From Aggregatilinea lenta (GTDB lineage: Bacteria; Chloroflexota; Anaerolineae; Aggregatilineales; Aggregatilineaceae), in contig NZ_BFCB01000001.1 of NCBI RefSeq assembly GCF_003569045.1, positions 837,189 through 901,188 on the forward strand: a DNA stretch of 64,000 nt, given 5' to 3'. Below the pieces are notes generated by a model. The model ran no database searches and was not told where the DNA came from. It saw only the letters and a list, made by a program, of their open reading frames with translations. The translations under genes and the position numbers were made by a program. How positions within the stretch are numbered: the stretch's first letter is position 1; each line of letters opens with the position of its first letter. Below are positions 1 to 64,000 of the stretch, piece after piece.

Positions 1-711
1 CCCGGCGGCGGACGCCCCTGGGAGCTGCCGCGCGTCGAGGACGAGGAGCTGCTCGACCAGGGGCGGGGCACGCCTGCCGACGTGCGCGCGAACCTGGCCG
101 AGATGTGGCGCATCAACCGCGTGCTGGGCGGCATGCACGCCGTGACGGCGCACCTCTATCCCCGGCTGATCGCGTCCGGCGGCGGGACCGTAGCCGACCT
201 CGGCGCGGGGTCCGCGCACCTGACGGCGGCGGTGGCGCAGTGGGCGCGGTCGCGCGGCGTTGGTGCGCAGGTGATCGGCGTCGATTGGGCGAGCCGGAAC
301 CTGACCGTTGCCCGCGAGCGCAACGTGCCCGCGCCGCAGATCGCGCTGCTGCAAGCGGACGCGGCACGGCTGCCGTTTCGCGCCGGAAGCGTCGATTTCG
401 TGATGTCCGCGCTGTTCATGCACCATTTCACGCCCGATCAATTGGTCGCCCTGCTGCGCGATGCCTACGCCTGCACGCGCCGCACGCTGATCATGAGCGA
501 TCTCGTGCGCGGCTGGCTGCCCCTCATGGCGTTCCGGCTGGTGCAGCCGGTCTTCGCACGCCACTACCTGACGCGCCACGACGGCGCGCTGTCGGTCCGG
601 CGCGCGTACACGCCCGCCGAGCTGCGTGAGATCGCGGCCCGCGCCGGGCTGGTGAACGCCCGCGTCTACACCCATTGGCCGTGGCGCATGACGCTGGTGG
701 TGGACCGGTGA
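1..711 (+). CDS. Class I SAM-dependent methyltransferase (5' end outside the window)
   Basis: The frame is open to the first base, and the residues before the first possible GTG start (position 82) look like genuine protein, so the gene begins upstream of the window. The visible 236 residues carry the SAM-binding motif VADLGAGSAHL, an acidic second strand (VIGVDWA) and the post-motif ALFMHHF, the order seen in UbiE/Ubie-like class I methyltransferases. The substrate cannot be read from sequence. The stop overlaps the next start (GTGA at 708-711), so it is cotranscribed with an FAD oxidoreductase and a type III polyketide synthase. By analogy with other such clusters it may methylate a polyketide phenol or quinol, which is inference. 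Confidence 0.85.
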   Translation, partial: PGGGRPWELPRVEDEELLDQGRGTPADVRANLAEMWRINRVLGGMHAVTAHLYPRLIASGGGTVADLGAGSAHLTAAVAQWARSRGVGAQVIGVDWASRNLTVARERNVPAPQIALLQADAARLPFRAGSVDFVMSALFMHHFTPDQLVALLRDAYACTRRTLIMSDLVRGWLPLMAFRLVQPVFARHYLTRHDGALSVRRAYTPAELREIAARAGLVNARVYTHWPWRMTLVVDR

Positions 712-1880
712 GTCTGGCGCAGTACGACGCGGCGATTGTGGGCGGCGGTCCGGCGGGAACCTGCGCGGCGATCACGCTGGCGCAAGCCGGGCTGCGCGTG
801 GGGCTGTTCGAGGCCAAAACGTACCCGCACCACAAGGTCTGCGGCGAGTTCCTGTCGCCCGAATGCATGAACGTCCTGGGCGATCTGGGTGTCGCGGATG
901 CGCTAATTGCGCTGCGTCCGCCGCCGCTCGACCGGGTGTCGATCGATGCGCCATCGGGCGCGGTGTGGTCGCTGCGGCTGCCCGTCCCGGCGTGGGGTGT
1001 CAGCCGCTATGCGCTGGACGCGGCCCTGGCCGATCGGGCGCGGGCGCTCGGCGTGACCGTGTGTGAAGGCGCGACGGTGCGCGACGTGCAGGGGAACCTG
1101 GACGCGGGCTTCCGTCTCGACGTGCGGATGGCTTCCGGCGCAACTGCCGCCGCCGCACGGGTGGTGATCGCGGCGCACGGCAAGCGCAGCGTCCTGGATC
1201 GCGCCCTGGACCGCGCCTTCTTGACACAGCCGCAGCCTTTCGTGGCGCTCAAGGCGCACTTCCACGGGCCACCGCTGCCGGAGCAGCTTCATCTGCATAC
1301 CTTCCCCGGCGGCTACTGCGGCATGTCGGAAGTCGAAAACGGCGCGGCGAACGTCTGCCTGCTGGTGCGCGAGCCAGTCTTCCGGCGCGAAAGCGGCGCG
1401 TCCGGGGATATCGAGGCGTTCGTGCGCTGGATGGGCGTGCAGAACCGCCGCCTGGGCGAGTGGCTGGCGGAAGCGGTACGGATCAGCCCGCAGTGGCTCA
1501 GCATCGCGCAGGTACCATTCGTAGACAAGCGCGCCGTGGTGCGCGACGTGCTGATGGCAGGCGACGCGGCGGGCCTGATCACGCCGCTGGCCGGGGACGG
1601 CATCGCGATGGCGCTGGACGGCGGCCTGCTCGCCGCGCAGCACGTGACGGCCTACCTCGCGGGCGATCTCTCGGCGGACGATCTGCGCACGGACTATGCG
1701 CGGGCGTGGCGCGGGCAGTTCGGCGCGCGGCTGAAGCTGGGCCGCCTGCTGCAAGCGATCATGCTGCGCCCGGCGGCGCTGTCGCCCGTGCTGCGTCTGC
1801 TGAACACCTTCCCCGCGCTGGGTGAGGCGCTGTTCGCCCGCACGCGCGATCCCCGCGCGCTGACGCACGCCGCCAGTTGA
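708..1880 (+). CDS. FAD-dependent oxidoreductase (geranylgeranyl-reductase / aromatic hydroxylase-like)
   Basis: This is a 390-residue flavoprotein. The GTG at 708 is chosen because it overlaps the previous stop and leaves the Rossmann strand about seven residues from the N-terminus; an in-frame ATG at 675 would lie inside the upstream gene. The dinucleotide fold (AAIVGGGPAGTCAA) is followed by KVCGEFLSPEC, typical of the geranylgeranyl reductase/FixC-like group, and by the second FAD motif AGDAAGLITPLAGDG. It lies between a methyltransferase and a type III PKS, so it probably oxidises or hydroxylates the polyketide product. No transmembrane segment is visible. Distinguishing a reductase from a monooxygenase is not possible here. 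Confidence 0.85.
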   Translation: MSLAQYDAAIVGGGPAGTCAAITLAQAGLRVGLFEAKTYPHHKVCGEFLSPECMNVLGDLGVADALIALRPPPLDRVSIDAPSGAVWSLRLPVPAWGVSRYALDAALADRARALGVTVCEGATVRDVQGNLDAGFRLDVRMASGATAAAARVVIAAHGKRSVLDRALDRAFLTQPQPFVALKAHFHGPPLPEQLHLHTFPGGYCGMSEVENGAANVCLLVREPVFRRESGASGDIEAFVRWMGVQNRRLGEWLAEAVRISPQWLSIAQVPFVDKRAVVRDVLMAGDAAGLITPLAGDGIAMALDGGLLAAQHVTAYLAGDLSADDLRTDYARAWRGQFGARLKLGRLLQAIMLRPAALSPVLRLLNTFPALGEALFARTRDPRALTHAAS

Positions 1881-1913
1881 CGAGACTGTACAGGTAGCCG
1901 AACAGGAGTTGAG

Positions 1914-2954
1914 ATGGGCGTACCGGAAATTGTGTCGATTGCGACCGGCGTGCCGGACGCGCGCTACAGCCAGCAGGAGTTATTCGATCAGCTACAGGCG
2001 CTAGGCCTGACGACCGATCCCCGCGCGGAAGCGGTGTTCCAGAACGCGGGCGTCGCGGCGCGGCACGCGGCGGTCGCCGGGGCGTATTACGCTGAGGAAC
2101 GCACGACCGAGACGCGCAACAACTGTTACCTGTCCGAGGCGCTGCCGTTGGGCGAAAATGTGCTGTGCGACGCGCTGAACCGCGCCGGGCTGCGTCCACA
2201 GGACGTAGACGACTTCGTGGTCGTGTCCTGCACCGGGATCGATACGCCGGGCCTGGACCTGCGGCTGGCCGGGCGGCTCGGCATGCGGCCCGACCTGCGC
2301 CGCACGTCGGTACTCGGCATGGGCTGTTACGCGGCGTTCCCCGGCCTGTGGCGCGGGCGCGAAGCCGTGCAGGGATCGGGTGGCGTGGCGCTGGTGCTGA
2401 TGCTGGAGCTGTGCTCGCTGCACCTGCAAATGGACGACTCACTGGAAAATATGGTCGCGGCGGCGCTGTTCGCGGATGGCGCGGCGGCGGCGGTGATCGG
2501 TGCGAATGGTAGCACGCACGGCCCGCGCCTGATCGACCAGGCGACCTACTGCGATTACACCACGTTCGATCACATGGCGTTTCACCTGACCGATCACGGC
2601 TTCCAGATGCGCCTGTCGGCCTATGTGCCGGACCTGCTCGCCGCCAGCGTCGAGGACTTCGCGGCGACGCTGCTGGATCGCCACGGCCTGCGCGCGGCGG
2701 ACGTACCGTTCTGGGCGATCCATCCCGGCAGCGGCAAGATCCTCGATCACGTGCAAGCGCGGCTGGCGCTGACCGATGCGCAGATGGCGCATTCGCGCGC
2801 GGTGCTGCGCGACTATGGCAACATGTCGTCGGCCACGATCCTGTTCGTGCTGGACGCGCTGCAGCGGGCCGAACAGCCGCAGTCCGGCGATTACGGCGTG
2901 CTGATGGCGTTTGGCCCCGGCCTGACGATGGAGAGCCTGCTCGTGCAATGGTGA
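1914..2954 (+). CDS. Type III polyketide synthase (chalcone/stilbene synthase family)
   Basis: This 346-residue protein has the length and catalytic triad of bacterial type III PKSs: Cys138 in LGMGCYAAFPG, His270 in WAIHPGSGKILD and Asn303 in YGNMSSATI. Such homodimeric thiolase-fold enzymes extend an acyl-CoA starter with malonyl-CoA and cyclise the product to alkylpyrones, alkylresorcinols or naphthols. The start follows a plausible Shine-Dalgarno (caggagttgag) 33 bases after the FAD gene. The adjacent methyltransferase and flavoprotein resemble tailoring genes of known type III PKS clusters, suggesting a methylated, oxidised phenolic lipid or quinone. The starter unit cannot be deduced. 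Confidence 0.93.
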   Translation: MGVPEIVSIATGVPDARYSQQELFDQLQALGLTTDPRAEAVFQNAGVAARHAAVAGAYYAEERTTETRNNCYLSEALPLGENVLCDALNRAGLRPQDVDDFVVVSCTGIDTPGLDLRLAGRLGMRPDLRRTSVLGMGCYAAFPGLWRGREAVQGSGGVALVLMLELCSLHLQMDDSLENMVAAALFADGAAAAVIGANGSTHGPRLIDQATYCDYTTFDHMAFHLTDHGFQMRLSAYVPDLLAASVEDFAATLLDRHGLRAADVPFWAIHPGSGKILDHVQARLALTDAQMAHSRAVLRDYGNMSSATILFVLDALQRAEQPQSGDYGVLMAFGPGLTMESLLVQW

Positions 2955-3066
2955 AACGGCAGCGATTAGCCGTTAGCGAAGGGCCAAAGTCAGGTTCGGT
3001 GCGATGAGGGGTTGTCCGTAGCGCCCGTTGGCGTAAGAGCACAGCGCCATATTGAGAGCAAAAAGA

Positions 3067-3094
3067 GCAGGGCAGGTTACAAACCTGCCCCTGC
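3067..3094. repeat. Palindromic intergenic repeat, AACCTGCC module
   Basis: A near-perfect inverted repeat: GCAGGGCAGGTT facing AACCTGCCCCTGC with a short loop. It belongs to the same module as the perfect copy at 20800-20828. It lies in the 313-base convergent gap after the type III PKS. A partial third module (acaattcgtgaattg) sits at 3217-3232 in the same gap. Confidence 0.75.
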
Positions 3095-3118
3095 GAAATC
3101 TCGTTGAATATTGCTTGT

Positions 3119-3160
3119 CTCCCCTCTCCAACCCAGATTGGAGAGGGGCCGGGGGTGGGG
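3119..3160 (-). repeat. Dispersed palindromic repeat, family A (CCCCTCTCCAA hairpin)
   Basis: An inverted repeat CCCCTCTCCAA (3121-3131) / TTGGAGAGGGG (3138-3148) flanked on the minus-strand 5' side by a C-rich CCCACCCCCGG string. The same unit recurs near 9113, 26501, 31651, 44027, 48430 and 50055, with variants. It lies between two convergent genes. Confidence 0.85.
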
Positions 3161-3267
3161 TTTGCTCGACGCTCCGCCCCGACGAAATACCGTGATGTTT
3201 TTGCGCTCCGACCGGGACAATTCGTGAATTGCTCCTACGCTTTTTAGATTGCGCTCCGCTGCTTTTT

Positions 3268-4425
3268 TTACCCCTTCACTGCGCCCGCCGTCAGCCCCTT
3301 GATGAACTGCTTGGACATCAGCAGGTACAGCAGCAGCACGGGCAGCGAGGCCAGCGACAGCGTGCTGAGAATGGCGTTCCAGTCGGTCTGGTACTGCCCA
3401 AACAGCAGCGACACGCCGTAGGTCACCGTGCGCACGTTTTCGTCGCGCGTGAGGATCAGCGGGAACCACAGGTCGTTCCAGATCGGGATCATGTTGAACA
3501 CGGTAACCGTCGCCAGCGCGGGACGCGTCAGCGGCAGCATGATCTCCACGAACACGCGCAGTTCCGATGCGCCGTCCATGCGCGCCGCGTCGATGAGATC
3601 CTGCGGCACGCCGCGCATAAACGCCGTCAGCACGAAGATCGTGATCGGCAGGCCCATCGCCACGTAGATCGGGATCAGCCCGGTCAGTTGGTTGTTGAGG
3701 CCGAGGTCCTGCACGATGGTCACGATGTTGATCGTGCCCAGGCGGATCGGGATCATCAGCCCGGCGACGAAGTACAGGTAAATCACGGTCGAGGTCCGCG
3801 AGCGCCAGTTCGCCAGTGCGTACGCGCCCAATGCCCCGATCAGCAGGATGACCAGCAGCGAGGAGATGGTCACGATCAGGCTGTTACGGAAATAGAGGTC
3901 GAAGTTACCGTCGATCCACGCGTTTTTGTAACCGTCGAAGGTGCGCACGTCGCCGGTTGGCCACGAGAACGGCGCGCGGAAGATCTCGCGCTTGTCCTTC
4001 AGCGAATTGACCAGCATCGTCCACAGCGGGGCCAGCACGACCAGCGTCCAGGCCAGCAGAATGACGTGCGACACGATCTGCCCCAGGAAGGACGGGAAGC
4101 GGTAGCGGTAGATGGTCCGGTTCAGCAGGCGGCTGCGCGTCTGCCTGCGACGAGGCAGGCGCGGCATCACCAGGAACCAGTACCCGAACATCACCCCAAC
4201 CAGCGCCAGGGCGGAGAGGCTCGCTCCCAACCCCGTGTCGAGCAGGCCGGTGAGGGCGGTGACCAGCGCGACGACCGCACCCAGCAGCGCGCCGAGCCAC
4301 GTGGCGAGGTCGGTGTTGAGGTGAGTGGCGAAACGTTCCGTGAGCAGCCCGCCGAACGCCAACCCCAGCATGATCCAGCCGATGGCCCCGGCGTTGCCTA
4401 CGATCCAGGCCAGGATGTCGATCAT
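3268..4425 (-). CDS. Sugar ABC transporter permease, MalG-like, with an extra membrane N-terminus
   Basis: The C-terminal ~275 residues form a MalG-type permease with the EAA loop (DAARMDGASELRVFVEIMLP) that docks to the ATPase. The start overlaps the upstream permease stop (ATGA at 4422-4425), which supports this start. The N-terminus therefore carries about 110 extra residues with roughly three additional hydrophobic segments (about residues 8-26, 42-62 and 68-86), ending in an Arg-rich linker before the usual first helix. Canonical MalG proteins are about 275-300 residues; this is 385. It works with the MalF-like permease and binding protein just upstream. No ATPase is present in the operon, so a shared MsmX/MsmK-type ATPase elsewhere is likely. 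Confidence 0.9.
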   Translation of the reverse strand: MIDILAWIVGNAGAIGWIMLGLAFGGLLTERFATHLNTDLATWLGALLGAVVALVTALTGLLDTGLGASLSALALVGVMFGYWFLVMPRLPRRRQTRSRLLNRTIYRYRFPSFLGQIVSHVILLAWTLVVLAPLWTMLVNSLKDKREIFRAPFSWPTGDVRTFDGYKNAWIDGNFDLYFRNSLIVTISSLLVILLIGALGAYALANWRSRTSTVIYLYFVAGLMIPIRLGTINIVTIVQDLGLNNQLTGLIPIYVAMGLPITIFVLTAFMRGVPQDLIDAARMDGASELRVFVEIMLPLTRPALATVTVFNMIPIWNDLWFPLILTRDENVRTVTYGVSLLFGQYQTDWNAILSTLSLASLPVLLLYLLMSKQFIKGLTAGAVKG

Positions 4426-5393
4426 GCGAACACGCTCCCCTCACCCCGCCGGTTGGACCAGTACAGCCACAGCGACACGCCCACCAGCAAAATCAGGAAC
4501 AGGATAGTCGCCACCGCCGCCCCCAGGCCCATGTCGGGCCGCGCGACGGGGTGCTCGCCCGCGATTGCCGTGCGGTAGAAATAGGTGCCCATGATGTCGG
4601 TGGAGTAGTTCGGTGGACCGTTAGCCCCCATCATGGCGTAGACGACGTCGAAGGCGCTGAAGTTGCCGATGAAGGTGAGGATCGCCACGATGCCGATCAC
4701 CGGGCGCAGCAGCGGCAGCTTGACGCGCCACCAGATCTGAAACGCGTTCGCGCCGTCTACGTGGGCGGCTTCGCTCAGTTCTTCCGGCACGTTGAGCAGT
4801 CCGGCGAGGAACATCATCGTCGGCAGGCCGACCCACTGCCACGACGAGACCAGCGCCACCACGACCAGCGCCCACTTTTCGTCGCCCAGCCAGCTCTGGA
4901 ACCACTCCGGGTGGCCGACCTCCTCAAACAGGATCTTGAGCATGCCCCAGCGCGGGTTGAGGATCAGCCGCCACAGGAACGCGGTCAGCAGCACCGACAT
5001 GGTCGCCGGGACGAAGATGATCGTGCGGTAAAGGTTGCGCCCGATCAGGTTCGACTGCGACAGCAGCGTGGCGAACAGCAGCCCCAGCGTGTTCTGCACG
5101 ACCATATGCACGCCGAAGAAAATGAACGTGTTGCCCAGCGCATTCAGGAAGCGGTCGCGCAGCAGGTCGTCGGCGAACAGGTCGTGATAGTTCTGGAAGC
5201 CCACGAACTCGGTGGGGCGCAGGCCGGTCCCGGTGTAAAAGCTCAGCCGCATCGAGTTGAGCAGCGGGTAGGCCATGAAGACGGTGTAAAACACGACCGC
5301 CGGTACCAGGAACATCATCCAGGCGCGGCGGCGCCCGGCCTCCCAGTTTCCGGTCAGGCCGAGCGATTTGAGGGACCTTTCAAGAACGGCCAT
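4422..5393 (-). CDS. Sugar ABC transporter permease, MalF-like
   Basis: This 323-residue inner-membrane permease has the EAA motif (EAAHVDGANAFQIWWRVKLP) and a binding-protein-dependent transport pattern (FYTGTGLRPTEFVGFQNY). The ATG at 5393 has a GGAG six bases upstream; a TTG further upstream at 5405 would merge into that ribosome site and is rejected. Its stop overlaps the start of the MalG-like gene by four bases, so the two are translationally coupled. The binding protein is encoded upstream on the same strand, separated by a strong hairpin. The sugar is not identifiable from sequence. Confidence 0.92.
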   Translation of the reverse strand: MAVLERSLKSLGLTGNWEAGRRRAWMMFLVPAVVFYTVFMAYPLLNSMRLSFYTGTGLRPTEFVGFQNYHDLFADDLLRDRFLNALGNTFIFFGVHMVVQNTLGLLFATLLSQSNLIGRNLYRTIIFVPATMSVLLTAFLWRLILNPRWGMLKILFEEVGHPEWFQSWLGDEKWALVVVALVSSWQWVGLPTMMFLAGLLNVPEELSEAAHVDGANAFQIWWRVKLPLLRPVIGIVAILTFIGNFSAFDVVYAMMGANGPPNYSTDIMGTYFYRTAIAGEHPVARPDMGLGAAVATILFLILLVGVSLWLYWSNRRGEGSVFA

Positions 5394-5542
5394 GCTTAGC
5401 TCCAAGAACGGTCAGGCGCGTGGTGCACTGCGGCGCGGAGGAGTGGGTGGAGCGCTGCAACGTCCCTAACAACCATACCGTAACTCTAAAAGCGCACAAC
5501 GTAAAAATGAACCAAAGAATCGTTGCATTTATAACGTTAAAA

Positions 5543-5570
5543 CCATCGCCCGACCGGGGCCGGGCGATGG
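5543..5570 (-). terminator. Intrinsic terminator / attenuator between binding protein and permease genes
   Basis: A ten-base-pair stem (CCATCGCCCG with CGGGCGATGG) is followed on the minus strand by TTTT. It sits just after the binding-protein gene and before the permeases, so it probably ends a fraction of transcripts and keeps the binding protein more abundant than the permeases. Confidence 0.75.
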
Positions 5571-5605
5571 CGTTACTTCTTAAACTTGCGTGCCAGAAGG
5601 TGAAC

Positions 5606-6871
5606 CTAGCTGCCGCAGGACTGAGCCGGTGCGAACCACTGCGCCAGACCTTCCTGCAGGCTGTCGGCGGCTTCCTGCGGCGTCATTTCGCCGTTCAGGA
5701 TCGCGATCGAGTTGTCCTGCATCAGGTTGTAGGCGCTCGGATCGCCGTCCATCAGCTTTTCCCACGCCCAGCGCACGTCCACGCCGCGCCCTTCGTTGAG
5801 AGCCAGGAACTCGGCGGCGTGCGGGTTGGTCAGTTCCGGCGTGTCCTTGCTCAGCGGGTAGAAGCCGGGCAGCTGGTTGCCGAGCAGCGTGGCGAATTCC
5901 GGCTGGGTCACCCAGGTCAGGAATTCACGCGCTTCTTCAGGGTGCTCGGTGTTGGCGTTCATGCCGATGCCCGCGTCGTAGTGGAAGGTCACATATTCCT
6001 CATCCTGACCTTCAGGGGCCGGAACCGCGAACACGCCCCACTCGAAGTCGGGCGCTTCAGACTCGAACACGGGGATGTCCCACGAGCCGCCGAGCCACAT
6101 ACCGGCTTCGCCCATCAGGAAGATCTGCTGGCTGTCGTAGTAGGTCAGCGCGTTCTGATCTGCGGGGAAGTACGGCGCGAGGTCCGCGATGCCCTGGAAC
6201 GCCGCCACGGTGTGCTCGTCGTTGAAGCAGCGCTCACCGCTCAGGTAAGCCTGACGGCCTTCGTAGCCGCCGATGAACGTCGGGGCGATATTCATGAACA
6301 CGATTTCGGCGATGGTCCAGGTGTCGCCGCTGGCATTGGCGAAGCCGTCGTAGCCGTTGTCTTGCAGCGTCTGCGCCGCGGCGAGCATGTCTTCCCATGT
6401 CTCAGGTACCGCGATGCCCAGTTCTTCGAACAGGGACTTGTTGTAGTACACACCGTGCGATACGGCGATCATCGGCACGCCGTACGACACGCCGTCCGGC
6501 GTCTGCCAGGGGGCGAGCGCCTGCGGGTCGAAGTTGTCGATGCCTTCCAGGTCGCTCAGGTCCGCGATGTAGCCCGCTTCGTACAGGGCCAGACTGGTCG
6601 CGTACGAGCGCAGGTACATCAGGTCCGGCGCGTTGCCGGTTTCGAACTGGCTTTGCAGGGTTGCGTTGTAGTCGGGCGGGTTGGTCGGGTCAAACGTAAC
6701 GCTGATATTCGGATGTTCTTCTTCAAACGCCGCGATAATCTCTTCCATCTGCGCGACGTCGTCCACTCGCCACGAGCCGAGGACCAGTTCAACCTGATCC
6801 TGGGCGAAGGTGGCCGGGATGGCGGGAATCATGAGGGCTAGGACGAGGAGCAAAACCAAACCTTTTTTCAC
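5606..6871 (-). CDS. Extracellular sugar-binding protein of an ABC transporter
   Basis: A 421-residue family 1 solute-binding protein. The GTG at 6871 is chosen: it follows GGAGG with correct spacing, gives an ideal signal peptide (MKKGLVLLLVLALMIPAIPA, cleavage near TFA/Q), and a promoter at 6932-6960 rules out the longer reading from 6988. The mature chain shows the family pattern: VELVLGSWR, AAFEEEHPNISV, the ligand-loop region APDLMYLRS, and GEAGMWLGGSWD. It captures a sugar or oligosaccharide outside the membrane and delivers it to the two permeases downstream. As first gene of the operon and upstream of a hairpin it should be the most highly expressed. Confidence 0.92.
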   Translation of the reverse strand: MKKGLVLLLVLALMIPAIPATFAQDQVELVLGSWRVDDVAQMEEIIAAFEEEHPNISVTFDPTNPPDYNATLQSQFETGNAPDLMYLRSYATSLALYEAGYIADLSDLEGIDNFDPQALAPWQTPDGVSYGVPMIAVSHGVYYNKSLFEELGIAVPETWEDMLAAAQTLQDNGYDGFANASGDTWTIAEIVFMNIAPTFIGGYEGRQAYLSGERCFNDEHTVAAFQGIADLAPYFPADQNALTYYDSQQIFLMGEAGMWLGGSWDIPVFESEAPDFEWGVFAVPAPEGQDEEYVTFHYDAGIGMNANTEHPEEAREFLTWVTQPEFATLLGNQLPGFYPLSKDTPELTNPHAAEFLALNEGRGVDVRWAWEKLMDGDPSAYNLMQDNSIAILNGEMTPQEAADSLQEGLAQWFAPAQSCGS

Positions 6872-6931
6872 TGTTGCCTCCCTGGATACACGTACAAGTA
6901 AGGAATGGCGGGATAGAACAGCCATAAATCG

Positions 6932-6960
6932 AGTATACTCCTGAGGCTGCGGCAGGCCAA
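6932..6960 (-). promoter_or_regulatory. Sigma70-type promoter of the sugar ABC operon
   Basis: Reading the minus strand, TTGGCC (6955-6960) is separated by 17 bases from TATACT (6932-6937). Predicted transcription starts near 6925, giving about a 55-base leader to the GTG at 6871. Confidence 0.6.
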
Positions 6961-7003
6961 ATGAGTGGTTACAAATTCTCTTAATCAAAATATGTTCAAT
7001 GTG

Positions 7004-7033
7004 TTGGATCGGTTTGGATGAGTAAAGTATGCT
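7004..7033 (+). promoter_or_regulatory. Possible promoter of the peroxiredoxin gene
   Basis: TTGGAT and TATGCT are separated by 18 bases. If used, transcription would start near 7040, which excludes the upstream ATG at 7018 and fits the ATG at 7111. Confidence 0.35.
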
Positions 7034-7110
7034 ACACTCTGCTCACGCTGCACGCCGTCCCGGCGCTGCAGTCCCCGCACAGCGCCCTATCATATGAAGC
7101 GAGGTCATCT

Positions 7111-7575
7111 ATGCCTGCTGTTGGCGAAAAAGCTCCTGAATTTACTCTGAAGAACCAGAACGGTGACACCGTCCATCTCAGCGATTTTCGTGGCCAGAAC
7201 GTGCTGTTGTTTGCCTTCCCGAAGGCCGGAACGAGCGGCTGCACCGCTCAGGCGTGCGGCCTGCGCGACGAGATGCCCGCGTTCAACGACGTGAACGCCG
7301 TGGTGCTCGGCATCAGCCCGGACCAGCCGGACGCGCTGCTGAAGTGGAAAGAACAGGAACACCTGCCCTATGACCTGCTGTCCGACCCCGACCACAAAAC
7401 GTTGGAAGCCTACGGCGTCTGGGGCGAAAAGTCGATGTACGGCAAAAAGTACATGGGCGTGATCCGGTCGCACTGGGTCATCGACGAAGACGGCAACATC
7501 GCCGACGCGCAGATCAAGGTGTCGCCCGCGGACAGCGTCGCTCGCGCGGTGGCATTCCTGGCACCCGAATCGTAA
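7111..7575 (+). CDS. bcp: Peroxiredoxin, Bcp/PrxQ type
   Basis: A 154-residue thiol peroxidase. The motif FPKAGTSGCTAQACGLRD places the peroxidatic cysteine and a second cysteine five residues later, the arrangement of PrxQ/Bcp enzymes that form an intramolecular disulfide. It reduces peroxides in the cytoplasm using thioredoxin. The ATG at 7111 is chosen because it matches the family N-terminus (MPAVGEKAPEFTL) and follows GAGG; a longer start at 7018 would add 31 unrelated residues and lies upstream of the likely transcription start. The gene converges on a rhomboid gene with only seven bases between stops. Confidence 0.93.
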   Translation: MPAVGEKAPEFTLKNQNGDTVHLSDFRGQNVLLFAFPKAGTSGCTAQACGLRDEMPAFNDVNAVVLGISPDQPDALLKWKEQEHLPYDLLSDPDHKTLEAYGVWGEKSMYGKKYMGVIRSHWVIDEDGNIADAQIKVSPADSVARAVAFLAPES

Positions 7576-7582
7576 ATTGGCG

Positions 7583-8401
7583 TCAGGCTGAAACAGCGTA
7601 AGCCATGACAGCGGCCAGCGCAGCGGCGTAGACCAGGGACGGCAGCGCCCAGCGCTGGACCGGGTTCAGGTCGACCACGCGGTGGCCACCCAGCACTGCC
7701 GGGTCGGCCTGCACGTCATAGTGCGGCCCGATGAACCACGCCAGCACCACGCCGCCGATCAGCCCGCCGATGTGCCCCGCGTTGTCGATCTTGTAAGCGG
7801 TCGCCTGTGAAAACGCACCGAGGGCCAGATTGACCAGCATGAGGATCAGCAGTTGGTTCAGGTGGCGGCGGCCCATCTCGCCGTGCAGCTTGCGGTGCTG
7901 GTAGAAATAGACCATCTCCGCCCCGAAGACCGCGAAGATCGCGCCGGACGCCCCGACCGACGGCGCGTCGGTGAAGACGAAGCTCGCCAGCGACCCCGAC
8001 AGCCCGCCCAAAAAGTAGATGATTGCAAAGCGCGCGTGCCCGAACAGCGCCTCGACGTCGCGCCCGATGATGTACAGCGCGTAGCCGTTGAAGACGATGT
8101 GCATCAGGCTCAGGTGCAGGAACATCGAGGTGAACAGCCGGTAATATTCCCCGTCACGGATCGCTTCGTTGATCTTCGCCCAGTTCCCCAGGAACTCGTT
8201 TTGCGCGGCGGCGCTCGTCAGGGTCATGGTGTAGAGGTAGATCAGCACGATCGCGGCCAGCAGCGCGTATGTCAGGCGCGGCGGGCTGACCGGCAGACGC
8301 ACCGCGATACGCCGCACGCCGGGCGGGGTGGGCTGTTGGGGGGCAGGGTGCTGCACCTGCTGCTGCGGGTCAGATGACGGCGGGTACTGGTGCTGGGACA
8401 T
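7583..8401 (-). CDS. Rhomboid-family intramembrane serine protease
   Basis: A 272-residue membrane protein with a 35-residue Pro/Gln-rich cytoplasmic tail followed by about six to seven hydrophobic segments. The catalytic serine lies in SVGASGAIFAVFG and the catalytic histidine in DNAGHIGGLIGG, both in the expected helices, and HLSLMHIVFNGYAL supplies the conserved His/Asn region. It cleaves membrane proteins within the bilayer; the substrate is unknown. The ATG at 8401 follows GAGG; an earlier ATG at 8488 would add 29 residues with no rhomboid similarity. Confidence 0.93.
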   Translation of the reverse strand: MSQHQYPPSSDPQQQVQHPAPQQPTPPGVRRIAVRLPVSPPRLTYALLAAIVLIYLYTMTLTSAAAQNEFLGNWAKINEAIRDGEYYRLFTSMFLHLSLMHIVFNGYALYIIGRDVEALFGHARFAIIYFLGGLSGSLASFVFTDAPSVGASGAIFAVFGAEMVYFYQHRKLHGEMGRRHLNQLLILMLVNLALGAFSQATAYKIDNAGHIGGLIGGVVLAWFIGPHYDVQADPAVLGGHRVVDLNPVQRWALPSLVYAAALAAVMAYAVSA

Positions 8402-8644
8402 CCAGGAATCCTCAATTTCTGCTGTGGCAGTGCCGGTGCTGCGCAGCGCAAAAGCGGCTGGCAGAGATTCCATTGTATCCCAAACCACGTGCGGACTTGT
8501 ATGCTGCGGGCAAGAAGTGCATTAGAGACGTATTAAAAATCCGCGCGAGTGCGGCGCACGGCGCAACGCCGGACGACCTGCCGCTTGACACGTACGGCGG
8601 GCGTGCTAATCTGTCGGTGTGAGTGGCGGGAGATGGAGGGGTCG

Positions 8645-9076
8645 ATGCCTACCTACGAATATCGCTGCAATGCCTGTCGCCGCAAGGTGACTCTGCGCTA
8701 CAAGACCTACGCCGAATACGACGAGGCCGTGCCGGTCTGTACGCACTGCGGCAGCGCGGACCTGACGCGGCTGATCTCGCGCGTGGCGATCCGGCGCTCG
8801 CCGCTGGGCCGCCTGATGAACAGCGACGACGTGAACGACAGCGCCTTCGACGACCTGGACACCGACGATCCGGTGATGCTGGGGCGGATGCTGCGCGAAA
8901 TGAGCGCCGAAACCGGCGAGGACCTGGGCGGGGAGTTCGAAGAGGTGGTGGACCGTCTGGAGCGCGGCGAAAGCCCGGAAGACATCGAATCCAGCCTGCC
9001 CGACATCCCGGCGGATGTGCCGCCGCCGTCGCCGTTGGGCGGCGGCCTCGGTGACTTCGGTGGCCTGGACGATTAG
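8645..9076 (+). CDS. FmdB-family zinc ribbon protein with long acidic tail
   Basis: The 143-residue protein begins MPTYEYRCNACRR and contains a second CTHCGS pair, the four-cysteine zinc ribbon of FmdB regulators. The start at 8645 follows GGAGG; an upstream ATG at 8549 would precede the ribbon with unrelated sequence. The remaining ~95 residues are acidic (DDVNDSAFDDLDTDDP) and end in a Pro/Gly-rich segment, so the tail is probably disordered. FmdB proteins are small, often of unknown function. A second FmdB gene lies at 60327-60638 with a different tail. Confidence 0.85.
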   Translation: MPTYEYRCNACRRKVTLRYKTYAEYDEAVPVCTHCGSADLTRLISRVAIRRSPLGRLMNSDDVNDSAFDDLDTDDPVMLGRMLREMSAETGEDLGGEFEEVVDRLERGESPEDIESSLPDIPADVPPPSPLGGGLGDFGGLDD

Positions 9077-9112
9077 GTGGATCGAACAGGGGTGATCCGG
9101 TTCTCGGTGCGA

Positions 9113-9153
9113 CCTCACCCCCGGCCCCTCTCCAACTTGATTGGAGAGGGGAG
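9113..9153 (+). repeat. Dispersed palindromic repeat, family A
   Basis: CCTCACCCCCGG followed by the inverted repeat CCCCTCTCCAA / TTGGAGAGGGG and a trailing AG. It is close to the copy at 48430 and lies directly downstream of the FmdB gene in a 463-base convergent gap. Confidence 0.88.
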
Positions 9154-9245
9154 CAAAGCACCGCTCAACGGGATTTGTAGGGGTGAGTCTGTGACCCATA
9201 GGCATTAAGTTAACGGGGCAACTGCGCCTGTTTCGCCTGGCGTTA

Positions 9246-9430
9246 ATGCAAAGCGCGAGCGGTGGTAACGGTGAGCTTGCCCTACCCGGCTTTTCTCTCA
9301 ATGGGCGGAGCAAGCCCCGCCCTTACGAAAGGCCGTGTTCCCCTCGGAAATGCTTAACTGAATGCGTATGGGTTTGCAACCCACCCGGACTTTTTGTATC
9401 CGAATTTAAAAGTTAAAGAGCATCAATACG
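9246..9430 (+). repeat. Composite modular hairpin element, copy 1
   Basis: Aligned by eye with 35366-35563, this element shares the backbone segments GGTGATAAC/GGTGGTAAC, TTTTCTCT, CTTAACT-AATGCGTATGGG and AAGTTAAAGAGCA. Between them the hairpins differ: here module 2 is GGGCGGAGC / GCCCCGCCC, whereas the other copy has GGGCGATGC / GCATCGCCC. A further module (GTAGGAACAATTC / GAATTGCCCTAC) follows at 9456-9482. Confidence 0.7.
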
Positions 9431-9455
9431 TCCCTACGGGTCGGTTGGCGTTCCC

Positions 9456-9482
9456 GTAGGAACAATTCTTGAATTGCCCTAC
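9456..9482. repeat. Palindromic repeat, CAATTC/GAATTG module
   Basis: GTAGGAACAATTC faces GAATTGCCCTAC. It matches the module at 40712-40738 and a partial one at 3217-3240. Confidence 0.65.
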
Positions 9483-9485
9483 ATG

Positions 9486-9516
9486 AAAACACGCCCACAG
9501 ACGGAGCGTGTTTTTT
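9486..9516 (-). terminator. Intrinsic terminator after thymidylate kinase
   Basis: AAAACACGC pairs with GCGTGTTTT around a short loop. On the minus strand the hairpin ends in TTTT, so it ends the tmk transcript. On the plus strand it is followed by six T residues, so it may work in both directions. Confidence 0.7.
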
Positions 9517-9539
9517 GCTGTTCCCCAATTCCAGATCCC

Positions 9540-10184
9540 TTACCGGCTGAGCGGATCGGAGGTGGTGAGGCGCGCGAGGATCGCCGTGCGGATCTCCGCC
9601 TGGATTACGTCGCGCGGGGCGGAGGCGTCGATGGTCACCCAGCGCGACGGCGCTTCGGCGATCAGCCGCAAATAGCCTTCACGCACGCGGCGGTGGAAGT
9701 CCAGCGAGAGCGCGTCCATGCGGTTCCACTCCGCGCCGTCTTCGGCGGCGGCGTGACGGCGGCGCAGGCCCTCTTCGACAGTGATGTCGAGGTACAGCGT
9801 CAGGTCCGGCTGGAGGCCCCCTGTCGCAAAGGTCAGGATCTGCCGCAGGATTCCCAGGTCGAGGCCGTGACCGTAGCCCTGGTAGGCCAGCGTGCTGTCC
9901 GCGTAGCGGTCGCAGATTACGACCTCACCGACGGCCAGCCGGGGGCGAATCTCCTCGTTGACCAACTGCGCGCGCGAGGCGGCGTAGAGCAGGATCTCGG
10001 TGTGCGGGTGCATCTGCTCGTTCTTCAGGTCGTGCAGCACGTCGCGGATCTGGTCCCCGATGCTGGTGCCGCCCGGCTCGCGCGTATGGAAGACGGCGTA
10101 GCCCCGCTCCCGCAGATCGCGGACCAGCAGCGCCACCTGTGTGGTCTTGCCGCTGCCTTCCGGCCCTTCTAGCGTAATGAACAT
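9540..10184 (-). CDS. tmk: Thymidylate kinase
   Basis: A 214-residue dTMP kinase that makes dTDP from dTMP in nucleotide synthesis. It has the P-loop GPEGSGKTTQ at residues 7-16, the TREPGGTSIGDQIR motif, and the DRYADSTLAYQG motif that positions dTMP. The start at 10184 (MFITLEGPEGSGK) is the family N-terminus; the frame remains open further upstream but that part overlaps a different gene. It lies 32 bases downstream of a small membrane-anchored protein gene on the same strand. Confidence 0.96.
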   Translation of the reverse strand: MFITLEGPEGSGKTTQVALLVRDLRERGYAVFHTREPGGTSIGDQIRDVLHDLKNEQMHPHTEILLYAASRAQLVNEEIRPRLAVGEVVICDRYADSTLAYQGYGHGLDLGILRQILTFATGGLQPDLTLYLDITVEEGLRRRHAAAEDGAEWNRMDALSLDFHRRVREGYLRLIAEAPSRWVTIDASAPRDVIQAEIRTAILARLTTSDPLSR

Positions 10185-10216
10185 AGTGGTTCGCTGAACA
10201 TAATGGTTTGCTCGTT

Positions 10217-10747
10217 TTAGCGCACTTCCACGTCGAACGGTGTGCGGGCTGCCCGCGCCACCTGGATGCCCGCCAGATCGCTGTCGATCCATACGGTCAG
10301 GTCCGTATTGTACACGCCGGGCTGCACGCCCTCCAGGGTCAAGGCGACTTCCAGGGTCGCGCCGGGCTGCACGACCGTGTCGATCCGGTATTCGTCCCAT
10401 TCGCCATAGATCGGGTAGCTGCGCTCGGTGATGGAGTTGTAGAGCGGCTGCATGCCGGTGACGTTGATGCCCGCCAGCAGTGCGGGGTCCAGGCCGATCC
10501 CGGTTACGGTGACGGGATCCAGGCCGACGTTTTTGATGGTGACGGTGACGGGCAGTGTCTCCTGGGCTGTGAGGATGAGCGACGCAGGCGCAACCTCGAC
10601 TTCGATCGTGTTCGGCTCGCCCGCCCAGTACAGCGCGAACGCCGCCGCGCCACCAATGATCAGGGCGATCACGGCCAGGATGAAGATCATGCCCCAGCAG
10701 CCCGCGCGGGAGCGCCGGGGCGGTGGAGGCGGTACTGTTTCGTACAT
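10217..10747 (-). CDS. Membrane-anchored protein with an extracytoplasmic beta domain (function unknown)
   Basis: A 176-residue protein with a Pro-rich start (MYETVPPPPPRR), one transmembrane helix (GMIFILAVIALIIGGAAAF) and an outer beta-rich domain with LPVTVTIKNVGLDPVTV and VYNTDLTVWID. The domain resembles LEA14/CARDB-like immunoglobulin folds, but I do not recognise a defined family. An alternative start nine residues upstream (10774) exists; neither has a strong ribosome site. It precedes tmk on the same strand with a 32-base gap and is probably cotranscribed with it. Confidence 0.65.
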   Translation of the reverse strand: MYETVPPPPPRRSRAGCWGMIFILAVIALIIGGAAAFALYWAGEPNTIEVEVAPASLILTAQETLPVTVTIKNVGLDPVTVTGIGLDPALLAGINVTGMQPLYNSITERSYPIYGEWDEYRIDTVVQPGATLEVALTLEGVQPGVYNTDLTVWIDSDLAGIQVARAARTPFDVEVR

Positions 10748-10904
10748 CGCACGGCTCACAGCGAACTCTCCCATGCCATTGCGCGTCGGTTAGTCTGGCT
10801 AGCTGCCACCGCCGCAGTTTCGTCTCTGTTGATGAGTGTAGCGGCAGACCGGATCTGCTGCCAACCGGAGCGGCCCCTAACCAACGCGCGGGCGATCCGG
10901 ATCG

Positions 10905-10910
10905 TATAAT
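10905..10910 (+). promoter_or_regulatory. Consensus -10 element upstream of the helix-hairpin-helix gene
   Basis: A perfect TATAAT 71 bases before the ATG at 10981; no good -35 is visible at 16-18 bases upstream. Confidence 0.4.
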
Positions 10911-10980
10911 GAATTCGAGCATCTAATTGCGCTTAAACAACAGTTTGGCGCGGCAAGAAACATTAAAGAGGGAGACGAAG

Positions 10981-11691
10981 ATGTACTCAATCGATCTCGC
11001 GCAAATCAGCCTGGATGATTTTGAAACGATTATCGCCAGCGCCGATCTTTTACCCGGCAGGCGGATTCTGGCGGACGATCTTTCGGGCGTAATGGGGCGC
11101 CTGAAGCAAAAAGGCATCTCCCACCTCGGTATGTTGCAAAAGCTGCTCCGTAACAAGCGCGACTATCCCGCGCTCGCCGCCGAGCTGTCGATCAGTGTCG
11201 ATTATCTGACCGTGCTGAACCGGGAGATCAACAGCTACGTCTCGAAGCCGGTTCCGCTCGCAAGCCTCGATCTTTTCTCCGAAGCTGAGCTTGCCCGGCT
11301 CGACCAGGAAGGCCTCAAATCCTCGAAGGATCTGTACGAGCGCGGCCTGACGCGCGCCGCCCGCAAGGATCTCGCCGCGTGCCTGCATCTTGAGCAGTCA
11401 CAAATCGAGGCGGCGATCGAACTGGCGGACCTCTTACGAATCAACGGCGTTGGTCCGGTCTATGCCAAGATTTTGCGGGAGATGGGGATTAACAGCGCTG
11501 CGTCGTACGCGGAAACCGAGTCGGAAACGATCCTGGAAAACTACCGCAAAATCAACGCTGAAAAAGGGTACAGCAAAGCGCGCCTTAGTCTCAGCGATGT
11601 TGAGTATTGCAAGCGCTTCTGCCGGAAACTGGACGTCGATATTCAGCAACAGGTAGATATTGAGAAACCCGGCATGTCCACTGGCGGCTAA
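10981..11691 (+). CDS. DUF4332-type helix-hairpin-helix protein
   Basis: A 236-residue soluble protein. Residues ~145-175 (LADLLRINGVGPVYAKILRE) form a helix-hairpin-helix core, and the first half contains a second related region (ADDLSGVMGRLKQKGISHLG ... LLRNKRDYP), the layout of DUF4332 proteins. The start at 10981 follows GGGAG and gives MYSIDLAQIS; an earlier ATG at 10927 lacks a ribosome site. HhH domains usually bind DNA without sequence specificity, but no catalytic domain is present. The role is unknown. It converges on the R3H ATPase operon. Confidence 0.75.
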   Translation: MYSIDLAQISLDDFETIIASADLLPGRRILADDLSGVMGRLKQKGISHLGMLQKLLRNKRDYPALAAELSISVDYLTVLNREINSYVSKPVPLASLDLFSEAELARLDQEGLKSSKDLYERGLTRAARKDLAACLHLEQSQIEAAIELADLLRINGVGPVYAKILREMGINSAASYAETESETILENYRKINAEKGYSKARLSLSDVEYCKRFCRKLDVDIQQQVDIEKPGMSTGG

Positions 11692-11707
11692 CCGCTGCTC
11701 CCGCCCA

Positions 11708-11737
11708 ATAAAAAAGGGCAGGGGTCTCACCCTGCCC
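11708..11737 (-). terminator. Intrinsic terminator after the R3H ATPase operon
   Basis: GGGCAGGG (11716-11723) pairs with CCCTGCCC (11730-11737); on the minus strand the stem is followed by a run of six to seven T residues, an ideal terminator for the gene ending at 11764. Confidence 0.88.
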
Positions 11738-11763
11738 TCGGCATACCGTGAAGATCGGCGGCG

Positions 11764-13428
11764 CTAGTGCACCGGCTGGTCGCGGAAGATCCGCACGCGG
11801 CGGTTCGGCTCGTTGCCGTAGCTGTGCGAGATCAGGTGCGCGGCGCGGACCATCTCGTGCTGCTTGCGCCGGATGTGGCTGGCCTGCGGCGACAGATCGA
11901 CCGAGCGCGCCCCGCTGCGAATGCGGCGGATCGCTTCCTCAACCTCGCCCATCGCCCGGCCAAAAGGGTCCTGAGGTTCGTCTCCGTGCAGTTGGAAGAC
12001 GTCCACCAGGAAATCCTCCATTTGGGTGATCGTGTTGGCCCGCAGGACGTAGATCGAGATGCCTATGCGCTCCGCGTCCACGATCATACGCGGGCGGCGG
12101 CGGTAGTAGTTCTTCAGCGTGACGATAGCCTGCGCCGATTCGAGATCGTCCACGATGACCACCGGCACGTGAAGCTGCTTGGCAACCTGCTGCAGGCGGT
12201 TGCGCGCCACGCCGTACGGATAAACGTGCAGCGGTGGCAATGAGCGGTTCCCGCCCGGCAGGTTGAACGGCTCGGCGCGGTCGCCGGGGGCGCTGCTGCC
12301 GAAACTGTTGTTGTACGCATAGTCCTGCTCGCGCTCGCGCACCGGGCCGGAGAACTCGTTGCGACGCCCTGGCTCCCGGCCAGGGCCGCCCCGGCGCGTG
12401 CCGTTGCGCTCGCCGAAGGTCGGGTCGGGCCGGGCGGACTCGATCTGAATCTCGCCCGTCTCGGTGCGTGTGCGGATTTCCACCGGCAGCGGGCGGCCCC
12501 GCAGCTTGGCGTCCACGGCGGCGGCCACGTCGTCCAGCACGGCCAGCCGGTTGCGCGTCTGAATCTCGACCAGCACGTTGAAGGTCGGGGGCGCGCGGCG
12601 CTCCAGAACGGTTTTCTGCGTGCCGCGACGGCGCGCTTCTTCGTCCGAGAGCGTGACCGACTCGATGCCGCCGACGAGGTCGGACAGCGTCGGGTTGAGC
12701 AGCAAGTTATCCAGGCTGTTGCCGTGCGCTGTGCCGATGAGCTGCACGCCGCGCTCGGCGATGGTGCGGGCGGCCTGCGCTTCCAGCTCGCGCCCGATCT
12801 CGTCGATGACGATGGCTTCGGGGTTGTGGTTCTCCACCGCCTCGATCATCACCTCGTGCTGGAACAGCGGACGCGCGACCTGCATGCGCCGCGCCCGGCC
12901 TACCGCCGGGTGGGGCACGTCGCCGTCGCCGCCGATCTCGTTCGAGGTATCGACGATGATCACGCGCCGCGATTCGGCCAGCACGCGCGCGGCCTCGCGC
13001 AGCAGCGTCGTCTTGCCTACGCCGGGCGGACCCAGCAGCAGGACGTTGTTGCCCGCCTCGATGATGTCTTCGAGGATGTCGATCGTGCCGTAGACCGCAC
13101 GCCCTACGCGGCACGTCAGGCCGACGATGTCGGCCCGGCGGTTGCGGATGGCGCTGATGCGGTGCAGCGTGCGCTGGATGCCGCCGCGATTGTCCTCGTC
13201 GAACGATCCGACGCGCTCGGCGACGTACTGGATCGTTTCCGGCGTGATTTCCTTCTCGTCGAGCACCACCTCGCCGTCCACGTAGCGCGCGGTGGGTACG
13301 CGGCCCAGGTCTACGATGACTTCCAGCAGATCGTTTTCGTCGCGGCCTGTGGCCGCCAGCCGTTCGACCAGATATTCCGGTAAAACAGCTTTGAGTTGTT
13401 CAAGGTCGTCAGTGATTCGTCGTTCCAT
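11764..13428 (-). CDS. AAA+ ATPase with C-terminal R3H nucleic-acid-binding domain (Ycf45/SpoIIIAA-like)
   Basis: A 554-residue protein. Residues ~110-320 are a P-loop ATPase: Walker A GPPGVGKTT (133-141) and Walker B AIVIDEIG (206-212), with the ring-ATPase segment TSNEIGGDGDVPHPAVG typical of Ycf45 and SpoIIIAA. A low-complexity linker (~330-410) leads to a second alpha/beta region and a C-terminal R3H domain (EMVRAAHLISHSYGNEPNRR), known to bind single-stranded nucleic acid. Such proteins are found in cyanobacteria, plastids and Chloroflexota; their function is poorly known. It is transcribed with the GNAT-like gene three bases upstream. Confidence 0.88.
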   Translation of the reverse strand: MERRITDDLEQLKAVLPEYLVERLAATGRDENDLLEVIVDLGRVPTARYVDGEVVLDEKEITPETIQYVAERVGSFDEDNRGGIQRTLHRISAIRNRRADIVGLTCRVGRAVYGTIDILEDIIEAGNNVLLLGPPGVGKTTLLREAARVLAESRRVIIVDTSNEIGGDGDVPHPAVGRARRMQVARPLFQHEVMIEAVENHNPEAIVIDEIGRELEAQAARTIAERGVQLIGTAHGNSLDNLLLNPTLSDLVGGIESVTLSDEEARRRGTQKTVLERRAPPTFNVLVEIQTRNRLAVLDDVAAAVDAKLRGRPLPVEIRTRTETGEIQIESARPDPTFGERNGTRRGGPGREPGRRNEFSGPVREREQDYAYNNSFGSSAPGDRAEPFNLPGGNRSLPPLHVYPYGVARNRLQQVAKQLHVPVVIVDDLESAQAIVTLKNYYRRRPRMIVDAERIGISIYVLRANTITQMEDFLVDVFQLHGDEPQDPFGRAMGEVEEAIRRIRSGARSVDLSPQASHIRRKQHEMVRAAHLISHSYGNEPNRRVRIFRDQPVH

Positions 13429-13431
13429 AGG

Positions 13432-14436
13432 TTATTTCTGGCTGAATCTCCCGCCGCGATGCCCATTGGCCGCGCGACCATTGTGAGTCGTGAGTTTATG
13501 GAGTGGAAGTGGACCGTCGGCCACGGGCGGGCGCAGACGGCTCGCTTCGAGCGGATGGAGCGCCGCAACCTCTGCGCGCTCGGCGCGCACGGTTGTATAT
13601 TTAACCATGAGTGCCTGGTGTGTCCATGGCGCAAACTCCACTTCTTCCAGCACACGCTGGAGCCAGTCCTGGTAAGCACGCGCGTAAAGGTACACTGGCA
13701 GGTCCTCCGCGTGCGATATACGCGCCAACGCCGACAGGGTGATATCCGCCGTTTGCTCGTAAATCTCCGGGTGAAAATAAGGCTTGATCACGACTCCGCT
13801 CTTGCCTTCCGTCACGGCCAGATAGGCCGCGATTTGCCCGTCACGTTCATACACCAGCCCGCCGCAGTCGGGGTCGGGCAGGGGTTCGGCCTGCTGGAGC
13901 AGACGCGGTACGGTGTTGGACCACAGCACACTGATCCCGATCGCGTCCTGGCTGCACGCGGGCCGGAGCAGGTCCGGCTGGCCGCGCGGCACGCTGCTTG
14001 GCTCGCGGCGCAGGATCACCTGGCGCGAGTACACGGCGAAGCCCGCCATACGAAACGACGGAAACGCCGCGTGCTCTTCGTCGATTTCGGCGCTCAGCAG
14101 GTGCGCCCCGCGTTTGCCTGCCTCGAACGCGAGCGCTTCGAGCAGCCGCGTCCAGATCGGGCTGTCGCCCTCTTGCGGCTCCGGCGCGACGAGCGTCAGC
14201 TGCGCGACCTGATCGCGGTGGCGGAACTGCCCCACGTAGGTGTTGTCACCCTGGCGCATCACGAGCGTGGGCGCGCCAAAATCGGCCAGCGGAAAGGACG
14301 CCAGCAGCGCATCTTCCAACCCGTTGATCCCTTTCGAGAGCGCCGCCGCCTGGTCGAGGGGCAGGCTCCGCGCGATCACGCGCCGTACATTGGGCAGATC
14401 GAGGGGGGAAATTGGGCGGACGTCCGTGCGATCCAT
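13432..14436 (-). CDS. Predicted GNAT-like acetyltransferase-fold protein
   Basis: A 334-residue soluble protein beginning MDRTDVRPISPLDLPNVRRV, the usual first strand and helix of a GNAT domain. The N-terminal half ends with a membrane-facing-like strand pattern (FPSFRMAGFAVYSRQVILRR) and a second GNAT-like half follows (GGLVYERDGQIAAYLAVTEG). No convincing acetyl-CoA loop (R/QxxGxG/A) is visible in either half, so activity is uncertain. It ends three bases before the R3H ATPase start, so the two are coupled. The conserved pairing suggests a shared job, but I cannot name it. Confidence 0.7.
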   Translation of the reverse strand: MDRTDVRPISPLDLPNVRRVIARSLPLDQAAALSKGINGLEDALLASFPLADFGAPTLVMRQGDNTYVGQFRHRDQVAQLTLVAPEPQEGDSPIWTRLLEALAFEAGKRGAHLLSAEIDEEHAAFPSFRMAGFAVYSRQVILRREPSSVPRGQPDLLRPACSQDAIGISVLWSNTVPRLLQQAEPLPDPDCGGLVYERDGQIAAYLAVTEGKSGVVIKPYFHPEIYEQTADITLSALARISHAEDLPVYLYARAYQDWLQRVLEEVEFAPWTHQALMVKYTTVRAERAEVAALHPLEASRLRPPVADGPLPLHKLTTHNGRAANGHRGGRFSQK

Positions 14437-14601
14437 ACTCTGCCAGTTTCTCCAGCGTTACCGATACATAATCAACCACACCGCGCTTCAGTCGAAGCGC
14501 AGTGTCACAAGCTCGACAGGTTGCAGGCCACCAACCGGGAGGATCTTCCGCAACTGTCTTGCGGACCATAGGAAGGATGGAGTATGGTTCATCTTGGTAA
14601 C

Positions 14602-14630
14602 ATTTTAGCATCACCTAAGATCACCCGCAA
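14602..14630 (-). promoter_or_regulatory. Promoter of the GNAT/R3H ATPase operon
   Basis: On the minus strand TTGCGG (14625-14630) is 17 bases from TAAAAT (14602-14607), in an AT-rich stretch within the 338-base gap 14437-14774. Transcription would start near 14595, leaving a leader of about 160 bases. The rest of the gap shows only the terminator at 14713-14747. Confidence 0.5.
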
Positions 14631-14712
14631 TTGGTGTTTCGTAAGAGACATATTTAAATAAATTTAGTGCCACAATCCTTAATCAATGCCCTAAAATGCC
14701 GGACGGGATCAA

Positions 14713-14747
14713 AAAACGGGACGGAGCGCGGTGCCCCACCCCGTTTT
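14713..14747 (-). terminator. Intrinsic terminator after the SIMPL gene
   Basis: AAAACGGG and CCCGTTTT flank a GC-rich loop; on the minus strand the stem runs into six T residues, 28 bases after the SIMPL-gene stop. Confidence 0.75.
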
Positions 14748-14774
14748 GCGACCTGTGCGTCCGGTCCGTGCCGC

Positions 14775-15530
14775 TTACTGAAGCACGTAGGTGATCGTCA
14801 CGCTCATGGTCACGCTCAGCGTGCCCTGGCTGATGGTGGCGCTGTTCGTCGTGGTGCCCATGCCGCCGTAGTCCATGCGGTTGCTCAGCGGATAGCTGTT
14901 GTTGCCCTCGACCACCTGCACAGCCTCGCCGACGGTCGCGCCTACCAGACCCGCCAGCTCTTCGGCCCGCGCGCGGGCGTCCGCCACGGCATCCGTGCGG
15001 GCTTCGCTTTCGAGCGCGGCGCTGTCGGAGATGTCAAACTCGACGTAGTTCACGAGGTTCGCGCCCGCGTCCACGGCGGCAGAAATCAGCTCGCCCACGC
15101 GATCCGCTTCGCGCACGGTCACGCGCACGGTGGTGCTGACGCGGTAGGGCGTGCCGGTCGCGGCGTCACTGCTCTCGCCGCTGGACGCCATCGGGCTGTA
15201 GCTGTAGTCCTGCGAGATGTTGAAGTACTCGGTGCGGATATCTTCCGGCGCGACGCCTGCGTCCTGAAGGGTCTGGATGACGGCGTTCATGCGAGTGTTC
15301 ACGTCGTCCATCGCGTCGGCGATGTCAGTGTTGACCGCTTCGACGCCCAGGCCCACGCGCACGATGTCCGGCACGCCCGTTGCGTAGCCGAAGCCGGTCA
15401 CGGTAACGGTGCGCTGGTCGGAGCCGTCCTGGGCGTGCGCCGGGCGCGCGGTGAGGCCTGCCCCGGATGCGGCCAGGGTCAGGGTGAGTACGAGCGCCAG
15501 TGCAGCGATGAGGTGCTTGCGGAACGTCAT
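14775..15530 (-). CDS. Secreted SIMPL-domain (DUF541) protein
   Basis: A 251-residue protein with a signal peptide (LIAALALVLTLTLAASGAG, cleavage after AHA) and the SIMPL/DUF541 pattern: RTVTVTGFGYATGVPDIVRV near the start, VIQTLQDAGVAPEDIRTEYFN in the middle, and a C-terminal LSVTMSVTITYVLQ strand. DUF541 proteins are periplasmic or secreted; a few are linked to oxidative stress or surface structures, but no enzymatic activity is established. It is monocistronic, divergent from the lipoprotein gene at 15820, and ended by its own terminator. Confidence 0.9.
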   Translation of the reverse strand: MTFRKHLIAALALVLTLTLAASGAGLTARPAHAQDGSDQRTVTVTGFGYATGVPDIVRVGLGVEAVNTDIADAMDDVNTRMNAVIQTLQDAGVAPEDIRTEYFNISQDYSYSPMASSGESSDAATGTPYRVSTTVRVTVREADRVGELISAAVDAGANLVNYVEFDISDSAALESEARTDAVADARARAEELAGLVGATVGEAVQVVEGNNSYPLSNRMDYGGMGTTTNSATISQGTLSVTMSVTITYVLQ

Positions 15531-15751
15531 GGATTTTCTCTCCTTGCTGAACTTCTTACGATACCGGATAGGTGCAGGCAGTACGCAGCGACCATGTCAC
15601 TGGTGAATGTCATTGTAGGGGCAATCCGGCGTTTGGTGCCGGGCGCCGGGCATGCGTCTGCCTGTCTCTATCAAGACGATGGGCCGTGGCAAAAGGTTCC
15701 ACAATACGTTCTGCAATGCGCTTTCGACTGGCTGGCAGTTCCCGCAGACAT

Positions 15752-15757
15752 TATAAT
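15752..15757 (+). promoter_or_regulatory. Consensus -10 element before the lipoprotein/DinB pair
   Basis: A perfect TATAAT 63 bases before the lipoprotein start at 15820; the -35 region is weak. The rest of the 289-base divergent gap shows no other clear signal. Confidence 0.4.
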
Positions 15758-15819
15758 CCGAGCGACTAAGGCAGCGTTTCACTGGCTGCGCTGTCGTTTT
15801 CAGCGAAGAGAGGCACACA

Positions 15820-16509
15820 ATGGGTCGTAAGGGACGATGGTTAGGGCTGCTGCTCGTGGCACTGCTGGCGGCGTCCGCCTGCCAACCGGATCCGCGTCAT
15901 CAGGTCGAAACCGGGCAGGAGCTGCTTTCAGTCGCCTTTGACGATCCCGCTGCGTGGGAAACCGGCGCGTATCCGGTGAATGTGGAGGAGCCGGACACCA
16001 CGCTGAGCATGGTGGACGGGCGCTTCCGCCTGGATCACCATGCGACGACCAGCCCGTCATTTACGTGGAGCATGGGCGGCGACCCCTATCAGGACGTGGT
16101 GATCGAAGTCGAGACACAGCAGCTCAGCGACGAAGAGAACAACCTCTACGGCGTGGCCTGCCGTCTGGCGACGGACGCGACCGGCGACGCGACCGGCTAC
16201 GTGCTGCTGATCAGCGGCGATGGCTACTTCGGCTTTGCGCGCCTGGCGAACCGCAGCCTGGAATTTTTGATCGACTGGCGGCAGAACAACGCGATCCGCA
16301 AGGGCACCGCCTCGAACTCGATGCAGGCGGTGTGCGTCGGAAATTACCTCGCGCTGAGCGTCAACGGCGAGTTCTTGGGCGACGTGGTCGACGATACGTA
16401 TATGTCCCAGACCGGGCAGGTCGGCATGGTCGCGGGCGTCACGCGCGACGCGATGGTTAGCATTGAGTTCGACAATCTCACTGTGTACGAGGGCCGGATC
16501 GTCGATTAA
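15820..16509 (+). CDS. Lipoprotein with a concanavalin-like (LamG/DUF1080-type) domain
   Basis: A 229-residue protein with a lipobox (LLAASAC, Cys21) and so anchored outside the membrane. After a short linker the chain reads as a jelly-roll: FDDPAAWETGAYPV, GRFRLDHHATTSPSFTWSMGG, YGVACRLA, YVLLISGDGYFGFARL, LALSVNGEFLGDV and GQVGMVAG, matching the strand order of 3-keto-disaccharide hydrolase/LamG-type domains that often bind glycans. No catalytic residues are apparent. The start follows AGAGAGG. It is 36 bases upstream of the DinB gene and probably cotranscribed. Confidence 0.75.
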   Translation: MGRKGRWLGLLLVALLAASACQPDPRHQVETGQELLSVAFDDPAAWETGAYPVNVEEPDTTLSMVDGRFRLDHHATTSPSFTWSMGGDPYQDVVIEVETQQLSDEENNLYGVACRLATDATGDATGYVLLISGDGYFGFARLANRSLEFLIDWRQNNAIRKGTASNSMQAVCVGNYLALSVNGEFLGDVVDDTYMSQTGQVGMVAGVTRDAMVSIEFDNLTVYEGRIVD

Positions 16510-16545
16510 ACCGGACGGGGCCAGCCCTGGATCGAGGAGGACCGT

Positions 16546-17442
16546 ATGACCGACCGTACCCCGACCTGGGGCGATACTATAGTGCACCTGCTCGCGCTCG
16601 CCTCGCGCATGGAAGGCGAAGGTTACTACAACGTCGCCAAGCTGCTGCGCGCCAGCGCCGACGCGACTCTGCGCCGCACGGCCTACCGGCTCAACCTGCC
16701 GACCGGACTGTCCAACCTGCACGGCGACGTGGCGCGCGCCCTGGGCGAGCTGGCGGCCCTGAGCTGCGGCCCGGACGTGCTCGACGCGCTCAAGGCCGGG
16801 CAGGCGGCGCTCAAAGCCGGACGCCTGCCGTTGATCGAGGAAATGCCGAACCCGTTCGTGTGCCGGACCTGCGGCATGCTGCTGGTCGAGCCGCCCACGG
16901 AGCGCTGTCCCGTCTGCGGGGCGTGGCCGGAGAGCTTTCAGGAGTTCATGCCGAACTACTGGTTCAACGCGCTCGACCCGTTCCAGGCAGTGGAGCGGCT
17001 GCGCACCACGCCGGGCGAGGTCGCCGCGCTGATGGACGGCATGAGCGAAGACGCGATGAACCGGCAGCCCGCGCCGGGCGAGTGGTCGGTCCGGCAGGTG
17101 GTGACGCACCTGCACGACGCGCAAAAGGTGCTGTTCACGCGCATCGATCTGCTCATGACGCAGGATTACCCCTCACTGGCGTCCCAGGCGGTATTCGAGT
17201 GGGCCGGGCAAGAGACGGCGCGCCCGGCGACCACGCGCGACATCTATGCCGAGTACATCGATCTGCGCGGCGAGATCCTGACACGGCTGGAAGGCATCGC
17301 GCTCAAGGACTGGTGGCGCACCGGCTACCATGAGGAGTTCGGCGACGTGACGCTGCGCCAGCAGGTGAGCTACTTCACTGCGCACGAGACGGTCCACCTG
17401 CCGCAGATCGCAGCGCTGCGGGACGCGTTCGGCGGGGAGTGA
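16546..17442 (+). CDS. DinB-superfamily protein with an internal rubredoxin-like zinc ribbon
   Basis: A 298-residue soluble protein. The first ~95 residues are helical and resemble a rubrerythrin-like bundle. Residues ~104-130 hold two cysteine pairs (CRTCGML ... CPVCGAW), a rubredoxin-like knuckle. The C-terminal ~150 residues form a DinB four-helix bundle with the metal-binding histidines in VVTHLHDAQ and AHETVHLPQ. DinB proteins include bacillithiol and mycothiol S-transferases and related metal enzymes. The ribbon between the two bundles is unusual and may carry an electron or a structural zinc. The start follows GAGGAGG. Confidence 0.85.
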   Translation: MTDRTPTWGDTIVHLLALASRMEGEGYYNVAKLLRASADATLRRTAYRLNLPTGLSNLHGDVARALGELAALSCGPDVLDALKAGQAALKAGRLPLIEEMPNPFVCRTCGMLLVEPPTERCPVCGAWPESFQEFMPNYWFNALDPFQAVERLRTTPGEVAALMDGMSEDAMNRQPAPGEWSVRQVVTHLHDAQKVLFTRIDLLMTQDYPSLASQAVFEWAGQETARPATTRDIYAEYIDLRGEILTRLEGIALKDWWRTGYHEEFGDVTLRQQVSYFTAHETVHLPQIAALRDAFGGE

Positions 17443-17538
17443 CGCAGGCTCCTCATCCCGTGGCCTCTTCCCTCCTTTCACCAGACCACAGTGGAGAAAG
17501 GCCGGGGATCAGGTGCTCTTGCCGTTGCCCGCTGTTCG

Positions 17539-19551
17539 CTAATTCGCCTCGATCCACGGGTCGCCGGTAGTGCCGGTGGCGGTCCAGCCGGTCGCGCCCT
17601 GATAATTGACCTGATACCACAACAGCCCATCCGCGCACTGCGGACCGCTGATCACGGAGAACACCGCCTCGCCGGGGATACTGCCGATCTGGCTGGCGCT
17701 GGTGCTGGGTGCGCTGCGCAGTTTGTTGGGCAGGCCGGGCGTCACGCGCCCCGTACCGCCCGCGATCAAGGTGACTGGCTCCGTACCGGGGCACGACACC
17801 GCGCCGGACCCGCTCACGCCGCTGTCCAGCGAGGGCACACCCGCCTGTGCGCCGGAGGGCGTCGCGGTGGGCGCGTCGTTGCCGTCATAAAGCACCTGCT
17901 GCCACAGCGTCCAGAGCACGTGCAGCGCGGTCAGGTTGCGCGCGGTGTAGCCGTACCGCAGGTGGCTTTCGTCGAAGATGGTCGTGATGCCGTCCGGCGG
18001 CGTAGACGGGTGCACCCCATCGCTGGCCAGCCCTTCGCCGGACAGGCTGCGCATCACCTGCCCGTAATCCCACAGCGGCACGTCATACATTTGCGCCGTG
18101 GCGATGATCACCTGATTGAATTCGGCCACGCGGCCATCGGTCGCGCTGTTGTAGTGCTTGGGCGGAATCGTGCTGAGGACCGGAATCACGCCCATGTTGA
18201 TCGAGATCTGCACGATCTCGTGCATGTTCGCCTGGAAGTCGAGCGTGGAGAGGCCGCCGGAGTCGTTGGTGCCGAACATGATCAGCGCGACGCTCGGCTT
18301 CACCACACGATATTCGCATGCCAGCGGCGTTTCGCCGGAGCGGCACAGGCCGCCGTCGGCATTGGACGGATCGAGCACGCTGGTCGTGCCCCAGCCGTTG
18401 CGCGCCGCGATAGACGACGCCGCAAACGGGTTCTGCCCGCGTGCGTTGGGGCCGGAGAAGAACCGGATCGCGCCGCCCAGGTAGCTGTAGTCGCCCAGGC
18501 TGTAATTGCCCGCGCCGATCTGCGTCAGGAACTGCGGCGCGGCGGAGATGCTGTCGCCCACGCGGGTGAAGGTGTAGGCGGAGTTGCCCAGGCTGCGGCC
18601 ATACAGGAAGATCGCGCGCGCGTGGGACGAGACCCCCGACACGGCGTTGGCGTTGACCGGCCCGGCAGAGACGGCGGCAACCTGCGTCGGCACGCTGTTG
18701 GCGGCCACGGCCACCCCATCCAGGCCGGACCCGATCACAAGGTATTCCGTGGCGACCCAACCCATCACGCCGCTGTCGGTGATCACCTGGACCCACGTGC
18801 CGTCCTGCGACTTGCCGATGATCGTCAGCGCGGCGTTGGCGGACAGGTTCATGATGACCGATCCGGTGCCGGGCGCATCACGCAGGCGCAGGTAATCGCA
18901 CGTATCGCAGACCACCGCGCCGGGCGGCACCGGGGTGTTGGTGGATGCGGGCGCGGCCACGACCGGCGTTGCACTCGGTTTGGCTCCGCCGGAGGGTGTG
19001 AACACTTCCTGGGTGGGCGCGGCCAGCGCGGACGACGCACTGGTATCGGGTGCAGGCGTGTTGGGCGCGGGGGTGATCGGGATTGCGGTGGGCAGCCAGC
19101 CGTCCAGCGGCACCCAATACGTCGCGGTCAGTGTGGAGGCGGCGGGGGCGTCGAGCGCCTGTGCGACTGCAATTGGTGTCTCGGTGGTATTCGGAGGCGC
19201 AGTGAGGGTTGGCGCGGGCGTGGTGCTGGGCAGCGGTGGCGTCAGTGTGGGCGCGGCGGTGACGGACGCCAGCGGATCGGGCGTATGGGTGGGCAGCGGC
19301 GCTTTGGTCGGCACATTCACCGACGGCGCGGGCTGGATCGTGCTCGCGCTGCTTGTCTCTCCGTTGGCGTCGGGCGGTGCGCTGGCGGGTGTGATCGTGT
19401 CGTTGGGTGAGGTGGTCGCCCAGGCCAGGGGTGTGCCCACGGTCGGGCCGGGCTGGGGGGCCGGATTGGTCGACATATTACAGGCAGCGAGAATCAGCAT
19501 CAGGCCCGCATATCCGGCCAAAATGCGCCGCATTTGTTTCATCATACGCAT
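17539..19551 (-). CDS. SH3b-SGNH-SH3b lipoprotein (SGNH family member A, serine form)
   Basis: A 670-residue lipoprotein: the ATG at 19551 follows AGGAG and gives a lipobox (LILAAC, Cys24); longer starts lie in unrelated sequence. After a ~210-residue Thr/Pro/Ala-rich stalk comes a bacterial SH3 domain (YLRLRDAPGTGSV ... GVMGWVATEYLV), then an SGNH-like domain with block I GDSIS, block III FGTND, and a block V candidate DGVH, and a C-terminal SH3 domain (KLRSAPSTSASQIG). The loop C-x2-GETPLAC is shared with four paralogs in this window, in which block I is GDC. This member keeps the serine. It should be a surface-anchored esterase or glycan deacetylase-like enzyme, but its substrate is unknown. 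Confidence 0.88.
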   Translation of the reverse strand: MRMMKQMRRILAGYAGLMLILAACNMSTNPAPQPGPTVGTPLAWATTSPNDTITPASAPPDANGETSSASTIQPAPSVNVPTKAPLPTHTPDPLASVTAAPTLTPPLPSTTPAPTLTAPPNTTETPIAVAQALDAPAASTLTATYWVPLDGWLPTAIPITPAPNTPAPDTSASSALAAPTQEVFTPSGGAKPSATPVVAAPASTNTPVPPGAVVCDTCDYLRLRDAPGTGSVIMNLSANAALTIIGKSQDGTWVQVITDSGVMGWVATEYLVIGSGLDGVAVAANSVPTQVAAVSAGPVNANAVSGVSSHARAIFLYGRSLGNSAYTFTRVGDSISAAPQFLTQIGAGNYSLGDYSYLGGAIRFFSGPNARGQNPFAASSIAARNGWGTTSVLDPSNADGGLCRSGETPLACEYRVVKPSVALIMFGTNDSGGLSTLDFQANMHEIVQISINMGVIPVLSTIPPKHYNSATDGRVAEFNQVIIATAQMYDVPLWDYGQVMRSLSGEGLASDGVHPSTPPDGITTIFDESHLRYGYTARNLTALHVLWTLWQQVLYDGNDAPTATPSGAQAGVPSLDSGVSGSGAVSCPGTEPVTLIAGGTGRVTPGLPNKLRSAPSTSASQIGSIPGEAVFSVISGPQCADGLLWYQVNYQGATGWTATGTTGDPWIEAN

Positions 19552-19723
19552 AGCTCCTGAAGCCCCCACCCACCTGCTGTATCGCCGCGTATTGTAGCCC
19601 ATGTTCCTATCACGCACACCTTGCGTCCGGACGCATCCCGGCCTGCCGTCCCGCGCGACATAGGTTATACTTCGTGCCTGATAAACAGAGTCACTCATGC
19701 GCGTAAACAAAAGGAGCAATCGC

Positions 19724-20707
19724 ATGCAGTACCGCGAATTAGGGCGTACCGGCTGGTCCGTGTCGGAGGTGAGCTTTGGCGCGTGGGCGATTGGCTCCGC
19801 GTGGGGCACAGTAGACGACAGCGAGTCGATTGCCGCCCTGAACACCGCCATCGACAACGGCGTGAATTTTATCGACACGGCGGACGTCTACGGCGATGGG
19901 CACAGCGAAAAGCTGATCGCCAGCGTGCTCAAGGGCCGCAGCGAGCAGGTTTATGTGGCGACGAAGGCCGGGCGGCGTCTGCCTCAGCAGGTTCCCGAAG
20001 GCTACACGCGCGAAAACCTGACCGCATGGATCGAGCGCAGCCTGCGCAACCTGGAAACGGACAGCCTCGACCTCGTGCAGCTGCACTGCCCGCCGACCGC
20101 CATCTACTACATGCCGGACGTGTTCGGCATCCTGGATGCTCTGGTGCAGGAGGGTAAGATCAAGCACTACGGCGTCAGCGTGGAGAAGGTCGAAGAAGCG
20201 CTGAAGGCGATCGAGTTCCCCAACGTGAAGACGGTGCAGATCATCTTCAACATGTTCCGCCACCGTCCCAGCGATCTGTTCTTCCCCGAAGCGAAGCGGC
20301 GCAAGGTCGGCATTCTGGCGCGCGTCCCGCTGGCGAGCGGCCTGCTGACGGGCAAGATGACGCCGCAGACCACCTTCGCCGCCGACGATCACCGCAACTT
20401 CAACCGCGAGGGTGAGTCGTTCGACAAGGGCGAGACGTTCTCCGGTGTGAATTATGAAACGGGCCTGCAAGCGGTCGAGGAACTGCGCGCGCTCGTGCCG
20501 GAAAACGCGACGATGGCTCAGCTCGCGCTGCGCTGGATCTTGATGTTCGACGCGGTGACGTGCGTCATTCCGGGCGCGAAGCGGCCCTCGCAGGCGCTGG
20601 ACAACATTCACGCCGCCGATCTGCCGCCGCTGACCGCCGCGCAGATGGAAACTGTCCACGACGTCTACGACCGCCTGATCCGCCCGCAGGTGCACCAGCT
20701 CTGGTAG
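19724..20707 (+). CDS. Aldo/keto reductase
   Basis: A 327-residue TIM-barrel NADPH-dependent oxidoreductase. The catalytic tetrad is visible: Asp and Tyr in FIDTADVYGDGHSE, Lys in VYVATKAG, and His in LVQLHCPP. The nucleotide-binding end has VIPGAKRPSQ. The start at 19724 follows AAGGAG and gives the family N-terminus MQYRELGRTGWSVS; an upstream ATG at 19697 is rejected. It belongs to the broad AKR group related to YajO/IolS; the carbonyl substrate cannot be assigned. It is convergent with the B12 transporter operon. Confidence 0.94.
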   Translation: MQYRELGRTGWSVSEVSFGAWAIGSAWGTVDDSESIAALNTAIDNGVNFIDTADVYGDGHSEKLIASVLKGRSEQVYVATKAGRRLPQQVPEGYTRENLTAWIERSLRNLETDSLDLVQLHCPPTAIYYMPDVFGILDALVQEGKIKHYGVSVEKVEEALKAIEFPNVKTVQIIFNMFRHRPSDLFFPEAKRRKVGILARVPLASGLLTGKMTPQTTFAADDHRNFNREGESFDKGETFSGVNYETGLQAVEELRALVPENATMAQLALRWILMFDAVTCVIPGAKRPSQALDNIHAADLPPLTAAQMETVHDVYDRLIRPQVHQLW

Positions 20708-20736
20708 GGTGAAGGGCAGCAGGTAACCACGATTTG

Positions 20737-20892
20737 TGTAGGGGCGTAAAAAACGAGCGGGTCACAGACCCGCCCCCTACAGTCTGAGCGTTAGGTGTTG
20801 TAGGGGCAGGTTTCTAACCTGCCCCTACTTTTTTTTCTTTTCTTCAGGTGGCGGAAAAAGGAAAACGGGCGGAGCAAGCCCCGTCCCAACGG
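20737..20892. repeat. Cluster of three palindromic hairpin modules
   Basis: Three modules lie in the 219-base convergent gap: GTAGGGGCG ... CGGGTCACAGACCCG ... CCCCTAC at 20737-20780; a perfect 29-base palindrome with arms GTAGGGGCAGGTT / AACCTGCCCCTAC at 20800-20828, followed by a long T run; and CGGGCGGAGC / GCCCCGTCCC at 20866-20892. Confidence 0.85.
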
Positions 20893-20926
20893 ATCTAATC
20901 CCCGATCCCTATTCCCCAGTCCCTGC

Positions 20927-21820
20927 CTACCGACCCACTGCGGCGATCGCCGGGCGTGGATCGGCGCTGACCTCGCCCGTAATTGCCAGCCGCAGGTAGC
21001 CCGTGATCGGGTCGCGGTAGGGCTGCACGTCCACACAGTACACCTCGGCCAGCAGATCCGGCGTCAGCACGGCGTCGGGCGTGCCCTCGGCCAGCACCGC
21101 GCCGTCGTGCAGCATGACCAGGCGGTCACAGTAGCGTGCGGCCATCTCCAGGTCGTGCACGGCGACGACCACGCCCAGCCGGTCCTGCGCAGAGCCGCCA
21201 GTCACGAGGCGGCGCAGCAGGTCCAGCACGCCGAGCTGGTGCTGCACGTCCAGGTTGGCGGTCGGCTCGTCGAGCAGCAGCACGTGCGGCTGCTGCGCAA
21301 GGGCGCGCGCGATCAACACACGCTGGCGCTCGCCGCCGCTCAGCGTGTTGATCAGCCGCCCGGTCAGGTGCGCGGTATCGGTGCGTTCCAGCGCGTCCTG
21401 CACGATCTCCCGGTCGCGCCCGGTTTCGATCTCGAAGCGGCCCAGGTGCGGGCTGCGGCCCATCATCACGATCTGCTCGACGGTGAACGCGAAGTCCAGC
21501 GCGGTGATCTGCGGCACGTGGGCGATGATGCGCGCGATCTGCCGCGTGGAGTAGCGGCGCAGCGGCTGGCCGAGCAGCGTGATCTCGCCGTCCGCGTCGG
21601 ACCACAGCCCGCCGATGGCCTTCAGCAGCGTCGATTTGCCCGCGCCGTTGGGACCGACCAGCCCGACCAGTTCCCCCATCGAGACGGAAAATGACACGTC
21701 ACGCAGTAGATCGCGCTCGTCGCGGCGCACGGTCAACCCGCTGCCGCGCAGCAGGGCCGGGTCGCCGGAGCCGTTGGTGTGCCCGTTGGGGGATCGTCGG
21801 AGACTATTGCGCTTGTTCAT
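20927..21820 (-). CDS. btuD: Vitamin B12 ABC transporter ATP-binding protein
   Basis: A 297-residue ATPase of the FecCD/BtuCD class: Walker A GPNGAGKST, signature TLSGGERQRVLIARALAQ, Walker B HVLLLDEPTANLD, and switch His in AVHDLEMAA. The second ATG (21820) is chosen because GAGG lies nine bases upstream; the first (21829) overlaps that site. It overlaps the end of the binding-protein gene by 17 bases. It powers cobalamin import through the permease encoded upstream. B12 rather than iron is assigned because the operon follows a cobalamin riboswitch. Confidence 0.88.
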   Translation of the reverse strand: MNKRNSLRRSPNGHTNGSGDPALLRGSGLTVRRDERDLLRDVSFSVSMGELVGLVGPNGAGKSTLLKAIGGLWSDADGEITLLGQPLRRYSTRQIARIIAHVPQITALDFAFTVEQIVMMGRSPHLGRFEIETGRDREIVQDALERTDTAHLTGRLINTLSGGERQRVLIARALAQQPHVLLLDEPTANLDVQHQLGVLDLLRRLVTGGSAQDRLGVVVAVHDLEMAARYCDRLVMLHDGAVLAEGTPDAVLTPDLLAEVYCVDVQPYRDPITGYLRLAITGEVSADPRPAIAAVGR

Positions 21821-23198
21821 GGGCTGCATCCTCGGTCGCGCTCATTGAAAGGTCGGGAAACGCATCAGGGTAGAGCACGTGCGCCACATCCTCCACACCG
21901 TCCGCGATGTACTGGCTGACGTTGGTCATGTGGGCCGCGTTGATAGCGTAGACGTGGCCGGTTTGCGCGGCGCGCACCGTGCCGAGCGCCTGATCGGACG
22001 TGAACCACGCGACCGGATCGTCCTCGCCGGTGAACCACCCGCTGACCAGGACCACGTCGGGGTCGGCGCCGATTGCGAATTCCGCGTTCACCAGCGGGTA
22101 CGCTTCCAGCCCGGCCTCGGCCACGACGTTCATACCGCCCGCCAACTGGATGATCTCATCGACCGTGCTGCCCGGGCCGTAGGTGATGCCGCCCGGCTCG
22201 TAATAAAGCACGCGTACCGGGTCCTCATCCGCGACGGCGTCCTGCACCGCGTCCAGCCGCCCGTCCATCTGCGCGATCATCTGGTCTGCGCGGGCGTCCT
22301 CGCCTGTTACCTCGCCCAACAGCCGGATGTTGGTGCGGATCTCCTCGACCGTGTTGAACTCGGTCAGCATGAAGACCGGCACGCCCGCGTCTTCGAGCTG
22401 GTCCAGCGCGGCGGGATTACTGTAGCTGGCGAGGATGACTAGATCTGCGTCCAGGCTGATCAGCACTTCCGGGTCGCCGGAAAGATCGGTGTGCGGGATG
22501 TCCGCGAGGCGGTCGCTGATGTTGCTGATCTGCGGATCATCCGCGAAGTACGACACGCCGATCAGCCGCTCCGGGCCGATCATGTCCAGCAGGATCTCAT
22601 CCGAACCGAGCGTGACGGAGGCGATGCGCTGCGGCGGCGCGTCGAGGGTGACCTCACGGCCCAGGCCATCGACCACCGTGCGCGGGAACTCTGCCTCCGG
22701 CGCGCAGATCGTCTCGAACGGAATCGTGGGCGGCGGAGACGCGTTGGGGTCGGTCGTGTCGCGCCACCACCAGCCCTCGACGTCGCTCTGCTTCACCGTG
22801 TACCCGGCTGCGCCCACGACGCTGAACTGCCACGTTCCGGCGGCGTTCAGGTGGAAATAGGACCAGTACGTGCACGGGCCGTCGCCCTCGCACTGGCAGA
22901 AGCACGAGTCGCCGGGCGGCGTGCAGCCCACGTTGTCCACGCGGCACACGGACGCGCCCGTCGAGCCTTGATCGACGGCCAGATCGAGGCCGGTGGCTTC
23001 CAGCGCATCGACGCCGGTCGGCGCGTCGCCGTCGAGCGTGACGCAAAAGGTCTGGACGTTCCCGTCCCCGGTCTGCACGATCACGCCCGCCTGGATGGTG
23101 GGATCGTCGCCCTGGGCGTAGAGGGTCCCGCCTGCCAGCAGCGCGGCGGCGATCAGGACCAGTCCCAGCCCGGCGGAAAACATGCGGCGAACGGTCAT
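21804..23198 (-). CDS. btuF: Cobalamin-binding protein (BtuF-like) with an added Cys-rich N-terminal domain
   Basis: A 464-residue secreted protein. A signal peptide (residues 1-29) is followed by ~135 residues with six closely spaced cysteines (VGCTPPGDSCFCQCEG, then GPCTYWSYF) and the pattern VTLDGDAPTGVDALEATG, which recalls DUF4430/transcobalamin C-terminal-like domains (recalled, not searched). From residue ~180 the chain is a classic class III binding protein: DGLGREVTLDAPPQRIASVT, TLGSDEILLDMIG, and VVLVSGWFTGED. Typical BtuF proteins are about 250-350 residues, so the N-terminal domain is an addition and may help capture B12 or another corrinoid outside the membrane. Confidence 0.85.
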   Translation of the reverse strand: MTVRRMFSAGLGLVLIAAALLAGGTLYAQGDDPTIQAGVIVQTGDGNVQTFCVTLDGDAPTGVDALEATGLDLAVDQGSTGASVCRVDNVGCTPPGDSCFCQCEGDGPCTYWSYFHLNAAGTWQFSVVGAAGYTVKQSDVEGWWWRDTTDPNASPPPTIPFETICAPEAEFPRTVVDGLGREVTLDAPPQRIASVTLGSDEILLDMIGPERLIGVSYFADDPQISNISDRLADIPHTDLSGDPEVLISLDADLVILASYSNPAALDQLEDAGVPVFMLTEFNTVEEIRTNIRLLGEVTGEDARADQMIAQMDGRLDAVQDAVADEDPVRVLYYEPGGITYGPGSTVDEIIQLAGGMNVVAEAGLEAYPLVNAEFAIGADPDVVLVSGWFTGEDDPVAWFTSDQALGTVRAAQTGHVYAINAAHMTNVSQYIADGVEDVAHVLYPDAFPDLSMSATEDAAHEQAQ

Positions 23199-23278
23199 GC
23201 GTCCAACTCCTTTTTGAGCGGTTAGCTGCTAGCTTTTAGCTCTTAGCTAAAGGCTAACTGCTAATCGCTAACAACTTT

Positions 23279-24409
23279 CTACAGTAAAGCAATGCGGCGG
23301 CGGTTGCGCCACAGTAAAGACACGAAAAACGGCCCGCCGACCAGCGCCGTGACCGTTCCGGTAGGCAGTTGTTCCGGCGCGATGATCGACCGCGCGATCG
23401 CGTCCGCGAACACCAAAAACGCCGCGCCGCCGATCAGGCTCGCGGGCAGCAGCACGCGGTGGTCCGGCCCGATGATCAGGCGCAGGATGTGCGGCACGAC
23501 GAGGCCCACGAAGGCGATGGTGCCCGCGACGCTCACGGCGGAGGCGGTCAGCAGGCTGCTTAGCGTAAGCAGCACCAGCCGCACGCGCGGCACGTTGACG
23601 CCCAACGACTGTGCGCTTTCCTCCCCGATGGTCAGCAGGTTCAGTTCGCGACTGTAGAGCAGCAGCAGCCCCGCCGACACAAGGATCGGCCACAGCGCGA
23701 CCCAGAAGTAATCCCAGCCGCGCCCCTCCAGGCTGCCCACGACCCACGACAGCACCGAACGGGTCGCGCTGGCGTCTGCCGAGCGCAGCAGCAGCACCGA
23801 GGTCAGCGCGCCGAGCACGGAATTGAGCGCGACGCCTGCCAGCAGCAGCGCCGCGAGGTTGGTGCGCCCCTGCTGCAGCGAGAGCATGTAGACCAGCAGC
23901 GCGGCCAGCAGCGCCCCGACGAAGGCCGCGACCGGCACGCGCCACAGCGCGTTCGCCATCGGGCCGCGCGTCAGCAGCCACAGATCGCCCACGGCGGCAG
24001 TTTGCGTCATGACCAGCACCACGCTGAACGACGCACCCGCGCTGATCCCGATGATGCCCGGATCGGCCAGTGGGTTGCGGAACAGGCCCTGCATCACCGC
24101 GCCCGCGCAGGCCAGCGCTGCGCCGACCAGCGCCGCCACCATCAGCCCCGGCAGGCGCACGATGGTCACGATGCGGTAGGTGGACGAGGTCACGTCCACG
24201 CTGTGCGTGAGGCCCATGTACTGCAGCAGGGCGTCGGCCACGTCGCGGTAAGGGATCGAGGTAGAGCCGACCGACGCGGCATAAATCATAGCGGCCAGCA
24301 GCAGCAGCAGCAGCGCCCCGCAGATCACGATCAGGCGGGGCAGCACGCCAATCCCGGCCAGCAAAAAGGCCGGACGCGGGCGCTCGGCAGCGTTGAAGGA
24401 AGAAGCCAC
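23279..24409 (-). CDS. btuC: Vitamin B12 ABC transporter permease
   Basis: A 376-residue FecCD-family permease with about ten transmembrane helices and the family motifs RLPGLMVAALVGAALACAG, QGLFRNPLADPGIIGISAGA and GTIAFVGLVVPHILRLI. The GTG at 24409 is chosen because it begins shortly before the first helix; the frame is open further upstream but that part overlaps the riboswitch. The start has only a weak ribosome site. It is the first gene of the btuC-btuF-btuD operon and the cobalamin riboswitch should control it. Confidence 0.88.
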   Translation of the reverse strand: MASSFNAAERPRPAFLLAGIGVLPRLIVICGALLLLLLAAMIYAASVGSTSIPYRDVADALLQYMGLTHSVDVTSSTYRIVTIVRLPGLMVAALVGAALACAGAVMQGLFRNPLADPGIIGISAGASFSVVLVMTQTAAVGDLWLLTRGPMANALWRVPVAAFVGALLAALLVYMLSLQQGRTNLAALLLAGVALNSVLGALTSVLLLRSADASATRSVLSWVVGSLEGRGWDYFWVALWPILVSAGLLLLYSRELNLLTIGEESAQSLGVNVPRVRLVLLTLSSLLTASAVSVAGTIAFVGLVVPHILRLIIGPDHRVLLPASLIGGAAFLVFADAIARSIIAPEQLPTGTVTALVGGPFFVSLLWRNRRRIALL

Positions 24410-24534
24410 AGTCGATCTCGTTTCGCAATGGTTCAAAACAGCGATGCAGCTTCGCGGGGGGAGGGGATCGAAAACCCGGCCTGATGGGACCGGGTTGGAC
24501 GGCTTATGCCGGGAACTGGCGGGGCCATGTGGCA

Positions 24535-24728
24535 CCGGTTAAGCTCCAACCCCTCTCCGCGAAGGTCGAAACTCGGATTCCAATGGGGCGGGCGACCGGG
24601 CTTGAGAACGGCGAACCGTCCATTTACCGTTGCGGGTCAGCGCAGGACTCACACCTGCTTCGCCATCGCGGGATTTTTCCACGACGCTTTGCCATCCGGA
24701 GCAAAAGCGCCACACTGGAAGCGATCTT
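24535..24728 (-). ncRNA. Cobalamin riboswitch
   Basis: On the minus strand the B12 box reads AGGTGTGAGTCCTGCGCTG then ACCCGCAACGGTAA (24623-24658), matching the conserved core GGTGnnAnnCCnnnGCnGnCCCGCnACnGTnA. A GGTG-bearing 5' stem lies just after the promoter, and a 3' stretch with GGAGCTTAACCGGTGCC fits the ligand-side helix. The ends are approximate. It precedes btuC by about 125 bases, so bound adenosylcobalamin would lower expression of the importer. Confidence 0.88.
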
Positions 24729-24735
24729 CACCGTA

Positions 24736-24764
24736 ACGATAGCATTTGCCGCGCGAACGCGCAA
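24736..24764 (-). promoter_or_regulatory. Promoter of the cobalamin riboswitch and btu operon
   Basis: On the minus strand TTGCGC (24759-24764), a 17-base spacer, then an extended -10 TGCTATCGT (TATCGT at 24736-24741). Transcription would start near 24729, right at the 5' edge of the riboswitch. Confidence 0.6.
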
Positions 24765-24881
24765 ACAGACGTGGCGTTCCTCACCCTTTCGGGGTGTACT
24801 GCGGCGATTCTCGCACCATCCGACCTGGTCATACGTATAACATTATGTTGCGAACGCTTGATTCAGAGGAGAGCGCAAAGT

Positions 24882-25637
24882 ATGTCCAAGCCAAAGGTTG
24901 TGGTCGTTCAAGCCGCGTCGGTCGATGGCCGTTTGACGCTTTCCCCGGACACCTTGCTCATGGCCGCAATGGATCGTTGGACTGCTGTCGCCGGGACGAG
25001 CGAGACGTTTGTCAACACGCTGAAAGACATCCACCAGCCCCAAGCGCAGCTTGAGGGTAGTGGATCGTTCATCCTCGACAGCATGACATCGGAGCCGCTA
25101 CCCCCTGCGGAGGACGACTTGAGTGCCCTTTACGACGACTTTCTACCGGATGAGATCGTGCGCCAGCCAGGACGTCGCTGGTTCACGGCGGTCGACAGTC
25201 GGGGGCGCATTCGCTGGATGTACAAAGAATTCCCTGGCGAAGAATGGACGAGCTGGTATGCGCTGGTCCTGGTGTCTCGCCAGACGCCGCCCGCCTACTT
25301 AGCGTACCTGCGTCGAGAGATGATCCCCTACCTCGTCACGGGCGAAGACCGGGTCGATCTGGCCTGTGCGTTGGACAAGCTCAACGCGCTGCTGGACGTC
25401 ACGACTGTGATGTCTACGGCAGGCGGCACGCTGAACGGCGCGTTGCTGCGTGCCGGGCTGATCGACGAGGTCAACATCGACGTCTTCCCCGGCCTGATTG
25501 GAGGTCGCACGACGCCGAGCCTGTTCGATTCGACCGAACTGGGGCCAGACGATCAGCCCACGCGCCTGACACTGATCTCGGCAGAAGCGCAGCCGGACGG
25601 CCATGTCTGGCTGCGTTATGCGGTGGCAGCGGGCTAA
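24882..25637 (+). CDS. RibD C-terminal/dihydrofolate-reductase-fold protein
   Basis: A 251-residue cytoplasmic NADPH-dependent reductase fold. The start MSKPKVVVVQAASVDGRLTL is the RibD_C signature, and TVMSTAGGTLNGALLRAGLIDE is the cofactor-loop region shared by riboflavin-specific reductases and YyaP/YwjB-like proteins. The start at 24882 follows AGAGGAG; longer readings run into the riboswitch promoter. No deaminase domain is present, and no riboflavin genes are near, so it may be a stand-alone reductase rather than a RibD partner. It is divergent from the btu operon. Confidence 0.88.
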   Translation: MSKPKVVVVQAASVDGRLTLSPDTLLMAAMDRWTAVAGTSETFVNTLKDIHQPQAQLEGSGSFILDSMTSEPLPPAEDDLSALYDDFLPDEIVRQPGRRWFTAVDSRGRIRWMYKEFPGEEWTSWYALVLVSRQTPPAYLAYLRREMIPYLVTGEDRVDLACALDKLNALLDVTTVMSTAGGTLNGALLRAGLIDEVNIDVFPGLIGGRTTPSLFDSTELGPDDQPTRLTLISAEAQPDGHVWLRYAVAAG

Positions 25638-25811
25638 GAATCAGACGCTGTTCGTTCTGTTGTGGATCCCAGGGTCGGAGCATTCCGGCCCTGTTTGTTC
25701 CCCCCAAAAAGCATTCGCGCCGATAGGGGCTGCAAAAAGTCAGATCGCGTATACTTAGGAGCAGGAACTTAAAGTTTATTTCACTCATTGATTCCGTGGA
25801 GATGGAACCGT

Positions 25812-26483
25812 ATGTTAGTCAAAGATCGGATGTCCGTGAATCCTATCACCGCGCTGCCGGAGACGACCCATAAGCAGGCCGTCGAGCTGATGCGCGAGCA
25901 TCAAATTAACCATCTGCCGATTGTGGATAAGAGCGGGCGGCTGGTTGGCATCGTCGTCGAGGAAGATCTGTTCCACGCGCAGCCGACGCCCGCCACTACG
26001 CTGAGCATCTACGAGATCCACAGCCTGCTGTCGCGCTTGCAGCTCAAGGAGATCATGCGCCACCCGGTGCACACCGTCGCGCCGGACTGTCCGCTCGAAG
26101 AAGCGGCACGCATGATGATCGAGGAGAATGTGGGCTGCTTGCCGGTGGTGGACCAGGACCAGATCGTGGGCATCATCACCGACACCGACGTGTACCAAAC
26201 GTTCGTCGGGTTGTTGGGCAGTGGCCGCGAGGGCGCGCGTTTTACGCTGAAGGTTGTGGACCAGCCGGGCAGCCTGGCCAAGATCGCGCAGGCCGTGGCC
26301 GATGCGGGCGGTAACATTATCAGCGTGGTCACGTGGCAGAACCGCTTCGACGAACAGGTTTACATCACCATCAAGGAATTCGGGGCCGACTATCGCCAGC
26401 TTGAGCAGGCGCTCGACGCAATGGACGTCGAGGTGGTCGACATCCGCGAGCACCCCGCCTGCGAGCCGACGCAGTACGGTTAG
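25812..26483 (+). CDS. CBS-CBS-ACT domain protein (AcuB-like)
   Basis: A 223-residue soluble protein: two CBS domains (residues ~1-58 and ~75-133, with INHLPIVDKSGRLVGIVVEE and VGCLPVVDQDQIVGIITDTD) followed by an ACT domain (RFTLKVVDQPGSLAKIAQAV). CBS pairs sense adenosine nucleotides such as AMP, ATP or SAM, and ACT domains sense amino acids. This layout is the AcuB family, usually regulating another enzyme. The start at 25812 follows GGAG. No partner enzyme is adjacent, so the target is unknown. Confidence 0.92.
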   Translation: MLVKDRMSVNPITALPETTHKQAVELMREHQINHLPIVDKSGRLVGIVVEEDLFHAQPTPATTLSIYEIHSLLSRLQLKEIMRHPVHTVAPDCPLEEAARMMIEENVGCLPVVDQDQIVGIITDTDVYQTFVGLLGSGREGARFTLKVVDQPGSLAKIAQAVADAGGNIISVVTWQNRFDEQVYITIKEFGADYRQLEQALDAMDVEVVDIREHPACEPTQYG

Positions 26484-26500
26484 GCGGGGCAGCGGATCAA

Positions 26501-26581
26501 CTTCCCCCGGTCTCTCTCCAATCAAGTTGGAGACGGGAGAAAAGCGGATTGACGCTGTAGGGGCGGGTTTCTAACCCGCCC
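26501..26581. repeat. Decayed family A palindrome plus GTAGGGGCGGG hairpin
   Basis: 26501-26539 is a degenerate family A unit (CTCTCTCCAA / TTGGAGACGGG). 26557-26581 is a perfect hairpin with arms GCGGGTT / AACCCGC under the GTAGGGG cap. Both lie in the codirectional gap after the CBS-ACT gene. Confidence 0.8.
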
Positions 26582-26675
26582 GATTTTTGCCTATGCATCA
26601 CATCCTCGCCCCTGCTCCGCTGGCGGATCGCCACCTGTTGCCCTACGACGCGCCCAACGTCGCTACAATAGACGT

Positions 26676-28616
26676 ATGAACACACGACTCCCCTGGATCT
26701 GGGCCGGGCTGGCGCTGCTGGTGTTGGCCCTGGCCGGGTGCGGCATCAATGTGGATGGACCGAGGACGCCCACCGTGGCCGCGTCGCCGACACACGACGA
26801 GACGGCGATCGCGCTGCGCGCCTCGCCGACGGTCACACGCACGCTCGCGCCGAGCGAGACCGCGACGCGGCTGCCCTCGGACACGTCCGCGCCGACTGCC
26901 AGCGCGACCCTGCCGCCAAGCGAAACGCCCACGGTTACGGCAACCGCGTCCCTGACCGTGACGGCCACGCCTGGGGCGACGGATACGTTGCCGCCGAGTC
27001 CCACGCGCACGCCAACCTCGACCGCCGCGCCGACTGACACCGCGACTCTGCGACCCACGGCAACGCGCACGCTGACTGACACTGCCACACCAACTGATAC
27101 TGCGACGCTACGCTCCACAGCCACACGCACGCTGGTTCCGAGCGCTACTGCCACGATGCTGCCCAGCGCGACCCCTTCCCGCGCGCCGTCGATCACGCCG
27201 CGTCCGAGCGCCACACCGACCGAAACGGTCGCCGTCGCCGTGCGGCCCAGCGCGACCGACACGCTGCCGCCTTCGGCAACGCCTACGTCCAATGCGACCG
27301 CGACGGCGGTCTTTACGCCGACGCCCGCTGCGACGAATACGCCCGCGCCGACCTTCACGCCGTCCGCGCTGCCCACGCTCGATCCGGGCGAGGGCGGGGG
27401 CGACAGCACCGGACTGATCGCCACGTGGACGCCCAGCCCCACACCGGGCGCGGTGGCAGAGGTCCCGACCGGGCAGGCGGGCGAAGGCGCATTTGTCGAT
27501 CCAAACGCGCCCGCTACCGGCCAGGAATCCGCCCCGGTCGCGCCGGAAGCGCCCGTCGCGGAGCAGTCGTCGAACGGGCCGGTGATGCCCGAAGAGGAAC
27601 AGATCGTGGTGAGCTACGTGGGCGAGGTCGTGCCGTACCTGTCGCTGGTTGGCGTCGCGGGCGGGGCCGAAAGCTCGCTCGGCCAGGGCACGATCTTCGA
27701 CGTCAGCAGCGCGGGCCAGGTGGCGACGGTCGGCGACAATCACTGGCTGACGATCAACGGGCAGCCTGTGGTGGTATCGCCCGCCAGCGAGTACGGCCCG
27801 CCCGCGAATCTGTCGCTCGGCGCGGTCGAGTGGTCGCCGGACGCGCGCTATGTGGCGATGCGCGTGGATGACGCCGATCCGGCCAACCAGGTGGTGACGA
27901 ACGGCGGTGTGTGGATTTATGACCTGACCGATCCGGCCAATCCACGGTCGCGGCAGATCTTCCGCAACGGCTATCCCGGTCTCGTGGGGCAGCGCGGCGA
28001 CGAGCGCGTGGCGGCGGGCGTGACGTGGTCGCCGGATGGCTCGCGGCTCGTGATTCCAGTGACGACATGGTACGAAGGGGCGGACAGCGCGCCGGGCATC
28101 GTGATCGTGTCGCGCGACGTGGACGTGAACGACCCGGACCTCGACCCGGCGGCGAAGGTGCCGCTGGCGCTGCCGTTTGGCGGTGCGACATGGACGCTCG
28201 ACGGGACGGCGCTGATCGTCAGCGGACCGGCGTCGGGTGGCGCGAGCGTCGTGGGACGCTGGGATCTGGCGACCGGGCAGTACACGGAATACACCAACCA
28301 GGGCGCGGCGGGCGTGGCGATCCAGGCTGCCGCCGAGCTGCCGGACGGTTGGATCGGGTTCCTGGGCAGCGCGACGCCGGGACGCGATGTGGCGCTCTAC
28401 CTGCTGCCCGCTGCCCCCGGCGCGCCGATGAGTCCGGCAGTGTCGCCGATCATCCCGGGCGAGGTCATCGCGGCGGAATGGAACCCGGCGCACACGGCGA
28501 TCATGGTGCTGGCGCGGACTGACACCGGGGACCGGCTGTGGCTGGTGCAGTCGAACGGCACCGCGCAGGACATTACCCCGCCCGGCGGCGCGCCCGCCAG
28601 CATCGATTGGCGGTAA
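26676..28616 (+). CDS. Thr/Pro-rich lipoprotein with a TolB/WD40-like beta-propeller
   Basis: A 646-residue lipoprotein (lipobox LALAGC, Cys22). Residues ~25-260 are low-complexity Thr/Ser/Ala/Pro with repeated TPT-type strings, a flexible, probably glycosylated stalk. The C-terminal ~350 residues contain repeating propeller blades with SLGAVEWSPDARYVAMRV, AGVTWSPDGSRLVIPVTT and VIAAEWNPAHTAIMVLA. These are typical WD40/TolB-like repeats. It is probably a surface protein; no enzymatic residues are evident. No strong ribosome site precedes the ATG, so the start is set by the signal peptide. Confidence 0.82.
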   Translation: MNTRLPWIWAGLALLVLALAGCGINVDGPRTPTVAASPTHDETAIALRASPTVTRTLAPSETATRLPSDTSAPTASATLPPSETPTVTATASLTVTATPGATDTLPPSPTRTPTSTAAPTDTATLRPTATRTLTDTATPTDTATLRSTATRTLVPSATATMLPSATPSRAPSITPRPSATPTETVAVAVRPSATDTLPPSATPTSNATATAVFTPTPAATNTPAPTFTPSALPTLDPGEGGGDSTGLIATWTPSPTPGAVAEVPTGQAGEGAFVDPNAPATGQESAPVAPEAPVAEQSSNGPVMPEEEQIVVSYVGEVVPYLSLVGVAGGAESSLGQGTIFDVSSAGQVATVGDNHWLTINGQPVVVSPASEYGPPANLSLGAVEWSPDARYVAMRVDDADPANQVVTNGGVWIYDLTDPANPRSRQIFRNGYPGLVGQRGDERVAAGVTWSPDGSRLVIPVTTWYEGADSAPGIVIVSRDVDVNDPDLDPAAKVPLALPFGGATWTLDGTALIVSGPASGGASVVGRWDLATGQYTEYTNQGAAGVAIQAAAELPDGWIGFLGSATPGRDVALYLLPAAPGAPMSPAVSPIIPGEVIAAEWNPAHTAIMVLARTDTGDRLWLVQSNGTAQDITPPGGAPASIDWR

Positions 28617-28678
28617 ACACCAGTTTCTAGTCGTTAGTGGTTGGTTATTCGTTCAAACCCATGCGCGGCATCCCGTGC

Positions 28679-29113
28679 TCAGGCTTCCGCTGAAACGGGA
28701 ACCGCTTCGGTGGCTGCTAGCGTTACGCCCCGCGCGGTGCGCAGCGTGTTGTGAACCTCGGCCACGGTATCCGTGTGGCGCATCAGGTCCAAAATCTCCG
28801 CTTCGCTGGCTTCCGCCTCCACCCGCGCACGGTAGGTGACGTTTTCCGCCTCTGCGCCCGGTGCCTCGTCAAACCCGCCCGATACCTCCACGTGCACCGC
28901 GCGCACGGTGATGCCGCGCTTGGCCGCCTCGCGGTACAGATCGTTGCAGTAGCAGGTCGCCAGCGCCAGGAACAGCAGCTCCCCGCCGTTGGCGCTGGAG
29001 CCAAACCCGGTGCTGCGCGGGGGAATGGTGATCGAGTGTGTGTTGGCGTTAGTTTGAAGGACAATGTCGTGCTGGTTGTGCTGGTTGTCGACGCGAGCGC
29101 TGATCGTGATCAT
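28679..29113 (-). CDS. OsmC-family protein
   Basis: A 144-residue protein of the OsmC/YhfA group. The Cys-bearing helix GGELLFLALATCYCNDLYRE is recognisable, as is the first strand VLQTNANTHSITI. The second catalytic cysteine of Ohr/OsmC peroxidases does not appear at the usual C-terminal place, so it may lack classical hydroperoxide activity, as in several OsmC-like proteins. The start at 29113 follows GGAG; an upstream in-frame ATG at 29191 lacks one. Confidence 0.85.
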   Translation of the reverse strand: MITISARVDNQHNQHDIVLQTNANTHSITIPPRSTGFGSSANGGELLFLALATCYCNDLYREAAKRGITVRAVHVEVSGGFDEAPGAEAENVTYRARVEAEASEAEILDLMRHTDTVAEVHNTLRTARGVTLAATEAVPVSAEA

Positions 29114-29267
29114 GAAGGTCTCCGTGGTTGGGAACAGATGGCTGGTCGTGTCCGAAATGCGCCGCACGGATGGGGAAGGGTAGCGGCACAATAACTCTGA
29201 TGATCATCAAAAATAGCAGTCACGGTCGGCGGGCGGCAATTGCCGCTGTGTCCCAGCCGCAACGACA

Positions 29268-29300
29268 AGGCCCGGCGATCCCCATGAGATCGCCGGGCCT
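29268..29300. terminator. Strong hairpin near the SH3b gene end
   Basis: AGGCCCGGCGATC (29268-29280) pairs with GATCGCCGGGCCT (29288-29300), a perfect 13-base stem. It lies 51 bases downstream of the minus-strand SH3b gene stop, but T residues follow on the plus side. It can serve as a terminator or an mRNA 3' stabiliser. Confidence 0.6.
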
Positions 29301-29350
29301 GTGTTTTTGCTTTAGCTTTTCAGCTAACCGCTAACGGCTGATCGCTGCCT

Positions 29351-31120
29351 TTACCAGTTGCGCGTGCCGGTGTAGTAGTAGGTGTGCTGGCAGTCCGGCT
29401 CGCTGGCGAGCGTCAGCGTCTGGGTCATCTTCAGCGCGTCGGCGCTGGTGAAGGTCAGCGTCATGCTGAGCGTGCCCGTGCCGATCACGTTCGGTCCGGC
29501 GTACGAGTACACGTTCGCCTGAAGCTGTTGGAGGTAGTAGGGGCTGGCCTCCATGCCCTTCCACATGATGCCGCCCTGCGCGGGCTGGATTGCCGCGAGG
29601 TGGTCGCAGAAGTTGATCGCGGGCGCGCCGGAGCAGTCGCCGCTCATGTTGTCCGAGCCGGGGATCATCTGCCACACGGAGTTGCCCGTCGGCGCGAGGT
29701 CCTCGATGTTGCTCATCGGCAGCTCACCATCGTTCCCGGTGGGGGCGGACGGCGCGGCGAAGACCATCGGCGGCGCTTCGACCTCCACCACTTCGGCGCA
29801 CGCGCCAGCGGTCACTACTGCCGACTGCGCGACCCAGGTCGTCTGGTCGCCTGTATCGAGTTCCCACCACGGCGCGCCGTCGGGATCGTTGGCCCAGCCT
29901 AGCGCGCTGTAGCTCCGGTTCGGGTCCATGTAGGTGATCGAGCCGCGCTGCTCGCCGGGGCCGATGCGCAGCGCGATGTCGGTCGAGCCGTCAGGCGCGC
30001 CCACGACGCACGCCATGCCACTCGGCAGCAGCGCCAGCGGGGCATCTGCCACGTCCGCGAAGGCGTACGACGCCTGGAGCGCAGGCGTACCCGACGCGTT
30101 CAGGCCGTCTTCGCCCGCCAGTGACACGGCGATAGCGCTGCCTGCGGGCGCGTTTTGCGTCGTGCCGTGCGCCGAGACATCCGCTGATCCGCCGATGACG
30201 CGCACGTCGAGCGATCCGTTTGCGCTGGCCGTGACCAGCAGCGTCGCGTCGGAGAAGGATACGGTCGCGCCGTTGATCACCAGGGAAACCGGCTCCTCGC
30301 CCGTGAATTGCAGTAGCAGGCCGGGATCGGCTGAGGCGCACGCTTCAGACGCCGCGCCGCTGAGGGCGAACACCTGGAAGGGCGAGACCTCTTCGACTGC
30401 CGCGCTGGACGACACATCGTCGGGGGCCAGCACGGGCAGCGTCGTCAGGTCGCCGTCCCACGAGATCACGCGCGTGAAGACCCACGCGGTCGTGCCGTTG
30501 TACTGCACGCGGACCCAGTCGCCCGCCTGGTTGCGGCCATCGGCGGTCATCGTCTCGCCGGGCTGCACCTGGGCGACCATCGCGTACGTCGTGCCCGCGC
30601 CGCCGCGCAGGTTGATTGGCTCGTTCAGGCCGTTGCTGACGGTCAGGGTGGGGCCAGCGGATGTGGTGTCGGCAGCCGCATCCTGCGACGGGCGGGTCAT
30701 CGCCGCGCCGCCGAAGAGGATCGCCGTCACGGACTCGGTGCTGTCGGCGGGCAAGTCGGCGGCCAGCTTGAGCACCGCGACACCCCATGCGCCCGCGTCA
30801 GGATCGGCGGGATCGGTCGAGATCGTGCTGAGCGAGGCGAGGTCGGTGAAGGTGGCATCGGCGTCGGTCGAGACGGTCTCGATGCCCGTGCCATCCACGC
30901 TGACGCCCGGCGCACCGATGCACGCCTGACCGCGCGCGACATCCGCGCAGGCGGCCTGCGCCGCGTCGAGCGCATCCGCGACCAGCGCCATACATTGGTC
31001 GGATTCGTCGCCCTGCGCGGCAGCTTGCGGCGCGGGCGCGAGTGAAACGTGTGCGGCCAGGGCAGCAGCGGCCAGGAGCGCCGCCAATCCGATAACACTC
31101 AGTCCCTTACGCAAATTCAT
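29351..31120 (-). CDS. Secreted SH3b-domain protein, cysteine-containing (function unknown)
   Basis: A 589-residue secreted protein with a signal peptide (residues 1-36). After a Cys-containing region (QCMALVADALDAAQAACAD, ARGQACIG) is an SH3b domain (NLRGGAGTTYAMVAQVQPGE ... TAWVFTRVISWDG), a beta-rich middle, a second SH3-like region (IALRIGPGEQRGSITYMD) and a C-terminal ~130-residue domain with five cysteines. SH3b domains bind cell-wall or other glycans. I do not recognise the C-terminal domain. It is a single gene, divergent from the lipoprotein at 31238. Confidence 0.75.
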   Translation of the reverse strand: MNLRKGLSVIGLAALLAAAALAAHVSLAPAPQAAAQGDESDQCMALVADALDAAQAACADVARGQACIGAPGVSVDGTGIETVSTDADATFTDLASLSTISTDPADPDAGAWGVAVLKLAADLPADSTESVTAILFGGAAMTRPSQDAAADTTSAGPTLTVSNGLNEPINLRGGAGTTYAMVAQVQPGETMTADGRNQAGDWVRVQYNGTTAWVFTRVISWDGDLTTLPVLAPDDVSSSAAVEEVSPFQVFALSGAASEACASADPGLLLQFTGEEPVSLVINGATVSFSDATLLVTASANGSLDVRVIGGSADVSAHGTTQNAPAGSAIAVSLAGEDGLNASGTPALQASYAFADVADAPLALLPSGMACVVGAPDGSTDIALRIGPGEQRGSITYMDPNRSYSALGWANDPDGAPWWELDTGDQTTWVAQSAVVTAGACAEVVEVEAPPMVFAAPSAPTGNDGELPMSNIEDLAPTGNSVWQMIPGSDNMSGDCSGAPAINFCDHLAAIQPAQGGIMWKGMEASPYYLQQLQANVYSYAGPNVIGTGTLSMTLTFTSADALKMTQTLTLASEPDCQHTYYYTGTRNW

Positions 31121-31237
31121 GAGCTTAGTGCCTCCATTAAGGTCCCCGTCAGGTCGCAGTAAAGGGTGGGATTGTCCAACTGGTGCCTATATAATAAGGG
31201 TTTCTGGCGGAATGGTCGATAGTGAAGGAGTACGTTT

Positions 31238-31624
31238 ATGCGCCGCATCCTCTCGCTGATCCTGCTCATGGTGATTTTCGTCCTCGCTGCCGCCGCGTGC
31301 GCGGGTGAGGGCGACCCGGCGGACAGCGTCGAGTCCTATATCAAGGCGAAAGCCGAGGCCGATGGCGACGAACTGGCGAGCCTGGCCTGCAACGACTTTG
31401 AAGCGCAGGCTGCGCAGGACGCGCTCTCGTTCCGCTCGGTCAAGGCCGAAGTCGAGGACCTGTCGTGCAAGAAGTCCGGCGGCGACGGCGACGACGCGCT
31501 GGTGACCTGCACCGGGCAGATCGTGGCCGAGTATGACGGCGAAACGCGCAGCCAGGACCTCAGCGAAACCACGTACCGGGTCGTCAAAGAGGACGGTAAG
31601 TGGAAGGTCTGCGGCGCGGAATAG
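31238..31624 (+). CDS. Small lipoprotein with an NTF2-like (DUF4878-type) domain
   Basis: A 128-residue lipoprotein with lipobox VLAAAAC (Cys21). The mature part reads AEGDPADSVESYIKAKAEADG, a helix followed by paired strands, ending TTYRVVKEDGKWKVCGAE, the typical C-terminal strand of NTF2-like DUF4878 proteins. Four cysteines remain after the lipobox (LACNDF, LSCKK, VTCTG, VCGAE), so two disulfides are likely. The start follows GAAGGAG. The role is unknown. Confidence 0.75.
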   Translation: MRRILSLILLMVIFVLAAAACAGEGDPADSVESYIKAKAEADGDELASLACNDFEAQAAQDALSFRSVKAEVEDLSCKKSGGDGDDALVTCTGQIVAEYDGETRSQDLSETTYRVVKEDGKWKVCGAE

Positions 31625-31650
31625 GTCGCCGCCCGGTCATCGTAGCGACT

Positions 31651-31690
31651 TCACCTCCGGCCCCTCTCCAACTTGATGTATAGAGGGGAG
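31651..31690 (+). repeat. Decayed family A palindrome
   Basis: CCTCCGGCCCCTCTCCAACTTGA is followed by an eroded right arm (TAGAGGGGAG). It lies just downstream of the small lipoprotein gene in a convergent gap. Confidence 0.7.
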
Positions 31691-31719
31691 ATATGCCGCA
31701 CCAAACGAAATCTGCTCTC

Positions 31720-31787
31720 GTAGGAGCGGGGCTTGCTCCGCCCGGTGTTCTGCGTGTTTGTAGGGGCGTATAGCTATACGCCCCTAC
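31720..31787. repeat. Two hairpin modules: GAGCGGGG and a perfect 28-base palindrome
   Basis: 31720-31743 reads GTAGGAGCGGG / CTTGCTCCGCCC. 31760-31787 is a perfect palindrome with arms GTAGGGGCGTATA / TATACGCCCCTAC, identical in design to 42385-42412. Confidence 0.88.
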
Positions 31788-31803
31788 GCCATGTCCGTAT
31801 TCT

Positions 31804-32760
31804 CTACCCCTCGTCCGCGCTGACCGCCTGCATCAGCGCGTCGAGCGCCTGGAGCGTCAGCAGGTTGCGTGTGCTGAAGCCCGATTGCAGCGCCTCGTCG
31901 GTGAAGTGGGCGACCTGCTCGTCTTCCGGCGTGGTCATGTGAGTGGGATCCTCTGGATCGACACCTTCGTTGGGCAGATCGGCCAGCACGCGGGACAGGT
32001 TGATCAGCGGCATGTCGTAATCCTGCGCGACTTTGACAACAATCTTGTTGAACAGTTCCGTCTGCTCCGGGAATTCCGGGCGGGTCGGGAACGTGCTCAG
32101 GATTGGTAGCGTGCCGTTGCGGATCGCCTCCGCCACGATCGTACGCAGGAAGTAATCGAACTGCGACGCGTCCAGGTACTGCACGTCGTTGGTGCCGAAC
32201 ATGATCAGCGCGACGCTCGGCTGCGCGATGCGGAATTCGCAGCTCAGCGGCGTCTCGCCCGATTCGCAGAATTCCGGGTTGGCCCACATGCTGTCCACGA
32301 GGCTGGCGGTGTTGAAGCCGCCTGCCGCCGCCTGACTCTTGCGGTTGAAGGGGTTGAGGTCGCTGGCGGTGTACTGGTCGACCACCGGCTGGAGTTCGGC
32401 GTACTCGCCCAGGTCATAGTTGCCGTCGCCGATGTCGATCAGGAAGTACGGCGTGTCGGTCATGCAGTCGCCAATCTTCGAGAACACGGCGGGGTTCATG
32501 CCCTGCGCGATGCCCTGTTCGTAGACCAGCCGCGCCTGCGTGCTGATCTCCGGCAGAATCGGGATCTCGGACAGGTCGATATCCTCGACCGAGGCGGGAT
32601 CGAAGTCGCCCAGCACCGGATCGGCAACCGGGGCCAGCGTCGGTTCCTCGGTGGCATCGCCCTGCGCGGTGGCGGGCAGACTGGCGGCACTCAGCGTCCA
32701 GACCAGCGCGGCCAGCAGCAGTGCGGTACATCCGGCAGCGTAGAACGCCTTTTTTAACAT
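31804..32760 (-). CDS. Secreted SGNH-like protein with GDC in place of GDS (family member B)
   Basis: A 318-residue secreted protein; the ATG at 32760 follows GGAG, and a longer start (32781) includes that site. The signal peptide (AAGCTALLLAALVWTLSAAS) is followed by a short linker and one SGNH-like domain: block I KIGDCMTD with cysteine in place of the catalytic serine, block III FGTND, and a block V candidate DPTHM. The loop CESGETPLSCEFR is conserved in the family. The mature chain has exactly three cysteines. No SH3b domain is present, unlike the other members. Confidence 0.82.
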   Translation of the reverse strand: MLKKAFYAAGCTALLLAALVWTLSAASLPATAQGDATEEPTLAPVADPVLGDFDPASVEDIDLSEIPILPEISTQARLVYEQGIAQGMNPAVFSKIGDCMTDTPYFLIDIGDGNYDLGEYAELQPVVDQYTASDLNPFNRKSQAAAGGFNTASLVDSMWANPEFCESGETPLSCEFRIAQPSVALIMFGTNDVQYLDASQFDYFLRTIVAEAIRNGTLPILSTFPTRPEFPEQTELFNKIVVKVAQDYDMPLINLSRVLADLPNEGVDPEDPTHMTTPEDEQVAHFTDEALQSGFSTRNLLTLQALDALMQAVSADEG

Positions 32761-32920
32761 ATTGGTCTCCATTATCGGCAATTAGCGGGAGTCTACCGTG
32801 CAACCGGCAGCGTGTAAAGTTATAACGCGGCGGGGCGCAGACGCCACTCGTTTTTGCCCGACGCTTGGTACACGATTGCCTGTACAGCGGTTTTTGAGTG
32901 ACACGAAGGGAGCAAGTACC

Positions 32921-33463
32921 GTGCAGGACAGGCCCGATCCCGGTCTGCGCATCAGCGTGATCGGCACGACCGGCTCCGGCAAGACCACCTTCGCCCACGC
33001 CCTGGCGCAGCGGCTCGACCTGCCGCACGTGGAACTGGACGCGCTGCATTGGGGGCCGGATTGGACCGAGACACCCAGAGACGAGTTCCGGGCGCGCGTC
33101 GCGGCGGCGCTCAGCGCCGAGCGGTGGGTCACGGACGGCAACTACAGCAAGGCCCGCGACGTGATCTGGAGCCGGGCGCAGACGCTGGTCTGGCTCGATT
33201 ACCCGCTGCGGATCGCATTCTGGCGGCTGCTGCGGCGCACGCTGCGCCGAACTATCACTCGCGAAGAGTTGTGGAACGGCAACCGCGAAACGTGGCGCGG
33301 CGCGTTCTTCAGCCGCGACTCGCTGCTGCTCTACCAACTGCGCACCTATCGCCGCCGCCGCCGGGATTACCCGATCCTGCTGACGCAGCCGGAGTACGCG
33401 CACCTGACGTTGGTGCGGCTGCGCTCCCCGCGCGAGGCGGACCGGTGGTTGGCGCAGGTGTAG
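32921..33463 (+). CDS. P-loop nucleotide kinase-like protein (adenylate-kinase/topology-modulator type)
   Basis: A 180-residue soluble protein. A P-loop GTTGSGKTTFAHALAQRL opens the chain and is followed by the acceptor-site pattern LPHVELDALHWGP and the WVTDGNYS segment seen in the FlaR/topology-modulation group of small P-loop kinases. Arg-rich LRRTLRRTITREELWNGN is the lid. The GTG at 32921 is chosen because AAGGGAG lies upstream; the open frame further upstream has no ribosome site. The substrate is not known. Confidence 0.85.
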   Translation: MQDRPDPGLRISVIGTTGSGKTTFAHALAQRLDLPHVELDALHWGPDWTETPRDEFRARVAAALSAERWVTDGNYSKARDVIWSRAQTLVWLDYPLRIAFWRLLRRTLRRTITREELWNGNRETWRGAFFSRDSLLLYQLRTYRRRRRDYPILLTQPEYAHLTLVRLRSPREADRWLAQV

Positions 33464-33479
33464 AGGGACCGGATAAGGC

Positions 33480-33507
33480 GGGGGCGAGGCGTTTTGTGCT
33501 CGCCCCC
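33480..33507 (+). terminator. Intrinsic terminator after the P-loop kinase gene
   Basis: GGGGGCGAG (33480-33488) pairs with CTCGCCCCC (33499-33507), with TTTTT about 18 bases later. The rest of the gap to 33736 shows no further clear feature. Confidence 0.65.
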
Positions 33508-33736
33508 TGGCCCCGTTATCCGTTTTTGTAAAGCGCAAAGCGAGTTGTTTGCTCTTTAAAAACTTTTTAATTTCGGCGGCATCAAAGAACCGTGCAGGTT
33601 AACGAGCTTTAACCTTTAAATCCGAACGTAGATCCGAACATTACAGCCTGCGAAAATTGAATATGCCCCACATATCGCCTTCCAGCCCGAAAGGCCTATA
33701 CGCGCAGAAAAATGAATCATGATAAAATGCTGAGTC

Positions 33737-35326
33737 ATGCGGCTCAGACTACTTTCTTCTCTCTTTATTCTTCTGGCGGTTGCCGCCGCGATCACGCTGG
33801 CGCATCTGCCCGCTGCCACGGCGCAGGGAGACACGCCCGTAGCGGCCCTCACGCCGACTCCGGTTGTCATGGCGATGCCCGGCCCGGTGGATAACCTGCT
33901 GCCGCCCGCGCCCCTGGCCAACCTGGACGGATCGCCGGTGGTCATGCACCTGCCCTTCGCGGACACATTCACCAGCGAGCAGGGCTGGTTCTACGGCGGC
34001 CAGTGGCGGCTCGACGCGCAGTCTGGCTATGATGGCACGGGCTGGTTTCTGGACGGCGCACTGCGCAGCACCACCAGCATGCTGACGTACCTGCCATACA
34101 TCGACCTGACCGGCATCTTCAGCACGCAGCTCACTTACCGCCAGAAAGGCACCCTGCCGGAGACAGATCTGATCGCGGTGGACATCAGCCTGGACGGCGG
34201 CACGACCTGGATTATGATCGACCAGCAGATCGGCGTCGAGCAGGACTGGGCCATGCACGCGGTCGACCTGACCGAGTATCGCGGGCAGGTGATCCGCCTG
34301 CGCTTCCGCGTGAGCACCGGCCAGCAGCTCGTCTTCGACCAGCCGCAAACCGGCGGTTACTGGATCGATGACCTGCATATCCAGTATGCGACGTTCTCCC
34401 TGGCGATGATGGTTGAAGCCGAGGCCGAAGAGGCCGCGCCCATCGGCCCGCCTGCCAGCGTGACCGAAATGGGCCTGCACCTGATCGTCGGCGCGCAGAA
34501 GTCCCCGGTGGTGGATCTGGCGACGCGGCTGGCGGACGCGGGACATCCGCTCGGCACGGTCAAGGGGACCAGCGGCACGGAGGACATTTTGAACGCGGTC
34601 CAAGCGGTATCGCCGCAGACGACCATCGTGTATCGCTCCCTGATCAACGGCGACGGTCGGCAGGACTGCCCCAACGTCTGGCACGCGCCGGACATCGAGG
34701 CACAGCGCTGGCTCGACGAGCTGGCGCCCTATTGGGCCAGGGTAGACGCCGACTACTACGAGTTGATGAACGAGTGCAACACCATTCCGCTGGATTGGCT
34801 GGTGACGTTCTCCACCGAAGCGATGCGCATTGCAGGCGAGCGCGGCCAGTGCCTGCTGCTGTTCTCGTTCACCACCGGGCAGCCGGAGGTCGCGGCCTAC
34901 GCGCAACTCGCGCCCGTGTACCAGTACGCGCTCGATCATCCCTGCCAGCCGGGGCGCATGCATGGCATCGCGCTGCACGCCTATGGAGTGGAGCCGAACA
35001 CACTCGTGTCGGAATCGGGCATTTACCTGGGGCTGCGACACCGCCTGTTCTACACGTCGCTGCTGGCCCAACTGCCGGACGCGATCCGCGTGCCCGTTTA
35101 CCTGACCGAAGTGGGGCCGGGCAACGGACGCCAGCAGTTTAGCTGCGAGGACATCGCGCGCGACGTGGTGCAGTATACGCAGGAGCTGGCCTTCGACTCG
35201 TACATCTGGGGCTTCCACCTGTGGAACGTCGGCCCGCCGGAGCCGCAGGCCGAGGACTGGGTCGATCTGACGCCGTGCCTGCCGCTGCTGGGCGATACGC
35301 TGCTGAGCTACTACGGCGCGCAGTAG
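33737..35326 (+). CDS. Secreted TIM-barrel glycosidase-like protein with an N-terminal jelly-roll
   Basis: A 529-residue secreted protein with a signal peptide (LRLLSSLFILLAVAAAITLA). Residues ~70-220 form a jelly-roll (MAM/LamG-like) domain, with GWFYGGQWRLDAQSGYDGTG and TTWIMIDQQIGVEQDW. Residues ~235-525 look like a clan GH-A barrel: ELMNECNTIPLDW carries the Asn-Glu pair of an acid/base site and YLTEVGPGNG the C-terminal candidate nucleophile. No exact glycoside hydrolase family can be assigned without a search, and activity remains inference. Confidence 0.75.
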   Translation: MRLRLLSSLFILLAVAAAITLAHLPAATAQGDTPVAALTPTPVVMAMPGPVDNLLPPAPLANLDGSPVVMHLPFADTFTSEQGWFYGGQWRLDAQSGYDGTGWFLDGALRSTTSMLTYLPYIDLTGIFSTQLTYRQKGTLPETDLIAVDISLDGGTTWIMIDQQIGVEQDWAMHAVDLTEYRGQVIRLRFRVSTGQQLVFDQPQTGGYWIDDLHIQYATFSLAMMVEAEAEEAAPIGPPASVTEMGLHLIVGAQKSPVVDLATRLADAGHPLGTVKGTSGTEDILNAVQAVSPQTTIVYRSLINGDGRQDCPNVWHAPDIEAQRWLDELAPYWARVDADYYELMNECNTIPLDWLVTFSTEAMRIAGERGQCLLLFSFTTGQPEVAAYAQLAPVYQYALDHPCQPGRMHGIALHAYGVEPNTLVSESGIYLGLRHRLFYTSLLAQLPDAIRVPVYLTEVGPGNGRQQFSCEDIARDVVQYTQELAFDSYIWGFHLWNVGPPEPQAEDWVDLTPCLPLLGDTLLSYYGAQ

Positions 35327-35365
35327 GCTCTGCTAACGAATCAAATGGGATTGTTTCCCCTGGCG

Positions 35366-35563
35366 TCAAACCAAAACACCAGTGGTGATAACCGTAGGGG
35401 TAGAGCTTGCTCTACCCGTTTTTTCTCTTAACGGGCGATGCTTGCATCGCCCCTACGAAAAGCACAGCAGTCCATTTTTTCGTGATGGGGCTTAACTTAA
35501 TGCGTATGGGTTTCTAACCCGTCCTGGTTTTGTCCGGATTTATAAGTTAAAGAGCAGCACATG
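35366..35563 (+). repeat. Composite modular hairpin element, copy 2
   Basis: The element has three hairpins on a fixed backbone: GGTAGAGC / GCTCTACC (35394-35417), GGGCGATGC / GCATCGCCC (35431-35457), and GGGTTTCTAACCC (35501-35524). The surrounding backbone matches 9246-9430, where module 2 is different. It lies in the 324-base convergent gap after the glycosidase-like gene. Confidence 0.75.
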
Positions 35564-35594
35564 CTCTTAACCGGTATTCATGCTCGAAACGCAA

Positions 35595-35620
35595 AAGGCG
35601 GCTCCTGATGGGGCCGCCTT
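35595..35620 (-). terminator. Intrinsic terminator after the metallopeptidase gene
   Basis: AAGGCGGC (35595-35602) pairs with GCCGCCTT (35613-35620); on the minus strand TTTTG follows, 31 bases after the gene stop. Confidence 0.8.
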
Positions 35621-35650
35621 CGTGATCTGGAACCGAAAGACCGCCGGGGG

Positions 35651-36907
35651 CTACTGTCCGTAAGGCGTCACGGTTGGGAAGAAGAACATGGTCGGCGTGG
35701 GGAACAGGGTCGGCGGGGTGTCCGACGCGCCCAGCCACACGCGCCAGCGGCTCTCGATCTCCTGCAAGCTCAAGCCGGTGACGGTTTGCAGCGCCTCGTT
35801 GCGCGAGATGCCCTTGTCCAGCAACTGGATCAGCTCGCGGTGCCCGTCCAGGCCGTAGTTGTCGACCAACCACCTCCAGAACGTGTAGCCGATATCGTAG
35901 CCGCGTCGCGCGTTGTTGCCACTGACGCCGGGGCCGGTGCCGTCCAGCAGGGCCGGAAGCTGCCCGGCGGTGGCCATCTCGCGTATGGAGGCTTCATAGT
36001 CGTACTGCTGGTGCAGCTCGAAGAAGGTCGCGTTGCCCTCGATGAACCACGACCCTGGCGTCATGATCGTGAATTGGCCCTGGTAGAGGTGCCCGACTTC
36101 GTGCGGGACGGTGCCGTAGGTCAGGTCTTCAATGTCGCCGCCGTAAACGATCTGCACCGTCGCGCCCCAATGCTCGTTGGTGGTGCCGATGACGCGCGGG
36201 TTTTGCAGGCCGAGACGCCATTCCAGCCACGCGTCCTGATCGCCGAACAGGATCGCGCGCGGCTTGTAGGGCAGCAGGTCGCCCCACGCGGCGCGGTACG
36301 TCTCGCGCTGCTCGGCCATCGCGTCCACGGTCAGCGGGCCGACTTCTTCCGGCAGGCCTTCGGTGAACACGATCACGTCTTCGCTCTCGACGCGCAGCCA
36401 TTCGCGCGTGGTGTCCTCATATTCGGCGTATTCCGGCTCCGTCTCGAAGGCGTTGCCGTCCTCGTCGGTGACCTGCCACGTATAGGTGACGCCTACCCAC
36501 GGCGGCACGGCGTCCCCGCCCTGGACGACCCAGTCGGCGACCAGCTCGCCCGTCTCCGGATCCAGCTCGGCGGTCTGCGAGCGCTGCGAGTTGGTGCCTG
36601 TCGCGTGCGTCCAGACGACGCGCCCACGCGCGACCGGCGCTGCGCTGCTGGTGATGTCAAGCGTGAATTCGAAACCGGACGGGTAGTTGCTTTGGAAGGT
36701 CATGTCGTTGACGGTCCACTCAACATCGGAGGCGGCGGTGGCGTCTGCCGCTGCGGGAGCCTCCATCGTGGCGTCCGGCTCGGCGGTGCTGGCCGGATCA
36801 TCGCTTTGGGCCAAAGCCTGCATCGCGGCGAGGCCAATCAGGCTGGTGACCACAGCCATCGCCAACAAAACAGTCAGGATACGGGAGAACGGGAACGTTC
36901 GTTTCAT
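35651..36907 (-). CDS. Secreted gluzincin metallopeptidase (peptidase MA-like)
   Basis: A 418-residue secreted protein. The ATG at 36907 follows GGAG and is preferred to 36952. After the signal peptide (ILTVLLAMAVVTSLIGLAA) and an Ala/Thr/Glu-rich linker is a ~140-residue beta domain. The zinc site is HEVGH (residues 269-273), followed by WFIEGNATFFE (Glu290 as the likely third ligand), the gluzincin pattern of peptidase MA proteins. The C-terminus is Pro/Thr-rich. It is expected to act on an extracellular peptide or protein. It is 65 bases before the HAD gene end and has its own terminator. Confidence 0.85.
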   Translation of the reverse strand: MKRTFPFSRILTVLLAMAVVTSLIGLAAMQALAQSDDPASTAEPDATMEAPAAADATAASDVEWTVNDMTFQSNYPSGFEFTLDITSSAAPVARGRVVWTHATGTNSQRSQTAELDPETGELVADWVVQGGDAVPPWVGVTYTWQVTDEDGNAFETEPEYAEYEDTTREWLRVESEDVIVFTEGLPEEVGPLTVDAMAEQRETYRAAWGDLLPYKPRAILFGDQDAWLEWRLGLQNPRVIGTTNEHWGATVQIVYGGDIEDLTYGTVPHEVGHLYQGQFTIMTPGSWFIEGNATFFELHQQYDYEASIREMATAGQLPALLDGTGPGVSGNNARRGYDIGYTFWRWLVDNYGLDGHRELIQLLDKGISRNEALQTVTGLSLQEIESRWRVWLGASDTPPTLFPTPTMFFFPTVTPYGQ

Positions 36908-36972
36908 CGATAGCCACTCCAAGCTAGGCGCGCAGGTCAGACTGGCCCACACGCATGACCACGTGTAACCGA

Positions 36973-37776
36973 TTATACGTTAAGGGCCGCCGACCATGCC
37001 TGTTGGAGCGCGGCGAGATCGGAAAATATGCCATCAGCCTGGATGCTGCTGGCTCCGGCTTCTTCGGCGGTGGTGATGCCGGTCAGCACCAGGGCGGTGG
37101 GCAGCCCGGCGCGCTGGCCGCCGAGGATGTCTGTGTCCAGCCGGTCGCCGAGCGCCAGCGTTTCATCCGGCTGCGTGCCCAGGATCTCGCGCGCCACGTC
37201 GAACATGGCCGCTTCGGGCTTGCCGATCAGGATCGGCGCGCGGTCGGTAGCCGCCTGGATCGCCGCCAGCAGACTGCCATTGCCGGGCACGAGTCCTTCC
37301 GGCAGGGGGAAGGTGCGGTCGCCGTTGGTGCCGATGAAGTCCGCCCCGGCGCGAATGCACAGCGCCGCGCGCTTCAGCTTCTCGTACGTGACGTCCAGGT
37401 CCAGCCCGACGACGACGATCTGCGCGTGGGCCGGATCTTCCGGGTAGCCGCGCTCGGCCAGGGCTTCGCGGATGCCCGCCTGCCCGACGACATAGACCGG
37501 GGTGCCCGGCGCGTAGTGGCGCACGATGTATTCGGCGGTGGCCACTGCGGACGTGATGATCTGCTCGCGCGCAGCCACGACGCCAACGCGGGCGAGTTTC
37601 TCGACGTACGCGCCTACCGTGCTCATGCTGTTGTTGGTCGCCAGGGCATAACCGATGCCGTGTTCGCGCAGAAACGCGAAAAATTCCGGCACGTGGGGCA
37701 GCGTCTCGCTGCCGCGCCAAAGCACGCCATCCAGATCGGAAATGACGCCTCGTAGAGTCGAAAAATCAATTGACAT
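36973..37776 (-). CDS. HAD-superfamily phosphatase, NagD/PGP-like
   Basis: A 267-residue HAD-IIA hydrolase. Motif I is DLDGVLWRG, motif II NNS after the cap, motif III GKPEAAMF, and motif IV LGDRLDTDILGG, in the order of NagD, AraL and phosphoglycolate phosphatase. The start at 37776 (MSIDFSTLRGVISDLDGVL) follows AAAGG; an open frame upstream to 37959 is rejected since it lies outside the fold. It likely dephosphorylates a small phosphometabolite; the substrate is not given by context. Confidence 0.93.
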   Translation of the reverse strand: MSIDFSTLRGVISDLDGVLWRGSETLPHVPEFFAFLREHGIGYALATNNSMSTVGAYVEKLARVGVVAAREQIITSAVATAEYIVRHYAPGTPVYVVGQAGIREALAERGYPEDPAHAQIVVVGLDLDVTYEKLKRAALCIRAGADFIGTNGDRTFPLPEGLVPGNGSLLAAIQAATDRAPILIGKPEAAMFDVAREILGTQPDETLALGDRLDTDILGGQRAGLPTALVLTGITTAEEAGASSIQADGIFSDLAALQQAWSAALNV

Positions 37777-37872
37777 GCGCGGACCTTTGTCTGTATTGGG
37801 CTGTGTGCAGCGTGGATACCACTGCCGATTATACCATTTTCGCCTGGCATCTCCCGCGCCGGGACGCAGCAA

Positions 37873-37895
37873 GAGGCCGGGTGTTCCCCGGCCTC
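37873..37895 (-). terminator. Hairpin downstream of the FAS1 gene
   Basis: GAGGCCGGG pairs with CCCGGCCTC. On the minus strand it follows the FAS1 gene by 33 bases, with only TT after it, so termination may be weak. Confidence 0.55.
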
Positions 37896-37927
37896 CGTGA
37901 CATAAACCCTCGCCCAATCTGCGCGGT

Positions 37928-39544
37928 TTAGTTGCTGGGCGGCAGCAGCACGCCGTCAATGACGTGGATCACGCCGTTCGAGGCCATGATGTCCGCGAGG
38001 ATCACCGTTGCCTGGCCGTCGTTCAGGACCACGCCACTGCTGGCATCCACGGCGATGGCTGCGCCGTTCAGCGTGGGAATGCTGCTCATACCCGCCACAT
38101 CCGCTGCGGTCAGCGTGCCGTCCGCGACATGGTAGAGCAGGATGCTGGTGAGCGTGTCCGTATCGGCCAGCAGCTCGTCGGCGGTCAGGCCGAGGGCGTC
38201 CAGCGCGGCGGCAAACGCGTCGTCAGTGGGGGCGAACACGGTGAAGGGACCGTCGCCGGCCAGCGTGTTCGCCAGCCCGGCAGCCTGCACGGCGGCGACC
38301 AGGGTCGTGAAGCGCCCATCCGCCACGGCGATGTCCACGATGCTGCCCATCGACGCGTCTTCGGACATCTCATCGCTGCTCATGTCGTCCGCCGGGTAAC
38401 CGGTGGTGTTGTCGGCCAGCAGGGAAGCTTCGACCGCTTCCACGGTCACGCCGGGGTTATCCAGCGTGCCAGTGGCCGCCACGAAGTAGAACGTGTGGGG
38501 CATCAGTTCCGTGCCGGACAGGTCGAGGACCACCGGCTCGGTTGCGCCGCTGGGAACCACCTGCAGATTGTAGGTGCCCGCCGGGACGTCGAGCGTCGCC
38601 GCGTCGTCACCAAAGGCCAGGCCCGTCACAATCGGAGCGCCGTCCGCCAGGATGTCCACCGCGGGCGCATCCTCGATAGCGTGCAGGATTGTCACGCGGG
38701 CGCTGCCGTCAGCGATGGGGCTGTAGTCTTCCTGCACAACCTGGACCGCCAGCGTGCCCGCGTCCAGCGAGCCAACGGCGGCGATGGTGTTCCACGTACC
38801 GGCCTGCAGATCGTAGTTCAGTGGGCCGATGGCAGCATCCACGTAGGAGGTGCCTGCCGGTGCAACGGCGAGTTCGTACTGGCCTGCCGGAAGCTCGACC
38901 CAGCCGCTCACGTCACCGAAGTTCAGCGCCTGGATGCCGCTCAACTCACCGTTGACATAGACCTCAACTGCCGGGGTGTCGGGCGAGAAGTGCGCGACAC
39001 GCAGGTAGCCAAACGCGGTTTCGGTCGCTTCCACCGGCGCTGCAGGCGGCAGCAGCACGCCGTCGATCACGTGGATCACGCCGTTCGAGGCCATGATGTC
39101 GGTAGTAACCACGTTCACCGAGTCGTTGAGCACGACTGTCCCATCTTGCACGGCAATCGATAGATCGCTGCCCTGGACTGTCGTGGCCGAGCTGAGCGTC
39201 ACGACCTGGTCGGCAGTGACGGCACCGGGCACGACATGGTAGAGGAGGATCTGGGTGAGCGTGTCCGTGTCGGCCAGCAGCTCGTCTGCGGTCATGCCCA
39301 ACGCGTCGAGCGCGGCTGCAAAGGCGTCATTGGTCGGTGCGAAAACGGTGAACGGTCCTTCGCCCTGGAGCGTTTCGACCAGGTCTGCCGCCTGGAGAGC
39401 GGCCACCAGCGTGCTAAATTGCGGATCGCTGCTGGCAATGGCGACGATGTCCTGCTCGTCGCTCTGGGCGCGGGCAGCCCCGGCGGGCAGTAAGAAGGCG
39501 GCACCCAGTGCCAGGAGGACAACGATGATGATGTACTTACGCAT
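37928..39544 (-). CDS. Secreted FAS1-DUF4397-FAS1 protein
   Basis: A 538-residue secreted protein. After the signal peptide (IIIVVLLALGAAFLLPAGAA) come: a fasciclin domain (residues ~30-165, with FAPTNDAFAAAL and LLYHVVPGAV), two DUF4397-like beta domains (~180-390, starting LRVAHFSPDTPAVEVYVNGE) and a second fasciclin domain (~400-537, with FAPTDDAFAAAL and LLYHVADGT). FAS1 domains mediate adhesion. The symmetric FAS1-DUF4397-FAS1 order suggests a surface adhesin. Both FAS1 domains end in the motif DIMASNGVIHVIDGVLLPP. It is monocistronic. Confidence 0.9.
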   Translation of the reverse strand: MRKYIIIVVLLALGAAFLLPAGAARAQSDEQDIVAIASSDPQFSTLVAALQAADLVETLQGEGPFTVFAPTNDAFAAALDALGMTADELLADTDTLTQILLYHVVPGAVTADQVVTLSSATTVQGSDLSIAVQDGTVVLNDSVNVVTTDIMASNGVIHVIDGVLLPPAAPVEATETAFGYLRVAHFSPDTPAVEVYVNGELSGIQALNFGDVSGWVELPAGQYELAVAPAGTSYVDAAIGPLNYDLQAGTWNTIAAVGSLDAGTLAVQVVQEDYSPIADGSARVTILHAIEDAPAVDILADGAPIVTGLAFGDDAATLDVPAGTYNLQVVPSGATEPVVLDLSGTELMPHTFYFVAATGTLDNPGVTVEAVEASLLADNTTGYPADDMSSDEMSEDASMGSIVDIAVADGRFTTLVAAVQAAGLANTLAGDGPFTVFAPTDDAFAAALDALGLTADELLADTDTLTSILLYHVADGTLTAADVAGMSSIPTLNGAAIAVDASSGVVLNDGQATVILADIMASNGVIHVIDGVLLPPSN

Positions 39545-39853
39545 GATCAGTTCTCCATTCGCTTAACGATAGAGTTCGCTTACCGTGGCCAGCGGCCAGC
39601 GCCAGCCAACTAGTGAAAAGCGTAAAGAATTTCTATGAAGCAGATTGGAAATATTCATGAGAAGCGGATGAAGCTGGCAGCGGCGATGGGCGTCTTGGCC
39701 GGTGCAGTAGCTTCTAACGTGGATTTTTCCGCTCAGAAGATCCAGATCGGGTTTTTGAGCCGTATAGACTGGTAAGCTGGGTTTGCTGTACGGGCGTAGG
39801 AAGGTAGCCTACAGAAATTAGGCTTCTTTTAAGCTGCGATTAAGGAGGCTCAC
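39545..39853. other. 309-base divergent intergenic region
   Basis: It lies between the FAS1 gene and the SnoaL-cytochrome gene and must hold both promoters, but I see no clear -35/-10 pair. A 46-codon frame at 39635-39775 lacks a ribosome site and is not called. GGAGG just before 39854 is the ribosome site of the next gene. Confidence 0.4.
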
Positions 39854-40630
39854 ATGAATCACCGTATCCTTTTGACGTTTGCCTTAGGTATTTTGCTGCT
39901 TGCCGCTGCGGTGCTGACCGCCCTGCCCACGACTACGCACGCCTTCAGCGACGAAGACGACAACCGCGAGACTATCCTGCGCATCGTCAACGAGGGCTTC
40001 AACCAGGGGAACGTGGCGGTTATCGACGAGGTAGTCGCGCCGGACTACGTGAGCTATGACCCCAGCGGCGCAACCGAGGACCGTGACGCGTTCAAGGCGT
40101 CGATCCTGGCGTTCCGTGCTGCCATGCCCGATCTCAACGCCAGCGCCGATCCGATCATCGCGGAGGACAACTGGGTCGCGTTCCGCTTCACCATGACGGG
40201 CACGTTCCAGAACGCGCTGGACATGGGCGACGGGGCCATCCCGCCGACGGGGCAGACCGTGACCTTCCACTCGAACATCATCGCGCGCTTCAACGAGGAC
40301 GGGCTGCTGGTCGAGGAGTGGGACGAGTTCGACTTCGCGACCTTCGGCGCGCAGTTGGGCCTTATGGACGAGGGCATGACGGACGATACGGGCGGCGAGA
40401 TGATGCCGACTGAGGCCGCGATGGACGGGCCGGACACCGGGGCGGGGCTGGATGGTGATGCGCTGGTGAACGAGCGCTGCACGGTCTGCCACAGCCGCGA
40501 CCGCATCGACGCGCAGGATAAGGACGAAGCAGGCTGGACCGCAACGGTGGATCGCATGATCGGGTACGGCGCGCAGTTGAACGCGGACGAACGCGCCGCC
40601 GTGATCCAGTATCTGGTCGAGACGCACTAG
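39854..40630 (+). CDS. Secreted SnoaL-like / cytochrome c fusion protein
   Basis: A 258-residue secreted protein. After the signal peptide (LLTFALGILLLAAAVLTALP) is a SnoaL-like NTF2-fold domain (residues ~35-170; ILRIVNEGFNQGNVAVIDEV, AFRFTMTGTFQ, VTFHSNIIARFNEDG). A short Met/Glu-rich linker is followed by a C-terminal cytochrome c-like domain with heme motif CTVCH (209-213) and Met235 as a possible distal ligand, closing with the helix ADERAAVIQYLV. The start follows GGAGG. SnoaL folds are usually cytosolic polyketide cyclases or isomerases; fusion with a c-type heme is unusual. Confidence 0.8.
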   Translation: MNHRILLTFALGILLLAAAVLTALPTTTHAFSDEDDNRETILRIVNEGFNQGNVAVIDEVVAPDYVSYDPSGATEDRDAFKASILAFRAAMPDLNASADPIIAEDNWVAFRFTMTGTFQNALDMGDGAIPPTGQTVTFHSNIIARFNEDGLLVEEWDEFDFATFGAQLGLMDEGMTDDTGGEMMPTEAAMDGPDTGAGLDGDALVNERCTVCHSRDRIDAQDKDEAGWTATVDRMIGYGAQLNADERAAVIQYLVETH

Positions 40631-40643
40631 AGGGGACACGCAT

Positions 40644-40678
40644 GCCGCCCCTGCGCCCGATATCTCCGCAGGGGCGGC
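40644..40678 (+). terminator. Hairpin after the SnoaL-cytochrome gene
   Basis: GCCGCCCCTGCG pairs with CGCAGGGGCGGC, a perfect 12-base stem 13 bases after the stop; no T run follows. Confidence 0.5.
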
Positions 40679-40711
40679 GGGGTCCTATGCCCGATCTTCT
40701 GAACGTTCACC

Positions 40712-40738
40712 GTAGGGGCGATTCACGAGTTGCCCTAC
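40712..40738. repeat. Palindromic repeat, GATTC/GAGTT module
   Basis: GTAGGGGCGATTC faces GAGTTGCCCTAC with a short loop. It matches the module at 9456-9482 and lies in a convergent gap. Confidence 0.7.
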
Positions 40739-40769
40739 GCACCGACCGCAATTTGCCTTCGCGCGTGCG

Positions 40770-41588
40770 CTAGCCCAGCGCCACGTCGAGCACCATCATC
40801 ACCGCGAAGCCGATCATGGCGCCCATCGTGGCGATATCTTTGTTGCCGTTCGATTGCGATTCGGGCACGACTTCTTCGACCACCACGAAAATCATCGCGC
40901 CCGCCGCGAACGCCAGCGCGTACGGCAGAATCGGGCGCGCCACGATTACCGCCGCCGCGCCGATCAGCCCGGCGACCGGCTCGACCAGCGCCGAAAGCTG
41001 CCCATACCAGAAGCTGCGCAGCCGCGACAGACCCTCGCCGCGCAGTGGCATCGAGACGGCCAGCCCTTCGGGGAAATTCTGAATGCCGACGCCAATCGCC
41101 AGCGCAATGGCACCGGCTACGGTCGCCGAGGACAGCCCTGCCGCTGCCGCGCCGAACGCCACGCCCACCGCCAGTCCCTCGGGAATATTGTGCAGCGTGA
41201 TCGCCAGCACCAGCAGCACGGATCGCCGCCAGGTGGTGTGCAGCCCTTCCGCGGCGCCCTCGGGCGCGTCGAGGTGCATGTGCGGCAGCACGAGGTCCAG
41301 GCCGCGCAGCATGACGCCGCCCGCCAGGAAACCGATCAGCGGCGGGAGCCACATCGGCAGTGGGGAGACTTCGTCGGCCATTTCGATGGCGGGGGCCAGC
41401 AGCGACCAGAAGCTGGCGGCCATCATCACGCCCGCCGCAAAGCCGAGCATTGTGTCCAGCAGCTTGCGGCTGACAGTGCGGGTCAGAAAGACGGTCGCCG
41501 CACCCAGGGCGGTCATGCCCCAGGTGAAGCCCGTCGCGAGTAGGGCCTGCAAAACAGGATGCAGGTCATTGAATCCGATGGCGTCCAC
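40770..41588 (-). CDS. ZIP-family metal transporter
   Basis: A 272-residue inner-membrane protein with about eight hydrophobic helices. The metal-pore signatures are present: [12 protein letters not shown] in helix 4 and [11 protein letters not shown] in helix 5. A His-bearing loop ([15 protein letters not shown]) lies between helices 3 and 4, as in zinc or iron ZIP transporters (ZupT/GufA group). It probably imports divalent metal such as zinc. It is monocistronic and convergent with the SnoaL-cytochrome gene. Confidence 0.93.
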
Positions 41589-41830
41589 GGTGTGGTGCTC
41601 CTCGTGCGTGGAAATTGCGTTGCAGGCGTTCCGTAAATTGTAGTGGGATCGGTCCGGCGCTCACAATCGGACGCGGCCCTATTTCCCCCGATTTCTCGGA
41701 TACAGAAAGAATCGTACACTGGAGAAATCGGGAAGGGTCAGGCGGGGCGTGCTCGGCCTGTATAGGATGGCGGCAAGACATGGCCACACAAAGGGGCAGA
41801 GTTGCCCACTATAAATCGACGGGGTGAATT

Positions 41831-42175
41831 ATGGAGAGTCTCGAAGCTCGTATGCAAGCCCTCCTGTGGGGCGATGAGCTGAAGCAGCTAAAGCAAACCT
41901 GGACCAAGCACCTGATTGAGGCAGGCGTTACAGAAGCGGATGCCCGTCAGTGTGCAGCCGAAATCATTCCTGTCTTGGAAACAATCGAATCGACTTTCGT
42001 GAGACTGGTTAACTTATTTCAGATAAATGACCCGGAGCGTATCTTACTCGAGACCGACTGTTGGTCCATATTGGTAAGCGACATCAATGTTTCCATTGTC
42101 AAGGATTCCATGGGATATATGATGGCCCAATTGAGCCGGTATTTGCCCCCTGAAGAAGACGATGAAGATGAGTAA
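41831..42175 (+). CDS. Conserved hypothetical acidic protein
   Basis: A 114-residue soluble, acidic, mostly helical protein ending PPEEDDEDE. No motif or family is recognised. It is less GC-rich than its neighbours and lacks a signal peptide or transmembrane segment. A weak ribosome site (GGGGTGAATT) precedes the ATG. It is an orphan between a ZIP transporter and fumarase. The protein is credible because the composition is not that of an antisense frame and no gene opposes it, but the function is unknown. Confidence 0.55.
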   Translation: MESLEARMQALLWGDELKQLKQTWTKHLIEAGVTEADARQCAAEIIPVLETIESTFVRLVNLFQINDPERILLETDCWSILVSDINVSIVKDSMGYMMAQLSRYLPPEEDDEDE

Positions 42176-42240
42176 TTTTGTTGGGCTGTGGTCATGCAGA
42201 TACAAAAAGCGGGCGGGTCAGAGTAGGTGTTCAATAAGTC

Positions 42241-42340
42241 CCCTCAACCCCCGGCCCCTTCTCCCCTCTGAGGGGAGAAGGGGAGATTTTTCCCTCGCCC
42301 TTGAGGGAGAGGGGTGGCACGCAGTGCCGGGGTGAGGGTT
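42241..42340. repeat. Family A variant with two linked hairpins
   Basis: CCCCTTCTCCCCTC and AGGGGAGAAGGGG form a long stem, followed by CCCTCGCCCTTGAGGGAG and GTGCCGGGGTGAGGG. This is an enlarged family A relative in the convergent gap before fumarase. Confidence 0.7.
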
Positions 42341-42384
42341 TTTCAACACCCTTACAGACCTGCCCCTGCATGATCGCGGTTTTG

Positions 42385-42412
42385 GTAGGGGCGTATTGCT
42401 ATACGCCCCTAC
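42385..42412. repeat. Perfect 28-base palindrome, GCGTATA module
   Basis: Arms GTAGGGGCGTAT / ATACGCCCCTAC with a two-base shift at the centre compared with 31760-31787, which carries the same arms. Confidence 0.88.
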
Positions 42413-42462
42413 GGGATCGTGTTCGATTGGGAGAGGACCGGGGTTGAGATGCCTTTCGCGGC

Positions 42463-43911
42463 CTATGCCCCTTCCGCGATGCCGCCCTCGGTCATGGCGC
42501 GCGGGTTGAGCGCCTCACGTGCTTCATCCTCGGTCATGTAGCCCAGCTCGACCACCACGTCGAGGATCGAGCGATTGGACGCCATCGCCTTCTTGGCGAC
42601 TTCCGCGCCCTTCAGGTAGCCGATGATCGGGTTGAGCGCGGTGACGAGGATCGCGTTCTTCGCCAGCCAGCCTTCGGCCTTTTCGCGGTTGGCCGCGATG
42701 CCCGCGACCATCTTGGTGGTATAGGCCTTCAGCGCGCCGATGGTGACGTGCATCATCTCGAACAGGTTGTGCGCGATGATGGGCATCATCACGTTCAGCT
42801 CCAGCTGCCCGGCCTGCCCGGCCATGAGCACGGTGAAGTCATTACCCATGACGTGATACATGGTCATGTTCATCATCTCGGCCAGCACAGGGTTGACCTT
42901 GCCCGGCATGATGCTCGACCCCGGCTGCACGGCGGGCAGGCGGATCTCGTCCAGGCCGGTCGAGGGGCCGCTGCTCAACAGGCGGATGTCGTTGGAGATG
43001 CGCGCCAAGTCCTGCGCCAGCGTGCGGATCGCGCCGGAGAAGAACACCGCATCCCCCATCGACTGCATCGACTCGAACAGGTTGTCGCTTTCATAGAGCG
43101 CCAGCCCGGTCAGGTCAGACAGCGTGCGGACCATCTGGCGATGGTAGTCGGGGTGGGCATTGAGGCCCGTCCCGGTCGCCGTGCCGCCGATGCCCAGCCG
43201 CCGCAGCCCTTCCGCCGCCAGTTCGATCTTGTCCGTGTCGCGTTCGACGGCCTTCGCATACGCGCCGAACTCCTGCCCCAGCCGCACGGGGACCGCGTCC
43301 TGCAAGTGGGTGCGGCCACTCTTGACCACGTCGTCGAACTCGTCCGCCTTCTGCTCGAAGGCGTGCTGCAAGTCGGCCAGCGCGTCGAGCAGTTCTTCCA
43401 GCCGCCACAGGCAGCCCAGCCGGATCGCGGTCGGAATCGTGTCGTTGGTGGACTGCGCCATGTTGACGTGATCGTTGGCGCTGACCGGCTTGGCCAGATC
43501 GGTGATCTCGAAGCCGAGCATCTGGTTGGCGCGGTTGGCGATCACTTCGTTGACGTTCATGTTGTGGCTGGTGCCCGCTCCGGCCTGGAACGGATCGACC
43601 ACAAAGTGATCGTTCCACTTGCCCGCGATCACCTCGTCGGCGGCGTCCATGACCGCCTGCGCGATCTGCTGCCCGGTGATGGTGCGGTCACCGATCTGGC
43701 GATCCTTGAACTGCCCCAGCGCGAGGTTGACCTGGGCGGCGGCGCGCTTGATGGTCGCCTGCGCCCACACGAAGGCCGGGTAGGGGTGCATGCCACTGAT
43801 CGGGAAGTTCTGCACGGCCCGCTGGGTCTGCGCGCCCCACAGGGCGTGCGCCGGGACCTGAATCTCGCCTAAAGAGTCTTTTTCGGTGCGGAAATCCTGA
43901 TGCTCAGCCAT
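42463..43911 (-). CDS. fumC: Class II fumarate hydratase
   Basis: A 482-residue homotetrameric lyase of the aspartase/fumarase superfamily. The signature GSSIMPGKVNPVL, the substrate loop GAGTSHNMNVNEVIANRA, and SGRTHLQDAVPVRLGQE support fumarase; it starts FRTEKDSLGEIQVPAHALWG, the usual FumC N-terminus. Aspartase cannot be fully excluded, but the ALWGAQTQRA start and length fit FumC. It interconverts fumarate and malate in the TCA cycle. No other cycle enzymes are nearby. Confidence 0.93.
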   Translation of the reverse strand: MAEHQDFRTEKDSLGEIQVPAHALWGAQTQRAVQNFPISGMHPYPAFVWAQATIKRAAAQVNLALGQFKDRQIGDRTITGQQIAQAVMDAADEVIAGKWNDHFVVDPFQAGAGTSHNMNVNEVIANRANQMLGFEITDLAKPVSANDHVNMAQSTNDTIPTAIRLGCLWRLEELLDALADLQHAFEQKADEFDDVVKSGRTHLQDAVPVRLGQEFGAYAKAVERDTDKIELAAEGLRRLGIGGTATGTGLNAHPDYHRQMVRTLSDLTGLALYESDNLFESMQSMGDAVFFSGAIRTLAQDLARISNDIRLLSSGPSTGLDEIRLPAVQPGSSIMPGKVNPVLAEMMNMTMYHVMGNDFTVLMAGQAGQLELNVMMPIIAHNLFEMMHVTIGALKAYTTKMVAGIAANREKAEGWLAKNAILVTALNPIIGYLKGAEVAKKAMASNRSILDVVVELGYMTEDEAREALNPRAMTEGGIAEGA

Positions 43912-44026
43912 GATGATCGGGTGTAACCTGCCTTTCCGTGAACCAGGCGCCGGACGTGCGGCGTTACAGGGAAAAATGAAAGTTGCGGTGGTTTCGCCGT
44001 CTCAAATAATCTGATAGATAAAGATC

Positions 44027-44095
44027 ACCTCACCCCTTAACCCCCGGCCCCTTTTCCCCTCTCCAATCGGATTGGAGAGGGGCCAGCGGTGAGGT
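44027..44095 (+). repeat. Dispersed palindromic repeat, family A
   Basis: ACCTCACCCCTTAACCCCCGG is followed by CCCCTCTCCAA / TTGGAGAGGGG. It lies between fumC and the UroD-family gene. Confidence 0.82.
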
Positions 44096-44142
44096 GTTTT
44101 ACTCACGGGGTGTGGCGTGTGTGTACACCTGGATTTTACCGC

Positions 44143-45192
44143 TTACACGGCCACCGTGCGCGCTTCTTTGATCGCTTCCAGAATCACCGGGATCGACTCG
44201 CGCCAGCGCGCCGGGAGCTGCTCGCTGATCTCGAAGGCCAGCATGCGCCCGTCCGGCGCGGCCTGCTCGATGCGCTCCAGGATAACGCGCCTGAGGTCGG
44301 CGGCGGGCAGGTCGTAGCAGCCCAGGTTGATATTCGACCAGAACAGCTTGTCGGGCCACGCGGCCCGCGCCTCGGCCAGCGTTTGATCGCCTTCGGGCGG
44401 CGGCGTGATCGATTCGATCAGGTCCACCGGCGCACGGGCGATGACGTCGCGGCACGAGGCGGTTTTGCCGTCGTAGTGGCAGCCGACGATCTTGCCCGCA
44501 TCGTGCAGCAGGCCGAAGCAGCTCTCGTAGACGGGCAGCAAAAATTCCTCGTAGCGGCGCGGGCCTAATGTCTCGGCGGTGAAGTTCTCCACGAGGTTGA
44601 TGTAGCGCCCCGGTCCTCCCGCGACGATCTCGACGTGGCGGCGGAAGACGGCCAGCAGTGCGTCGTAGAGCGTGCGCACCTCGTCTTCGTACTCGTACAG
44701 GTGCCACGCGAAGTTTTCCAGCCCGGTATAATCCACGAGGATCGTTTGCAGCGGCGTGCGGCCCATGCGCGGCACGGCCACCGCATAGTCAGGCAGGGCG
44801 GCTTCCTGCGCCAGATAGGACTCATAGGCCGGGGCGATCTCGGTGTGCTGCGCGATGAAGGTCATCACGCGGTAGTCGTCGGGCGTTTCCAGGAAGAACT
44901 TGCGCTGCCAGCCATCGATCCACGTGCCGTAAATCTCCCCGATCGGCGTGCGCCACGTCTGCCGCCGCAGCTCGCGGCCCTCCGCAACGGTCGTTTCGTC
45001 GCGCAGGTCCACGTCGCGGTACGTAATCTCCCAGGTGGGGATGAAGCAGGTCGCGCCCAGGCCGTCGCGGAACATCTGCTGAAGTGCCGGGTGATCCAGC
45101 GGCTGCGGGAGCTTATGGTAGTAACAGGTGTAGGGGATCTGGGCGGGCCGGTCCCCGGCCCAAAACGCGTCGAGCTGTTGGCGGATGTTCAT
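44143..45192 (-). CDS. Uroporphyrinogen decarboxylase-family protein (likely corrinoid methyltransferase-like)
   Basis: A 349-residue TIM-barrel protein of the UroD superfamily: DGLGATCFIPTWEITYRDVD and KIVGCHYDGKTASCRDVIARA near the active site, and RMLAFEISEQLP at the C-terminus. The heme pathway arginines of true HemE are not obvious, so it more likely belongs to the MtaA/MtbA or methylcobamide:CoM-like group that transfers methyl groups between corrinoids and thiols. It is near, but not linked to, the B12 operon. Confidence 0.8.
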   Translation of the reverse strand: MNIRQQLDAFWAGDRPAQIPYTCYYHKLPQPLDHPALQQMFRDGLGATCFIPTWEITYRDVDLRDETTVAEGRELRRQTWRTPIGEIYGTWIDGWQRKFFLETPDDYRVMTFIAQHTEIAPAYESYLAQEAALPDYAVAVPRMGRTPLQTILVDYTGLENFAWHLYEYEDEVRTLYDALLAVFRRHVEIVAGGPGRYINLVENFTAETLGPRRYEEFLLPVYESCFGLLHDAGKIVGCHYDGKTASCRDVIARAPVDLIESITPPPEGDQTLAEARAAWPDKLFWSNINLGCYDLPAADLRRVILERIEQAAPDGRMLAFEISEQLPARWRESIPVILEAIKEARTVAV

Positions 45193-45405
45193 AAGTGTTT
45201 TTTGCCCTTACACCGGGGCTGCCGGGATGCGTTCCAAACAAGCGGTTTCTTTAGCCCCGATTATACCAGTTTGTCGCCGGTACGCGGCGCACTTGCCGCG
45301 TAGGCAGGCTCGTGCTCATAATCTGGAACACGGCGCAGCTTGACATCTTGCGCGTTTGGGCGTAGATCAATCCCCGTAAGCCATTCTACCCGTGAGGACT
45401 CACTG

Positions 45406-46572
45406 ATGCGGCACACCCTCTCACTTCTCGGATTGATTGCAGCGATGCTGGTGGCAGCGCTGGCGCGTCCGGCTGCAGCCCAGACTGACGCGCTGGGCGC
45501 ACACAACGTCTATGCGCTGGGCGTCTTCAGTTACCCAAATCACACCCGCGCCATCATCGACGTGCTGGTGCCGCGCACGCAGGTCATCGTCGAGGCGCGC
45601 AGCAGCGACACGCTGTGGGTGCTGGTGCACGACCTGAACCGCACGGTGCGCGGGTGGGTCGAGACGCGCTTTTTGGAATACGAGGACCGCAAGGCTGTGC
45701 TGAATCTGCCGGTCAGCGCGGAGCTGATGTTCATCGCGTCCGAGTCGCCGCAGACGGGCGATTACGCGGCGATCAATCTGGAAGATTACCCGGTCATTCC
45801 CGACCGCCTCGGCGGCGCGCTGAAGATCGCACAGAACGGCGCGCTGGTGGGCAGCGATCCATACGTGATCTCGAAGGTGGGCGACTGCATCTCCGACAAC
45901 AAAAACTTCCTCAGCCCCTTTGGCTGGGGCGAGTATGCCCTGGGAAACTACAGCAGCTTGCAGCCGGTGATTGACCAGTTCGCGCTGTCGCTGGCCTTCG
46001 ACAGCCAGTCCGCGTATGACGGGCTGGTCACTACTGCCGCACTCGATCCGCTGTTCTCGAACCCGCTGGCGTGCCAGCCGGGCGAGTCGCCGCTGCGCTG
46101 CGAATACCGCGTGCACAACCCGTCCGTCGCCATCATCATGTTCGGCGCGCAGGATCTGCTGTTCACCCCACCGGCCCAGTTCGACCGCAACCTGCGCCAG
46201 ATCGTGCACGAGACGATCCAGGCGGGCGTGATCCCGCTGCTGAGCACGTTCCCCGGCAACCTCAACCGCTGGGACGACACGGTGCTGTACAACCAGATCA
46301 TCGTGCAGATCGCGCTCGACTATGACATTCCCCTGATGAACCTGTGGCTGGCGCTGGAAGCCCTGCCGCATCACGGCCTGGACGACGACGGGCGACACCT
46401 CAGCGTGCCGATCAGCACGCCGGGCGACCTGCGCGGCGAGAATCTCCAGCGCGGCTACCCGCAGCGCAACCTCGTCACACTGCAAGCGCTGGACGCGGTG
46501 TGGCGCGGCGCGCTGCAACCGGTGATGGGATCTTTGTACCCGGATGTTTACACCGCCCCCGCAATTGGGTAA
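45406..46572 (+). CDS. Secreted SGNH-like protein with GDC in place of GDS (family member C)
   Basis: A 388-residue secreted protein starting at the ATG after GAGG (45406). The signal peptide (TLSLLGLIAAMLVAALARPA) is followed by a degenerate SH3b domain (residues ~35-95) and the SGNH-like domain: block I KVGDCISD, block III MFGAQD in place of GTND, and block V DDGRHLS. The loop CQPGESPLRCEYR is conserved. Only three cysteines remain in the mature chain. It heads a tandem array with members D and E on the same strand. Confidence 0.83.
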   Translation: MRHTLSLLGLIAAMLVAALARPAAAQTDALGAHNVYALGVFSYPNHTRAIIDVLVPRTQVIVEARSSDTLWVLVHDLNRTVRGWVETRFLEYEDRKAVLNLPVSAELMFIASESPQTGDYAAINLEDYPVIPDRLGGALKIAQNGALVGSDPYVISKVGDCISDNKNFLSPFGWGEYALGNYSSLQPVIDQFALSLAFDSQSAYDGLVTTAALDPLFSNPLACQPGESPLRCEYRVHNPSVAIIMFGAQDLLFTPPAQFDRNLRQIVHETIQAGVIPLLSTFPGNLNRWDDTVLYNQIIVQIALDYDIPLMNLWLALEALPHHGLDDDGRHLSVPISTPGDLRGENLQRGYPQRNLVTLQALDAVWRGALQPVMGSLYPDVYTAPAIG

Positions 46573-46699
46573 AGTGGAAGTGGGGGCATGTTAAAGCAAA
46601 CAATCATGTCTATCTCGGCCCGGAATGACGGGGGAGCCGGATTGCTACACAGCCTGTATCGCTAGACAGTTTCCGGGGGTACGTAGAGGAGAAATGTTC

Positions 46700-48262
46700 A
46701 TGATTCGCAAGATCTCGTTACTGGCGCTGGCAGTGGTCCTGGCCCTGGCCGCGATGTTCGGTTCCGGGTATAGTCCCGCAGCCGCACAGGGTCCCGATGC
46801 CTGGACCTCGTATAAATTGAATATGCGCACCGGGCCGGGAGGCTCGTATGCGGTCGTGGCGACGCTGGCCGGTAGGACCGGGCTGGTGCTCGAAGCGCGC
46901 AACGAGGATACCTCGTGGGTGCTGGGTCACACCGAAGACGGCGCTTACCGGGGGTGGGTCGCCTCGCTCTATCTCGAATTTCGCAGCGGCTTCTACGCGC
47001 CCAACGTGCTGCCCGAAAGCACTGAGGTCGTGCCGGGTGGTGCGATTCCGGGGGCGGTCGAAGCTCCGGCGGTTGCCGCTGAAGAAGAAGTTGTGCCGGT
47101 GGAGCAGTCCAGCAGCAGCGGCGGCGTGACGGGCGGCACGGCGACCGCGTTCGACAACGTGAACGTGCGCGGCGGCCCCGGCACGAGCTACGACATCCTG
47201 GGTCAAACCACGCCCAACTCGATCTGGCTGCTCGAAGCGCGCAGCGCGAACTCCGCGTGGGTGCTGGCGTCCGCCGAGAGCGGTTTGCTGCGCGGCTGGC
47301 TGTATGCCTCGCTGCTGCGTTTCAACGGCGTGGACGTGTCCAGCCTGCCGGTCAGCACCGACATCGTGTCGGCGGCGGGGGCGGGCGCGATCCCCGGCCA
47401 GATCCCCGGTCAGGTGGACCCGGACGATCCGTATGCGAACGTGCCGCAGTCGGCTATCAACTACAACGACGTGTTTATGGGCGGTTACGACGGCGCGCGA
47501 CTGGCGAATATCAACCTCGCCGCATACCCGGCAGCAGGGCAGGCGACCAGCCGCAGCTATGCGATCTTCCAGCAGGGCAAGGCGATGGGCCGCGATCCGC
47601 ACGCCGTGGCGAAGGTCGGCGACTGCTCATCCGAGCACTGGTATTTCCTGACGCCGTTTGCCCAGGGTGGGTATAACCTGGGTGGCTACGGCAACCTGCA
47701 GGGCGTGATCAACTGGTTCGGCAGCTCGCTGGGCATCAACAGCGAATCGACGCACAACGGCTTCAACGTGAACGCCGTGCTCGCGCCCGAATGGTCCAAC
47801 CCGGCGCAGTGCCAGTCGGGTGAATCGCCGCTGCAGTGCGAATTCCGCCGCACCAATCCGAGCGTGGTGATCGTCATGTTCGGCACCAGCGACCTGCTGG
47901 TCATGACGCCGTACGAGTTCGACTTTTACCTGCGCAACATCATCAACGAGTCGATCGAAGCGGGCGTGATCCCGGTGCTGAGCACCTTCCCCGGCAACCA
48001 GGCGTTCTGGAACAAGACCCTGATCTACAATCAGGTAGTGATCCGCGCCGCGCTGGATTACGACATCCCGTTGATCAACCTGTTCCAGGCGCTGGAAGCG
48101 ATCCCCAACCACGGGCTGGAGCCGGACGGCTTCCACCTGGGCAACCCGATCGGCGATCCTGGCTCGCTTGACGCCGCGAATTTGCAGTCCGGTTACCCGG
48201 TGCGCAATCTGGTGACGCTGCAAACGCTCGACAACCTGATGACGAGCGTGCTGTCGAAGTAG
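46700..48262 (+). CDS. Secreted double-SH3b SGNH-like protein with GDC (family member D)
   Basis: A 520-residue secreted protein; the ATG at 46700 has GGAG at the right spacing, unlike the ATG at 46694. After the signal peptide come two SH3b domains (LNMRTGPGGSYAVVATLAGR and VNVRGGPGTSYDILGQTTPN) and the SGNH-like domain: block I KVGDCSSE, block III MFGTSD, and block V PDGFHLG. The asparagine of block III is lost. The loop CQSGESPLQCEFR is conserved, with three cysteines in the mature chain. It follows member C by 127 bases and ends in a strong terminator. Confidence 0.87.
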   Translation: MIRKISLLALAVVLALAAMFGSGYSPAAAQGPDAWTSYKLNMRTGPGGSYAVVATLAGRTGLVLEARNEDTSWVLGHTEDGAYRGWVASLYLEFRSGFYAPNVLPESTEVVPGGAIPGAVEAPAVAAEEEVVPVEQSSSSGGVTGGTATAFDNVNVRGGPGTSYDILGQTTPNSIWLLEARSANSAWVLASAESGLLRGWLYASLLRFNGVDVSSLPVSTDIVSAAGAGAIPGQIPGQVDPDDPYANVPQSAINYNDVFMGGYDGARLANINLAAYPAAGQATSRSYAIFQQGKAMGRDPHAVAKVGDCSSEHWYFLTPFAQGGYNLGGYGNLQGVINWFGSSLGINSESTHNGFNVNAVLAPEWSNPAQCQSGESPLQCEFRRTNPSVVIVMFGTSDLLVMTPYEFDFYLRNIINESIEAGVIPVLSTFPGNQAFWNKTLIYNQVVIRAALDYDIPLINLFQALEAIPNHGLEPDGFHLGNPIGDPGSLDAANLQSGYPVRNLVTLQTLDNLMTSVLSK

Positions 48263-48290
48263 CGCGCTCGCGCACGATGAACCGCATACC

Positions 48291-48325
48291 GGGGGCAGCC
48301 GAACGCGCGCTGCCCCCTTGTTATT
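48291..48325 (+). terminator. Intrinsic terminator after SGNH member D
   Basis: GGGGGCAGC (48291-48299) pairs with GCTGCCCCC (48309-48317), then TTGTTATT, 28 bases after the stop. Confidence 0.85.
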
Positions 48326-48429
48326 GTGAGGACAGCAGTTAGTGATCAGCAGGGGCAGGCCTAACCCCCGGCTCCAGAAAAGCAGGGAATCGGGAATCGG
48401 GACTGGGGATCGGGGAAAAGCAAGAGCAG

Positions 48430-48471
48430 ACCTCACCCCCGGCCCCTCTCCAATCAAGTTGGAGAGGGGAG
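48430..48471 (+). repeat. Dispersed palindromic repeat, family A
   Basis: ACCTCACCCCCGG then CCCCTCTCCAA / TTGGAGAGGGG, close to the copy at 9113, in the codirectional 592-base gap between members D and E. Confidence 0.88.
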
Positions 48472-48523
48472 ACAGGCAAGACCTCACGCGATGATCGCAG
48501 GGGTGGGGCTGGCTTCCGCACGA

Positions 48524-48546
48524 TGGGGCGTATCGCATACGCCCCA
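48524..48546. repeat. Palindromic repeat, GGGGCGTA module
   Basis: TGGGGCGTAT / ATACGCCCCA with a CGC loop. Confidence 0.75.
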
Positions 48547-48619
48547 TCAGGCACCAAGTTAATGGATTGATAGGCGTCTAATCCCTGGATGAACAGGCAA
48601 TCAGGGAGCAAGTCGCCAA

Positions 48620-48765
48620 GCTGGATGTGTGTAGGGGTAGAGCGAGCTCTACCCGGCTTTGCTGACAACGGGCGATGCAAGCATCGCCCCTACGAAAGGC
48701 AGAGCCGTCTATCGCGCCGCTGAATGCTTAACTTGCTGTATATGGGGCGTATGCGATACGCCCCT
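48620..48765 (+). repeat. Composite modular hairpin element, copy 3
   Basis: Modules GGTAGAGC / GCTCTACC (48631-48654) and GGGCGATGC / GCATCGCCC (48668-48694) match copy 2, but module 3 is GGGGCGTAT / ATACGCCCC (48742-48765) in place of the GGGTTTCTAACCC of copy 2. The linker CTTAACTTGCTGTATATGG corresponds to the backbone of the other copies. Confidence 0.7.
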
Positions 48766-48854
48766 CCAGCGATTGGCCGCGTGCGTCACCGGGTTTTGCG
48801 CTTGCTGAACACCGACAACTGACAACTGACCACTTATCACTGAAGGATCGTGTT

Positions 48855-50021
48855 ATGCGGCGACGTGCCCGCCTGATGTTCCCCCTGATGTTGCTCGCGC
48901 TGCTGGCGGCTGCGGGTGCACCGCTGCGCGCGCAGGGACTGGTTAATGCCTGGACGACGGTCGGGCTGAACCTGCGCACCGGTCCCGGCGAAGACTACGA
49001 AATCGTTGTGTCGCTGCCCGCGCAGACCGGGCTGGTGGTCGAGGCGCGCGGCGCGGACGACGCGGATTGGGTGCTCGGCCACACGGTCGATGGGCGCTGG
49101 CGCGGATGGGCCTTGGCGGCGCTGCTGTTCTTCGACCTCGGCGTGGAGGTGGACGCGCTGCCGACCAGCGACGAGATTCCCGCCGGGCCGCTGGAAGAGG
49201 AGCCGATCTACGAGGTGGTCGATCTGGCGGACGGCGCGGACTTTCTGGTCGCGCGGGCTTCAAAGGTCGATCTGATGGACGTGCCCGTCGTGCCGGACTG
49301 GACCGGTGACTCGGCGCGGATTTATGTGCGCGGGCAGACGCTGGACCGGGATGCGCGCGTAGTATCGAAGGTGGGCGACTGCAACTCGGTGGGCGGCTTC
49401 TTCCTGCATCCGTTCGGCCAGGACCGCTATGACCTCGGCGCCTACGCCGAGCTTCAGGCGGTGATCGACCAGTTTGCCGCGTCGATGGACACCCAGAGCT
49501 ATGCGGCCTACACCGGCCTGAATGCGCAGGCCGTGCTCGATTCGACGTGGGCCAATCCAAACGTGTGCGAACCGGGTGAGTCGGCGCTGGCGTGCGAATA
49601 CCGCGCGCATAACCCGGCGTTTGCCGTGATTATGTTCGGGACCAACGACATGATCTCGCTGACGCCGCAGCAGTTCGACCACGCGCTGCGACGCATCGTG
49701 CTGGAAACGAAAGACGCCGGGATCGTGCCGATCCTGAGCACGTTCCCCACACATCTCGCCATCCCCGAAGAGTCGGTGCTGTATAACCAGATCGTGGTGC
49801 TCATCGCGCGCGATATGAACGTGCCGCTGATCAACCTGTGGCGCGCGCTGGAACCGCTTGAGGATCGTGGCATCGGCGGGGACGGTTACCACCTCAACGG
49901 GCCGCTGACCGGCGCGGGCGATTTTGCGTCCGAGGCGAACCTGGAACGCGGTCAGCCGCTGCGCAACCTCGTCACGCTGCAGGCGCTCGACGTGGTGTGG
50001 CGCGCCGCAACGGGGGAGTGA
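48855..50021 (+). CDS. Secreted SH3b-SGNH-like protein with GDC (family member E)
   Basis: A 388-residue secreted protein following AAGGA. The signal peptide (RLMFPLMLLALLAAAGAPLRA) is followed by one SH3b domain (LNLRTGPGEDYEIVVSLPAQ) and the SGNH-like domain: block I KVGDCNSV, block III MFGTND and block V GDGYHLN. The loop CEPGESALACEYR is conserved, and the mature chain has exactly three cysteines. It is 592 bases after member D, with a terminator and repeats between them, so it probably has its own promoter. Confidence 0.86.
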   Translation: MRRRARLMFPLMLLALLAAAGAPLRAQGLVNAWTTVGLNLRTGPGEDYEIVVSLPAQTGLVVEARGADDADWVLGHTVDGRWRGWALAALLFFDLGVEVDALPTSDEIPAGPLEEEPIYEVVDLADGADFLVARASKVDLMDVPVVPDWTGDSARIYVRGQTLDRDARVVSKVGDCNSVGGFFLHPFGQDRYDLGAYAELQAVIDQFAASMDTQSYAAYTGLNAQAVLDSTWANPNVCEPGESALACEYRAHNPAFAVIMFGTNDMISLTPQQFDHALRRIVLETKDAGIVPILSTFPTHLAIPEESVLYNQIVVLIARDMNVPLINLWRALEPLEDRGIGGDGYHLNGPLTGAGDFASEANLERGQPLRNLVTLQALDVVWRAATGE

Positions 50022-50054
50022 GGCGGTTGAAGGGGGCGGTACGGTCTTCGTAGA

Positions 50055-50195
50055 GACCTCGCCCCCCGGCTCCTCTCCAATCAAGTTGGAGAGGGGAGAA
50101 AACACGATCACGCGATCCGTAGGGGCGTATCGCAATATGTCCCGGTCGAACAGTTAAAAGGACAAATACGGGCGGAGCAAGCCCCGCCCCTACGG
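50055..50195. repeat. Family A palindrome plus two hairpin modules
   Basis: 50055-50099 is a family A unit; 50119-50143 is a decayed GCGTATCG module; 50168-50195 is GGGCGGAGC / GCCCCGCCCC under the GTAGGGG-type cap, as at 9301 and 20866. All lie in the convergent gap before metK. Confidence 0.82.
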
Positions 50196-50223
50196 GAAGC
50201 GCGTACAACCCCGGTGAATCAAA

Positions 50224-50252
50224 AACGAGGGCGCAGATTTTGCGCCCTCGTT
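50224..50252 (-). terminator. Intrinsic terminator after metK
   Basis: AACGAGGGCGCA (50224-50235) pairs with TGCGCCCTCGTT (50241-50252); on the minus strand TTTTT follows. Confidence 0.88.
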
Positions 50253-50276
50253 GGTGTGAACCGGAATGCCGGATCG

Positions 50277-51506
<1,230 letters not shown>

Positions 51507-51554
51507 CGATGCTCCTTATCGAATGTCTTGCTCCACCGCCCTGTCCGACGCATG

Positions 51555-51584
51555 AAAAAGCCCCCTGCGACACTCTCAGGGGGC
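51555..51584 (-). terminator. Riboswitch-controlled intrinsic terminator before metK
   Basis: GCCCCCTG (51560-51567) pairs with CAGGGGGC (51577-51584) with T5 on the minus strand. It lies between the SAM-I aptamer and the metK start, so it is the expression platform. Confidence 0.88.
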
Positions 51585-51645
51585 ACGTTTCACACCATAC
51601 ATGGCCTCGTCGGGACAGACTCCACTGAGGCGGGTGGAAAAACGG

Positions 51646-51765
51646 CTCTCATCTTCCAGAAAACCTGACGGAATTGGCACCCTTCTCTGGCTGACGCGGA
51701 GTTGCTCAGCCTGAGGGGTTGCCGCAGCTTCACGGGGCCGGTCCCTCTGCCGCTCTGGATAAGAG
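51646..51765 (-). ncRNA. SAM-I (S-box) riboswitch
   Basis: On the minus strand the RNA begins CTCTTATCCAGAG and shows the conserved AGAGGGACCGGCCC, GTGAAGCTGCGGCAACC, GGTGCCAATTCC and the closing GATGAGAG that pairs with the start. This is the S-box core. It should bind SAM and favour the terminator at 51555-51584, repressing metK. Confidence 0.95.
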
Positions 51766-51798
51766 TGTTTCCAGTATAAATTGTTTTAAGGTGTGCGA

Positions 51799-51827
51799 AT
51801 GATAGCACCCCTGATCTTGGCTGTCAA
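51799..51827 (-). promoter_or_regulatory. Promoter of the SAM-I riboswitch/metK
   Basis: TTGACA (51822-51827), a 17-base spacer and TATCAT (51799-51804) on the minus strand, ending just upstream of the riboswitch. It is a near-consensus housekeeping promoter. Confidence 0.85.
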
Positions 51828-51934
51828 CACACGTTGTTTGCCAGGGTTGAGGGAGCAATCGCGAACTGATGACGCGCGCGCCCTGGGCCGGATCGCGCAC
51901 GGCGACGCCCGGCACGGCGAGGCGCCACCCAAAA

Positions 51935-51976
51935 TTGACACCCACCCGCGCCTCGTGTACTCTACGAGTGATACAC
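51935..51976 (+). promoter_or_regulatory. Promoter and palindromic operator of the PadR gene
   Basis: TTGACA (51935-51940), a 17-base spacer, then TACTCT (51958-51963). The -10 sits inside the interrupted palindrome GTGTA-N12-TACAC (51955-51976), which fits a PadR-type operator. The gene start is 52024. Confidence 0.6.
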
Positions 51977-52023
51977 AGGGATTGAACGCGGCTGTAGAAC
52001 CGCCTAACGCAGGATTTCGGGGT

Positions 52024-52827
52024 ATGACTGACGCAGAGCTTGCCCTGTTGAGCATCGTCGCCGAGGGGCCAGTGCACGGATACGACATCCAGACGATCAT
52101 CGTTCAGCGCGGACTGCGCGCCTGGACGAATATCGGCGTGTCGTCGATGTATTACGTAATCGACAAGCTGGAGCGGCAGGGGCTGGTCGAAAGCCAGCCC
52201 GGCCAGCACGCCGAGGGTCCCTCGCGCCGCGAATATCGCATTACCGCCGCCGGGTACGGCGTGCTGCAAACCGCCGTGGCCGACCTGCTCAGCACCCCGC
52301 GTGAAGTCGCCAGCGGCTTCGAGCTGGGGCTGGCGAACCTGGAAGTGCTGCGCGCGCCGCAGCTCCGCAACGCCTTCATCGCCTACCGGCAGGACCTCGT
52401 GCTTCGCCTGGGGCAGGCGCGCGAGCGCTGGCAGCAGCTCAAGGCGGCGAAGGCGGCCTTTAACGTCACCGCGATCTTCGAGCACCGCGTCGTGCTGCTC
52501 GAAGCGGAGCTGAACTGGGTCGCGCGGTTCATCGAGCAGTGGGAGGCGCGCACGCCGATCGACGAGGAACCGCCACCCGAACCTGCCGACATCCCGCGTG
52601 CCAAACAGGTCGTTTTGCCCCACGATCCCGATTCGCCGCACCGCGCCTCGACGATGTCCGGCCCGGCAGAACCGCACCTCAAGCGCACGATCAACCGGCT
52701 CGACCGCGAAACGCCGCCGTTTGTCCCCATTCTGACCGGCGACGATTCCGCTGACTTGCAGGATGGCACCGGCGCGGCGGACGCGGAGCCTGGCCCGGAT
52801 CGCCGCGACGACTCGCCCGCCGGTTAG
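52024..52827 (+). CDS. PadR-family transcriptional regulator with a C-terminal tail
   Basis: A 267-residue DNA-binding protein. Residues ~1-75 form the PadR winged helix (AELALLSIVAEGPVHGYDIQ, SSMYYVIDKLERQGLVES, REYRITAAG). Residues ~90-180 are the helical C-terminal dimerisation domain. The last ~85 residues are an acidic/Pro-rich, probably disordered extension. The ATG at 52024 matches the family start; the open frame upstream includes the promoter and is rejected. The overlapping palindrome suggests autorepression. It is followed by a receiver-kinase gene 40 bases later. Confidence 0.9.
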   Translation: MTDAELALLSIVAEGPVHGYDIQTIIVQRGLRAWTNIGVSSMYYVIDKLERQGLVESQPGQHAEGPSRREYRITAAGYGVLQTAVADLLSTPREVASGFELGLANLEVLRAPQLRNAFIAYRQDLVLRLGQARERWQQLKAAKAAFNVTAIFEHRVVLLEAELNWVARFIEQWEARTPIDEEPPPEPADIPRAKQVVLPHDPDSPHRASTMSGPAEPHLKRTINRLDRETPPFVPILTGDDSADLQDGTGAADAEPGPDRRDDSPAG

Positions 52828-52867
52828 CCTGTAACCCGCTGCCCATGTTCTTCGGATAGAACGGCAC

Positions 52868-54163
52868 ATGACACAACCAGCCACGATCCTTTACATTGAA
52901 GATGATGACGCCGGACGGTTGATGATCCAGCGCGCGCTGACCTACGCGGGCTACCGCGTGGTTGTCGCCAGCGGCGGGCTTCAGGCGCTTGAATTGGCGC
53001 GCCAGCACCACCCCGATCTTGTCCTGACCGACATCAACCTGCCCGATCTGGGCGAAGTCGAGATCACCGAGCGCCTGCGCGCCGAGACGGGCCAGGGTGC
53101 GATCCCGATCGTCGCGTTGGTGGCCGCCGAGCGCGCCTCCGATCACGAGCGTGCGGTGCGCGCCGGGATGACCGGCACCATCGACAAACCGGTGGATGTG
53201 GCCACGCTGACCAAGAAGATTGAGGATTACCTGAACGGGCACGACGGCTCGCCCGATGCCGGGTCGCTGGTGCCGGGCCGCGCGGCGGTCAACCGCGAGA
53301 TCGTGCAGCAGCTCGAAAGCAACGTGCGCGAGCTGGAAGCGATCAATCGCGACCTGCGCCGCCTGGACCAGATCAAGGACGACTTCATCCAGCTCACCGC
53401 GCACGAGCTGCGCACGCCGCTGACGACCGTCTACGGCTATAACCGGCTGGTCCAGACGTCGCCCGCGATCCAGGAAATGATGGCGAAAAACCCGGAAGTC
53501 AACGCCGTGATGTCCGGCCTGTCGGAGTCGATCGAGCGACTGAACGGCGTGATCAGCGAGATCATCACCATTTCGCGCATCGCGTCGGAGCGGGTGGAAC
53601 TGAAGCTCGGCCCCACCAACCTGCGCGTGGTGATCAGGCGCGTCGTCGAGGGCTACGCCCAGGTGCTCGAACAGCGCAGCCTCACGCTGCACTACGATCT
53701 GGACGACTGGCCGTCGCAGTTCTTCGCGGATTCGTCTCTGCTAGAGCTGGCCTACAGCAACCTGCTGAGCAACGCGATCAAGTACACGCCCGACGGCGGC
53801 TCGATCACCATGCGCGCCTCGGTCAGCGACGGCTGGGTACGCACGCAGGTCACCGATACCGGCATCGGCATCGATCCCGACCAGCAGCAGCTCATCTTCG
53901 ACCACTTCTACACGGCGGGCGACACGCAGCTCCACTCCACCAGTAAGACGGCGTTTCGCGGCGGCGGGCTGGGGCTGGGGCTGGCGATTACGCGCGGCGT
54001 GGTCGAGGCGCACGGTGGGCGCATCTGGGTCGTGAGTGACGGCTGCGATGAAGACCGCCTGCCCGGCAGCACGTTCACCATTGAAATTCCGCTGAAGACC
54101 CAGGTTCCCAACGTGTTTACCCGCCGCCTGGGTAGGGCTTCCTCGGGCACGACGTCACACTAA
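52868..54163 (+). CDS. Receiver-histidine kinase hybrid (REC before HisKA)
   Basis: A 431-residue soluble protein. The N-terminal receiver domain has phospho-acceptor Asp55 (LTDINLPD) and Lys107; the residue normally Thr/Ser (near residue 85) is Val. After a coiled segment (residues ~140-175) is the HisKA domain with His179 in TAHELRTPL, then an HATPase (NLLSNAIKYTPDG, DTGIGI, GGGLGLGLAITRG). No transmembrane or sensor domain is present, so signals probably arrive at the receiver or the coil. It follows the PadR gene by 40 bases, suggesting an operon. Confidence 0.92.
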   Translation: MTQPATILYIEDDDAGRLMIQRALTYAGYRVVVASGGLQALELARQHHPDLVLTDINLPDLGEVEITERLRAETGQGAIPIVALVAAERASDHERAVRAGMTGTIDKPVDVATLTKKIEDYLNGHDGSPDAGSLVPGRAAVNREIVQQLESNVRELEAINRDLRRLDQIKDDFIQLTAHELRTPLTTVYGYNRLVQTSPAIQEMMAKNPEVNAVMSGLSESIERLNGVISEIITISRIASERVELKLGPTNLRVVIRRVVEGYAQVLEQRSLTLHYDLDDWPSQFFADSSLLELAYSNLLSNAIKYTPDGGSITMRASVSDGWVRTQVTDTGIGIDPDQQQLIFDHFYTAGDTQLHSTSKTAFRGGGLGLGLAITRGVVEAHGGRIWVVSDGCDEDRLPGSTFTIEIPLKTQVPNVFTRRLGRASSGTTSH

Positions 54164-54214
54164 ACTGATCGGCGCGTTGCGCCGGGCATTCCAACGCAAT
54201 CGAGGTCTCCGGGT

Positions 54215-54733
54215 ATGCTCAGGCAGTTGTGGCTTCGTAAAGTCAATCTGGTCGCCGTGTTCGATTCGCGCACGGCGCTGGCCGCCACGATGGACGCGAT
54301 GCTGGCGCGCGGCATGCTCGATCTGCTCGACATCGGCCACTCGGCGCTGATCGTGGGCAGCAGCAGCGGCAAGCCGGTCATCGTCAACAACAACGTCGAG
54401 CGCCAGGAAGGCATCTATTCCGGCGCGATGCTGGGCGCGGTGATGCTGGGCCTGGGCGCGGTGCAGGGCGGGGCGCTCGACTGGCCGCGCGGCGGCGCGT
54501 TCCTGGCGATCGTGCTGGCGCTGTTGGGCGGCGCAGCCCTGGGCGCGGGCATCGGCGGCGGCGTGGCGCGGCTGACCCGCTTCGGGTTTTCGACCCTGCT
54601 GCTGGACGACGTGGGCCAGCAGTTGGAGGCGGATCAGGTCGCGCTGGTGCTCCAGGTGCGCCCGGTGCATGCCGGAGTCTTGGAAGACGCGTTGGCCGGG
54701 CCAGAAGCGCACGTCGAGCGGCGCGGGCGCTGA
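54215..54733 (+). CDS. DUF1269-like membrane protein
   Basis: A 172-residue protein. The N-terminal part resembles a ferredoxin-like DUF1269 domain (LVAVFDSRTALAATMDAMLARGM) with a membrane-hairpin after it (GAMLGAVMLGLGAVQGGALD ... GGAFLAIVLALLGGAALGAG), then a second soluble stretch (LEADQVALVLQVRP). It is likely an inner-membrane protein of unknown function. It is 51 bases after the receiver-kinase gene. Confidence 0.7.
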   Translation: MLRQLWLRKVNLVAVFDSRTALAATMDAMLARGMLDLLDIGHSALIVGSSSGKPVIVNNNVERQEGIYSGAMLGAVMLGLGAVQGGALDWPRGGAFLAIVLALLGGAALGAGIGGGVARLTRFGFSTLLLDDVGQQLEADQVALVLQVRPVHAGVLEDALAGPEAHVERRGR

Positions 54734-54854
54734 TCTGCGCAACGATCCGGCGGGTCTCTGCGTATAGTTAACCTGATCCTGGGTTGCGCCCCACATGGCT
54801 GTAAGTACAATCGTCATGTAGTACGTGGGAGCGCGTGCCCCTGGAGGCCAGTCT

Positions 54855-56123
54855 ATGGAAAACCGAACGTGCCCGAACTGTGGCCACGAGAATTTGCCGC
54901 GCGCGATTTTCTGCTTTCAGTGCGGAGCCAATCTGGACGATCCGCCTGTGGTACGCGGCATTCACCGGCAGCGGCGGCACGTCGAGGACGCGATGCGCTA
55001 CGTCCAGGGGCGCGAAAACAGTTTGGAGCCGGATCTGGTGCGAAACCTCCGTGAAGCACGCGCAAAACTCCCGCCGCCGATCGACGGCACGCCGATCACC
55101 TGCCTGCGCTGCGGCACGCTGAACAAGCCGCTGGCGTCGTACTGCATCGGGTGTGGGGCGACGCTGACGATCCCGGAGAACGCGGAAGAGTCGCACCTTG
55201 TGGCGCGGGCCAGCGCGCGCAGCGATGTGGGCCAACTGCGCGAAAACAACGAGGACCGCGTGGGCCTGTGGGCGCGGCACGGTATCGTGCTGGCGCTGGT
55301 CGCGGATGGCATGGGCGGCGCGGTGGCGGGCGAAGAAGCCAGCCGGCTGGCCGTGGAAGCGGTCCAGGCCGATTTTCTGGGCGAAGCGCGCGGCAGCGAG
55401 ACGCTCGACCAGCTTACCGAGCCGGAAGTCGCGGACAAGCTGCGCTACGCCGTGCGCCGCGCGAACCGCGCCGTGATCAACCGCGCTAACGACCATCCCG
55501 AATTTCACGGCATGGGCACCACCCTGACGCTGGCCTTTGTGCGCAATAACCGTGTCGTCATCGCGCACGTCGGTGACAGCCGCGCGTACCTCGTGGACGG
55601 GCACGAGGGCTGGATCAACCAGATCACCGACGATCACAGCTTCGTGGAGGCGCTGCTGGCGTCCGGCCACATCTCGCCCGAACAGGCCGCGATGCATCCC
55701 ATGCGCAACGTGCTCTACCGCGCGCTGGGACAGGTAGACGATACCGAGGCCGATTTCTACAGCCGCAGCCTGGCCGAAGGCGACCGGCTGATCCTGTGCT
55801 CTGACGGCCTGCCGCGTCACGTGCCTGCCGCCGAGATCGCTGAGATCGCCGAGCTGAGCGACGATCCCGAAGTCATCGCCCAGGCGCTGATCGACCGCGC
55901 CAATGAGCGCGGCGGCGAGGATAACATCAGCGCCGTGGTGATCGTCATGGAGCGCGCGGCGGACGTCGAGCCGGAGGAGCCGCCGAGCGACGTGGTGTTC
56001 GACGACACCGAGGTCGGGCTGTTCCAGGCCGTGCCACCGGACGAGGTGCAGGACCGCTCCACCGACGAAATGCCCGCCGTCCGTCCCGACGATCTGCGCG
56101 AAGGCTCCGACGACGCGCGCTAA
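54855..56123 (+). CDS. PP2C-family protein phosphatase with two N-terminal zinc ribbons
   Basis: A 422-residue cytoplasmic protein starting after GGAGG. Two zinc ribbons come first (CPNCGHENLPRAIFCFQCG at residues 6-24, and CLRCGTLNKPLASYCIGCG near 85-105). The PP2C domain follows: SDVGQLRENNEDR, VADGMGGAVAGEEAS, GMGTTLTLAFV, HVGDSRAYLVD, LILCSDGLPRHV and GGEDNISAVVIV, including the metal-binding Asp residues. Ser/Thr phosphatases of this kind reverse Hanks-type kinase signalling; no such kinase is in the window. The C-terminus is acidic and probably disordered. Confidence 0.9.
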   Translation: MENRTCPNCGHENLPRAIFCFQCGANLDDPPVVRGIHRQRRHVEDAMRYVQGRENSLEPDLVRNLREARAKLPPPIDGTPITCLRCGTLNKPLASYCIGCGATLTIPENAEESHLVARASARSDVGQLRENNEDRVGLWARHGIVLALVADGMGGAVAGEEASRLAVEAVQADFLGEARGSETLDQLTEPEVADKLRYAVRRANRAVINRANDHPEFHGMGTTLTLAFVRNNRVVIAHVGDSRAYLVDGHEGWINQITDDHSFVEALLASGHISPEQAAMHPMRNVLYRALGQVDDTEADFYSRSLAEGDRLILCSDGLPRHVPAAEIAEIAELSDDPEVIAQALIDRANERGGEDNISAVVIVMERAADVEPEEPPSDVVFDDTEVGLFQAVPPDEVQDRSTDEMPAVRPDDLREGSDDAR

Positions 56124-56288
56124 GACGCATCACACCCGTACCTGACTCCTCCGCCGACCGCGCGCCCTGCCGGTCGGTGTTTTTATACGGTATTCCCCTC
56201 CCCGCTGGCGAAAGGTGGTAGTATCGGGGCGATCAAGGGCCGAAGCCCGTTTGTGGCTTGCATGTACAGGTGTACAGAGGAAGGTGCT

Positions 56289-57095
56289 ATGGCCGAAAAT
56301 GCGCACGTGAACGCGAATGTAGGACGATGGTACGGCTTTGCGGAGACGTACGACCGCTACCGTCCTCAACCGCCTGCCGCCGTGGTGGATTTGTTGAAGA
56401 TACTGGCCCAGAAACCGCTGAACGTCGTCGTGGATCTCGGCGCGGGCACCGGCCTCTCGTCGCGCATCTGGGCGGGTCACGCCAAGGAAGTGATCGGCAT
56501 CGAGCCGAATCCCGATATGCGCAAGGAAGCCGGGGTGCAGACCGAGATGCCCGACGTGGTCTACCGCGCCGGGCTGAGCACGTCCACCGGGCTGGAGGAC
56601 GGCTGCGCGGATCTGGTGACGATCTCACAGGCGCTGCACTGGATGGAGCCGGAGCCGACCTTTATCGAAGTCGCGCGCATTTTGCGCCCGGAAGGCGTGT
56701 TCGCCGCCTATGACTGTGACTGGCCGCCTGCCGTCCACTGGCAAGTAGAGCAGGCGTACAACGAGTGTATGGAGCGCGCAGTCGAGATCGAAGCCGCGCT
56801 CGGCCTGCGCCAAAACGTCACGCAGTGGGCCAAGGACGAGCACCTGGGCCGCATTCGCGCCAGCGGGCAGTTCCGTTATGTGCGCGAGGTCACGCTGCAC
56901 AGCGTCGAGATGGGCAACGCCGACCGCCTGGTCGGGCTGGCGATCAGCCAGGCGCGCGTCTCGCGTCCGCTGATGAACGGCGCCAGCGAAGAGGAGATCG
57001 GTCTCGCGAAGCTGCGCGAGGTCGCACGGCGCACGCTGGGCGACGACCCGCAGCCGTGGTACTTCAGCTACCGGGTGCGGATCGGGATCAAGTAG
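56289..57095 (+). CDS. Class I SAM-dependent methyltransferase
   Basis: A 268-residue protein beginning after GAGGAAG. Motif I is VVDLGAGTGLSSRI, followed by EVIGIEPNPDMRKE, and DLVTISQALHWMEP, the layout of a class I (UbiE-like/methyltransf_11) methyltransferase. The start is 56289, favoured over 56253. The substrate is unknown. It is 46 bases before the YesL-like membrane protein gene. Confidence 0.9.
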   Translation: MAENAHVNANVGRWYGFAETYDRYRPQPPAAVVDLLKILAQKPLNVVVDLGAGTGLSSRIWAGHAKEVIGIEPNPDMRKEAGVQTEMPDVVYRAGLSTSTGLEDGCADLVTISQALHWMEPEPTFIEVARILRPEGVFAAYDCDWPPAVHWQVEQAYNECMERAVEIEAALGLRQNVTQWAKDEHLGRIRASGQFRYVREVTLHSVEMGNADRLVGLAISQARVSRPLMNGASEEEIGLAKLREVARRTLGDDPQPWYFSYRVRIGIK

Positions 57096-57140
57096 CCGGA
57101 GAGCCGCGCGGGATAGGCGAATCGAAGGGAAGGGCACTGC

Positions 57141-57782
57141 ATGGTGGGAGCCTTCAGGGCGCTGGGCGTGCTCCGGCGCGTGCCGGTGCTGTGGATCGGC
57201 GCGATCCTGGCGCTGACGTTGGCGAGCATCGCGTGGGCGCTGGCCGCCGTGACGGTGGTGCTGTTTCCCTTCGGCACGGTGGGCCTGTACGTCGTCGCCT
57301 ACCACGCCGTCTACCGCCTGCGGATCGCGCCGCGCGAGGTGCTCACGCTGGTGCGCGCCTATGCGTGGCTGGCCGTGCAGTGGACCGCAATCAACGCGGC
57401 AGTGCTGGGCGGGCTGTATGCCGGCCTGTACGGGCCGGACGCCGATCGCGTTTCCGGTGCGCTGCAAGCTGTGTTGAGCATCGTGGGTCTGATCTGGCTG
57501 GGCATGCAGTTCTTCTTCTGGCCGCTGGCCTTCGAGCAGGCTCACAAGCGGCTGCTGCCCACGCTGCGCAGTGCGGCGTATCTGCTGGCTGCTACGCCGG
57601 GCTTCGCGGCGACGATCCTGGGCGCGGCAGTCGTCGTGGCGCTGGTGATCAACACCCTGTTCCCCTACGGGCTGGCGCTGGTGGGCGGAGTAGCGCTGCT
57701 GGGCGCGGAAGCCGTGCGCGACCGGCTGATGGCCTTTGGTGCGACGCCACAGCCCGCGCACATTGAGCGCCACCCCGAATGA
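57141..57782 (+). CDS. YesL/DUF624-like membrane protein
   Basis: A 213-residue protein with five to six hydrophobic segments (IGAILALTLASIAWALAAV, VLSIVGLIWLGMQFFFWPL, VVVALVINTLFPYGLALV). The RVPVLWIGAI start and the FPFGTVGLYVVAYHAVYRL loop resemble DUF624/YesL proteins of unknown function. It is the last gene of this plus-strand run. Confidence 0.75.
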   Translation: MVGAFRALGVLRRVPVLWIGAILALTLASIAWALAAVTVVLFPFGTVGLYVVAYHAVYRLRIAPREVLTLVRAYAWLAVQWTAINAAVLGGLYAGLYGPDADRVSGALQAVLSIVGLIWLGMQFFFWPLAFEQAHKRLLPTLRSAAYLLAATPGFAATILGAAVVVALVINTLFPYGLALVGGVALLGAEAVRDRLMAFGATPQPAHIERHPE

Positions 57783-57798
57783 AAACGCCTCAAAGAAA

Positions 57799-57824
57799 AC
57801 GCCCTGGCGATGAAGCCAGGGCGT
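57799..57824 (-). terminator. Intrinsic terminator after HtrA
   Basis: ACGCCCTGGC (57799-57808) pairs with GCCAGGGCGT (57815-57824), followed on the minus strand by TTTTCTTT. Confidence 0.88.
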
Positions 57825-57846
57825 CGTAACGCATGCGGAGGCGCGC

Positions 57847-58989
57847 TTACATCGCGGACGAGGGGCGGGCGGTCAGCGTGAGGTTCACCGTCTGCTGCTG
57901 CCCGTCGCGCAGGGCCGTCAGGGTGACGGTGTCGCCGGGGCGCGTGTTCTCTTCCAGGTAGGTGATCAGGTCGTCCATATCGTTCACCGGCTGGTCGTCG
58001 ATGCGGGTGATGATGTCGCCACCCAGCGGCAGCTTACCCATCGCCGTATCCACACTCGGCACGTTCGACACCTGGGTCTGCAGGTCGGCCAGCGCAGGCA
58101 CCAGATTGGCGTCGGCTGCCGGACTGTTGTTCGTTATCGTGGTGACCATCACACCGCGCTGCCCACTCGGCAGATCCAGGGCGTCCGCCTGTTCGGGGCG
58201 CAGGGTCATACCGCCGATGCCCAGCCACGTGTGCTCGTACTGTCCGTCGCGGATCAGGTATGGCACAATGCGCCGCACGGTGTTGGACGGGATCGAGAAG
58301 CCGATGCCCGACGACGACTCCGAGCCGGACAGGATCGCCGTGTTCACGCCCAGCACGTTACCGGCCATGTCGATCAGCGGGCCGCCGCTGTTGCCGGGGT
58401 TGATCGCGGTGTCGGTCTGGATCAGCTCAGGGATGCTGAAGCTGCTTTCCTGCTGGAGCGTACGCCCCAGCGCGCTGACGATACCGGTTGTTGCGGTGAA
58501 GCTCTGCTCGAACGGGCTGCCGATCGCCATCACTTCCTGGCCGACGAACACCTCGTCAGAGTCCGCCAGCGTCACCGGCTGCAGATCGATCAGTGTCGGA
58601 TCGACCTGGATCACGGCCAGATCGGCATCGGGGTCGTGTCCCACCAGTTCGGCGGGCAGGATCGTGCCGTCGATGAACGTGACTTCGATGTTGTCCGCGT
58701 CGCCTGCGACGTGGTTATTGGTGACGATGTGGCCCTGCTCGTCGATGACGAAGCCGGTGCCGGTCCCGCCGCCCATCTGCCCAACCGTGACGGAGACGTT
58801 GACCACGGACTGGCTTACGCGCTGGTAAACATCAGCCGTACGCTGTTCTTCGGCGTTGGCACTGTACGGCGCACCTGACGCGAGCGGATCGAGGCGGTCG
58901 CCGCTCTGGGCCAGCACGCCCACCGCGCCGAGCAAAATCCCCAACACGAACACCAGCGATACGATCATCGCCAGTAATTTCTTAGACAT
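57847..58989 (-). CDS. HtrA/DegP-family serine protease with one PDZ domain
   Basis: A 380-residue membrane-anchored protease. The start at 58989 (after AAGGTGG) gives a signal/anchor (LLAMIVSLVFVLGILLGAV). The trypsin-like domain has the triad His93 (IVTNNHVAGD), Asp123 (DADLAVIQ) and Ser201 (NPGNSGGPL). One PDZ domain (residues ~265-375; GVMVTTITNNSPAADANLVP, GGDIITRIDDQPV) follows. It acts outside the membrane in protein quality control. It is monocistronic with its own terminator. Confidence 0.95.
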   Translation of the reverse strand: MSKKLLAMIVSLVFVLGILLGAVGVLAQSGDRLDPLASGAPYSANAEEQRTADVYQRVSQSVVNVSVTVGQMGGGTGTGFVIDEQGHIVTNNHVAGDADNIEVTFIDGTILPAELVGHDPDADLAVIQVDPTLIDLQPVTLADSDEVFVGQEVMAIGSPFEQSFTATTGIVSALGRTLQQESSFSIPELIQTDTAINPGNSGGPLIDMAGNVLGVNTAILSGSESSSGIGFSIPSNTVRRIVPYLIRDGQYEHTWLGIGGMTLRPEQADALDLPSGQRGVMVTTITNNSPAADANLVPALADLQTQVSNVPSVDTAMGKLPLGGDIITRIDDQPVNDMDDLITYLEENTRPGDTVTLTALRDGQQQTVNLTLTARPSSAM

Positions 58990-59219
58990 AGTCCCACCTT
59001 GTTCCTTACTTATCCCATCGGAAGTGCACGGAGGATAACGTCCGGATGTTGCGAATTTGTAACGTATAAATGAGAGCAAATTAAGAAAAATGTGAGGGTT
59101 GACTCAGGTAGTCGCAGCCTGCCAGCCCGGTTGCAGGTCGCCTGTGATACGGTATAATCTGGGCGCTTCAACGGCTGTGTGTCCCCATAGTATGATGCGA
59201 TAACAGATAGGGTGTATGG

Positions 59220-59858
59220 ATGGAAATAACGTGGTACGGGCATAGCTGTTTTCGAATCACTGAGCGTGGACGCGCGACTGTAGTAACCGATCCCTTCGGG
59301 GAGAGCCTGGGTTATGAAGTGCCTAAGCTGAAGGCCGAGGTCGTGACGATCAGCCACGATTCGCCGGGGCACAACAACGTTGACATGGCGCGCGACTGCG
59401 AGCATGTCGTGAGCGGGCCGGGCGAGTATGAGGTCGGCGGCGTCTTTATCATCGGCGTGGCGACCTACAACCGCGAGATCGAGAACCCCCGCCTGAACGT
59501 GATTTACGTGCTGGACTTCGCGGGTCTGTCGGTGGCCCACCTGGGCGACCTGGACCACGTGCCGAACCAGTCGATGGTCGAGTCCCTGGGGCCAATCGAC
59601 GTGGCGCTGGTGCCCGTCGGCGACGGCGGCGCGCTGTCGTCCAGCCAGGCGGCGGAAGTGATCAGCCTGCTGGAGCCGAGTATCGTCGTGCCGATGCACT
59701 TCCAAACCGAAGCGCTGCGCGGCATGACGCTGGACCCGGTCGACCGGTTCCTGAAAGAAATGGGCATCGACAGCATGCAGGCCGAGCCGGTCCTGAAGGT
59801 GACGGCGGGCGGCCTCCCCGAACAAACGCAGGTGGTCCTGCTCGATTACCGGCACTGA
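59220..59858 (+). CDS. Metallo-beta-lactamase-fold protein with a degenerate metal motif
   Basis: A 212-residue cytoplasmic protein. The N-terminus MEITWYGHSCFRI is typical of the UPF0173/UlaG-like MBL group. The expected H-x-H-x-D-H metal motif appears as SHDSPGHNN: the second His is Ser and the Asp is Gly, so two ligands are missing. Later positions (HLGDLDHVP, VVPMHFQTEA) still look conserved. It may be a non-catalytic or altered MBL enzyme. It is 65 bases before the small protein at 59924. Confidence 0.85.
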   Translation: MEITWYGHSCFRITERGRATVVTDPFGESLGYEVPKLKAEVVTISHDSPGHNNVDMARDCEHVVSGPGEYEVGGVFIIGVATYNREIENPRLNVIYVLDFAGLSVAHLGDLDHVPNQSMVESLGPIDVALVPVGDGGALSSSQAAEVISLLEPSIVVPMHFQTEALRGMTLDPVDRFLKEMGIDSMQAEPVLKVTAGGLPEQTQVVLLDYRH

Positions 59859-59923
59859 TCGGGGCGATGCGCCAGTCTACTGAGGATGCCGCACACGGGG
59901 CGGCAGTCTAGGATAACGGGACG

Positions 59924-60223
59924 ATGATCAAGCTTTTGCTGACATGGGACATCAAGCCGGGCCAGGACCAGGAATACTTCGAATTCATGGTCCGTGAGTT
60001 TGCGCCGGGCATCACCCGGCTTGGTCTGACGCCGACTGAAGCGTGGTTCGCCGTGTACGGGGAGTGCCCGCAAATCCTCATGGAAGGCATCACCGACGAT
60101 CTGGCGGACATGCGCAAGATGTTGGCGAGCGACGAGTGGACCGCGCTGTACGACAAGCTGCTGAAGTACGTCGATAACTACGAGCAGAAGGTCGTGCGCG
60201 GGGCGCCGGGCTTCCAGTTGTAG
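59924..60223 (+). CDS. Small alpha/beta-barrel-like protein (function unknown)
   Basis: A 99-residue soluble protein (MIKLLLTWDIKPGQDQEYFE). The strand-helix pattern with FAPGITRLGLTPTEAWFAVYG is consistent with a dimeric ferredoxin-like barrel (ABM/EthD-like), but no family signature is definite. It ends just before a bidirectional terminator. It may be cotranscribed with the MBL gene. Confidence 0.6.
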   Translation: MIKLLLTWDIKPGQDQEYFEFMVREFAPGITRLGLTPTEAWFAVYGECPQILMEGITDDLADMRKMLASDEWTALYDKLLKYVDNYEQKVVRGAPGFQL

Positions 60224-60246
60224 CGTCCGGTAGAAGCGGAGAATCG

Positions 60247-60282
60247 AAAAGGCGGCCCGTGAAAGCACAGGCCGCCTTTTTT
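60247..60282. terminator. Bidirectional intrinsic terminator
   Basis: AAAAGGCGGCC (60247-60257) pairs with GGCCGCCTTTT (60270-60280), with T runs on both strands. It separates the small protein gene (plus) and the FmdB gene (minus). Confidence 0.88.
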
Positions 60283-60326
60283 GTTTCGTTCAATGTGAGT
60301 GCGCCGCCAGGGTGGGGCGCAGTGTG

Positions 60327-60638
60327 TTACTTGCTGTCGGGCTTGGCCGCTTCAGAGCTGCCGCCGGACTTGGCCGGGGCTTCCGAGCCGCCGTCACTGC
60401 TCGACGGAGAAGACTTCTCGCCGCCGTCTTCCTTCTTGGGCGGTGTGGCGAGCGAATTGCGACCCTTGCTGTCGGTCACGTACCAACCCGATCCCTTGAA
60501 CACAATTCCCACTGCCTGCGGGACGCGGTGCGTATGGCCGCCGCACTCCGGGCACTCGCTGATAGGCGCGTCGGAGAACTTCTGCCGCGCATCGAAGCGC
60601 ACGCCGCACTCATCGCATTCATAGGTATAGACTGGCAT
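60327..60638 (-). CDS. FmdB-family zinc ribbon protein
   Basis: A 103-residue protein starting MPVYTYECDECGVRFD and carrying a second SECPECGG pair, the four-cysteine FmdB zinc ribbon, then GSGWYVTDS and a Ser/Lys/Gly-rich disordered tail. The start follows GAGGTGA. It has the classic FmdB size, unlike the 143-residue relative at 8645. Confidence 0.9.
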   Translation of the reverse strand: MPVYTYECDECGVRFDARQKFSDAPISECPECGGHTHRVPQAVGIVFKGSGWYVTDSKGRNSLATPPKKEDGGEKSSPSSSDGGSEAPAKSGGSSEAAKPDSK

Positions 60639-60672
60639 AGATCACCTCGACACCTTTGTTTTCCACCCAAAG

Positions 60673-60701
60673 AGTATACTCGAATTGGAGGGCAGCGTAA
60701 A
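60673..60701 (-). promoter_or_regulatory. Promoter of the FmdB gene
   Basis: On the minus strand TTTACG (60696-60701), 17 bases, then TATACT (60673-60678). Transcription would begin near 60666, 28 bases before the ATG. Confidence 0.6.
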
Positions 60702-61091
60702 GGCGGATTGGTAAAAAATTGATAAGATTTACCCCACACCAACTGTTTGACTTTTGGCAGAATCAGCGTATTCTAGACATTAGTTGGATGCAGCAACAAA
60801 TTTTAACGATTAAGCAAACTGTTTTTTAGCTTACTGAAGCTTGTTGTGATGAGCCACTTGACGACTTTGCCTCTGGCCCCCGCGCCGCTTCATTCCGCCG
60901 GACTGATTCCCGCCGTCTGGGCGTCGCTGCCCGGCTGCCGGTGGCGTCGGATGCTGGCGCGCCGCCGGGCAGAGCGTGCAGTGCTGCCCCAGGCACGTTC
61001 GCAAACAGCCGGCTTTTTGTCAATCGACCGCGTGCCGGTCCGATCACCTGAAAATGCTACGATGAGTTCTACTAAGAGGAGAGATTAGACG
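60702..61091 (+). other. Long leader/intergenic region before the isomerase gene
   Basis: A possible plus-strand promoter is TTGACT (60747-60752), a 16-base spacer, and TATTCT (60769-60774). The region is AT-rich to about 60850 and then GC-rich; an 80-codon frame at 60846-61088 is not convincing. The ribosome site GAGGAG precedes the GTG start. Confidence 0.35.
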
Positions 61092-62507
61092 GTGAAACAA
61101 CAAGTGACTTTAGGCGTCATCGTGGGCAATCGCGGGTTTTTCCCCAGCCATCTGGCCAAGAGCGGGCGCGCCACCATGCTGAAGGTTCTGGAAGAAGAGG
61201 GCATCCGCGCGATTGCGCTGAGCGAAGAAGCCACCGAAAATGGCAGCATCTTCACCTTGAGCGACTCGCATAAGTGCGCTGACCTGTTCCGCGCGCACCG
61301 TGACGAGATCGACGGCATCCTGGTGACGCTGCCCAACTTCGGCGAAGAAAGTGCCATCGCCAACGCGCTGCGCTTCGCCGAACTCGACGTGCCGGTGCTC
61401 ATCCAGGCGTTCCCCGACGACCCGCAGAAGATGGACATCCAGAACCGCCGCGACAGCTTCTGCGGCAAGATGTCCTGCTGCAACAACCTGACCCAGTACG
61501 GCATCAAGTTCAGCCTGACGCGCAGCCACACGGTCGATCCCGAAAGCCAGGAGTTCCGCGAGGACTTGCAGTGGTTCGCGGGCGTCTGCCGCGTGGTCAA
61601 TGGGCTGCGCCACGCTCGGTTCGGTATGCTGGGTGCGCGCCCGGTAGCGTTTAACACCGTGCGCTACAGTGAAAAGCTGCTGGAACGGTCGGGCATTACG
61701 GTCGGCACGATGGACCTGTCGGAAGCGTTCGGACAGATCGACCGGCTGGCGGATAGCGACGCCGCCGTGCAGGAAAAAACCGCAGCGATCCATGCGTATG
61801 CTAAGACGGACAGGGTGCCCGCCGATGCGATTGCGAAGATCGCCAAGCTCGGCGTGGTCATGGACAACTGGATGCGCGAGAACGAATACGTCGCCACCGC
61901 CGTGCAGTGCTGGACCAGCATGGAAGAGTATTTCGGCGTGGTGCCATGCACCATCATGAGCATGCTCAGCGACAAGCTGCTGCCCTCCGCGTGCGAGACG
62001 GACATCGTCGGCACGACGGCTATGTACGCGATGGCGTTGGCGTCCGGCAAGCCGAGTGCGCTGCTGGACTGGAACAACAACTACGGCAGCGACCCCGACA
62101 AGGCCGTGGTGTTCCACTGCTCGAATCTGCCACGCAGCGTCTTTGTGGACGAGATTCCGGTCATGGACTACCAGGAGATCATTGCGGGCAGCGTCGGCAA
62201 GGACAATACCTGGGGCACGATCTATGGCCGTATGCGTCCTGAGCCGTTCACCTACCTGCGCGTGAGCACGGACGACTTCGCAGGCAAGGTGAAGGCGTAC
62301 GTGGGCCAGGGCCACTTCACCAATGACCCGATCGACACCTTCGGCGGCTTCGGCGTGGTGCAGGTGCCCAACTTCCAGAAGCTGCTGGCCTATATCTGCG
62401 ACAATGGCTTCGAGCATCACGTCGCGGCCAATATGTCACAGGTCGCGCCGGTCATCTCTGAAGCGTTCGGCAAGTACCTGGGCTGGGACGTCTACCACCA
62501 CCAGTAA
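61092..62507 (+). CDS. L-fucose/L-arabinose isomerase-family protein
   Basis: A 471-residue cytoplasmic protein. The start is a GTG preceded by GAGGAG. It has the FucI/AraA-like three-domain pattern: VGNRGFFPSHLAKSGRATML, ILVTLPNFGEESAIANALRF, and NNYGSDPDKAVVFHCSNLPR. The likely activity is ketose-aldose isomerisation with a divalent metal. A single stand-alone gene, with no kinase or aldolase nearby, makes the sugar uncertain. It is closed by a terminator. Confidence 0.85.
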   Translation: MKQQVTLGVIVGNRGFFPSHLAKSGRATMLKVLEEEGIRAIALSEEATENGSIFTLSDSHKCADLFRAHRDEIDGILVTLPNFGEESAIANALRFAELDVPVLIQAFPDDPQKMDIQNRRDSFCGKMSCCNNLTQYGIKFSLTRSHTVDPESQEFREDLQWFAGVCRVVNGLRHARFGMLGARPVAFNTVRYSEKLLERSGITVGTMDLSEAFGQIDRLADSDAAVQEKTAAIHAYAKTDRVPADAIAKIAKLGVVMDNWMRENEYVATAVQCWTSMEEYFGVVPCTIMSMLSDKLLPSACETDIVGTTAMYAMALASGKPSALLDWNNNYGSDPDKAVVFHCSNLPRSVFVDEIPVMDYQEIIAGSVGKDNTWGTIYGRMRPEPFTYLRVSTDDFAGKVKAYVGQGHFTNDPIDTFGGFGVVQVPNFQKLLAYICDNGFEHHVAANMSQVAPVISEAFGKYLGWDVYHHQ

Positions 62508-62536
62508 GTCGCGCCGGTTTCTCCTGGCAGTTCACG

Positions 62537-62568
62537 GCCCATACGTCTCGGCGTGTGGGTCGTTTTTT
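62537..62568 (+). terminator. Intrinsic terminator after the isomerase gene
   Basis: GCCCATACG pairs (with some G-U) with CGTGTGGGT, then CGTTTTTT, 30 bases after the stop. The remaining gap to 62799 shows no other clear element. Confidence 0.75.
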
Positions 62569-62799
62569 GTCCACTGGCCTATTATGCCTATGGCGCGTAT
62601 GCCACTTGACCTATTCCCAAACAGGCCGGGTCCCTCATGTAAAGTCCGGCACTTCCTTCTATCCTTTAACTTGAGTCTGATTGAGTCGGACGCTGTCGCC
62701 GAAGGTGGGAGCTATTGCCTTCAGGCGCAAGGCTATGCCTGATGACGGGTATGGTACGGCTTTATTGTGACGAAAATGGGATATGAAGGAGACTGAAGC

Positions 62800-64000
62800 A
62801 TGAGGAAATATCTTTCGATAACGGTCGTGACCTTGATGGCGCTGGTAGCGTTTGGCGCGTTTGGTGTCTTTAACGTTGCCGCTCAGGGCGGCACGCCCGA
62901 AGCGCCTGAAGCCACGGAACCGGCTCCGGCGCCGACCGAGCCTGTGATGGACGCGGAAGCGACCGAGGCGGCGGGCGTCGGCATGGAAGCGACCGAGTCG
63001 GCGATGGAAACTGAGCCGATGATTCTTGTAGATAACCAGTTGATCGCGCGTGGCGACAATCTGCCGGGCGCGGCGATGGCGACAGAAGCGGCAGATGTGA
63101 CTGCGACCGAAACCGCGATGTCCGCACCGACCCTGACGGTCGATCAGGTTGTGGCGACCGAGCCGGGCTTTGTAGTCGTGTCGCAGAACGTTGCCGGTGC
63201 GCCCGGTACGGTGATTGGCTACGCGCCGGTCGAGGCAGGCACGACAAATAATCTTGAAGTGATCCTGAACCCCGATCCGGGCCTGATCACACCGATTCTG
63301 TGGGTTTCGCTGCACAGCGATACCGGTACGACCGGTGAATTCGATATCACGCGCGCGGATGATCCGATGGTGAGCGTCGATGAGACGCCGGTTGCAGTAG
63401 CGATCCAGGCTGCGCCGTCCATCGTGGCGACCGATCAGGTGCCTGATGTCAGCACGCTTACCGTACGTTCGGCGATGATCGATGCGCCGGGCTGGCTGGT
63501 GGTCCATGCTGACGAGGATGGCGCGCCGGGTGCGGTTCTGAATCAGGTTGCTCTGAGCGAGGGTGTGAATCTTGGTATCACTGTGGACGTGGCCCCTGCC
63601 ACAACGGGTGATACCGTGTGGCTGATGCTGCACTACGATACCGGTACGGCTGGTACGTACGAATTCGGTGAAGTTGAAGGCGCTGACTCGCCTGTGCTGC
63701 TGGGCGGCAGCCCGGTTGTGACGCCGATCACCTTGCTGCCTGAAGGCGGCGCGGTGGGCACGCAGGAAGCCGGTTCTTCAGACACGTGCACCGTCGTGAC
63801 GGCGGGTAATGATGTGAACCGTCGTTCTGGTCCTGGCACCGGGTACGGCGTCCAGAGCATGCTCACGGTGGGCGAAGCCCCGGCGACCGTGACGGGCGTT
63901 GCGACCGACACGGCTGGCCAGGCTTGGTGGCAGCTTGAGGACGGTACGTTCGTGCGCGGCGACGTGGTGATTGCGTCCGGTCCGTGCGACAACGTCCCTG
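62800..64000 (+). CDS. Secreted tandem-domain protein with C-terminal SH3b (3' end outside the window)
   Basis: The frame is open from the ATG at 62800 (after AAGGAG) to the last base, 400 codons, so the gene continues beyond the window. The signal peptide (LSITVVTLMALVAFGAFGVF) is followed by an Ala/Glu/Thr-rich linker and two copies of a DUF7282-like beta domain: the first ends LWVSLHSDTGTTGEFD, the second begins VRSAMIDAPGWLVVHADEDG and ends VWLMLHYDTGTAGTYEF. An SH3b domain follows (VNRRSGPGTGYGVQSM). Cys residues bracket the SH3b. It is probably a cell-surface protein. Confidence 0.85.
   Translation, partial: MRKYLSITVVTLMALVAFGAFGVFNVAAQGGTPEAPEATEPAPAPTEPVMDAEATEAAGVGMEATESAMETEPMILVDNQLIARGDNLPGAAMATEAADVTATETAMSAPTLTVDQVVATEPGFVVVSQNVAGAPGTVIGYAPVEAGTTNNLEVILNPDPGLITPILWVSLHSDTGTTGEFDITRADDPMVSVDETPVAVAIQAAPSIVATDQVPDVSTLTVRSAMIDAPGWLVVHADEDGAPGAVLNQVALSEGVNLGITVDVAPATTGDTVWLMLHYDTGTAGTYEFGEVEGADSPVLLGGSPVVTPITLLPEGGAVGTQEAGSSDTCTVVTAGNDVNRRSGPGTGYGVQSMLTVGEAPATVTGVATDTAGQAWWQLEDGTFVRGDVVIASGPCDNVP

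Follow-up and report, generated by a model that had tools for sequence, protein, structure and literature searches.

We have found that an exported protein of Aggregatilinea lenta joins a SnoaL domain to a monoheme cytochrome c tail, a new domain architecture that makes use of a known kind of cytochrome. The fusion is real and well-formed. Its gene lies in a 64,000-nucleotide stretch of contig NZ_BFCB01000001.1 (positions 837,189 to 901,188), referred to here as the window. On balance, we read the product as a one-electron port, in which an exported SnoaL-fold protein works together with a captured monoheme class I cytochrome c module. The occurrence of one tail on many unrelated secreted proteins suggests a reusable electron-passing plug. 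Cytochrome domains usually sit on enzymes with known redox chemistry; here, one small heme module is found on 11 named partner families, several of them without known redox role. A heme tail common to many exported proteins of one bacterial family is more interesting than a lone SnoaL case. Should the module prove to be an electron port, it would open a way to the function of poorly understood secreted domains such as DUF7282, Lipoprotein_15, PsbP-like and exported SnoaL.

The fusion gene and its surroundings

The open reading frame is intact, with its ATG at 39854 and its stop codon at 40628-40630 (+), and an AAGGAGG ribosome site was read from the sequence upstream of ORF 39854-40630. Place and length agree with the initial annotation, which had described a 258-residue secreted protein; the N-terminus, MNHRILLTFALGILLLAAAVLTALPTTTHA, looks by eye like a signal peptide. 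Features of the gene and protein are collected in Table 1.

Table 1. Features of the fusion gene and its product in the window
Feature	Position	Strand	Basis
Exported SnoaL-cytochrome c fusion gene, 258 aa + stop	39854..40630	+	ORF, Pfam
Signal peptide, residues 1-30, cut likely after THA	39854..39943	+	by eye; model helix 3-23
SnoaL (NTF2-fold) domain, residues 40-168	39971..40357	+	PF07366 E 7.9e-24; SnoaL2 8r2e model match
Flexible linker, Met- and acid-rich, about residues 173-198	40370..40447	+	pLDDT, sequence
Monoheme cytochrome c tail, LDG to last residue; CTVCH, candidate distal Met, C-terminal helix	40448..40627	+	PF09098, DNA homology, model
Possible terminator hairpin, between fusion gene and convergent ZIP gene	40645..40678	.	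inverted repeat, by eye

By Pfam, a fasciclin-DUF4397 gene lies divergently on one side of the gene and a ZIP transporter gene convergently on the other, so that the substrate is not named by any redox neighbour. The divergent gene (37928-39544, -) encodes a secreted fasciclin - DUF4397 - fasciclin protein. Met- and acid-rich linkers were also seen by eye ahead of the tails of L003 and L072, two further tail-bearing loci of this genome. Since the fasciclin neighbour has a similar stretch without heme (by eye), such linkers may be a habit of the genome.

The SnoaL domain

The NTF2/SnoaL-like domain of the initial annotation was recovered by PF07366 at 84.3 bits against a cut-off of 28.4. In the full-length structure model, residues 31-170 have block-mean pLDDT of 90-98, and the linker (residues 171-200) falls to means of 52-65; this model was used for the SnoaL part and not for the tail, which had no homologous rows there. 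The closest structure is SnoaL2 8r2e (TM 0.86 normalised to the target; 31% identity), which gives the domain an NTF2-type fold in common with SnoaL2/SnoL, AclR and other SnoaL-like polyketide-tailoring proteins. None of the matched SnoaL-like PDB chains is described as a heme protein, unlike the window protein. Because solved SnoaL relatives hold polyketide substrates and products in their pocket (titles of 8r2b and 8r2e), the ligand here may reasonably be guessed to be aromatic or quinone-like. Among the matches listed, the closest SnoaL domain is one half of a tandem SnoaL protein from the same order (L042/L076, 45% identity), in which the heme motif is absent.

The motif CxxCH is missing from 70 of the 72 distinct SnoaL ORFs in the fetched loci, in keeping with the earlier statement that SnoaL proteins usually lack heme and with the rarity of the combination. 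The exceptions are the window protein and a protein found at L149 (1240-4203, G172:C300) and L067. The latter, 987 aa long with a lipoprotein-like start (by eye), has a SnoaL domain followed by a di-heme DHOR-type region, and is a separate, independent union of SnoaL with c-type heme. It also gave dockerin and cohesin matches, both under the cut-off. The search for other SnoaL-CxxCH proteins that had been proposed therefore returned this one unrelated di-heme protein and no second SnoaL-tail fusion. None was present in 60 relatives (full-protein search), in 153 other genomes of the order (up to 17 candidates scored per genome) or among the matches listed for 395 other genomes of the class (up to 6 candidates scored per genome); the three sets overlap, and fusions may be missed given the candidates scored per genome. 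When all fetched loci were searched locally with profiles, four ORF entries had both domains, and each was a copy of the window locus. Five SnoaL matches with C-terminal extensions (L120, L018, L142, L143 and L148) were considered as further fusions and rejected, as they have no CxxCH; a second SnoaL match was seen in L142 and L148 and a second NTF2-type one in L120, and L018 and L143 were read by eye. No account of SnoaL with a c-type cytochrome or heme protein was found in open-licence PMC text, the only literature covered.

A SorB-like cytochrome c tail

The tail is a 60-residue monoheme cytochrome c with CTVCH at residues 209-213. PF09098 was matched at 33.8 bits (cut-off 25.2), with residues 201-257 covering profile positions 3-66 of 167. 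Scores to two more specific profiles fall under their cut-offs: SorB (NF052246; E 8.6e-11, 41.8 bits, equivalog cut-off 93) and the alpha subunit of quinohemoprotein amine dehydrogenase (QHNDH; TIGR03908, 34.5 bits against 274.35, positions 5-72 of 510). In the sequence alignment, the candidate distal Met shares its column with the Met residues of SorB (QKMI) and QHNDH (TRMM). Together with the PF09098 match, this bears out the c-type cytochrome that had been read from CTVCH and a candidate distal Met. A CxxCH arising by chance was rejected, since the tail forms a domain that has homologs.

A separate model of the tail and part of the linker (md21331c1574a), predicted with 43 homologous tails, has block-mean pLDDT of 93-96 over the tail and contains four helices, the last of which is the C-terminal helix noted at the outset. 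Its best fold match is SorB 2blf_B (Z 8.6, 61 residues, 1.9 A), and the first heme domain of QHNDH 1jju_A was also matched (Z 5.8, 60 residues, 1.1 A). Foldseek with this short model gave no match at E <0.001, the best being SorB at 7.4e-3. Since the fold tool warns that Z below 8, or below about 13 for helical bundles, may reflect a mere common arrangement, the SorB value was weighed jointly with the sequence matches to SorB and QHNDH. Taken together, the tail comes nearest to the sulfite dehydrogenase subunit SorB and to the first QHNDH heme domain.

SorB, the heme c subunit of SorAB (2blf), shares the W...M and C-terminal helix pattern with the window tail, but it is a separate subunit on a molybdenum enzyme, whereas in the window protein the cytochrome is attached to a SnoaL domain as its tail. 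Likewise, the window tail comes without the second heme domain or any other part of QHNDH. In the SorB-related SorU, the axial ligands are given as His 51 and Met 87, and in the SorT/SorU sulfite dehydrogenase the small cytochrome is described as docking beside the catalytic site (both from the portions of PMC4760952 drawn on here). For Thermus cytochrome c550, the authors regard it as very likely that the SorB-like domain takes electrons from a sulfite oxidoreductase (PMC3561395, in part). These cases lend support to an electron port by analogy only.

Secreted proteins with c-type cytochrome domains strung by linkers to other domains are also described in Teredinibacter turnerae (TERTU_2913 and TERTU_3803 (X183)), and TERTU_3803 has a pf08450 (SMP-30 type) domain, as does the tail protein at L098 (excerpts of PMC10916295). 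According to the same excerpts, the proteins of this shipworm symbiont are large, multi-domain and multi-heme, unlike the monoheme window tail, and the X183 fold is a weaker match to it (8q1v, Z 5.4). A cytochrome was likewise gained by fusion in Chloroflexi NirS with an added upstream domain, C1; as described in part of PMC8756737, C1 is of the c551/552 type and sits on a known redox enzyme, and it is set beside the window tail by description only.

Constraint on the candidate heme ligands

The first sets of tails were picked by a pattern requiring CxxCH, Trp and Met, so that invariance within those sets proves nothing. Conservation was counted instead by a profile scan of 75 distinct tails drawn from 215 loci, minus the far relatives L110-L119. 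Both Cys, the His and the Trp were kept in 75 of 75 tails and the Met in 73, with a profile that was built from alignment rows picked by the CxxCH, Trp and Met pattern and favours intact tails. Another scan, with the far relatives included, found CxxCH in 58 of 58 tails. The tail is better conserved than the rest of the protein in 11 of 12 related pairs (the pairs share members, and one is a near tie at 0.78 vs 0.77); the exception is the P460 pair L026/L028 (tail 0.61 vs N-part 0.66). Homologs without CxxCH had been named in advance as evidence against a cytochrome. That test splits: SnoaL homologs do lack the tail, and every distinct tail counted has the motif, which is what a newly made fusion carrying a functional cytochrome would show.

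Two tails have Gln in place of Met, and both are linked to P460 (L027, 1762-2718; L178, 448-1689). Such a replacement could open a site. This would suit an alternative in which the heme is a sensor or scavenger of gas or peroxide (NO, CO, H2O2) with the SnoaL domain only its carrier. P460 domains bear the tail as well, and the unrelated SnoaL protein at L149 has a di-heme region of peroxidase type. However, the window protein keeps the Met, so that a six-coordinate electron-transfer heme is expected, and it has no signalling domain; we consider this role improbable.

That the fusion is recent and neutral, with no role in its source genome, appears more remote still. It is in agreement with the finding of the SnoaL-tail fusion in one genome only among the matches listed, but both domains are intact, the window tail has every residue that is invariant across the tail alignment, and its end branch is short (0.068) despite third positions far from those of its paralogs.

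A heme module with many partners

Searching the genome with the tail itself gave strong matches at five places; a sixth, weak at E 0.27, was left out of the count. The five are the window gene, the PsbP-like L002 and L003, L072 with four DUF7282 domains and L073 with a PQQ propeller, i.e. five copies of the tail on four kinds of partner, SnoaL included; a PF09098 search returned the same five places. Across the order, a tail profile found 41 places in 18 of 154 genomes, and in the own family the tail is present in 15 of 18 genomes. With 37 of the 41 places in open frames of more than 250 aa, the module there tends to belong to a larger protein. In the class sample, at least 52 of 396 genomes have the tail; outside the own family these amount to at least 56 places in at least 50 genomes, of which 43 of 56 are in frames of 200 aa or less (up to 16 candidates were scored per genome, and tails may be missed). 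Among the short proteins read, L059, L061 and, from the order, L031 are lipoprotein-like and consist of the cytochrome alone. The usual form may thus be a small cytochrome that stands alone, and the own family may have turned it into a fusion partner.

Among the named relatives of the tail, Anaerolineae and further Chloroflexota predominate; some records are from Coriobacteria, Latescibacterota, Armatimonadota and proteobacteria. In Armatimonadota-related records (L111, L114-L119), large proteins with frames of 731-1358 aa contain a distant version of the heme domain, twice each in L111 and L116.

Across the genomes searched, the tail is joined to 11 Pfam families (Table 2) and to one unnamed PsbP-like domain. 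This last N-part gave no Pfam match above the cut-off, PsbP_2 coming closest at E 0.04, nor any match to PDB sequences, and its name is a weak lead.

Table 2. Pfam families joined to the heme tail
Partner	Loci	Basis	Found in
SnoaL	window	Pfam	own family
PQQ	L073	Pfam	own family
DUF7282	L072, L102	Pfam	own family
Lipoprotein_15	L017, L176	Pfam	own family
Cytochrome_P460	L026, L027, L178	Pfam	own family
SGL/SMP-30	L098	Pfam, barely above cut-off	own family
Rhodanese	L179	Pfam	own family
Oxidored_molyb	L083	Pfam	other families of order/class
Peripla_BP_6	L081, L097, L101	Pfam	other families of order/class
SBP_bac_5	L080 (with SBP_bac_3), L082	Pfam	other families of order/class
Bmp	L167	Pfam; divergent tail, profile E 5.8e-8, PF09098 not called	other families of order/class

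The SnoaL protein had been presented as a lone case. As a combination it is rare, but its cytochrome is a module found on many exported proteins, binding proteins among them, and therefore need not serve the SnoaL ligand. The PQQ propeller, P460 and Oxidored_molyb partners are redox enzymes by family. The substrate-binding, DUF7282 and PsbP-like partners have no known redox chemistry, and a catalytic partner may not be what the tail serves. Binding proteins of this sort are the strongest objection to an electron port and leave room for a docking or tagging role. In its general form, this alternative holds that exported proteins of this lineage bear the tail as a tag for docking, anchoring or stability: attached heme would aid its folding or its docking on a surface cytochrome, and electrons would never reach the SnoaL site. 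It would account for a tail common to SBP_bac_5, Peripla_BP_6, Bmp, DUF7282 and PsbP-like proteins and for its varying position, C-terminal or, in L080-L082, near the N-terminus behind a lipoprotein-like signal. Nearly invariant heme-ligand residues would be needless for a mere tag, and the structures that the tail model matches best are parts of redox enzymes that serve electron transfer, a point for the port. We rate a tag as a serious but rather unlikely explanation.

Several partner proteins merit a separate description. The heme module lies near the N-terminus of ABC-type substrate-binding proteins at L080:4643-7405, L081:3335-4903 and L082:4614-6680, and the module is C-terminal in another such protein at L101:2582-4177. 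An exported double rhodanese with the same heme tail (L179:450-1694, G003:C93) is a candidate electron-transfer protein for thiosulfate or sulfane sulfur. The protein at L083:3148-3927 (G286:C485), lipoprotein-like by eye, combines Oxidored_molyb with the heme module and recalls SorA and SorB in one chain. A DUF7282-type protein at L095:2207-4177 (also L038) has at its end a tandem pair of near-identical heme tails.

Ancestry of the tail

At the DNA level, homology with the L003 tail starts at LDG and that with the L002 tail at its G, and both reach into the stop codon. The five tails of the genome are 62-82% identical in amino acids and 47-69% at third positions, as expected of old copies under purifying selection; the wide divergence at third positions led us to reject a recent duplication of the tail.

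In a tree of 48 tails and 60 columns, the SnoaL tail pairs with the PsbP-like L002 tail of the same genome (97/87, starred), and the nearest row by tree path is L015, another PsbP-like tail. This pairing indicates that a secreted SnoaL protein probably captured an already existing tail. Tails have changed partners repeatedly, but within limits. The tree requires 24 changes for the 14 architecture labels (minimum 13), fewer than for shuffled labels (mean 32.1; 0 of 200 shuffles as low), and thus tails stay with their partners more than by chance. The tree is short and poorly resolved, with 25 of 44 inner branches open, 7 starred and an unsettled bootstrap, and we draw from it nothing beyond the starred pair and the repeated exchange. 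By eye, the gene beside the closest tail paralog (L002:2631-3686, -) reads as phage-portal-like.

A possible route for electrons

A PsbP-like gene within the lineage is the probable source of the module. If the protein is an electron port, heme would be attached to CTVCH outside the membrane by machinery of the Ccm (System I) type. CcmF, CcmH and a thioredoxin-like protein are encoded in the genome, along with a second Cytochrom_C_asm protein that has the size of CcmC; System II maturation was rejected, as a search gave no ResB match in the genome. The iron would be held by the His and probably the Met, and the heme would swing on the flexible linker. It would trade single electrons with the ligand or substrate of the SnoaL pocket, perhaps one of aromatic or quinone-like nature, and would exchange them with a cytochrome or oxidase partner common to the other tail-bearing proteins. 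A more specific version, which we put forward only tentatively and would not bet on, is that the tail is a standard plug-in of one Chloroflexota family, copied onto enzymes, binding proteins and a SnoaL protein so that all of them can reach one common electron partner outside the membrane, and that the SnoaL pocket binds a redox-active organic molecule and trades single electrons with it. The genome encodes two full-length COX1-family proteins, along with two partial matches, and the full-length pair are possible electron sinks.
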